A DNA stretch of 32,632 bases from Verrucomicrobiales bacterium (GTDB lineage Bacteria; Verrucomicrobiota; Verrucomicrobiia; Verrucomicrobiales; DEV007): assembly GCA_029213065.1 (NCBI GenBank), contig JARGPH010000047.1, forward strand, positions 1 through 32,632. Reading direction: 5' to 3'. The translations under genes and the position numbers were made by a program. Shown here piece by piece: positions 1-32,632 of this stretch; within the stretch, counting starts at the first letter, position 1, and each line of letters starts with the position of its first letter. The notes below the pieces were generated by a model. It did not search any database and was not told where the DNA came from. It worked only from the letters and a program-made list of their open reading frames with translations.

Positions 1-46
1 GGATGATCTTGCAGGAGATTTTCGGCCTGCATCTCCACGCTGATTG

Positions 47-1030
47 TTAGATGCCCAGACCGTAGCGAAGGAGTGCCTCCGACTCGCTCCAGACCGCAGG
101 AGAGGTGCTGCCGAGGATGACGGCGACAACGCTTCTTCCATTGCCGGATGCGGATGAAATGAGGCATCGTCCCGCTGCGTTCGTGTAGCCCGTTTTCAAA
201 CCGGTGCAGTAGGGGAAATGCTTGAGAACCTGATTCGTGTTGCTGAGCGATTTGGTGGTCCCGTTGGAAAAGCGGAAGGTGTGCGTTTTCGTTTGAACGG
301 CATCACGGATCACCGGTTTGCGGAGCGCGGCGAGTCCGAGCTTGGAAAGGTCTCTCGCTGTCGAATACTGCCCCGGAGGTGTCGGGAGGCCGCTCGCGTT
401 GGTGAAGTAGGAATTGGTCATCCCCAGCGAACGGGCTCTCTGATTCATCGCCCCGGCAAAATTCGAAACACTGCCGGAGTGGTCGCGGGCGAGAGCGCGG
501 GCAATATCATTACTACTCCGAATCAGGACGGCCTTAAGCAGTTCGCCTCTCGTGTAGACCTGCCCGGGCTTGATTCCCATAATGGTGGGTTCGGCCCAGG
601 TGTCGGGTTCCTCGATTGTCATCGAGCCATTCAAATTACCTCTCTCTGCGACCAGAATACCGAGAAGCAGTTTCTGTGTACTCGCTGAAGGAAGGCGTTG
701 GTCGGCATTTTTTTCGTAAATAACGCGTCCCCAGCCGTCGACGAGAATCGCGGCCTTCGCCGTGATGTTGGGCTCGGCCTTCGAAGAGGGGGGAGGGGCT
801 GTCTGTGCGACCTGATCGGGATTGGCCGGAACGGGGCTGAAAGGGAATCGAGAGCCTTGGTTGCCACCCTCGGGATACTGGCTCGCTCCTACCGGAGCCT
901 GGGGCGTCGCCACGGCCGGCGTTTCATGGGATTGACATCCCAGCACTGCCATGCTGATGATCAGCAAAACGGTGTGGCTGGTGTTCCGGACGTTTCGAAA
1001 GAAACGGGCAACGCGTAGACGGCGGTTCAT
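47..1030 (-). CDS. D-alanyl-D-alanine carboxypeptidase (peptidase S11 family), lipoprotein
   Basis: This 327-residue protein has the three penicillin-binding motifs of S11 D,D-carboxypeptidases in the right order: SxxK at S117-T-Q-K120, SxN at S172-S-N174 and KTG at 279-281. Such enzymes trim the terminal D-Ala from peptidoglycan stem peptides in the periplasm. The N-terminus is basic and then hydrophobic and ends in a lipobox-like V-L-G-C with Cys32, so I infer a lipid-anchored protein. A Pro/Gly/Gln-rich linker (about residues 37-88) separates the anchor from the catalytic domain. No C-terminal amphipathic helix of the classical PBP5 type follows, which fits anchoring by the lipid instead. 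It lies 44 bp downstream of the TPR gene on the same strand and may be co-transcribed with it. Family call is secure; physiological substrate and name are not. Confidence 0.93.
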   Translation of the reverse strand: MNRRLRVARFFRNVRNTSHTVLLIISMAVLGCQSHETPAVATPQAPVGASQYPEGGNQGSRFPFSPVPANPDQVAQTAPPPSSKAEPNITAKAAILVDGWGRVIYEKNADQRLPSASTQKLLLGILVAERGNLNGSMTIEEPDTWAEPTIMGIKPGQVYTRGELLKAVLIRSSNDIARALARDHSGSVSNFAGAMNQRARSLGMTNSYFTNASGLPTPPGQYSTARDLSKLGLAALRKPVIRDAVQTKTHTFRFSNGTTKSLSNTNQVLKHFPYCTGLKTGYTNAAGRCLISSASGNGRSVVAVILGSTSPAVWSESEALLRYGLGI

Positions 1031-1074
1031 AAGAGCGAAAATCTAATCGAGTTTTTCGAAAAATCACACGGAGT

Positions 1075-1902
1075 TTATTTAGCCGATTTGAGGATTGTTT
1101 CGATCTCAGGGGAGGGTTCCGCGCCGAGGTCTTTTGCCGCGTAATAGTGCCGTTTCGCGAGCTCGAGCCGGGGTGGTCTCAGTTCGAGGTAGGTGATCGC
1201 CAGATTGTAATGCGCATCGGCCAACTTGGGATCCAGTTCCACGGCCCGTTGCAGTTCCGTGATCGCCGCCTCTTTCCATCCATAGTCGCGAACCACTGCC
1301 GCCAGATAGAGACGGGAAAGCGCATTCTGCGGGGACTCGTGAATTGCCCGCGTGAGGCTGGAAATCGCAAGGTTGAGGTCGCCTCTGTCGTATTGAATGA
1401 GCCCCAGTGTCTGCCAGTTCACCGCGATGGTCGGATTGATATCGAGTGATTTTCTGACATTGCCCGCCGCAGCGAGGAGGTTGCCCAACTGATACTCGGC
1501 GACACCGAGATTGGCATAGGCGAGTGCGTTGTCCGGCGCTTCGTCAACCATTTCGAGATAGGCTTCGCGGGCTTCCTCCCATTTCAGTCCGGCTACGGCT
1601 TCGGCACCTTTTTGTGCCAGTTCCGCGAGCTCGGGAGGAAGCTTGGTGGGGCCGGTCACGAGTCCAATCGTCATCGCTCCTTCCGGAAGGGTTTTCTCTG
1701 TGCCTGTCTCGCCCGGAGGTAAGGTGGGGACAGGCACCAGCGGCGGTTTCGGATCCGATTTTGAAGAGGAGGCGTTGAGCCGGAACCCGCGCTTCGCTGC
1801 CGGCGTCTCCGGTGTTCCCGTTTCCTCCTGAGCCGGCAACCATCCCTGTGTCGAGATCAGTAGGAAGAGAGTGGCGCTGAGTGGAAAACGGGTGACGAAC
1901 AT
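1075..1902 (-). CDS. Secreted tetratricopeptide-repeat protein
   Basis: The 275-residue form begins with a hydrophobic segment ending near A-Q-E that looks like a signal peptide. A Pro-rich low-complexity stretch follows, then four to five TPR units from about residue 95 on, with the usual A-N-L-G and Y-x-L-G helix patterns. TPR proteins are scaffolds for protein contacts; nothing here shows a partner. The reading frame stays open upstream to an ATG at 1971, which would add 23 residues. I prefer the start at 1902 because it puts the signal peptide at the very N-terminus and because the upstream ATG lies inside the LexA operator. No convincing Shine-Dalgarno precedes either start. The gene is divergent from lexA and followed by the D,D-carboxypeptidase gene. 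Confidence 0.8.
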   Translation of the reverse strand: MFVTRFPLSATLFLLISTQGWLPAQEETGTPETPAAKRGFRLNASSSKSDPKPPLVPVPTLPPGETGTEKTLPEGAMTIGLVTGPTKLPPELAELAQKGAEAVAGLKWEEAREAYLEMVDEAPDNALAYANLGVAEYQLGNLLAAAGNVRKSLDINPTIAVNWQTLGLIQYDRGDLNLAISSLTRAIHESPQNALSRLYLAAVVRDYGWKEAAITELQRAVELDPKLADAHYNLAITYLELRPPRLELAKRHYYAAKDLGAEPSPEIETILKSAK

Positions 1903-1964
1903 GGCGATAGGTGAAAAACAAAAAAGAAATAAAAAGGGAATTCTCCTTGCGCGCGAATGATTTC

Positions 1965-1990
1965 TGTTCATGTTCTAGGGAACACTGTTC
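1965..1990. promoter_or_regulatory. LexA operator (TGTTC-N4-GAACA) in the lexA promoter region
   Basis: The perfect inverted repeat TGTTC-TAGG-GAACA spans 1971-1984, ending 9 bp before the lexA ATG. This is the motif form reported for LexA of Verrucomicrobia, so autoregulation of lexA is expected. Two further half-sites flank it: TGTTC at 1965-1969 and TGTTC at 1986-1990. GAACA and the last TGTTC form a second palindrome with a 1-bp centre. The position between divergent genes means the TPR/carboxypeptidase genes could also be controlled. Confidence 0.8.
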
Positions 1991-1993
1991 AAA

Positions 1994-2626
1994 ATGAAAT
2001 TAACCGCACGCCAACAGGAAGTCTTAGATTATCTTCAATCGGAGCACCGTCAGACGGGTATCATGCCATCAACGAGGGAGATTCAAACTCATTTTGGTTT
2101 CGCGAGTCAGACCGCCGCTGTGAGTAATTTGAGAGCGCTTGAGAAAAAAGGTGTCATCAAACGACGAGAGGGAGAGGATGATCGACGCCTTGCCAGGTGT
2201 ATTGTTTTTGCCGATCAGGCGGACCGCGAGCCGATTGTGGATGTTCCCATTTATGGAGCGATCCCTGCCGGTTACGCGGATGACACGGTGCCGGAGTCGG
2301 ACGGAACACTTTCTGTGGATATTCGTTCGATGGGCTTGACGGCACGCTCCAAGGCCTATGCGCTGAAGGTGCGGGGGGAATCGATGATCGATGCTCACAT
2401 TATGGACGGGGATCACGTTGTCCTCGAATACCGTGAGCCACGCGATCAGGATATCGTTGCCGCCCTGATCGATGGCGAGACGACGCTGAAGCGTTTTGTG
2501 AATGATCCTAAGCGACCCTATCTCAAAGCGGAGAACGTTAATTATCCTGAATTGCACCCTGTAGAGGAGTTGCGGGTTCAGGGAGTCATGGTCGGTCTCG
2601 TAAGAGGCGCAACACGGCGCTGGTAG
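1994..2626 (+). CDS. lexA: LexA repressor (SOS regulator, serine autoprotease)
   Basis: This 210-residue protein has the full LexA architecture. An N-terminal winged helix-turn-helix (about 1-70) carries the S-T-R-E-I recognition-helix region. The hinge has an Ala92-Gly93 cleavage bond in the context I-P-A-G-Y. The C-terminal S24 peptidase domain has the catalytic dyad Ser130 (G-E-S-M) and Lys166 (T-T-L-K-R-F). It represses DNA-damage genes until RecA filaments trigger self-cleavage. The ATG is 9 bp from the palindromic operator, so bound LexA would cover the transcription or translation start. No Shine-Dalgarno is seen, so the mRNA may be leaderless or nearly so. No imuA/imuB/dnaE2 cassette follows. 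The 230 bp after it hold a short GCCTCG-C-CGAGGC palindrome but no T-run. Confidence 0.96.
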   Translation: MKLTARQQEVLDYLQSEHRQTGIMPSTREIQTHFGFASQTAAVSNLRALEKKGVIKRREGEDDRRLARCIVFADQADREPIVDVPIYGAIPAGYADDTVPESDGTLSVDIRSMGLTARSKAYALKVRGESMIDAHIMDGDHVVLEYREPRDQDIVAALIDGETTLKRFVNDPKRPYLKAENVNYPELHPVEELRVQGVMVGLVRGATRRW

Positions 2627-2857
2627 TCCGCTAAGCGCGAGCAGTTACGTGGGTAAGGCAGGTAATTGTGCCTCGCCGAGGCGCCGTTCGCCCGTGTATC
2701 CCACGACGTTCTGATTCGCCAGTTTCGTCGATCCGGCAGTTTCCGTTGTCCGATCTCCGAATACGGACACCGTGGGCTGGGTCTTTTGGCAGAAGGCACC
2801 TACCTCGAACGCGGTCCGTGATGCAGGATTGATACCGTCTCCGCTAAGGTGTAAGGA

Positions 2858-4375
2858 ATGAATCCTATGAAATCCCCCCGTATTGTCTATCTGGTCGCTC
2901 TGGGCATAATCTCCTTCTGTCAGTTCTCCGTTTCAGCAGAGAAGCCGAACATCCTCTGGATTTTTTCGGAAGACCTTTCCCCCTACATGGGATGCTACGA
3001 CGACCCGGTCAATGCAGGGCACACACCGTCGATTGATCAACTAGCTGCTGAAGGTGTTCTCTTCAAACGCGCCTACATGCCGGCTCCGGTCTGTTCTGCC
3101 TGCCGCTCGGCCATTATCACCGGAGTGATGCAAACGAGCACAGGCGCTCATCAACATCGATCGGGTCGGGCACCGGCGGGCATCGTTCCGGAAGACACTC
3201 AGATTCGTTTGCCTGAGGGGGTGAAGACAATTCCGGAACTGATGCGGGAGGCGGGCTATTTCACCTTCAACAGTGGTAAGGACGATTACAATTTTCACTA
3301 CGACCGTCGCAAACTCTATTCGGTCGGGACCAAGGAGGACTACGAGCCGGGGATGAACGGTTGGCAGGGGAATTTCGCCCGTCATTCAGGCTCGTTTACC
3401 GAGGACACCTGGAACGCACGTGAAGACAAGAGTCAGCCCTGGTTCGGTCAGATCATGATCTGGGGCGGCAAGGCAAAGGAGAAGCATGTTAGAGAGGGGG
3501 AGTTGTTGAAAGATGATGAAGTTCCGTTGCCTCCTTATTTTCCAAATACTCCGGCGCATCGGAAGTCATGGACGCAGCATTACAATGCGGCGCGTGGTGC
3601 CGATGCATAGGTCGGCGAGATTCTTGCTCAGTTGGAAAAGGATGGGGAGCTGGAAAACACGATCGTTTTTTTCTTCTCTGACCACGGGAACAATCAGTCG
3701 CTGCGTCACAAGCAATTTTGTTACGAGGGCGGCGTTCATGTTCCCTTGATGATTAAAGGGGATCACCCGGCACTGAAAGCGGGAACGGTGCGGAAGGAGA
3801 TTATCTCGGGACTCGATATTTCCGCCACGACTCTAGCCTTCGGTGGTGCGGAGCGACCGGATTATCTCGATGGTCAGAATCTATTCGGAAATGACTTCGA
3901 GCCCTTGAGCTATGTCATTTCCGCCCGTGATCGCTGTGACTACACGATCGATCGGATCCGCACGGTTCGCAGTGACAAGCTGCGCTATATCAGGAATTTC
4001 TTTCCGGACCGCCCCATGTTGCAGGCGCAGTACCGGGATAAGGCCGCCACGGTCGTTGATCTGCATCGGCTTCATGAGGCGGGCGAACTCACCGAATATC
4101 AGGACAAACACTGGTTCGGGATTCGTCCGAAAGAGGAACTTTACGACATCGCAGCGGATCCCTATCAGATCAATAATCTGGCGGATAACCCGGAGTATGC
4201 TGAGGCTTTGAAAGAACATCGCGAGGTGCTTGACGCGTGGATTAAAGAAACCGACGACAAAGGGCAGTATCCTGAATCGCCGGTTCAGTTGAAAGCCACC
4301 TACGACCTCTGGATCGAGAAGCCTATTTTCAAGAACGCGAAAGTGAATCCCGAGTATGATCAGTTTCGGAACTGA
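2858..4375 (+). pseudogene. Secreted sulfatase interrupted by an in-frame TAG
   Basis: Two open segments in the same frame (2858-3610 and 3632-4375) form one sulfatase of about 505 codons, split only by TAG at 3608-3610 (codon 251). The N-terminal part has a signal peptide, the metal-binding N-I-L-W-I-F-S-E-D-L stretch and the formylglycine motif C79-S-A-C-R followed by S-A-I-I-T-G. The C-terminal part has the D275-H-G-N metal-site motif and the normal sulfatase tail. Nothing else is lost, so this is a single nonsense change or a base error rather than decay. Sulfatases of this type remove sulfate from polysaccharides or glycosaminoglycans outside the cytoplasm. They need a formylglycine-generating enzyme, which is not in this window. 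An AAGGA lies 9 bp before the ATG at 2867, which may be the true start. Confidence 0.82.
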
Positions 4376-4500
4376 AATGAGGTTTAGATAGCTCTGCTGT
4401 CTCCCGCGGTGCCACCTGGATGGATTGCCGGATGCCCTACCCGAAGCACGCCATAAGTTTGGCTTTGTTTTGGGTGGGTTTTGAATAAACATCAGGGTTC

Positions 4501-6333
4501 ATGAATCAACGTTTTTCGATCGCTCTTATTGTAGCTCTGGCAGTAGGTCTGCTTCTCTCTGATGCTTCAGCCGAACTTCAGATTTCCACGATTGCCGGGA
4601 CTGGTGAAAGTGGTTACACCGGAGACGGGAAGGCCGCTCTTGAGGCAAAGCTCAATCAACCTTTCGGGGTCATTGTCGGGCTCGACGGTGATATCTATTA
4701 CTGCGATACGGAAAACCATGTCATTCGGCGGATCCTTCGTAAGACTGGAGTGATTGAGACGGTTGTTGGAACCGGAGAGGAAGGTTACTCCGGAGACGGT
4801 GGTTCCCCCTTGGAGGCAAAACTGAATGAGCCCTATGAAGTGCGTTTTCACCCCTCCGGTGATCTTTACTGGGTGGAGCGCTTAAGCCACACGGTGCGTC
4901 GCTGGGATGCGATTACCAATACTGTTTCAACGGTCGCGGGAACCGGCGAGGCAGGGTTCTCTGGAGACGGCGGAGCGGGCAATAAGGCGCAAATGAAGCA
5001 GCCTCATTCGATTCAATTCAATGATTCGGGAGATGCTCTCTTCATCTGCGATATTGGCAATCACCGGGTTCGTCGTCTTGATATTGAGACGGGGACGATT
5101 GAAACCTGGTGTGGAACCGGCGAAGCGAAGGCTACGCCTGACGGTGCTAAGGTGAGCACGGAAACCCCGTTGAAAGGGCCGCGCGCTCTCGACCGTGCGC
5201 CCGACGGTGATCTCTGGCTCGCTCTGCGTGAAGGGAACCAGGTGTTCCGCATTGATATGAAGAACAAAACGCTTCATCACGTCGCGGGAACCGGTAAAGG
5301 CGGCTTTCACGCCGAAACTCGAAATGCACTCGAGTCGCAGCTTTCCGGTCCGAAGGGTGTCGCGATTTCGCCGGACGGAAAGCTGGTTTATCTCGCCGAC
5401 ACGGAATCGCATACGGTGCGGGCGATCGATCTCAGCGTCACTCCTCCGGTTCTCAGGTTGATTGCGGGAGACGGGAAAAAAGGAGACGGTCCCGATGCTC
5501 CGGATCCTTTGCAATGTCGCATGGACCGGCTCCATGGAGTCGGCGTCGACCCGGTTAACGGTGATATCTACATCGGCGACTCACAAACACACAAGGTCCG
5601 CAAGGTAGCCGGTTTACCGGGTGTCCCGCGTGCACCGCTTTCCGCCTACGAGACGGATGATTTCAAAGTCGACGGTAGAGCCTGTAAACTGGCGAAACCG
5701 AAAAAGGCAGCTCCCGGCAATCCGTGGATTTGGCGCTGCCGTTTCTTTGGCGCTTTTCCTGCAGTAGACGAAGGACTCCTCGCCGACGGCTGGCATGTCG
5801 CGACGATTGATGTCTCGAACCTCTTCGGAGCGCCGGAGGCAATGGAGGCGTTCGATCTTTTTTACAAGCACATGACAGTGGAGAAGGGATTGCACGCCAG
5901 ACCGGTCATCGAGGGATTCAGCCGGGGAGGACTTCCGGCGACACTGTGGCCGATGCAGAACCCTGACAAAGTTTCAGGGATCTACCTTGATGCGCCCGTT
6001 TTGAATATTCATACCTGGCCGCGACGAAGTTCACCGGCGACGTGGGAATTGTGCATGAAAGCGTGGAGTCTTACCGGCGAGACCGCTGACTCATGGGTTG
6101 GACCACTTACTCAGTTGGAGAAGCTCGCGAAAGCAGAGGTGCCCATTTTACTGATTGCCGGAGGAGGAGACGATGTTGTCCCGTTTTCTGAAAATGGCGG
6201 GATCCTCGTGGAACGTTTTCGCGCGCTGGGCGGAGATCTTACTCTCACGGTGAAGGCCGGTTGCGGCCACCACCCGCATTCACTCCACGATCCTGCTCCG
6301 GCGATTGCCTGGGTGAAGCGGGTCATCAAGTAG
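4501..6333 (+). CDS. Secreted NHL-repeat beta-propeller fused to an alpha/beta-hydrolase domain
   Basis: This 610-residue protein starts with a signal peptide (about 1-24). It continues with at least five NHL-type repeats in which A-G-T-G-E-x-G-(Y/F)-x-G-D-G alternates with V-R-R segments (about 30-375). The last 230 residues look like an alpha/beta hydrolase: a G-F-S-R-G-G nucleophile elbow with Ser474, an acidic G-D-D-V-V-P loop (Asp557/558) and G-H-H-P-H-S near His590. Propellers of this kind often present proteins or ligands; the hydrolase part could be a carbohydrate esterase. It directly follows the broken sulfatase on the same strand with a 125-bp gap, so both may serve degradation of one polysaccharide. 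The substrate is unknown, and the triad is inferred from motif position only. Confidence 0.82.
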   Translation: MNQRFSIALIVALAVGLLLSDASAELQISTIAGTGESGYTGDGKAALEAKLNQPFGVIVGLDGDIYYCDTENHVIRRILRKTGVIETVVGTGEEGYSGDGGSPLEAKLNEPYEVRFHPSGDLYWVERLSHTVRRWDAITNTVSTVAGTGEAGFSGDGGAGNKAQMKQPHSIQFNDSGDALFICDIGNHRVRRLDIETGTIETWCGTGEAKATPDGAKVSTETPLKGPRALDRAPDGDLWLALREGNQVFRIDMKNKTLHHVAGTGKGGFHAETRNALESQLSGPKGVAISPDGKLVYLADTESHTVRAIDLSVTPPVLRLIAGDGKKGDGPDAPDPLQCRMDRLHGVGVDPVNGDIYIGDSQTHKVRKVAGLPGVPRAPLSAYETDDFKVDGRACKLAKPKKAAPGNPWIWRCRFFGAFPAVDEGLLADGWHVATIDVSNLFGAPEAMEAFDLFYKHMTVEKGLHARPVIEGFSRGGLPATLWPMQNPDKVSGIYLDAPVLNIHTWPRRSSPATWELCMKAWSLTGETADSWVGPLTQLEKLAKAEVPILLIAGGGDDVVPFSENGGILVERFRALGGDLTLTVKAGCGHHPHSLHDPAPAIAWVKRVIK

Positions 6334-6351
6334 CGGGGCCGGGCGGTGTGT

Positions 6352-7224
6352 TCAGTCCGTCCCGAGACTCAAAATTGAGGCGGAAGGCACCCCGGTGTAG
6401 AGCACCGCTTGTGGATTGCCCGAGGTCTTGGGCTCGTAGAAAATGGTGTTCGTGAAAGTGGCGATCCCGATCAACCCGCCGTTTTCGTTGAAGATACCCG
6501 AGCCGCTTGAGCCTCTCGCAAAAGGGGCTGTGATCTGGATTCGTTTGGCCTTCCCTTTCGGTTCCAGAAAGTAACGTGAGACATGCCCCCTCGTGAAGGT
6601 GTAGAAGTGGGCGTCCGGATGTGAGATCACAAAGAGGGCGTCACCGGTCGCGGCTGATGGCGCGATTGGAACGAAGGGGAGGTCCTTTGCTCCCGCCAGC
6701 TGGACAAGGGCGAGATCGTCCTTTTCTGAGCTCGCGAGCACTTTTTTGATCGGAAAGATACGACCGTCCCTCGTCATCGCGGCAAAGGTTTTTGCCTGTG
6801 CAAATTTGAGGACATGGTAGTTCGTGACCAGTAAGCCGCCGCTGGAAATGAGAACGCCTCCGGCGAGATTGTTGTGCCATTTGTCGCATTTACCGCAAAG
6901 GTAAAGATGCCCGACGATGAGGGTTGCGGCGGAGGCGGATCGCACTGGGTTCCCGCCATTGTTGTCGGCGGGCGCGAGGGGAGAGGCGGGAGAAAGCGAC
7001 TGCGAAAACCGCAGTTCACGCTTCAGTTCCGTCCGAATCACTTCGCCTTCGACGTGCTGTTTGTTAGCAATGAGCGCGGAGCATTCCCTCGTGAAGGCCG
7101 CGCTGAACGCCTCATCACTGATGTAGGCTTCTTCGGCCTTCCCGACGGATGCCAGAGCAAACGCCAGTAACAAGCTGAGAAACAGCGCTTTGCCTGAGCT
7201 GCTAATTGAGACTGATTTTAGCAT
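6352..7224 (-). CDS. Secreted trypsin-like serine protease
   Basis: This 290-residue protein has a signal peptide (about 1-30). Its C-terminal half carries the chymotrypsin-fold triad: His137 in T-N-Y-H-V-L, Asp169/170 in K-D-D-L-A-L and Ser240 in G-S-S-G-S-G. The last is a variant of the usual G-N-S-G-G, seen in HtrA-like and related peptidases. There is no PDZ domain, so it is not a complete DegP/HtrA. A C-G-K-C pair (110/113) before the catalytic core could form a disulfide or bind metal. The start overlaps the end of the upstream cytochrome/LRR gene by 23 bp on the same strand, implying one transcript and possible translational coupling. Its stop is only 18 bp from the stop of the convergent NHL/hydrolase gene. 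The substrate is unknown. Confidence 0.85.
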   Translation of the reverse strand: MLKSVSISSSGKALFLSLLLAFALASVGKAEEAYISDEAFSAAFTRECSALIANKQHVEGEVIRTELKRELRFSQSLSPASPLAPADNNGGNPVRSASAATLIVGHLYLCGKCDKWHNNLAGGVLISSGGLLVTNYHVLKFAQAKTFAAMTRDGRIFPIKKVLASSEKDDLALVQLAGAKDLPFVPIAPSAATGDALFVISHPDAHFYTFTRGHVSRYFLEPKGKAKRIQITAPFARGSSGSGIFNENGGLIGIATFTNTIFYEPKTSGNPQAVLYTGVPSASILSLGTD

Positions 7225-8155
7225 TCGGCAATGCTTTCGTAAGCTCTTTGACTCCGGCTTTGGTAGCCTTGGATTGCCAGAGATAGACGGCTTCGAGATT
7301 CTTGAGTCCTTTCAGCTGCTTGAGGCCGGCATCGGTGACATTGGTTCCCCAGAGGTTGAGGGTGCGCAGTTCACTCAATCCGCTGATGTTTTTCAAAGCA
7401 CCGTCACCCAAACCGGTCTGACTCAGATTGAGATGAACGAGTCGGGGCATTTCGGAAACGAGGGAAAGGCCTTCGTCGGTGATTTGGGTTTTCGACAAAT
7501 TCAGGTTGGCGATGTTCGCGGCGACCACTGACGCAGAGCCGATTGCCTCATCATCGGCTTCGTCGGCGGTAAGACGAAAGTCCACTTCGAGAAGGGGGCT
7601 CTCCCGTGCCAGCCTCTGAACGCGCCCGCCGGCTTCGGTGACCGGTTTCCAGACGCTCTCTTCGGGTTTCGTGAGGCCCTCAGAAAGACGCTTGTAGACT
7701 TCCTGAATTTCAGAAACGGGGATCTTGTTTCCCTCATTGGTAACCTCGGTGGGTTTACCTTCAAGGTTGCCCTGCCAGTCACCAAAATCGGCACCTTCAT
7801 TGATCCATTTTTTGAAAAGCTCGACCTCTTCGGGAGTCAATGGGTCGGCCTTGTCGACCGGTGGCATAAAATCATCATCGTCGTGTGGGAGGGTTACCCG
7901 GGTGTAGAGCTCACTCTTCGAAGCTTCTCCGGGGACCAATACTGCGCCATCTTCACTGCCTGCAAGGATTGCCCAGGCGGCATCCATTCGCAGGCCCGCC
8001 TTTGGTTTTTTGGTTCTGCCATTCTCCTCGTAAGGAGCCTTGTGGCAGTCAACACAGGACGCGTTGAGGAAGGGAAGGATCTCTTTTTCAAATTCAACCC
8101 CTTGAGAGAGGGTGGAACCCAGAAGCGGTAAGAGAAAAAGGATTTTAAAACGCAT
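7202..8155 (-). CDS. Planctomycete-type cytochrome c domain protein with leucine-rich repeats
   Basis: This 317-residue secreted protein has a signal peptide and then a C34-V-D-C37-H38 heme-attachment motif. The domain around it looks like the Planctomycete cytochrome C (PSCyt1) family: L-R-M-D-A and M-P-P-V-D-K-A-D-P-L-T-P-E-E, with the methionine as the likely distal ligand. The C-terminal third has about five LRRs of the type L-x-x-L-x-L-x-x-T-x-I-T-D-x-G-L. PSCyt1/LRR combinations are common in PVC bacteria, but their redox partners are largely unknown. The gene overlaps the downstream serine protease by 23 bp. A role in periplasmic electron transfer or sensing is an inference. Confidence 0.85.
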   Translation of the reverse strand: MRFKILFLLPLLGSTLSQGVEFEKEILPFLNASCVDCHKAPYEENGRTKKPKAGLRMDAAWAILAGSEDGAVLVPGEASKSELYTRVTLPHDDDDFMPPVDKADPLTPEEVELFKKWINEGADFGDWQGNLEGKPTEVTNEGNKIPVSEIQEVYKRLSEGLTKPEESVWKPVTEAGGRVQRLARESPLLEVDFRLTADEADDEAIGSASVVAANIANLNLSKTQITDEGLSLVSEMPRLVHLNLSQTGLGDGALKNISGLSELRTLNLWGTNVTDAGLKQLKGLKNLEAVYLWQSKATKAGVKELTKALPNAKISLN

Positions 8156-8241
8156 CCCGCAGCATCGCGAGATTCTTTGTTTGAGGCAATGTTAATTTCG
8201 CGGGCGCGGGATGACGAAATCACGTAGGGACGCGGTAGCCC

Positions 8242-9105
8242 TCAGGATTTTCTGACAAGGTTTTGATAGGCCTCTGCGAGTTGCTTCCAGGGGGCAAACG
8301 ATTGATCAGGGAGGCGTCGTCCGTTGATCTCGTCGACCGGTTGGATCTCTCTGAGTGTTGAAGTGAGCGCGGCGGCTTCGACGCGGTCGAGGTCTTTGAT
8401 CGCGATCGATCGCTCCTGAATCTCGATTCCCATCTCACTTGCGAGCTCGAGAATGATTTCCCTCGTTACTCCGGGGAGGCAGCCAGATTCCAGCGGCGGC
8501 GTCGTAATCTTCCCGTCGAGACGGCAGAATAAATTTGACCAGGTGCCTTCGCATACGTCTCCGGCGGTGTTGGGGAAGATCGCTTCATCCGCACCGGCCT
8601 CACGTGCGAGACGCAGCGCGATCACGTTCTCCCCGTAGTTGATTGTTTTCACGCCGTAGAGCGCGCCGTGTTCGTTTCTGGCAAAGGGGAGTGTGATAAG
8701 GGATGCCGTTTCGGCGTAGGATGGCGCGGCTGAAACTTCGATGATCAGGTTGGTGCGTTCGGGGAGATTCTCAAAACGCCCTGCCGGCTCTCCGGCGGTC
8801 AGGGTGAGACGCGCCCTCGCTTTTGCGAGCGATGAAAGGTCATTCGCCTCGATGACTTTAGCGATCTCCGACTCCAGTTCAGGGGTGGCGGGATTCTTCA
8901 GGCCGAACCGTTCGGCGCCCCGCGCGAGTCGTTTCCAGTGCCTCTCTGCGGCAAAGATCCGGCCCTCATAGACCGCAAGGGTTTCAAATACGGCCTGTCC
9001 CTGAACGAGCGCGAGGTCCTGCGCCGAGATGACGCCTTCGCCATTGTTGATCAGTTTTCCATTGAGGGAAAAGACTCTGTTTCTTTTTTCTTCGGCCTTG
9101 GGCAT
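8242..9105 (-). CDS. Class IV (fold type IV) PLP-dependent aminotransferase
   Basis: This 287-residue protein belongs to the family that includes branched-chain aminotransferase, D-amino-acid aminotransferase and 4-amino-4-deoxychorismate lyase. Visible marks are the PLP lysine in V-K153-T-I-N-Y-G-E-N, the glutamate in C-E186-G-T-W-S-N-L-F and the phosphate-binding loop S-G-C-L-P-G-V-T-R-E. Length fits the family. The motifs alone do not decide between an aminotransferase for branched-chain or D-amino acids and the lyase used in folate synthesis. No pabB or ilv gene lies beside it. It is divergent from the EamA transporter, with 44 bp between the two starts, so both probably share a promoter region. 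Confidence 0.87.
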   Translation of the reverse strand: MPKAEEKRNRVFSLNGKLINNGEGVISAQDLALVQGQAVFETLAVYEGRIFAAERHWKRLARGAERFGLKNPATPELESEIAKVIEANDLSSLAKARARLTLTAGEPAGRFENLPERTNLIIEVSAAPSYAETASLITLPFARNEHGALYGVKTINYGENVIALRLAREAGADEAIFPNTAGDVCEGTWSNLFCRLDGKITTPPLESGCLPGVTREIILELASEMGIEIQERSIAIKDLDRVEAAALTSTLREIQPVDEINGRRLPDQSFAPWKQLAEAYQNLVRKS

Positions 9106-9149
9106 GTCCTTTACAAATACGCCGGTATGACGTTGCCTTGCAACCGCCG

Positions 9150-10064
9150 ATGATCGCTGCCGTAATTACCACTTTTCTGTTTGCCTGCTCTGCCGTTACA
9201 GGGCAGCGGGTTGCGATGCGACTTGGCGGAATCCGGGGAAACTTAATTCGTCTCTTCATCGCCTGCTCAGTGCTTGGACTGCTGGTGCTTTTGTTCTACC
9301 GGGACGCGATTCGCCCGGAGACTTTCGGATGGTTTTTTCTCAGTGGTCTCATTGGGTTCGGAGTCGGGGATGTTGCCCTTTTCCTCGCCTATGAACGGAT
9401 CGGCTCCCGACTCACCATTTTGTTGAATCTGTGTTTGGCGCCGCTCTTTGCGATGGGGCTTGAGTGGGTCTGGTTGGGGAATGGGTTGCCTCCGGCGGCA
9501 ATTGCAGGGGCTTTTCTCATCGTCACCGGTGTCGTTATGGCGATTCGTCCGGGGGCAAAATCACGCCAGGTTCGGGAACGTCGAGGGAAGTTTGGAGTGG
9601 GGATCCTCGCCGCCATCACCGCGGGATGCGGGCAGGGTACCGGAGCGGTGGTAAGCCGGAAAGCGGAAGCCGTTGCCACTGAACTCGGTGTTGCCAGTTC
9701 AGGAATCAGTGCCGCCTTCCAGCGTGTTTCAGCCGGTCTGCTCTTTGCCGCGATTGTTGTCATTTTGATTCACCTCCTCGGCTCAAAAAGAGCAAGGGAA
9801 CCATGGCGAAATCCATTTCAACGGGACCTGTTGCCCTGGTTGATGGGAGCCGCGCTCTTTGGACCGGTAATCGGCGTGAGCTGTTTCCAGTGGGCTTTGC
9901 AGTCGCTCGAAAGTGGAATCGTTCTGAGCGTCGTTGCGCTCACTCCCATTGTAATGATGCCCCTCGCAAGAATTACGGAAGGGGATCATCCCGGTAAACT
10001 GGCGATACTGGGGGCCGTTGTCGCGGTTGGCGGAGTCATTCTGTTGTATCTCACAAGGGGATGA
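9150..10064 (+). CDS. EamA/DMT-family membrane transporter
   Basis: The 304-residue protein is almost entirely hydrophobic, with about ten predicted membrane helices in two repeats. Each repeat has the Gly-rich pattern typical of the EamA (drug/metabolite transporter) family, and the internal loop at about residues 140-155 is basic. Members export or import small metabolites such as amino acids, but the substrate cannot be read from sequence. I chose the ATG at 9150; an in-frame TTG at 9138 would add four residues. It is divergent from the class IV aminotransferase and followed, 60 bp on, by a Gfo/Idh/MocA oxidoreductase. A metabolite link with the aminotransferase is possible but unproven. 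Confidence 0.85.
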   Translation: MIAAVITTFLFACSAVTGQRVAMRLGGIRGNLIRLFIACSVLGLLVLLFYRDAIRPETFGWFFLSGLIGFGVGDVALFLAYERIGSRLTILLNLCLAPLFAMGLEWVWLGNGLPPAAIAGAFLIVTGVVMAIRPGAKSRQVRERRGKFGVGILAAITAGCGQGTGAVVSRKAEAVATELGVASSGISAAFQRVSAGLLFAAIVVILIHLLGSKRAREPWRNPFQRDLLPWLMGAALFGPVIGVSCFQWALQSLESGIVLSVVALTPIVMMPLARITEGDHPGKLAILGAVVAVGGVILLYLTRG

Positions 10065-10124
10065 GAATTGCGCTGCTTTAAGGCTTTGCGGAGCGACTCC
10101 CGAACTCATAGAGTAGGTGCCACA

Positions 10125-11159
10125 ATGAGATTTGGACTTTTAGGAGCTGGCTGGTTTGGGAGAGAAGCGCATTTGCGAAATTTGCTGACGATAGACGGAG
10201 TCGAAGTGGCCGCGGTAAGCAGCCGGAGCAATGCCAGTCTCGAAGCAGCTAAAGATCTCGCGGGGGAGCAGCTGCTCACTTTTCACAACTGGGAGGACGT
10301 CGCGACGCATGACGGTGTCGATGCTGTTATCGTTGCTCTGACAAATGATCAGCATCACGCGGCGGCGATGGCTGCGTTGAAAGCTGGTAAGCATGTTCTC
10401 TGCGAAAAGCCGCTTGGACTGACCGTGCCACAATGTGACGAGATTATCGAAGCGGCCGGAGAGGCGGGAACGGTTTTGCAGATCGGACACGAGATGCGTT
10501 TTCAACGGCTTTACAGCCGGATGAAGGAGATGATCGACCGCGGCGATATCGGGGCCTTGCAGCTCATGTGGTGTCGTGAATTTCGCGGGCCGATGCGCCC
10601 GGGGTGGCGTTCGAGCGAGGCGCTTACAGGCGGGACGATCCTCGAAAAGAACGTCCACCATATCGATCTTTTTAACTGGATGATGAAGGTTCCGCCGGTT
10701 GCCGTCACCGCTCATGGGGGAACGAATGTTCTCAAAGATCGTGAGATCCTCGACAATGCCCAGGTCATTATCGAATATGAAGGGGGCCTCAGGGCAACCC
10801 TCGAGCTTTGCCTCTTTGCCCCGTTTGGCGGCGAATGTGAGATCGGTGCCTGCGGGGACGGTGGGCGCATTGACACAAAAAATCAGGCCTTGGAGCTGGT
10901 TCACCATCGCTTTGATATTCCGGATCGCCAGGTCATGCAGATCGCTGACGAGGGGGATGCTGCCAACTTTGTCGACAGCTCCGGTCGAGTTGATCGGGGG
11001 ATCAAGCCTGAACTGGTTCACTTTGTTGAGTGCGTCCGGGAAAATCGTCAGCCGATCAACGACGGGCAATCCGCAAAGTTGGCCGTTGCGGTTTGTTTAG
11101 CTGCTCAGGAGTCGATTCGTCGCCGTGAAACGGTCCCGCTTTCTGAATATCCTGGATGA
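10125..11159 (+). CDS. Gfo/Idh/MocA family NAD(P)-dependent oxidoreductase
   Basis: This 344-residue protein begins with a Rossmann fold carrying G-L-L-G-A-G-W-F-G. At residues 94-98 it has the E-K-P-L-G motif, whose lysine is typical of Gfo/Idh/MocA dehydrogenases acting on sugars or inositol-like polyols. The C-terminal half fits the alpha/beta domain of the family, including G-G-T-I-L-E-K-N-V-H-H-I-D with the usual catalytic-region histidines. The ATG at 10125 is preferred to the upstream TTG at 10068 because the Rossmann strand starts directly after it. The substrate is unknown; PVC genomes carry many paralogues. It sits 60 bp after the EamA gene and may be in the same operon. Confidence 0.9.
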   Translation: MRFGLLGAGWFGREAHLRNLLTIDGVEVAAVSSRSNASLEAAKDLAGEQLLTFHNWEDVATHDGVDAVIVALTNDQHHAAAMAALKAGKHVLCEKPLGLTVPQCDEIIEAAGEAGTVLQIGHEMRFQRLYSRMKEMIDRGDIGALQLMWCREFRGPMRPGWRSSEALTGGTILEKNVHHIDLFNWMMKVPPVAVTAHGGTNVLKDREILDNAQVIIEYEGGLRATLELCLFAPFGGECEIGACGDGGRIDTKNQALELVHHRFDIPDRQVMQIADEGDAANFVDSSGRVDRGIKPELVHFVECVRENRQPINDGQSAKLAVAVCLAAQESIRRRETVPLSEYPG

Positions 11160-11246
11160 TACCGGGTATGAAAGTTGCTGATAAGGGCGGTTTGAGGCGG
11201 GCAAAGGGGGCAGCACCTCTCTGAAAAATCATGGTGAACTGTGACT

Positions 11247-11274
11247 TTGCACCGGCGTTTGTGGTCTTTATAGT
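11247..11274 (+). promoter_or_regulatory. Candidate promoter of the sigma-factor operon
   Basis: TTGCAC at 11247-11252 and TATAGT at 11269-11274 are separated by 16 bp, and the TTG start of the sigma gene lies 24 bp further on. The -10 matches the consensus in five of six bases; the -35 is weak. A related block (TGACTT, about 19-20 bp, TATAGT, then GTGAG) recurs before the structured region at 13268. Confidence 0.4.
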
Positions 11275-11298
11275 AGTGAGCAACTGAAATCGAAGAAG

Positions 11299-11907
11299 TT
11301 GAACGAAGAATCCAACAACGAAATTCTGGATGAGGATGCTGATCTGGTGGCGGGCTGTAAAGCCGAGCTGCCTGCAGATACAACATCTTATTACGAGCTG
11401 TTGAGCAAATACGAAGGCATGATCTATAGCACTTGTTTACGAATGTTAGGAGACTCTCAGGAAGCTGAAGAGGCCTGCCAGGATGCGTTCCTGCGGGTTT
11501 TTCATAAAGTGCATCAGTTTGAAGGGCGTTCGACCTTCAAAACCTGGCTGTTTCGTATCGCCTGCAACATTTGCATGACCCGCCGGAAGAAGCTCGCGAT
11601 GAAGCGGGAGCGGGATCAGCTCGTCGGTGCGGACATTGTCCAAAGCTCGGAACCTCAACCACCGGCAGCGAAACGGGGTGAGGAGGCACAAGCCGAGACT
11701 GTGAATCACACCTTACAAAAGCTTTCCGAGGAGGAGCGTGAAATCATTTCACTGCGATTCGTTTCGGATCTCAGCCTTGCTGAGATGTCAGACGTACTTG
11801 GCATCAAATTGAGTGCTACGAAAATGCGGCTCTATCGTGCGATGGAGCGTTTTAAATCAGTCTATGCGGAAGGGGACATCGCGAAATTACAACAAGGAGG
11901 TCATTAA
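11299..11907 (+). CDS. RNA polymerase sigma factor, ECF/sigma-70 family
   Basis: This 202-residue protein has sigma region 2 (about residues 32-100, including A-C-Q-D-A-F-L-R-V-F and T-F-K-T-W-L-F-R-I-A) and region 4 (about 138-190, with L-S-E-E-E-R-E-I-I-S-L-R-F and an HTH). No region 1.1 or 3 is seen, so it is an ECF-type factor. The best start is a TTG at 11299; no ATG exists before region 2. Its stop overlaps the ATG of the next gene (TAATG), and a perfect AAGGAGGT for that gene lies inside its 3' end. The two proteins are therefore coupled, as sigma/anti-sigma pairs often are. Target promoters are unknown. Confidence 0.92.
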   Translation: MNEESNNEILDEDADLVAGCKAELPADTTSYYELLSKYEGMIYSTCLRMLGDSQEAEEACQDAFLRVFHKVHQFEGRSTFKTWLFRIACNICMTRRKKLAMKRERDQLVGADIVQSSEPQPPAAKRGEEAQAETVNHTLQKLSEEEREIISLRFVSDLSLAEMSDVLGIKLSATKMRLYRAMERFKSVYAEGDIAKLQQGGH

Positions 11908-12173
11908 TGAAAAACGAAAGTATGATTGTCTCAGATGAAGAATTTGACGAAGCGGAACGTGAAATCGAAGCGCTTCTCGCCTCCCTCGATTTTGAAATGG
12001 AATCCTCACCTCAACGCATTGAAAGCATTATGAAGCGCGTAAAAGTGGAAGCTCTTCTCAAAGAATCGACTGACTTTGTCACTGAGGGAATGGGCAAGGG
12101 CCTCAAGGGGCTTACCGATACCTTGACCAAGCTGGTAAAGAAAGATCCTGAGCCGCCCAAACGTTCCTACTGA
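11907..12173 (+). CDS. Small acidic protein coupled to the sigma factor (unknown; possible regulator)
   Basis: This 88-residue protein is highly charged: an acidic N-terminal half (D-E-E-F-D-E-A-E-R-E-I-E) and a basic, Lys-rich C-terminal half with an amphipathic G-L-K-G-L-T-D-T-L-T-K-L segment. No membrane helix or zinc-binding H-x-x-x-C-x-x-C motif is visible, so it is not a typical zinc anti-sigma factor. The Shine-Dalgarno AAGGAGGT at 11894-11901 is the best in the window, and the ATG overlaps the sigma stop codon by one base. Position suggests it regulates or assists the sigma factor; that is inference only, as I do not recognise the family. Confidence 0.75.
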   Translation: MKNESMIVSDEEFDEAEREIEALLASLDFEMESSPQRIESIMKRVKVEALLKESTDFVTEGMGKGLKGLTDTLTKLVKKDPEPPKRSY

Positions 12174-12319
12174 TTTTCGACTCCTCGGTAGGTACTGTCG
12201 CTACTGTCGCCTGAGCCGGTAACCTTCTCAGGGGCGTCGATTTTCAGCGGTAGTGCCCGGGATAATCTGTTCGCGGCTCTCTCTTTCTTGGTCCTTGGCA
12301 AACCTCGTCAAAGGATGTA

Positions 12320-13234
12320 ATGACTCTTTACATCACTATGACAACATTTCTTGCTCAAGAGAAGGCTTCAAGCTCAGCCGAGGCAATGAGCGTTTGGGTT
12401 CAACCTCTCATCGATCAGTTTTCCGCCATGGGGGCCTCCTTCATGGCATTCCTGCCTTCTTTAGTGCTGGGATTGCTCATTCTCGGTGCGGGTATAGTCA
12501 TCGCGAAGATCCTCCGTTCGATCTTACGCAAGGTGGGTAGGAAATTGCAAATTGATGCCGCAGCAGAGAAGTTGGGGATCAAAGATCTCATCGGGAAGCT
12601 GGGCGTTCGAGCGCCACTCGATGAAGTCATCGCCACGGCTATCTACTGGGTGGTCCTGTTCTGTTTTCTGAAGGTGGCAGCCGACGTCGTCGGGGTGAAG
12701 GATGTTTCGGCGTTTATTCGCGATTTGATCCTCTTCTTCCCCCGTCTTTTTGTCTCACTTCTCATCCTCCTCGGTGGGCTTCTTATCGCTTCGTTCCTGA
12801 AGGGAATGGTTCAGACGAAACTCGAAGACATTGAATTTGAGTATGCTGGGCTTGTCTCGGGATTCCTCTATGGGCTCCTTTCGATCATGATTTTCACGAT
12901 GGTTCTGAGTCAGTTGGGAATTGATACTGAGCTGGTAAACTCCTCCGTGAAAATTTTCCTCGGAGCTCTCGCCCTTGCGATTGCGATTGCACTGGGATTC
13001 GGATTGCGTCCGGTCGCGAAAAATATCGTCTCCGGGGTGTATGCCCGGGATCTTTTTCCTCCCGGTTCGGTTGTCGAAATTGATGAAATTGAAGCGACAA
13101 TCGTCGAAATCGGAGCGGTCGCGACGCGGCTCGAACGTGGCGAGAATCGATTCTTCGTCGTCCCGAACAGTCAACTGGTGAGTCAGGTCACAAGAGGGAA
13201 ACACGGAGTCACCAATTTTTCTGAAAAAGTTTAA
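12320..13234 (+). CDS. MscS-like mechanosensitive channel family membrane protein
   Basis: This 304-residue protein has four to five hydrophobic helices. The first (about 38-60) resembles the conserved TM-helix repeat of small-conductance channel relatives. A Gly/Ala-rich helix, A-L-A-L-A-I-A-I-A-L-G-F-G-L, resembles the MscS pore helix, and a short beta-domain follows with I-D-E-I-E-A-T-I-V-E-I-G and F-F-V-V-P-N-S-Q-L. The tail ends soon after the beta-domain, so it lacks the long C-terminal portal of E. coli MscS. Such proteins release solutes on osmotic downshock. A TTGGCA-17-TAATGA promoter-like pair (12295-12323) overlaps the first ATG, so the in-frame ATG at 12338 may be the real start. 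Confidence 0.8.
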   Translation: MTLYITMTTFLAQEKASSSAEAMSVWVQPLIDQFSAMGASFMAFLPSLVLGLLILGAGIVIAKILRSILRKVGRKLQIDAAAEKLGIKDLIGKLGVRAPLDEVIATAIYWVVLFCFLKVAADVVGVKDVSAFIRDLILFFPRLFVSLLILLGGLLIASFLKGMVQTKLEDIEFEYAGLVSGFLYGLLSIMIFTMVLSQLGIDTELVNSSVKIFLGALALAIAIALGFGLRPVAKNIVSGVYARDLFPPGSVVEIDEIEATIVEIGAVATRLERGENRFFVVPNSQLVSQVTRGKHGVTNFSEKV

Positions 13235-13267
13235 CTACTTTGTGACTTCTTTTCAGAGGGCGATGTC

Positions 13268-13410
13268 TATAGTGATGTGAGCGGGACACCGTCCCGCGAG
13301 CCCCTCAAAAAAACCCGCAAGGGTTACCATCGGCGTCGTTTCCCTTTGTGGGTCAGGCCTCTTCCTGATCCACAATTCCCCTCCTGGGATTTCGGCGTCG
13401 GTGGTTTTTT
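13268..13410. other. Hairpin-rich convergent intergenic region, possible small RNA or REP-like element
   Basis: A TATAGT at 13268-13273 is followed by several hairpins: GCGGGAC-acc-GTCCCGC (13281-13297), AACCC-gcaa-GGGTT (13312-13325), and one with arms GTGGGTCAGG and CCTGATCCAC around a CCTCTT loop. A T6 run stands at 13405-13410. On the plus strand this could be a structured RNA of about 130 nt; on the minus strand part of it is a terminator. A 69-codon ORF with a GTG start crosses the region but has no ribosome site or protein-like composition. I cannot match it to a known RNA family. Confidence 0.3.
13307..13325 (-). terminator. Intrinsic terminator for the minus-strand membrane-protein gene
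   Basis: Read on the minus strand, AACCC-TTGC-GGGTT (13325 to 13312) runs directly into further T residues (13311 to 13307), the standard shape of a Rho-independent terminator. It lies about 170 bp after the stop of the gene at 13492-13908. Confidence 0.6.
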
Positions 13411-13491
13411 GTGGCTATATATTTACCGATATCGTCCCGCTATCTTAGTGTCGGATATCTATACTTTCCAAACAGGCGGAAAGTAAGGAGG

Positions 13492-13908
13492 TCAGCCGAA
13501 GCTCATGTCCCGCCTCGCGGTTGAGATCGAGATCGTAAACCCGCCGATGACATCGAGTAGCGCGAGCAGCATGAGGATGACACAGGTCGAGTTCGCCGCA
13601 GGAGCGAAGACGATAAACTCGATCAGGAAAATGAGGAAGACCACCAAAGAAAGAATATGTTCCACGATCGCCCCGACACTGGTCCGGGTCGCTTTGAACA
13701 GCTCGAGGTAGAGCAAAACGACACCCCCGATGATCAGCAGATCACTGGCTCCGGGAAGCCACTCGGCTCCGGAGGGGAGTGCCAGAGAAAAGAGTGGCGA
13801 CGCATCGGCCCTCAGAGCCATCGGGTCGTTTAAGATGATCGCATTGAAGATCACAAGGATGATCCCGAGGAGAGGGAATTGAAGAGCGAGTTTCATAAGA
13901 GTAGTCAC
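13492..13908 (-). CDS. Small integral membrane protein, unknown function
   Basis: This 138-residue protein has four hydrophobic stretches (about residues 8-28, 55-70, 85-103 and 108-128) and short polar loops, so it is probably a four-helix inner-membrane protein. The loop between helices 2 and 3 has E-L-F-K-A-T-R-T-S. No catalytic or transport motif stands out and I do not recognise the family. The start is a GTG at 13908, with an in-frame ATG at 13896 as alternative. It converges on the MscS-like gene, with hairpins and a minus-strand terminator between them. Confidence 0.7.
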   Translation of the reverse strand: MTTLMKLALQFPLLGIILVIFNAIILNDPMALRADASPLFSLALPSGAEWLPGASDLLIIGGVVLLYLELFKATRTSVGAIVEHILSLVVFLIFLIEFIVFAPAANSTCVILMLLALLDVIGGFTISISTARRDMSFG

Positions 13909-14064
13909 TTGGGTAGCACGAACCCCTTAGGGCAGTCACGTACGATTTCCGGAAGATGCGCTCCTGGCGGACTTTCGGTTTGATCGCACGAGAGCCATCG
14001 GGCTCTGCCGCTTCGGTGTCAACGATGGTTTTGACGACGCGGTGACGTGCTTGTTTCGGTTTTG

Positions 14065-14718
14065 TTACACCGGACCGAGTTTTTGAATCAGCTCCCGGTT
14101 GGAATGGACCACGGGGGCACCACTTGCGGCAAGACGCTCGGGGGTGTGATGGCCGTGTGTCAGGAGAATGCAATGGGTGCCGATCGCCTCCGCCACTTCC
14201 AAATCGTGAAGAGTGTCACCGACAAGAACGATTTCTTCCGGCTTCCAGTGGAGCTGATCGATCCAGCGACGGCCCTGATCGATTTTGCCTGCAGCATAGA
14301 TATTGTCTGTGCCCATCAGGCCGGTGAAGAAGGGGCGAATCCCGAAATGCTCGATCCCGATCTGGAGGGCTTCCTGTTTGGCTGCGGAGAGGACGGAGTG
14401 GGTATGCCCGAGATCGGAAAGTTCGCTCAGCATTTCCACGGTTTCGGAATGTAGGGCACATTGTTCAAGCCAGCGCTCTTCATAGGTGCCAATAAACTCA
14501 TGGCTGATTTTTTCAAAACTGTCGAGCCCGGTATCAAAGCCAAGGTATTCGTAGAAGTGAATCACCGGGAACCCGAAATTCTGGCGGTAGGTTTCCTCAG
14601 AGATAGGTTCCCGGTTCCGTTTCGCGAGAAGTCCGTTCAAGACATCGACGCACAACCAGGTGTCGTTCAGCAAGGTACCGTTCCAGTCCCAGATGATATG
14701 TTTATTAGGGGAAGCCAT
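14065..14718 (-). CDS. HAD-superfamily hydrolase, phosphoglycolate-phosphatase-like
   Basis: This 217-residue protein shows the HAD motifs in order. Motif I is W-D11-W-N-G-T, with N in place of the usual second D region seen in some PGP-like members. Motif II is a Ser/Thr in S-V-L-S-A-A, motif III is the Lys in A-A-G-K-I-D, and motif IV is V-G-D-T-L-H-D. An alpha-helical cap lies between motifs I and II. Such enzymes remove phosphate from small substrates such as phosphoglycolate. The gene is single and divergent from the conserved hypothetical gene that begins at about 14964, with about 200 bp between them. The natural substrate is unknown. Confidence 0.87.
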   Translation of the reverse strand: MASPNKHIIWDWNGTLLNDTWLCVDVLNGLLAKRNREPISEETYRQNFGFPVIHFYEYLGFDTGLDSFEKISHEFIGTYEERWLEQCALHSETVEMLSELSDLGHTHSVLSAAKQEALQIGIEHFGIRPFFTGLMGTDNIYAAGKIDQGRRWIDQLHWKPEEIVLVGDTLHDLEVAEAIGTHCILLTHGHHTPERLAASGAPVVHSNRELIQKLGPV

Positions 14719-14963
14719 TTTGTTCAGTCAATTGGTGGCACCATTCACAGTGATATCTCGATGCAACAGGGTTAGGTCGATGACTCTATCCTGTCAGGTC
14801 GGGGGGCGTGATCTGCCTTGTGAGACTAAGTGTAAAAGTGTCTCATCGCATCAACAGGTTCGAGTTTATCGAAGTGCGCGGGAGAGGGCATATTGATTAT
14901 TGATGTGTGTTTACAGTGATGAACCATCTTGACGGATCGATTGCTTCAGCGAAGAGTTTCCCT

Positions 14964-15506
14964 ATGAGCCAGATGCATCAAATGCAGCTATCCTACGTTT
15001 CCACGGAGGACCGGTTGCTTTTCCGTATGAATACGAAAGCCCGTCAGGAGTTCCGGTTTTGGATGACACGCCGCTACGTATCGATTCTCTGGAATACACT
15101 CACTAAGATGGTGAACGAGAACAGGGAGGTGAAACCCGAGCGTCTCGAGCAGGCCAAGGAGAAGTTTCACGATGCGCTCGCCGAGTCCGCCAAGGCGGAG
15201 ATCGATCACAAAGAGAAGGTGGCGAAAGCGGATTTTGCGACCGCTTATCAGGAAAGCACCTATCTCCCGCTGGGAGAGGATCCTGCGGTTCTCTTTTCAG
15301 TGGGCGTGAAGCAGAACCCTGAAGGACAGGCCATGATCTGCATGCATCCCGAAAAAGGGCAGGGGATCGAAATGGTGATGAATGACCAGATTTTGCACTC
15401 GCTTTGTAAACTGATTGCCGACACAACCACGAAAGCGGGGTGGAATCTGAATCTCACCTTTGTTGATCCGAAGGATTCAGATGATACTTCATCAGGATTG
15501 AACTGA
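14964..15506 (+). CDS. Conserved hypothetical protein
   Basis: The reading frame is open from a GTG at 14907; ATGs at 14919 and 14964 are alternatives. I use 14964, which gives 180 residues, because the recognisable domain begins just after it with L-S-Y-V-S-T-E-D-R-L-L-F-R. This is followed by a W-M-T-R-R-Y-V helix. I have seen similar E-D-R-x-L-F-R ... L-T-R-R openings in proteobacterial hypotheticals but cannot name a function. A charged helix (about 50-85) is followed by a beta-rich half. There is no signal peptide or membrane helix. A TGAGAC/GTCTCA inverted repeat at 14821-14845 lies upstream and could be an operator, though this is weak. Confidence 0.7.
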   Translation: MSQMHQMQLSYVSTEDRLLFRMNTKARQEFRFWMTRRYVSILWNTLTKMVNENREVKPERLEQAKEKFHDALAESAKAEIDHKEKVAKADFATAYQESTYLPLGEDPAVLFSVGVKQNPEGQAMICMHPEKGQGIEMVMNDQILHSLCKLIADTTTKAGWNLNLTFVDPKDSDDTSSGLN

Positions 15507-15521
15507 CGTTCGGGAGTTGTT

Positions 15522-16871
15522 TCAATTTCCCGTTTCGACGGTGGAAGCGTCATCCTGAAAAATGTGGCTGATCCCGTCGGGAAGGCCGGAGACGATCCAG
15601 TCCTTGATCATGACGCGATGGGAGTTTTGAACTCTCACGCCGCTCCTGGATTCGCTCAGGATATTGTCGTTCAGGCTGATCCCACGGGAGTCCTTTATAA
15701 GAATCGCCCCGGCATCGGCTTTCAGAGCCCGGAAGGTATTGTTCGAAAGGATGCAATCATCGCAGTTGCTCAGCCGGATCCCTCCGGGCCGTTCGAACTG
15801 GCGGGGATTGAAGGTGTTGCCGTTTACGATGACGCGTTTGCTGTCGGTGATGTGGAGAAAGTCAGGGTTCGGTGCGAAGAAATTGTTCCCTGTCAGGGTG
15901 ATGTCGGTCGCTGTGTGAATATCGACGCCCAGCGAGGTATCGCTCATGACATTGCCGGTGATGGTTACGGAATCGATCGGCCAGATCTCTTTTCCGAGAA
16001 TGCGGATGTTGGCCCCTCCGGGGGCGAGCTGATCAAACTCCGCCCCGCCGTAGTTTGAGCTGTGCTGGATCGTGCATCCGGTGATCGCGACTTCGGCAAT
16101 GGAGCGACTTCTGTCGCCGTCCGAACCGGCAACATCGAGCAAAATATTGGCGGTTTCGGTGGGGCTGTCATCCCCGGGCATGTTCGCTTCGATGTCGCAG
16201 CCGGTGATCTGGAGATTCCTGACATTGCCATCACGGACCACGATGCCGCCGCCGCGATTGTAGCTGATGTGTGAATTGCTCACGTTGATTTGGTGGAGAT
16301 TGATATCATCGAGGAAGAGACCGATTCCCGAGTTTTCGTAAAGATGAACGTCGGAAATAGCGACGTTGCGGTTTCGGTTCACGAGATGGATCCCGTGCTT
16401 GCACCAGCGAACCGAAACCCGGGAGAGGGTAGGCTGCATGCATTGTTCGAGAGCAATGCCGATCGCTTCGGGGTGATTGCCCACGATTTCGATGCCGTCA
16501 ACGAGGGGAGTGCGCTCGTGCCAGGTTGCAGGTTGGAACGACTTGGGGCTTGCTGAGCCTTCGTGACTGCCTTTGATATGAATCGCGGGGCCGGGGCCAT
16601 CCATGATCAGGGTTACAGGGCCTGATTCCGGCCGGACGATCGCGCTTTTCTCCTGCTTCAGGTTGAGCTCGATCGTGGAGGTGATTCGATATACTCCGGT
16701 GGGAATGACGAGGTTGCCATTCTGCGCATCGCGAAGCTCCTCCACTTCCCGAGTGCGGTCGGGAAGTGATCGAAGATCTTCAAACTGGGAGCTTGCGGTC
16801 GGCAGGTCCGCTGAGATCGCCTGGGAAAAGGGGATGAGTAAAATGTTCAGAGCCAGATAGATAGAGCGCAT
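15522..16871 (-). CDS. Secreted right-handed parallel beta-helix protein
   Basis: This 449-residue protein has a signal peptide (about 1-21) and long runs of short repeats of the form I-x-x-N-x-I or V-x-I-T-G-N. These include I-T-G-C-D-I, V-T-I-T-G-N-V and C-I-L-S-N-N-T-F. This is the pattern of right-handed beta-helix (pectate-lyase-like / NosD-like) folds. The opening resembles the start of glycoside-hydrolase-28-like folds: a D-A-Q-N-G-N-L-V-I-P-T-G-V-Y entry. A polysaccharide-binding or lyase role is plausible for a bacterium with sulfatases, but no catalytic residues can be assigned. It ends 16 bp from the convergent hypothetical gene. No close operon partner. Confidence 0.85.
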   Translation of the reverse strand: MRSIYLALNILLIPFSQAISADLPTASSQFEDLRSLPDRTREVEELRDAQNGNLVIPTGVYRITSTIELNLKQEKSAIVRPESGPVTLIMDGPGPAIHIKGSHEGSASPKSFQPATWHERTPLVDGIEIVGNHPEAIGIALEQCMQPTLSRVSVRWCKHGIHLVNRNRNVAISDVHLYENSGIGLFLDDINLHQINVSNSHISYNRGGGIVVRDGNVRNLQITGCDIEANMPGDDSPTETANILLDVAGSDGDRSRSIAEVAITGCTIQHSSNYGGAEFDQLAPGGANIRILGKEIWPIDSVTITGNVMSDTSLGVDIHTATDITLTGNNFFAPNPDFLHITDSKRVIVNGNTFNPRQFERPGGIRLSNCDDCILSNNTFRALKADAGAILIKDSRGISLNDNILSESRSGVRVQNSHRVMIKDWIVSGLPDGISHIFQDDASTVETGN

Positions 16872-17098
16872 CGGGAACCATGGCAGAGATTCCGGTGATG
16901 GGCTATTACGTGATTATTGAGGAAGGCCGTGTTGCAGCGCTCAGAAAACGGCGTCGTTCGCATTGAGTGGGGGAGTGCATTGATCGGATTATTTTCAGAA
17001 ATGGTCATGGTTTCCGTAAATAATGGCGATCAATTGCGTTTTTAATATTTACTGTGTTTTGCCTTTGAAAGTCAGCAAAATTGATTAAAAGATACCCG

Positions 17099-17500
17099 AT
17101 GGAGGAGGAGGACCTAAGAGTAGAAAAACTGGATTTCGGCACTTTTACGGTCGGGGACCGTTTCATTATCGGGGAAGCCAAAGAAGGCGCTAATATCCGT
17201 CTCGCCGAGTTTATACGGCTCATCGAGATCGCGAACGCCAGCTTCAAGGGAGCCAAATGGGGCTATATTTCGAAACGTCAGAACGAGTACTCGTTGCAGC
17301 CTACGATTCATCACGAGGCCCCGAAATTTGAAAAGAATATGGTGGCGTTTGCGATGGTCACTGAAAAGAGTTCGCACTTCAACAGCGCTCTGCTCGAGAA
17401 GCGCATTGTAGGGGACTCCTACAAATTCGAATGTTTTTCCGAAGTGGAAACGGCAGTGGAGTGGGTCAGGGAGGAAGTCGAAAGAGCAACGTCCAGCTAG
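17099..17500 (+). CDS. Small cytoplasmic protein, possibly STAS/SpoIIAA-like
   Basis: This 133-residue protein has alternating beta strands and helices and ends with F-x-x-V-E-T-A-V-E-W-V. That ending is similar to the F-x-x-x-x-x-A-x-x-W-L tail of the STAS-like/SpoIIAA-like stand-alone domains found in Bacteroidetes and related phyla. The assignment is a fold guess from size and pattern; no motif proves it. An in-frame TTG at 17081 would add six residues, but the ATG at 17099 is preferred. The upstream 60 bp are AT-rich and may hold the promoter. A strong hairpin follows the stop directly. Confidence 0.65.
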   Translation: MEEEDLRVEKLDFGTFTVGDRFIIGEAKEGANIRLAEFIRLIEIANASFKGAKWGYISKRQNEYSLQPTIHHEAPKFEKNMVAFAMVTEKSSHFNSALLEKRIVGDSYKFECFSEVETAVEWVREEVERATSS

Positions 17501-17520
17501 TGGGGCGTCGGAACGCCCCA
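17501..17520. terminator. Hairpin between convergent genes, probable bidirectional terminator
   Basis: TGGGGCGT-CGGA-ACGCCCCA is a perfect 8-bp stem with a 4-base loop, immediately after the stop codon at 17500 and 35 bp from the end of the ABC-F gene. No T-run follows on either strand, so termination may need a factor, or this may be a REP-like palindrome. Confidence 0.5.
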
Positions 17521-17554
17521 ATTCCCAAACCAAGTGGGGGCTGAGGCAGAATCT

Positions 17555-19162
17555 TTAATCCGCAGTGAGCGCGGCCCGCTCGTCTCCGGCTCCGGACTTC
17601 TCGATGAAGTAGTCCCAGTCTCCGTGGAAACGCTTCGCAACGCCGTTGGCAACGTGGATTACATCGGTCGCCAGCGTTTTAATGAAGTGAACATCGTGGG
17701 AGATGAATACGAGCGTTCCGGCATAGCTTTCCAGCGCGAGAATGAGGGACTCAACCGTGAGGATATCGAGGTGCGTGGTGGGCTCATCCATGAGAAGGAT
17801 GTTCGGCGGGTCGACGAGGAACTTGACGAGGTTGAGTCGACTTTTCTCTCCACCGCTGAGAACCTTCGTCATTTTGTAGACCTCTTCCTTGCGGAACATG
17901 AAGGAACCGAGAATGCCCCGGGCTTCGTCCTCACGGAGTGTCGGTGCGGCATTCAGCACTTCGGAAAGAACGCTGGCATTCGGATCGAGGGTCGCAGCGC
18001 GATGCTGGGAAAAGTAACCGATCTTTGCGTTGTGACCCGGAGTGTAGTCTCCCGATTGGGCGGTGAGTTCTCCGGCGAGAAGCTTGAGAAGTGTTGATTT
18101 ACCGGAACCGTTCGGTCCTACGAGCACGGTGCGCTCGCCGCGTTCAATCGTGAGGTCGAGGCCCTCATAGACCTTGTGTTTGCCGTAGGCAAAATCGATG
18201 TTTTCCAGGGTCATCGCTTTCTGCCCACCGCGAGGAGGCTCGGGGATCTGAAAGCGGAACGGCTTCTTCGGTGACATCGGTTTCTCGATTTTCTCCATCC
18301 GCTCGATTTCCTTGAGCTTGGACTGGGCCTGAGATGCCTTCGAAGAAACGGAGCGGAATTTATTGGCGAAGGCCTGGAGCTCCTTGATTTGCTTCTGCTG
18401 ATTCTTGTAGGCGTTGTTCTGTTGCTCATACTGAGCGTGACGCTGTTCCACGAAGGCGGAATAGTTGCCGGTGTAGGAGTTCAGCTTCTTCTCGTTGATG
18501 TCGTAAACAGACTCGACGAGCTCGTCCATGAATTCGCGGTCGTGCGAAATCATGAGGATGGCACCTGAGTAATTCTTCAGATAGTCCTGGAACCAGAGCA
18601 ACGACATGAGGTCGAGGTGGTTGGTAGGCTCATCGAGCATGAGGAGATCCGGCTCGATCACGAGGAGGCGTGCAAGGTGGGCACGCATGATCCAGCCACC
18701 GGACATCTCTTTGGCAGGGCGGTCAAAGTCAGTCTCCGCGTAGCCGAGGCCACGGAGCATTTTTTTGGCTTTCGCCTCCACTTTGGGATCGTTGAGAGCG
18801 TCGAACATGCCCTGAGCCTCGGAATACTCCGGAACATCAACAGTTCCCGCGTCCTCAAACTTCTTCAGGGTTGCTTCGAGTTTCTCAATCTCGCCGGCCC
18901 GACCCGTTGCAATCTCGATCACAGTGTAATCACCGACGTCTTCACTTTCCTGGGGCAGGAATCCCACGAGGGTCCATTCGTCGCGCTCCACGGTTCCCCG
19001 GTCGGCTTCTTCCTCTTTGAGAATGATACGGAAAATGGTCGATTTTCCGGCTCCATTGGGTCCCACGAGAGCGACGCGTTCACCGTAGTTGATTTGCAGA
19101 TCGGCATCTTCGAAGAGTGTTTCTCCTCCGTAGGATTTTTTGAGTTTTCGAATCGTTAACAT
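17555..19162 (-). CDS. ABC-F family ATPase (translation factor / ribosome protection type)
   Basis: The protein has two ABC domains and no membrane segment, the ABC-F layout. Residue numbers here count from the TTG at 19189; the ATG at 19162 (residue 10) is my preferred start because L-T-I-R-K-L-K-K-S-Y begins the first domain. Walker A motifs are at 43-51 (G-P-N-G-A-G-K-S-T) and 358-366. Signature motifs are M-S-G-G-W (162-166) and L-S-G-G-E (444-448). Walker B D-E-P-T follows each. A charged, Gln-rich helical linker (about 245-305) corresponds to the P-site tRNA interaction motif. ABC-F proteins act on ribosomes, as in EttA/YbiT-type translation control or antibiotic protection; which role applies here cannot be told from motifs. 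Confidence 0.93.
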   Translation of the reverse strand: MLTIRKLKKSYGGETLFEDADLQINYGERVALVGPNGAGKSTIFRIILKEEEADRGTVERDEWTLVGFLPQESEDVGDYTVIEIATGRAGEIEKLEATLKKFEDAGTVDVPEYSEAQGMFDALNDPKVEAKAKKMLRGLGYAETDFDRPAKEMSGGWIMRAHLARLLVIEPDLLMLDEPTNHLDLMSLLWFQDYLKNYSGAILMISHDREFMDELVESVYDINEKKLNSYTGNYSAFVEQRHAQYEQQNNAYKNQQKQIKELQAFANKFRSVSSKASQAQSKLKEIERMEKIEKPMSPKKPFRFQIPEPPRGGQKAMTLENIDFAYGKHKVYEGLDLTIERGERTVLVGPNGSGKSTLLKLLAGELTAQSGDYTPGHNAKIGYFSQHRAATLDPNASVLSEVLNAAPTLREDEARGILGSFMFRKEEVYKMTKVLSGGEKSRLNLVKFLVDPPNILLMDEPTTHLDILTVESLILALESYAGTLVFISHDVHFIKTLATDVIHVANGVAKRFHGDWDYFIEKSGAGDERAALTAD

Positions 19163-19397
19163 AAGATTAGCGGGTGTCTGCTTTGGCAATTCCCTGTGGA
19201 AAGACCACTACATAGCTGACCTTCATCGTTCCGCAAACCGAAACCGCGTCATTCAACGGGTGCCTAAGGGGCTGGAAGAGGCGCTTTGAGCAGGGACGTG
19301 ATAAAGTTCCAATTTTTCTGAGAGATTTTCTTAAGGCTGGACATTATTTGGTGAACGGGCATTCTTCGCTCTCCAAAATCCCAATTTTGAATCAACC

Positions 19398-22300
19398 ATG
19401 TTAAGTAAATACAGCTCCTCACGATGGCTTGCCTGCGCAGCGTTTTTCCTCGGAATTATGCTCACAGGGATGTTCAGCTCTGCCCACGCAAATGCTCCGG
19501 ATTCGAAATTTCTTGTTTTCGAAGGCGAGAGCGGTCCCGGTAAAGGGAAGCATGTCGTGCTCCTCTCCGGTGACGAAGAGTATCGCTCGGAAGAGTCGAT
19601 GCCGATGATGGCGATGGTTCTCGCTGAGCAGGGATTCAAATGCACGGTGCTTTTCTCCCTGAATGACGATGGGACGGTTAACCCTGACAAGGGCGATAAT
19701 CTGAGCCATCCTGAGGCGCTGGATTCGGCTGACCTCCTAATTCTCGGCCTGCGTTTCCGCCACTGGCAGGACGAGGCAATGGAGAAGTTCGAAGCGGCCT
19801 TGAACCGTGGCGTTCCCATGATCGCACTGAGAACATCCACGCATGCGTTCAATACGGACAAAAAAGGCAAGTGGGCCAAATATGGTTGGCAGGCTCCTGC
19901 TGAGTCCGGTTGGGAAAAGGGATTCGGACGTCAGGTCCTCGGTGAAACGTGGGTGAGTCACCACGGGAAACATAAAGTGGAAGGTGCCCGCTCGGTTGTT
20001 GAAGAAGCGAATAAGGAGAACCCGATCCTCAACGGAGTGGGAACGATTTTTGCGACGTCGGATGTCTACGGTGCCGATCCGCTTGAGCCGTCGACAATTC
20101 TCCTGCGCGGTGAAGTGACAGAGACGCTCGACTCTGATTCCGCCGGCGTTGCCGCGAAAAACGATCCCATGCAGCCGATCGCCTGGACTCGCGAATACAA
20201 ACACGAGGACGGAACAACGAATAAGATTTTCACAACGACGATGGGTGCCGCGGTTGATCTTCTCGACGAGAGCCTTCGCCGCCTCGTTGTGAATGGTGTT
20301 TTCTGGGGACTGGGAATGGAGGTTCCTGAGAAAGTGGATGTTGCTCTTCCCGCCGGTTACGAGCCTTCCAACTTCAGTTTCAAAGCATATAAAGTGGGGC
20401 TGAAGCCGTTCGATTTTATTCCCGGCTCAGAGAAGTTCAAGAATGCCGAAACGCCGCAAGCGGAGAAGAAACAGGGCGCAGCCAAGGTTAAGAAAGCGAC
20501 CCCGCTCAAAGTGAACGACGGTGATAACATCGTAATCATCGGAGCCGGAATGGCTTCGAGAATGAATCACTTCAATCACTTTGAGACTGAACTGTTTCTC
20601 CGTTTTCCTGACAAAGATATCACGATTCGCAACATGGGCGACGAGGGGAATACTCCCGGCTTTCGTCCGCATCCCGGTCGTAACTACGAAGAGCAGTATG
20701 CGTTCCCCGGTGCAAAGGAGCTTCTTCGCAAAGAGCTTCAGACCAATACGAAGCCACAGGGCCATTTTGAAACACCTGACCAGTGGCTGACCCGCCTCAA
20801 AGCGGACACGATTCTCGCCTTCTTCGGATTCAACTCTTCGTTCGAAGGTCCTGAGGGCGTCGAGCGTTACAAGAAGGAACTCGATGCTTTTTTGAAGCAC
20901 ACCGCCGCTCAGAAATACAACGGCAAGAGCGCGCCGCAAATCGCACTGGTCTCGCCGACGGCGTTTCAGGATCTTTCTGCGCAGTATGACACTCCGGATG
21001 GTGTCGAAGAGAATAAGAATCTCAAGCTCTACACGGACGCTTCCAGTGAAGTGGCCGCGGCAAACGGTGTCCTCTTTGTAGATGCTTTTACGCCAACTCT
21101 GGCCTGGTATTCAGGTGCTAACGAATACACCATCGACGGAGCACTGTTTAATGACGCCGGCTATGAGAAGCTCGCGCCGGTGATCGCTGACGCCGCTTTT
21201 GGAAAGGGAAAAGTCGACGAGGACAAACGCTCTGTCGTTCATTCCGCCGTTGAGGAAAAGAACTGGTCATGGCTCAATGATTTCAAAGTCCCGAACGGAG
21301 TTCACGTCTACGGACGTCGTTACAACCCCTACGGTCCTGACAACTACCCGCACGAGCTCAAGAAGACCCGCGAATATACTGTAATTCGTGATCAGGCGAT
21401 CTGGGCGCGTTTGAAAGATGAGCCGTTTGATGTCGTTGCGAAGGATGCGCAGACTTACGTGCTTCCTCCGGTGGAGACGAACTACGTTCCGAGCGTGAAG
21501 AACGGTTCGGTTGAATATCGTCCCGGAAAAGAGGTCGAATCCCAGCTAACCACCGCTGATGGATACAAGATTGAGCTTTTCGCTTCCGAAGAGCAGTTCC
21601 CATCACTCGCGAATCCTGTTCAGCTTTCGTTTGATAACAAAGGTCGGCTCTGGGTTGCGACGATGGAGAGCTATCCGCACTACCGGATCGGCGATCCACT
21701 TCCTCAGGATAAGCTCCTCATTCTCGAAGATACCGATGGTGACGGCAAATCCGACAAAGAGACCGCGTTCGCAGATGATCTTCACATTCCTATCGGTTTC
21801 GAGATCGCTCACGATGGCGTTTATGTTTCCCAAAGTGGCAGCCTTGTTTTCCTGCAGGACACCAACGGCGATGACAAATATGATACGCGCGAGGTGCTCA
21901 TGAGTGGATTTGACGATCATGACACCCACCACGCGATTTCCGCTTTCTGTGCGGATCCAAGCGGTGCGATTATGATGGGGGAAGGGGTTTTCCTCCATAC
22001 CCATGTTGAGACTGCCTACGGTCCGGTTCGCGGGAGTAACGGTGGCTTTGATCGCTATTCCCCACGGAATAAAAAGTTGATCCGCTACGCGCAGTTCAAC
22101 ATTCCCAATCCATGGGGAATCGCTTTCGATGACTATGGACAGGACTTTTTCCTTCACACTTCCGGCACGAGCCTTTCCTGGATGATGCCGGGTTCGGTGA
22201 AGCCTGTTTATGGCGTGAACATGAAGGCTCCTGACATTATCACTGATCAGTCGGTCCGTCCGACTTCCGGACTTGAGTTTGTCTCGAGCCGTCACTTTCC

Positions 22301-23567
22301 GGATGAGGTTCAAGGCGATATTCTTCTGACAAATGCGATCGGCTATCTGGGGGCGAAGCAGCACGAGGTCATTGAAGACGGCACCGGATTCACCACCAAG
22401 TTCCGTCAGGACCTTTTCTTTTCGAAAGACCTTAACTTCCGTCCTGTTGACATCGAGTTTGCTCCCGACGGATCGCTCTACGTGGTCGATTGGCACAATG
22501 CTCTCATCGGTCACATGCAGCACAGCGCCCGTGATCCGCTTCGCGACCACGTGCACGGTCGTATCTACCGCGTCACCTACCCGTCCCGTCCGCTGGTTGA
22601 GCCGGCAAAAATTGACGGAGAAAGCATTGAGCACCTTCTCGAAAATCTGAAACTGCACGAGTATCGTTCACGTTACCGCACTCGCAGAGAGCTCCGTGGA
22701 CGCGATGCGAACGCTGTCGTTGCCGCAGTCGAGAAATGGGTGCCGACTCTTAAAGATGACAGACACAAGCTCGAAGCTCTCTGGGTGACCTGGGGCATTA
22801 ATCGCGTCGATGTTGATCTGTTGAAGACGCTTCTGAAATCGGAGGATCATAAGGTCCGTGCCGGTGCCACTCGCGTCCTTCGATTCAATGAGGATAAAGT
22901 GGCCGACTATCAGGATCTCATGCTTGCGGCAGCAGGTGACGAGCACGGTCGGGTTCGCCTTGAGGCGATTACGGCTGCTTCATGGGGGGATTCAGAAGAC
23001 GGGCTCGCTATCCTCGCGGTGGCTGAAGCCAAGGGACTCGATAAGTATTCAGAAGATTCCTTCAAAACGGCAAAGGCCGCCCTTTCTCACGAAATTCTTG
23101 AAGACCCTGATAAGAATCTCCGTATTCAGGCTCCGAAACATCTCAAAGGAAAAGACAAAAAGCTCTACATCACGGGAGCCGAAATTTATGCCCGTGAGGC
23201 GCACTGCGGAACCTGTCACCAGGCGAATGGTAAAGGTCTCGATGCTGCTGGATTCCCTCCACTCGATGGCACGAAATGGGTCAATGGCGATTCTGAGCGT
23301 CTCATTAAAGTTGCTCTCAAAGGAGTGATGGGACCGATCGAGGTGAACGGCAAAGCTTATCCCGGCGTGGTTCCGATGACTCCGTTTGAGTACATTCTCA
23401 AGGATGATGAGCTCGCTGCTGTTTTGACTTATGTCAGGAACTCCTGGTCAAATAAAGCCGGCCCGATTTCTGCAAAGGAAGTCGCGAAAGTGAGAGCGGC
23501 GACGAAGGACCAGAAGATGATGTATAACCCCGCTGACCTGCTCAAAGAGCATCCCCATGCTGAGTAA
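19398..23567 (+). CDS. Giant secreted ThuA / SGNH / PVC-type dehydrogenase / cytochrome c fusion protein
   Basis: This 1389-residue protein has a signal peptide ending near A-H-A. A ThuA-like domain (about 48-320) contains V-V-L-L-S-G-D-E-E-Y-R-S-E-E. A degenerate SGNH/GDSL-type domain follows (about 375-600: V-I-I-G-A-G-M-A-S-R, then F-F-G-F-N-S-S-F). The PVC-type membrane-bound dehydrogenase propeller (about 710-1060) has L-W-V-A-T-M-E-S-Y-P and D-T-D-G-D-G-K-S-D, a calcium-loop-like stretch. HEAT-like helical repeats occupy about 1085-1215. A C-terminal cytochrome c domain has C1270-G-T-C-H1274, with P-M-T-P-F as the likely distal Met. Such proteins are hallmark Planctomycetes/Verrucomicrobia periplasmic redox enzymes, probably acting on sugars or sugar derivatives. 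The substrate is unknown. It stands alone and ends in a strong terminator. Confidence 0.9.
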   Translation: MLSKYSSSRWLACAAFFLGIMLTGMFSSAHANAPDSKFLVFEGESGPGKGKHVVLLSGDEEYRSEESMPMMAMVLAEQGFKCTVLFSLNDDGTVNPDKGDNLSHPEALDSADLLILGLRFRHWQDEAMEKFEAALNRGVPMIALRTSTHAFNTDKKGKWAKYGWQAPAESGWEKGFGRQVLGETWVSHHGKHKVEGARSVVEEANKENPILNGVGTIFATSDVYGADPLEPSTILLRGEVTETLDSDSAGVAAKNDPMQPIAWTREYKHEDGTTNKIFTTTMGAAVDLLDESLRRLVVNGVFWGLGMEVPEKVDVALPAGYEPSNFSFKAYKVGLKPFDFIPGSEKFKNAETPQAEKKQGAAKVKKATPLKVNDGDNIVIIGAGMASRMNHFNHFETELFLRFPDKDITIRNMGDEGNTPGFRPHPGRNYEEQYAFPGAKELLRKELQTNTKPQGHFETPDQWLTRLKADTILAFFGFNSSFEGPEGVERYKKELDAFLKHTAAQKYNGKSAPQIALVSPTAFQDLSAQYDTPDGVEENKNLKLYTDASSEVAAANGVLFVDAFTPTLAWYSGANEYTIDGALFNDAGYEKLAPVIADAAFGKGKVDEDKRSVVHSAVEEKNWSWLNDFKVPNGVHVYGRRYNPYGPDNYPHELKKTREYTVIRDQAIWARLKDEPFDVVAKDAQTYVLPPVETNYVPSVKNGSVEYRPGKEVESQLTTADGYKIELFASEEQFPSLANPVQLSFDNKGRLWVATMESYPHYRIGDPLPQDKLLILEDTDGDGKSDKETAFADDLHIPIGFEIAHDGVYVSQSGSLVFLQDTNGDDKYDTREVLMSGFDDHDTHHAISAFCADPSGAIMMGEGVFLHTHVETAYGPVRGSNGGFDRYSPRNKKLIRYAQFNIPNPWGIAFDDYGQDFFLHTSGTSLSWMMPGSVKPVYGVNMKAPDIITDQSVRPTSGLEFVSSRHFPDEVQGDILLTNAIGYLGAKQHEVIEDGTGFTTKFRQDLFFSKDLNFRPVDIEFAPDGSLYVVDWHNALIGHMQHSARDPLRDHVHGRIYRVTYPSRPLVEPAKIDGESIEHLLENLKLHEYRSRYRTRRELRGRDANAVVAAVEKWVPTLKDDRHKLEALWVTWGINRVDVDLLKTLLKSEDHKVRAGATRVLRFNEDKVADYQDLMLAAAGDEHGRVRLEAITAASWGDSEDGLAILAVAEAKGLDKYSEDSFKTAKAALSHEILEDPDKNLRIQAPKHLKGKDKKLYITGAEIYAREAHCGTCHQANGKGLDAAGFPPLDGTKWVNGDSERLIKVALKGVMGPIEVNGKAYPGVVPMTPFEYILKDDELAAVLTYVRNSWSNKAGPISAKEVAKVRAATKDQKMMYNPADLLKEHPHAE

Positions 23568-23597
23568 TACGTTGCGATAATTAACTTCACACCTTTG

Positions 23598-23639
23598 AAA
23601 AGGGTATCTATCATCCGCGGGATGAAGATACCCTTTTTT
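23598..23639 (+). terminator. Intrinsic terminator or attenuator overlapping the selenoprotein start codon
   Basis: Arms 23598-23616 and 23620-23637 pair over 18 bp with a single bulged A (23610) and a GCG loop, followed by a T6 run (23634-23639) partly inside the 3' arm. It lies 31 bp after the stop of the 1389-residue gene, so it should end that transcript. The ATG of the next gene (23622-23624) is inside the 3' arm. Confidence 0.75.
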
Positions 23640-24941
23640 GTGGCCCTTGCCGTCGCGCTGCCCTTCGTCACAGTGCCGTTGCTGCTCGCTGCGGATTCGA
23701 AGCAGTCCCGCGATGAAATGGTGCTGGAGGATCGTGCTGAGCTAATCGGGAACGACACCTGGATTTACAACGATCTGGAGAAAGCCAAAGCGGTTGCGAA
23801 GGCGGCGAACAAGCCGCTCATGATTGTCTTCCGGTGTATCCCGTGAAGCGCGTGCAGCGAGTTCGACGAGCAGGTTGTTCGTCGCGATGATACGATTGAT
23901 GACCTGATGGACGAGTTCGTCTGTCTGCGGATCATCCAAATGAATGGAGTGGATCTATCACTCTTTCAGTTCGACTATGACATGTCGTTCGCGGTGTTTT
24001 TCATGAATGCCGATGAGACGATTTACGGGCGCTACGGGACACGCTCGGATCGCTCAGATCATGCGGATCGCCACATTTCGATGGAGGGGCTCAAAGCCTC
24101 GATGGAGGGCGCTCTGGATTTGCATCGACGTTATCCTGAGGTTGCCTCGAGCCTCGAGGACAAGCGGGGCGCCGAGCCTCGCTACGAACGGGCGGAGCTG
24201 TATCCGGAGCTTCAAAACTACACGCCGATGATCAATTATGAAAACGAGACGGCGAAGAGCTGCATTCATTGTCATCAAATTCACAATGCAGAGAGGCAGG
24301 GGCTTCGCGACTCGAACAATCTCATTCCGGATCCTGTCCTCTATTTGTATCCGATGCCCGAAGTGTTCGGTGTGAAACTTGCCACCGAAAGCCGGGCGAC
24401 TCTTTCCGGGGTGCTCCCTGGATCTGCGGCGGCGAAGGCGGGGCTTCAGGCGGGCGACGAATTGCTCAATGTCAAAGGGCAGCCCCTGATTTCCCAGGCC
24501 GATTTGCAGTGGATACTGCAGAATGAGGGTTCCGGTGAAGCCACGCTTCCCATGAAGGTTCGCAGAGATGACGAAACGATATTCGTGGAGGTTGCGCTCG
24601 AAGACGGCTGGAGACGGAAAAGCGATTTCGGCTGGCGCGTCTCGACCTGGGATCTGAGGCGAATGGTGCTGGGCGGGATGGTGCTCGTTTCGGATGAGTC
24701 GGGAAAAGCCGGAGTCGGCCTCACCGTGAAAGGTGCCGGTAAGCACGGTGGCCATGCCGTGGCGCGAAAGGCCGGGGTGCGCGAGGGCGATCTGATTGTT
24801 TCGATCGGAGGAAGGGGCACCCGTGCTACCGAGGCGGAGATTATTGCTTATTTGTTAGAGGAAACCGAAAAGGGTGATGCGATCCCGTTGACGCTGAAAA
24901 GAGGGGCGCGGGAAATCTCAATCCAGTATAAGGCGCAGTAG
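23622..24941 (+). CDS. Trx-like/PDZ selenoprotein (in-frame UGA read as selenocysteine)
   Basis: The frame is open from 23622 to 24941 except for one TGA at 23844-23846. Read as selenocysteine it gives 439 residues: a signal peptide (about 1-24), then a thioredoxin-like domain in which C72-I-P-U75-S-A-C78 takes the place of a CxxC redox site, in the context M-I-V-F-R-C-I-P. A C214-I-H-C217-H218 heme-type motif follows, then two PDZ domains (about 250-330 and 345-435). This is the order of the PVC family annotated as Trx7/PDZ (seleno)protein. A SECIS-like hairpin stands right after the UGA, and the downstream frame is clean, so decay is unlikely. I infer a periplasmic thiol/selenol oxidoreductase. 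selA, selB and selC must lie elsewhere. An in-frame TTG at 23595 is an alternative start. Confidence 0.88.
23844..23884 (+). promoter_or_regulatory. UGA codon plus bacterial SECIS-like hairpin
   Basis: After the UGA (23844-23846), bases 23864-23871 (CGACGAGC) pair with 23877-23884 (GTTCGTCG), giving an 8-bp stem with one G-U pair. The loop is AGGTT, starting 26 nt after the UGA. Bacterial SECIS elements have an apical loop with a G in its first two positions at this distance. The tip GC-AGGTT-GT closely resembles the GC-AGGTCT-GC tip of E. coli fdhF, which binds SelB. Confidence 0.75.
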
Positions 24942-24963
24942 GCGCCGCGGGGCAGAGCACCTC

Positions 24964-26895
24964 TCAGTAGGCTTTCGTCGCTTTCTCCTTTTGGATGACC
25001 GGTTCGTTTCTCGGATCCGGTTCGGCGAGATCGATCAGTCGGAAGGCTTCGATCTGATTGGAGAAGCCTTTCAGAGTTAAGTCAGAGATCGCTTCTGTCG
25101 TCGGGGCGGGGGATATTTGATCGATCGTGGCCCCGTCGGTAACGATCTCACCGCTCTCCGCCACGGTGCAGAGCCTCGCTGCGAGGTTCACCTTCGCCCC
25201 GAGGACGGTGTAGTTCAGCCGGTCTGTCGAACCCATGCATCCGGCGACGACTTCGCCTGAGGCAATTCCCACCCCGATTTCAATGGGGACCTTGAGGTCG
25301 CGGTTGAGGCGTTCGCGTTCGGCGATCATTTCGCGGGCACAGGCTGCGGCATAGTGAGCGTCGTTGCCGTGCGATTTCAGTGCGCCGAATACCGCCATGA
25401 TTTCGTCACCGACGAATTTGTCGACGACACCGTAGTAGCTTCGAACCACTTTCGTCATCGCCGTCATGTGATCGTTGAGCAGTTCAATCACCGCTCCGGG
25501 ATGCATGTTCTCCGTGAGCTCGGTGAAGCCCCGAATGTCGCAGAACAAGATCGATACGTCCTTGATTTCGCCGCCCAGCTCGAGGTCGAGGGTTCCACTG
25601 ATCATTGCCTGAGCGACACTCTCGTCGCTGACTTTCCCGAGCAGTTCACGGAAGACGGCCTTTTGTTTGAGCTGGTCCACCATCTGGTTGAACGACTCTG
25701 TCAACTCTCCGAGCTCGTCCTTCGATTTGACCTCTAGGTGACAGTCAAGATTGCCCTCGCGTATCGCTTTGGTTCCTTTCGACAGCTCGTTGATCGGGCC
25801 GGCAAGGTTGCGAGCGAGAAAGAATGCGAGCGTTCCGCCGAGGAGAAGGGCGAGCGCTCCGATCCCGCTTCCTCTCAGCCGGAGGTCATTGAGATCGGCA
25901 ATGAGATTCGTCATCGGAAAAGCCGCGACCTGATAAACGGTCTGAGGGCTCGACTCTTCGTTCAGCTTCTCAAGGTAAAAGAGATAGGGCTTATTGAACA
26001 TATCATGCTCAATCTTCATGGACGCCGGCTTCTCCTCCGTGTCGCTCAGGATCGTTTCAACCACTCTCGCGATGGCTTTGGCTTGCTTGATTTGAAGGCC
26101 TCTCCCGAAGACCTGTCCATCGAGATAAATACCGCTTTTGAGCCGCTCTTCGCTTTCAAACTCCGATTGATAACGTTCGAGGGACCGCTCCGCTTCCGAC
26201 TCCACCGAAGTCGAGCGAAGAAAGCGACCTATTTGCTCCCCCGTGTCGGGCGAAACCACCGGAGTGCTGACCATTTCGATGACATGCTCCCGCCCGTCAG
26301 GGGTTTCCACGGGGATGTAGAGAGAGTGGTGGCTGCTGCTCTTGAGGATCGCATTGAAGCGTTCTTTGTTACCCTCCGCGATGCGCTCGATCCGCTGGGA
26401 GAGCTTTCGGCGCCTCGAACCCTCGTCATCCCGTGCCAACTGAGTGATGTTCCCGTCGGTGTCGATGACGGCGACGAAGCCAACGCGGGTTTCCATTTCG
26501 CCGGCGCCGGGAAATGGCCGCGGTAGGCCCTCTTTTCCTCCCGACAGGGGCTTTGGCGGTATCGCTCCCTGGCCGCCGCGGTCCCGCATCATCATGCTTT
26601 CCCGATAGTAATTCCAGAAAGCCGCCGTCTCGCTTTTTGAGGGCTTGCCTGTAATCGACTCGATTACAGCCGGCATTCTGGCAAGTTCACTTGAGAGCGC
26701 GGTGAACTCTTCCGCTCCTTCCATTCGCGAGTGATTGAGGGTATCGACGAGGTTATCAAACTCCTCCGAGAACTCCCTTGTGTAGGCATTTTTGACTTTC
26801 GCCGACGTCGCCGTGAGAAGCGCCACGGTGACAATCGCGATCATGAAGATCATTGAGAGGATTAGTTTGGTTTGAAATCGCAGACCGGGCTTCAT
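24964..26895 (-). CDS. Membrane-bound class III adenylate/guanylate cyclase with HAMP domain
   Basis: This 643-residue protein has an N-terminal membrane helix (about 10-30), an extracytoplasmic sensor region of about 310 residues, a second helix (about 344-362) and a HAMP domain (about 363-412). The C-terminal cyclase domain runs from about 440 to 620. Metal-binding Asp residues are in F-C-D453-I-R-G-F-T and G-D497-E. Base-selecting positions are Lys493 (D-K-F-V-G-D) and Thr563 (N-Y-T-V-L-G), which favour ATP, and N570/R574 of N-L-A-A-R are present. It should make cAMP in response to an external cue. The sensor resembles no family I can name; a Cache-type fold is possible. It converges on the selenoprotein gene, with 22 bp between the stops. 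Confidence 0.92.
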   Translation of the reverse strand: MKPGLRFQTKLILSMIFMIAIVTVALLTATSAKVKNAYTREFSEEFDNLVDTLNHSRMEGAEEFTALSSELARMPAVIESITGKPSKSETAAFWNYYRESMMMRDRGGQGAIPPKPLSGGKEGLPRPFPGAGEMETRVGFVAVIDTDGNITQLARDDEGSRRRKLSQRIERIAEGNKERFNAILKSSSHHSLYIPVETPDGREHVIEMVSTPVVSPDTGEQIGRFLRSTSVESEAERSLERYQSEFESEERLKSGIYLDGQVFGRGLQIKQAKAIARVVETILSDTEEKPASMKIEHDMFNKPYLFYLEKLNEESSPQTVYQVAAFPMTNLIADLNDLRLRGSGIGALALLLGGTLAFFLARNLAGPINELSKGTKAIREGNLDCHLEVKSKDELGELTESFNQMVDQLKQKAVFRELLGKVSDESVAQAMISGTLDLELGGEIKDVSILFCDIRGFTELTENMHPGAVIELLNDHMTAMTKVVRSYYGVVDKFVGDEIMAVFGALKSHGNDAHYAAACAREMIAERERLNRDLKVPIEIGVGIASGEVVAGCMGSTDRLNYTVLGAKVNLAARLCTVAESGEIVTDGATIDQISPAPTTEAISDLTLKGFSNQIEAFRLIDLAEPDPRNEPVIQKEKATKAY

Positions 26896-27022
26896 ATCGG
26901 GATTGAACCATTCATCTCACAAAAAGTTGTGCGGGACGAGGTCAAACAAATCGAATCTGAGGGGGCTTTCGCCTTGACTCCGATGACATTTTTGGCGATT
27001 GAATAGAAGTTCCACCGCACAT

Positions 27023-27481
27023 ATGGAAAAAGTTCATTTCGACGAAGCAGTCAAAGAAATCACCCGTAAGGACGCGCGGTTTAAGCCCGATGGTTACGCG
27101 TTTCTACGTGACGCGCTCGACTTCACCATCACCGAGCTTCGCAAAGACGAACTCATTGAGCACAGGCACGTTAGCGGGCCTGAGTTGCTTGGCGGGGTGG
27201 TCGAATTTGCGCTCAAAGAGTATGGCTCGATGTCGGCTGCGGTGCTCGATTCCTGGGGGATTCGCGCGGATCACGACATTGGCTCAATGGTTTTCAACCT
27301 CATCGACACAGGCGCTTTCGGCCGGTCCGAGGAGGACTCTCCGACGGATTTCATGGGCGTGCTCGATTTGCGCGAGGAACTCCTCGAACCCTACCGCCCT
27401 TCACGTGAGGTGCTGGAGGTCCGCCCTGATCCGGAGCCCCCGGCGCGCGGCAATCAACCGGCGAAGTCCAGCGAGATTTGA
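27023..27481 (+). CDS. Minf_1886-family protein
   Basis: The 152-residue protein opens with F-D-E-A-V-K-E-I-T-R-K-D-x-R-F and continues with Y-x-F-L-R-D-A-L-D-F-T. The later segment G-S-M-V-F-N-L-I-D-T-G-A-F-G-R-S-E-E-D-S-P-x-D-F follows. This is the pattern of the Minf_1886 family, conserved in Verrucomicrobia, Planctomycetes and relatives, whose function is not known to me. The Arg/Pro/Glu-rich tail looks disordered. I chose the ATG at 27023; an in-frame TTG at 26999 exists. Its stop overlaps the TTG start of the M16 protease (TTGA), so the two are co-translated. Confidence 0.87.
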   Translation: MEKVHFDEAVKEITRKDARFKPDGYAFLRDALDFTITELRKDELIEHRHVSGPELLGGVVEFALKEYGSMSAAVLDSWGIRADHDIGSMVFNLIDTGAFGRSEEDSPTDFMGVLDLREELLEPYRPSREVLEVRPDPEPPARGNQPAKSSEI

Positions 27482-30021
27482 GTGATTCGATCACCAGACT
27501 CGAATTCCCTCCGACCTCAGCCAAGCTCACGACCCTCTCGAACGGGTTGGAGGTCATTGTCAAAGAGGATCACTCGGCGCCTGTCGTCAGCCTGCAGGCG
27601 TGGTGCCGTGCCGGTAGCATTCACGAAGGCGAATGGCTCGGTGCCGGGATGTCGCATTTCCTTGAGCACATGTTGTTCAAAGGGACCGCGAAGCGCAATG
27701 CGAGCGAGACCGCTCAGACGGTGCAATCGCAGGGAGGTTACATCAATGCATACACTTCCTTTGACCGCACCGTCTATTGGATCGATGCACCGGCTGACGG
27801 GGCTAAAGTCTGCCTCGATGTCCTCTGTGATGTCGTCGGTTACGCGGAGCTGCCCAAAGATGAATTCGACAGCGAGAGCGACGTGATTCGCCGCGAGATC
27901 GCGATGGGGGAGGACAACCCCGAGCAAGTCCTCAGCAAAGCCCTTTTCCGCACCGCCTACTCGGAGCATCCCTGTCGTTACCCCGTGATCGGTCACCTTG
28001 ATCTCTTTAATCAGCTGAGCCGGGACGACCTTTACGGCTACTACCGTGAAAAGTATTCGCCCGACAATCTCTTCATCGTTATCACCGGGGATATCGTCGA
28101 AAGTGAGATTCTTGAGCAAATCGAAGCACAGCTGGGTTCACTGGAACGTCGTCGGCGCTCGCCGGTGGTTTTGCCGGACGAGCCTCGCCAATTAGGGAAA
28201 CGATCCGAGACGATTTATTTTCCAACCGACCTGTATCGTGGGCGTCTCGCCTGGCCGGTTCCCGATGCGAGACATCCCGATGTTCCCGCGCTCGATCTCA
28301 TGAGTTCGATGCTGGGAGATGGCAGAAGTTCACGCCTTTTCCGCTCGATTCGTGAGGAGCAACAGCTCGCTCACTCGGTTGGAGCCTACGCCTACACCCC
28401 CGCCTTCTCCGGTCAGATCATCGTCAGCTACGATACCGAGCCCGGGAAACAGGAGGCCGCCGAAACTGCCATTTTCGCCGAGATTGCACGCTTTCAGGAA
28501 GAGGGGTGCACCGGGGAGGAGCTAGCCAAAGTGAAGAATCAGGCCCTCAGTTCCCAGCTTTCCATTCTCACAGACATGAGGGGACAGGCCTCCGATCTCG
28601 GATCGAACTGGTTGCTGACGCGAAATCTCGATTACACGCGCGACTATGTGAAAGATGTCCAGGCCGTCACGGTTGATGATGTAAAACGCGCCGCGGGATA
28701 CCTCACCCCTGACAGGTACACACGGGTCGCTCTCGTTTCCGAAGAGGTCAAAGAGACGGCTCAGGCCAAACTTCGTCCGAAGCGTTCCGAGAATATTCGG
28801 AAAGTGACATTGGAGAACGGTCTTACCGTCTTACTCCTCGCCGACAAACGGGTTCCTTTCGTTCAGTCGAATGCCGTATTTCGCGGGGGACTTCTCGCCG
28901 AAACGCCTGAGAAAAACGGCGTTACCCGCTTGATGGCCCGCCTCCTCACGAAGGACACCGCGAACTATTCCGGTGAATCGATCGCCTCACTGATTGAGTC
29001 TGTCGGTGGCGGCATTGGGGGCTCATTCGGCAACAACACCTTCGGCGTCTCGGTCGGGGCGATGACCCCTGATCTCGACCTCGTAGTGAAATTGTTAGGC
29101 GAAACAATCCAGCGTCCCGCTTTTCTCGAAGCGGTCGTGGAGAAAGAAAAGCAGTTCCAGCTCGCGGCGATCAAAGCGGAAGCGGACCGACCTTTCAGCG
29201 TCGCGATGAAGGAGCTGAAGCGAAACCTTTACGGAGAGCATCCCTACGGATTGCAGTCCAGTGGCACCCCCGAAACGGTCGAAGCCCTCTTGCAGGAAGA
29301 TGTCCGCGCGATGCATTCGAAACTCGTTCGCGGTGGCAACGGAGTCGTCGGCATCTTCGGCGATCTGGAACTGGACCGGGCCGAAGACATGATCCGCAGT
29401 CAGTTTGAGTCCTCGCTGGCTTCGGGTGAGCGCGCTCTCACCGAGTCATTTCTTTCCCGCATGCCGGAAAAACTTGGCACCTTCAGCGAACTGAAACACG
29501 AGAAGGAGCAGGCGATTTTCCTTGTCGGATACCGCACCGTGGATCTCGCTCATCCGGACAATCCCGCACTCGAAATGATCGATGAGGCCTGCAGCGACAT
29601 GGCTTCACGACTTTTCATCCGCATCCGCGAGGAACTGGGGCTCGCCTATTCGGTTGGAGCGACGCGACTCTCCGGACTCGAACCCGGGTTCATTGTGTTC
29701 TACGCCTCGACCGCACCCGAGAAACTCGACCTCGTCCAGGCGGAGATGCTTTCCGAAATTGATCTCATGGTCAATGAAGGGCTCGAGGAAGCCGAATTCA
29801 ATCGCGCCAAAGCCTCGTGGCTCGGCAGGGAGCAGATTCAACTTCAGGGAGCGAAAGAGCTCGCCTCCACCGCCACGATCGACGAGCTCGTCGGTCTCGG
29901 GTGGGACAATTACCGTAAGACTCCCGCGACCGTGAAGGCTCTTACCCGTGAGCACGTCCGCGATGTCGCCGCGAAGTATCTCCGCGAAGACAATCGTGTC
30001 ATCGTCCGGTTGACGAATTGA
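27478..30021 (+). CDS. M16-family zinc metalloprotease (tandem M16 domains)
   Basis: The 847-residue protein has two M16 halves. The first carries the inverted zinc motif H60-F-L-E63-H64 and the third ligand Glu140 in R-R-E-I-A-M-G-E-D, 76 residues later. The second half (about 440-847) lacks HxxEH but keeps the R-L-F-I-R-I-R-E-E-L-G-L-A-Y-S-V motif that supports catalysis, the usual active/inactive arrangement of pitrilysin-like enzymes. No signal peptide is evident. Start is a TTG overlapping the previous stop by 4 bp. Members degrade peptides or process precursors, but the target is unknown. It is the last chromosomal gene before the cassette array. Confidence 0.93.
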   Translation: MSDSITRLEFPPTSAKLTTLSNGLEVIVKEDHSAPVVSLQAWCRAGSIHEGEWLGAGMSHFLEHMLFKGTAKRNASETAQTVQSQGGYINAYTSFDRTVYWIDAPADGAKVCLDVLCDVVGYAELPKDEFDSESDVIRREIAMGEDNPEQVLSKALFRTAYSEHPCRYPVIGHLDLFNQLSRDDLYGYYREKYSPDNLFIVITGDIVESEILEQIEAQLGSLERRRRSPVVLPDEPRQLGKRSETIYFPTDLYRGRLAWPVPDARHPDVPALDLMSSMLGDGRSSRLFRSIREEQQLAHSVGAYAYTPAFSGQIIVSYDTEPGKQEAAETAIFAEIARFQEEGCTGEELAKVKNQALSSQLSILTDMRGQASDLGSNWLLTRNLDYTRDYVKDVQAVTVDDVKRAAGYLTPDRYTRVALVSEEVKETAQAKLRPKRSENIRKVTLENGLTVLLLADKRVPFVQSNAVFRGGLLAETPEKNGVTRLMARLLTKDTANYSGESIASLIESVGGGIGGSFGNNTFGVSVGAMTPDLDLVVKLLGETIQRPAFLEAVVEKEKQFQLAAIKAEADRPFSVAMKELKRNLYGEHPYGLQSSGTPETVEALLQEDVRAMHSKLVRGGNGVVGIFGDLELDRAEDMIRSQFESSLASGERALTESFLSRMPEKLGTFSELKHEKEQAIFLVGYRTVDLAHPDNPALEMIDEACSDMASRLFIRIREELGLAYSVGATRLSGLEPGFIVFYASTAPEKLDLVQAEMLSEIDLMVNEGLEEAEFNRAKASWLGREQIQLQGAKELASTATIDELVGLGWDNYRKTPATVKALTREHVRDVAAKYLREDNRVIVRLTN

Positions 30022-30423
30022 GGACTACGCGGAGGCGCTTCTGACTTTAAGCAGGACATCCGGAATTCCGAAGCCCGATCGTTTCGAATTCCGACCTGCT
30101 GCCTGGTCCCGGGCAGGGGCAATGGGGGGCGTTTTCACGATCTGCTTTCACCAACCAAATCCCGCAGACCAGGGGCGTCGTGATCAAGTATACCGATCTA
30201 TCTACCATAAATACCAAACGGAAAAGTGATATGCCATGGTCGATGCATCGTGAATATCAGCTAATTAATCTGTCTTAACTATCAAGGTGCGCTCACAAGA
30301 TCGAACGCTGGTATCGATTCAGCTGAAAGCCTTGACATATTTAGCCTCGTCGGTTCTTATGAAGGTGAAAATGGTCCCGATTTCGAGATGTGATATCGGA
30401 ATGGGTATGGGCTAATACTACTG
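30022..30423. other. Gene-free flank of the cassette array (putative attI/leader region)
   Basis: About 400 bp hold no credible ORF and no integrase. Near the M16 stop are an inverted repeat CGGAATTC/GAATTCCG (30061-30093) and a TGCCTG-GTCC-CGGGCA hairpin (30100-30115), which may end the M16 transcript without a T-run. The rest turns visibly AT-richer and contains the promoter-like pair at 30332. The first cassette joins at ACTG/TTCTCC (30423/30424). The preceding 40 bp do not look like the 3' half of an attC, so this is likely the primary attachment (attI) side. Confidence 0.5.
30332..30360 (+). promoter_or_regulatory. Cassette-array promoter candidate (Pc-like)
   Basis: A perfect TTGACA (30332-30337) is followed after 17 bp by TCTTAT (30355-30360, four of six consensus bases). 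It points into the array, 63 bp before the first cassette, the place of a Pc promoter in integrons. Confidence 0.5.
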
Positions 30424-30429
30424 TTCTCC
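30420..30429. other. Insertion point of the first cassette (attI-like core G/TTCTCC)
   Basis: The GTTCTCC at 30423-30429 is the reverse complement of GGAGAAC (30809-30815) at the far end of the same cassette. That is how an integrated cassette should look after cleavage between G and TT. Confidence 0.6.
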
Positions 30430-30436
30430 TCAAAAA

Positions 30437-30838
30437 ATGAAGCTCGAGATACCAGGGCAGCTACGCGGGAGCGATGCAGGGAAGGTCATGCCCATTGCGA
30501 TCAAGCTGCGACGTGAGCTTGAGCCATCTTTCGCAGACCTTGGCGACGATAGGCTTGCGCTGATTTCGCCGGTTCTACGGATCGGAGGCGAGCTCGGAAC
30601 ATTCGGAGAGGATGCGATCGAGAATCTCAAAGTCACTGGCAAGAATGCGGAGTGCGACGTGGTAGTCGAACCCCGAAACTGGAATGAACTGAGCGAGGAT
30701 CAAATCTCGGACTTGATTCGAACACGCGTTATTGAGGCGCTTCACTCGTTGCTCACCGAAGCTGGATTCGAGACAATTCCTGAGTTCCTCCGCGAAAAAC
30801 AAAACCAAGGAGAACAAGGCGCGTCAACCAATCCCTGA
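30437..30838 (+). CDS. Cassette 1 protein, unknown function
   Basis: This 133-residue soluble protein begins 13 bp after the cassette junction. It has a beta-rich N-terminal part with conserved-looking I-S-P-V-L-R-I-G-G-E-L, and an amphipathic C-terminal helix region with L-S-E-D-Q-I-S-D-L-I-R. No known motif, signal peptide or membrane helix is visible. The last seven codons (Q-G-A-S-T-N-P) and the stop are encoded by the 5' half of its attC. I do not recognise the family; a small accessory function is all that can be inferred from its cassette location. Confidence 0.75.
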   Translation: MKLEIPGQLRGSDAGKVMPIAIKLRRELEPSFADLGDDRLALISPVLRIGGELGTFGEDAIENLKVTGKNAECDVVVEPRNWNELSEDQISDLIRTRVIEALHSLLTEAGFETIPEFLREKQNQGEQGASTNP

Positions 30839-30935
30839 CCGCGCTGTGTCTTCGGATCGCTTTTATGATTTCAACCTTTAACCTGTCATCGACACGCGCC
30901 TTCCGGTCAGGGATTGGTGCGCTTTGACGTTCGCT
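30809..30935. repeat. attC site 1
   Basis: R'' GGAGAAC (30809-30815) followed by AAGGC; inner arms AATCCCTGACC and GGTCAGGGATT pair perfectly across a variable loop of about 70 bp; R' is G/TTCGC (30929-30934). Total about 127 bp. The GTTCGC belongs to the next cassette. Confidence 0.85.
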
Positions 30936-30942
30936 TTAGAAA

Positions 30943-31407
30943 ATGAGCTGGAAGAAACGCATGCGAGAGATCGCCGAGCGCAATCCTGATGCGATCCCAG
31001 CTTGGGTAGGATCAGGCGCTGCATTGAAGGTGTGGGATCGGGCCGAGTGGCAACTCCGCGATCAGCCAGAGATGGAGCCTGAAGTAGCTGCACGTCCGAT
31101 TCTATTCGTCCTTCGTTGGCTCGCACCTCGAGGCGGACTTACCCAACGTGGGCTTAGCGCGATTGGAGATTTTGCGGCGAACCCTGGCTCAGCGGTCTTG
31201 GATGATTCTATGACGACTCCGAAAGGGACAAAATTTCTGAATGCGCACTATGACGACTGGCTTTCTACCGAAGCGATCAATTCGCTGATCGACCCGAGCG
31301 TAGAACTGCATTCAGAATCACTTGAAGCGAGGTGGAGCGCCTCGGGGAATCCAAACAGCGAACAAGGCGGTGGTGGACAAGCGGCTACTCGTTACGAGTC
31401 GACATGA
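30943..31407 (+). CDS. Cassette 2 protein, unknown function
   Basis: This 154-residue protein begins 13 bp after the junction. It has a basic N-terminus (M-S-W-K-K-R-M-R-E-I-A-E-R-N), an R-P-I-L-F-V-L-R-W-L-A hydrophobic helix and a Ser/Gly-rich C-terminus. No membrane span, signal peptide or catalytic motif can be assigned, and I do not recognise the family. The last 15 codons, from C-A-A at 31363, are encoded in its attC and give a Gly/Gln-rich tail. No promoter is seen inside the cassette, so expression may depend on an upstream one. Confidence 0.72.
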   Translation: MSWKKRMREIAERNPDAIPAWVGSGAALKVWDRAEWQLRDQPEMEPEVAARPILFVLRWLAPRGGLTQRGLSAIGDFAANPGSAVLDDSMTTPKGTKFLNAHYDDWLSTEAINSLIDPSVELHSESLEARWSASGNPNSEQGGGGQAATRYEST

Positions 31408-31484
31408 CCCTCTTTACTACAACACTCAACCCTGTTTCGGAGGTGCGCTCTCAGTAGCCGCTGCCACAACTCGGACGTTGTGCC
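31357..31484. repeat. attC site 2
   Basis: R'' AGCGAAC (31357-31363) followed by AAGGC; inner arms GCGGCTACT and AGTAGCCGC are perfect; outer GTGG/CCAC pair beside ACAA and TG unpaired spacers; R' is CGGAC-G/TTGTGCC (31473-31484). About 127 bp, with the same 3' ending as attC 3. Confidence 0.88.
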
Positions 31485-31490
31485 TGGAAA

Positions 31491-31985
31491 ATGAAAAAAG
31501 CGCTTACGATGGTTTGGCACATTGTCGTCTATTCAGTTGCTGCGTACTTTTTGTATATCGTGGTTTCGAAGGTTTCCGCAAATCTTGCCGGAACTGATCG
31601 GAACGATGCTCTCTGGCCTGTTGTTCTAACTGGGTCGATTTCAATGGCAGCGGCAGGTGTTGCGATCTTTGCTGCCGCAGCTGGCGCGTCATGGTTTTTC
31701 GCCAGATCCGTAGGTGCCACGAGACGAGTGATAGCCTCGCTTTTGATCAGTGCTGTTTTTGCTGGATGGATTTATTCCGCCTTTCTTTGGGTGAACTATC
31801 CCCTGCGGACGTGGCCAACCACCTTGGTAGGTGAGATGATGAATTTCGATGGGGCGCTAATTGCTTTCATTTCCATTGTTTTGCTCATCGTTCCTGCTGC
31901 AACAGGCACCGGATTGTTCGGTCATCTTTCCAAACTTGCGGCCCGCAAAACTCGGGCACAACAAGACAGCGATGGACAAGCCTGA
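31491..31985 (+). CDS. Cassette 3 membrane protein, unknown function
   Basis: This 164-residue protein has four hydrophobic helices (about 8-27, 45-70, 80-103 and 120-142) with short loops, so it is most likely an inner-membrane protein. No transporter, immunity or enzyme motif is visible. It starts 13 bp after the cassette junction at 31478. Its last eight residues (Q-D-S-D-G-Q-A region) and the TGA are encoded inside attC 3. Small multi-helix proteins are common in integron cassettes, which is consistent but not informative about function. Confidence 0.75.
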   Translation: MKKALTMVWHIVVYSVAAYFLYIVVSKVSANLAGTDRNDALWPVVLTGSISMAAAGVAIFAAAAGASWFFARSVGATRRVIASLLISAVFAGWIYSAFLWVNYPLRTWPTTLVGEMMNFDGALIAFISIVLLIVPAATGTGLFGHLSKLAARKTRAQQDSDGQA

Positions 31986-32082
31986 TACCGTTGTGAGTTG
32001 ATTGACTTCCGTAATTTGAATCCTTACTCTACTATCGAGGTATCGCTCCCGTATCAGGCTGCCATGCTTCGGACGTTGTGCC
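31954..32082. repeat. attC site 3
   Basis: This is the best-preserved site. R'' GGGCACAAC (31954-31962) and R' G/TTGTGCC (32075-32082) are fully complementary. L arms are GCGATGG-acaa-GCCTGATAC and GTATCAGGC-tg-CCATGC, so the unpaired ACAA and TG spacers and the near-perfect inner stem match attC secondary structure. Length about 128 bp. Confidence 0.92.
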
Positions 32083-32102
32083 AAAAACCCTAGCTTCTGA
32101 AA

Positions 32103-32531
32103 ATGATTCGTCGGATCATCAGCCCAGATTCAATTGGGCGAGTCGAGTGGTTTTTTCGGACTGTGGCTATTGTCGCGCTCAGTGCTGTCTATCTTTCAGC
32201 ACTTGCCCCGAAACCACCTTTCACAGGCAACGATTCGCTTCAATGGGCTGCGGAGATTATCTTATTGCTCGTTCTCGGGATAACTGCAGTGGTTCCGCGA
32301 CTACGCGATATTGGCTTTGATCTCAAAGAACCAAAAGGAATTTTTTCAGCCGTCGCTTTCGCGGTGTGTTTCGTGTTTGCACCTATCTTAACAATGCTGC
32401 TTTTCATTCCTCTTTGGTTTTCTCGAAAGGATGCATGGACGATATTCCGCTCGAAAAGAAAGGTGATGACCAATAGCAAACGGGCGCGACAAGACGAGGA
32501 TCCCAAGCCCGATAACGCCCCGAGGAATTAA
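32103..32531 (+). CDS. Cassette 4 membrane protein, possibly DUF805-like
   Basis: This 142-residue protein has three hydrophobic helices (about 18-36, 48-65 and 82-106). After the second is V-P-R-L-R-D-I-G, which resembles the R-R-L-H-D-x-G motif of the DUF805 family, but the match is short and the family call is weak. The C-terminus is highly charged (R-S-K-R-K ... R-Q-D-E-D-P-K-P-D-N), and its last 14 codons lie in the 5' half of attC 4. The start is 27 bp after the junction, farther than in the other cassettes. Confidence 0.7.
   Translation: MIRRIISPDSIGRVEWFFRTVAIVALSAVYLSALAPKPPFTGNDSLQWAAEIILLLVLGITAVVPRLRDIGFDLKEPKGIFSAVAFAVCFVFAPILTMLLFIPLWFSRKDAWTIFRSKRKVMTNSKRARQDEDPKPDNAPRN
32482..32525. 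repeat. attC site 4, 5' half only
   Basis: GGGCGCGAC-AAGAC (32482-32495) aligns with GGGCACAAC-AAGAC of attC 3 (two transitions in R''). CCAAGCCCGATAAC then aligns with the ACAAGCCTGATACC arm. The matching 3' half is not reached before the window ends. Confidence 0.7.
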
Positions 32532-32544
32532 CAGGAACGGAATT

Positions 32545-32632
32545 AAATTCGCAGGGACAAATTAATTCGCAGGGACAAATTCGCAGGGACAAATTCGCAG
32601 GGACAAATTCGCAGGGACAAATTCGCAGGGAC
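32545..32632. repeat. 14-bp minisatellite (AAATTCGCAGGGAC)n
   Basis: Five exact copies of AAATTCGCAGGGAC (32545-32558, then 32577-32590, 32591-32604, 32605-32618, 32619-32632) and one 18-bp variant with an inserted TTAA (32559-32576). The window stops exactly at a unit boundary, so the copy number is unknown. It lies where the loop of attC 4 should be. Confidence 0.9.

Follow-up and report, generated by a model that had tools for sequence, protein, structure and literature searches.

Within a window of 32,632 nt from the genome of a Verrucomicrobiales bacterium (the whole stretch of DNA that was analysed), we identified a gene that, on comparative sequence evidence, is a genuine SECIS-decoded selenoprotein gene of the known Trx7/PDZ family, with predicted selenium incorporation at an in-frame TGA. 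The encoded protein almost certainly contains selenocysteine (Sec). The gene forms a single frame of 439 residues on the forward strand, from the ATG at 23622 to the TAG at 24939-24941, with one in-frame TGA (Table 1). As the preliminary description of this DNA had it, an ordinary list of open reading frames splits the gene into 23595-23846 (83 residues and a stop, with a TTG start) and 23907-24941 (344 residues), yet both halves lie in one frame and are joined by the TGA within C72-I-P-U75-S-A-C78. A standard ORF caller thus cuts the gene in two, and the catalytic half is lost. Pfam recognises a Thioredoxin_7 domain and two PDZ stretches, with a CxxCH motif in between, in the order previously described. 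The protein is presumably exported; residues 1-31, which include the probable signal peptide, have pLDDT values below 50 in the AlphaFold model.

The window protein matches NCBIfam NF041199 with 387.7 bits (cut-off 300) over positions 2-389 of 390. It had been described as unannotated-looking, a view that does not hold: the family is already annotated and has been in print since 2008. In the available part of their paper, Zhang and Gladyshev (2008; PMC2398784) count 2 Sec and 12 Cys sequences of a “putative secreted serine protease MucD”, for which they give a CxxU motif and predict a SECIS element. The accessible portion of a 2022 review (PMC9312934) gives a “PDZ domain-containing protein” with pfam13899 and CxxU, and that of a 2026 review (PMC13188914), which cites the 2008 paper, equates NF041199 with Trx7/PDZ and enters it as “CxxU 1”, where we take “1” to mean one Sec. 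Among the openly available papers searched, NF041199 occurs by name in the 2026 review only, PDZ goes unmentioned in the available main text of a paper on planctomycete selenoproteins (PMC4807772), and no functional study of the Trx7/PDZ family was found in openly available literature. The window member is ordinary for its family, with which it shares the CxPU motif; TGA and Cys forms are both known in the family. The family is already known; what is added here is a displaced redox pair, UxxU forms, the conservation of a heme motif and DsbD-like tails.

Table 1. Features of the Trx7/PDZ selenoprotein gene (positions in the window). A1 is an alignment of 35 HMM-found rows; A5 is an alignment of 42 rows, the window protein and 41 of its best 80 homologues.
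Feature	Position	Strand	Evidence
Trx7/PDZ selenoprotein gene, TGA read through	23622..24941	+	439 residues and TAG; NF041199, 387.7 bits
Probable signal peptide, about residues 1-23	23622..23690	+	By eye
Thioredoxin_7 domain, residues 47-130	23760..24011	+	Pfam PF13899, E 2.1e-13; structural match to 3f9u_A
Cys72 codon, extra upstream redox Cys	23835..23837	+	C in 35/35 (A1) and 42/42 (A5) rows, Sec shown as C
TGA, predicted Sec75 codon	23844..23846	+	Of the best 80 homologues, 15 have TGA here and 65 a Cys codon
Cys78 codon, classical resolving position	23853..23855	+	Column counts in A1 and A5
Bacterial SECIS-type hairpin, 8 bp, AGGTT loop	23864..23884	+	Pairing and covariation
His168 codon, candidate distal heme ligand	24123..24125	+	35/35 (A1) and 41/42 (A5) rows; putative ligand
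CIHCH, putative c-type heme attachment motif, residues 214-218	24261..24275	+	Conservation
PDZ 1, residues 249-313	24366..24560	+	Best stretch of Pfam PF00595; HtrA-type PDZ structural matches
PDZ 2, about residues 348-439	24663..24938	+	HtrA/DegS-type structural matches over 348-439

Selenocysteine codon, insertion element and distribution

The genome to which the window belongs (5.9 Mb in 80 contigs, the window being one of them) was searched for the sel genes, whose absence would have spoken against selenocysteine. All of selA, selB, selD and the tRNA-Sec gene (selC) are present, on a single other contig. The tRNA-Sec gene scores 60.6 bits against a gathering score of 47, with a model that was also over its cut-off in five of 14 control genomes, and ARAGORN agrees in calling it tRNA-SeC with anticodon tca. 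SelB scores 291.8 bits (cut-off 242.25), and selD, just upstream of selA, has an in-frame TGA of its own. At locus L013 (9907-13195), selA is followed by a gene for a putative selenate ABC transporter substrate-binding protein (TIGR04553, 263.2 bits, cut-off 250), and the same stretch encodes an ABC ATPase that is nearest to PhnC but under the PhnC cut-off.

Scanning named genomes with a 15-row alignment gave 382 pattern matches. A relative is encoded by 320 of them, and the best 80 were kept. The records carry the labels of Verrucomicrobiota, Kiritimatiellota or Planctomycetota groups, with a few labelled just “bacterium”. In the best 80 of the 320, the codon aligned with the TGA is TGA in 15 and TGC or TGT in 65, and is never any other; unrelated residues at this site are thus not found among them. 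The family is patchy: counting the window's own genome, 24 of 76 relatives have a match over the cut-off, the remaining matches in those 76 being PDZ proteins, and a sample of 240 genomes across the phylum has four with such a match. Across 74 family genomes there are 33 matches over the cut-off, 15 with one TGA, three with two and 15 with none. One genome (G314) alone has five members over the cut-off (L174, L182, L185, L186 and L187), four with a TGA and one with Cys only. Among the 24 genomes over the NF041199 cut-off, selA occurs in eight of the nine that have a TGA form versus three of the 15 with Cys forms only (Fisher p 0.002). The Sec-form genome in which selA was not found (G038) is about 90% complete and in about 720 contigs.

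Downstream of the TGA, positions 23864-23871 pair with 23877-23884, leaving the loop AGGTT at 23872-23876. The hairpin had been described correctly as to its eight pairs and its loop, although at 26 nt after the UGA it is the loop that begins and not the stem. We compared it, with no gap allowed after the TGA, between 18 TGA genes (that of the window, 15 of the 80 homologues, L023 and L056) and the 65 Cys genes. All eight pairs form in 13 of the 18 TGA genes, and seven or eight in 16, versus a maximum of six pairs in the Cys genes, none of which (0/65) reaches seven. Pairs change on both sides, for example from GC to CG in three rows and from AU to GC, CG or UG in six. The covariation score is 0.366. 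Shuffled alignments average 0.167, with none of 500 reaching the observed value, and structures slid along the alignment score at most 0.109. The identical structure placed on 18 Cys genes, picked out of the 65 for Sec-form-like residues near the hairpin, gives 0.163 versus 0.154. The apical sequence is GCAGGTTG or ACAGGTTG in 12 of the 18 TGA genes and a close variant in the other six.

Folding energy is less telling. The window copy is unexceptional against synonymous codons (z -1.4), and z falls below -2 in one of 18 TGA rows and two of 65 Cys rows, with the TGA rows lower as a group (Mann-Whitney p 0.0004). Since energy is weak on its own, the argument for the hairpin rests on pairing and covariation. 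Rfam gave no match at gathering level within the window. TGA members found later, and kept outside the 18-gene counts, have eight (L186), seven (L177 and L185) and six (L174) pairs; L178, which has two TGA codons, keeps four of the eight in the common register, with a shifted inner stem of 6 bp predicted. The covariation among the 18 TGA genes and the loss of the structure in Cys homologues together mark the hairpin as a selenocysteine-insertion element.

The same observations weigh against the TGA being a true stop codon, a mutation or a sequencing error. Broken genes do occur in this window: a sulfatase frame (2858-4375) has an in-frame nonsense codon, a TAG at 3608-3610, and looks broken rather than like a selenocysteine case. 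In the Trx7/PDZ gene, however, other assemblies have a TGA at this codon too, the hairpin is conserved and covaries, and the Sec pathway is complete. We therefore reject a stop or an error, to which we give next to no chance.

A single ancestry of Sec in the family was also rejected. A tree of 95 rows requires five Sec/Cys changes, at least three of them forced by well-supported branches, and a tree of 45 rows requires eight at position 75; both are quick trees with long-branch warnings (L056 and L185), in which gains and losses look alike.

Active-site register and members with two TGA codons

Three alignments, each gap-free at the motif, place the predicted Sec within the thioredoxin fold. 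With the domain profile, residue 75 is matched to the CxxC/CxxS motif of AGR2, at its first Cys (E 3e-8). With a single Cys-form paralogue as the query it falls on the first Cys of the CxxC of 3f9u (E only 0.13), and in a comparison with the gamma domain of the DsbD of the same genome, C75 and C78 coincide with the two Cys of CLTC (E 0.00036, at a probability of only 37%). The agreement of these three modest alignments suggests that Sec75 occupies the usual nucleophile position and Cys78 the usual resolving position, and that Cys72 is extra. The TGA had been placed at the redox position, as we also find, in a C-x-x-U motif; that motif is displaced from the classical one by one turn, with Sec at the first, nucleophilic Cys.

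Position 72 holds only Cys or Sec in both alignments (Table 1). Position 78 is Cys in 30 and Gly in five of the 35 rows of A1, the latter in one subfamily, and Cys in 42 of 42 rows of A5. Three divergent members from three genus groups have a TGA at both 72 and 75, namely L056/L155 (UESUVDC; L056 1585-2814), L177/L161 (UIPUHAC) and L178/L160 (UAPUGNG), unlike the “CxxU 1” given for NF041199 in the table of the 2026 review, as far as that source is available. The 45-row tree requires three changes at position 72. In these members the TGA at 72 is presumably decoded as Sec, like that at 75, and a Sec in place of Cys72 suggests that position 72 is catalytic. In nature this one scaffold comes in Cys-Cys, Cys-Sec and apparently Sec-Sec versions, a ready series for asking what an enzyme gains from selenium.

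Heme-type linker, PDZ domains and likeness to DsbD

The preliminary description had placed a CxxCH heme-type motif between the redox domain and the PDZ domains. The motif is there and is conserved, and the heme is what it predicts. C214, C217 and H218 are present in 35/35 rows of A1 and 42/42 of A5, and His168 in all rows but one of A5. The 80 homologous loci were recruited partly by a CxHCH pattern, which makes A1 the less biased count of the heme motif, and all counts were taken from alignment columns (a CxxCH expression can match the redox motif in CxPCH rows). To judge from this conservation, the CxxCH and His168 fit a mono-heme c-type site, and we consider it likely that the protein bears heme. 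VIA-align structural matches list no cytochrome fold for the linker, which bears neither way on heme.

The AlphaFold model, built from the 42-row alignment, has a mean pLDDT of 87.3 and a pTM of 0.85. Residues 45-172 match 3f9u_A, the C-terminal domain of a putative cytochrome c biogenesis-related protein (Z 12.9, rmsd 2.2, 114 aligned), and the PDZ domains match HtrA-type proteases (Z up to 12.7). When solved structures were searched with the full profile, the best 60 of 233 rows covered the PDZ regions; the thioredoxin matches came from the profile of that domain alone, with AGR2 (E 3e-8) and TXNDC12 (4e-5), both Thioredoxin_7 relatives, among the best. AGR2 and TXNDC12 are eukaryotic ER proteins that are not known to carry a heme motif or a PDZ domain.

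With the gamma (C-terminal) domain of DsbD (PDB 3f9u and 2fwe) the window protein shares the fold and the register of residue 75, but it is without DsbD_TM and adds the invariant Cys72, the heme motif and the PDZ domains. Its Pfam matches up to E 1 include neither DsbD_N nor DsbD_TM, and a complete DsbD (DsbD_N, DsbD_TM and Thioredoxin_7) is encoded in the same genome. The protein is not a DsbD, though it may work like one. Four paralogues (L029, L031, L054 and L055) carry about 170 extra C-terminal residues, in which Pfam finds DsbD_N below gathering level in L054 and L055 (E 0.0011 in both) and in L031 (E 0.0031). The tail of the TGA-bearing L185 (1855-2271) is shorter and more distant; Pfam gave no DsbD_N match in the L029 tail and no match at all in that of L185. 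All five tails have QVCDxxSC in common, and the DsbD_N-like tail is a feature of paralogues only. In DsbD itself electrons pass from the gamma domain to the N-terminal one, and fusion to a DsbD_N-like tail suggests a similar exchange here.

In architecture the closest parallel is MamE. As described in the available text of PMC3971196, MamE combines trypsin, mini-cytochromes and PDZ domains, and MamE and MamP share with the window protein the logic of a catalytic head, a CxxCH mini-cytochrome and PDZ. The parallel is an analogy of layout: the head of the window protein is a thioredoxin and not a trypsin, and the MamE and MamP models matched far below their cut-offs. Membership among the magnetochromes (PHx5-9CxxCH) was rejected, as inspection by eye of the window protein found no PH in residues 196-213, before its CxxCH.

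Proposed mechanism and its alternatives

We propose, with moderate confidence in the reading as a whole, that the protein is a periplasmic selenol-disulfide oxidoreductase resembling DsbD gamma, with a c-type heme in its linker, client capture by its PDZ domains, a DsbD-like relay and coupling of the heme to cytochromes. This agrees in the main with the earlier view of a periplasmic selenol/heme redox protein, with the heme as the predicted element. The redox centre would be Cys72-Sec75, in which Sec75 would attack as a selenol from the classical nucleophile position and Cys72 would be its resolving partner, with Cys78, where present, assisting or replacing it. The linker would bind one c-type heme near this centre, with His218 as the proximal and His168 as a candidate distal ligand. 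The PDZ pair would capture periplasmic clients by their C-termini or exposed ends, the head would exchange electrons with client disulfides and a DsbD-like relay, and the heme would couple the redox centre to the cytochrome pool. If this is true, the family would connect periplasmic disulfide chemistry directly to the cytochrome pool in Verrucomicrobiota and Planctomycetota.

That the protein is an oxidoreductase of some kind is very probable. Its PDZ pair, shared with HtrA, DegP and DegS and matching proteins of that type, could instead make it an adaptor or a redox switch in periplasmic HtrA-like quality control and not an enzyme. This is improbable, as an active-site Sec is usually catalytic and Pfam finds no protease domain, a trypsin-like domain being missing from the matches of the window protein up to E 1. 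The net direction of electron flow is more finely poised, and we put a reductive, DsbD-like direction at about even chances. The nearness of the thioredoxin domain to DsbD-gamma/AGR2-type domains and the DsbD_N-like tails point to a reductive relay. They count against an outward flow, in which a selenol/thiol oxidase or peroxidase-like enzyme would oxidise thiols and pass the electrons through the heme to respiratory cytochromes. An outward flow would suit a heme motif in the linker adjoining the Sec-bearing domain and a Cys72-x-Pro-Sec75 pair unlike the CxxC of DsbD gamma, but we think it rather unlikely.

The same Sec/Cys thiol head could also be joined to a heme-free linker, in which CxxCH would form a second dithiol or a metal site serving a thiol relay or redox sensing. 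The heme is, after all, deduced from a five-residue motif, and the family matches of the window protein, taken up to E 1, include no cytochrome model. Against this stand the invariance of C214, C217 and H218, the near-invariance of His168, and an ORF upstream in the window with a cytochrome c domain, which indicates that the host probably makes c-type cytochromes; a linker free of heme seems to us a doubtful alternative. Keeping to the heme-bearing oxidoreductase, we offer as a tentative extension that it is a heme-wired, PDZ-guided enzyme of the DsbD-gamma type whose redox pair is 72-75 and not 75-78, and that some lineages have repeatedly shifted between Cys-Cys, Cys-Sec and Sec-Sec; the Sec-Sec form would then be a secreted enzyme with a diselenide (UxxU) centre and a c-type heme coupled to it.

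No operon partner was found: the commonest neighbour family within 4 kb occurs in only nine of 81 loci, a count that is lowered by contig ends cutting many loci and that depends on the clustering used. In the window, the ORF upstream of the gene (19398-23567, 1389 residues) combines a weak GDSL-like stretch, DUF7133, HEAT repeats and the cytochrome c domain, and downstream, on the reverse strand (24964-26895), lies a gene for a protein with HAMP and guanylate/adenylate cyclase domains.
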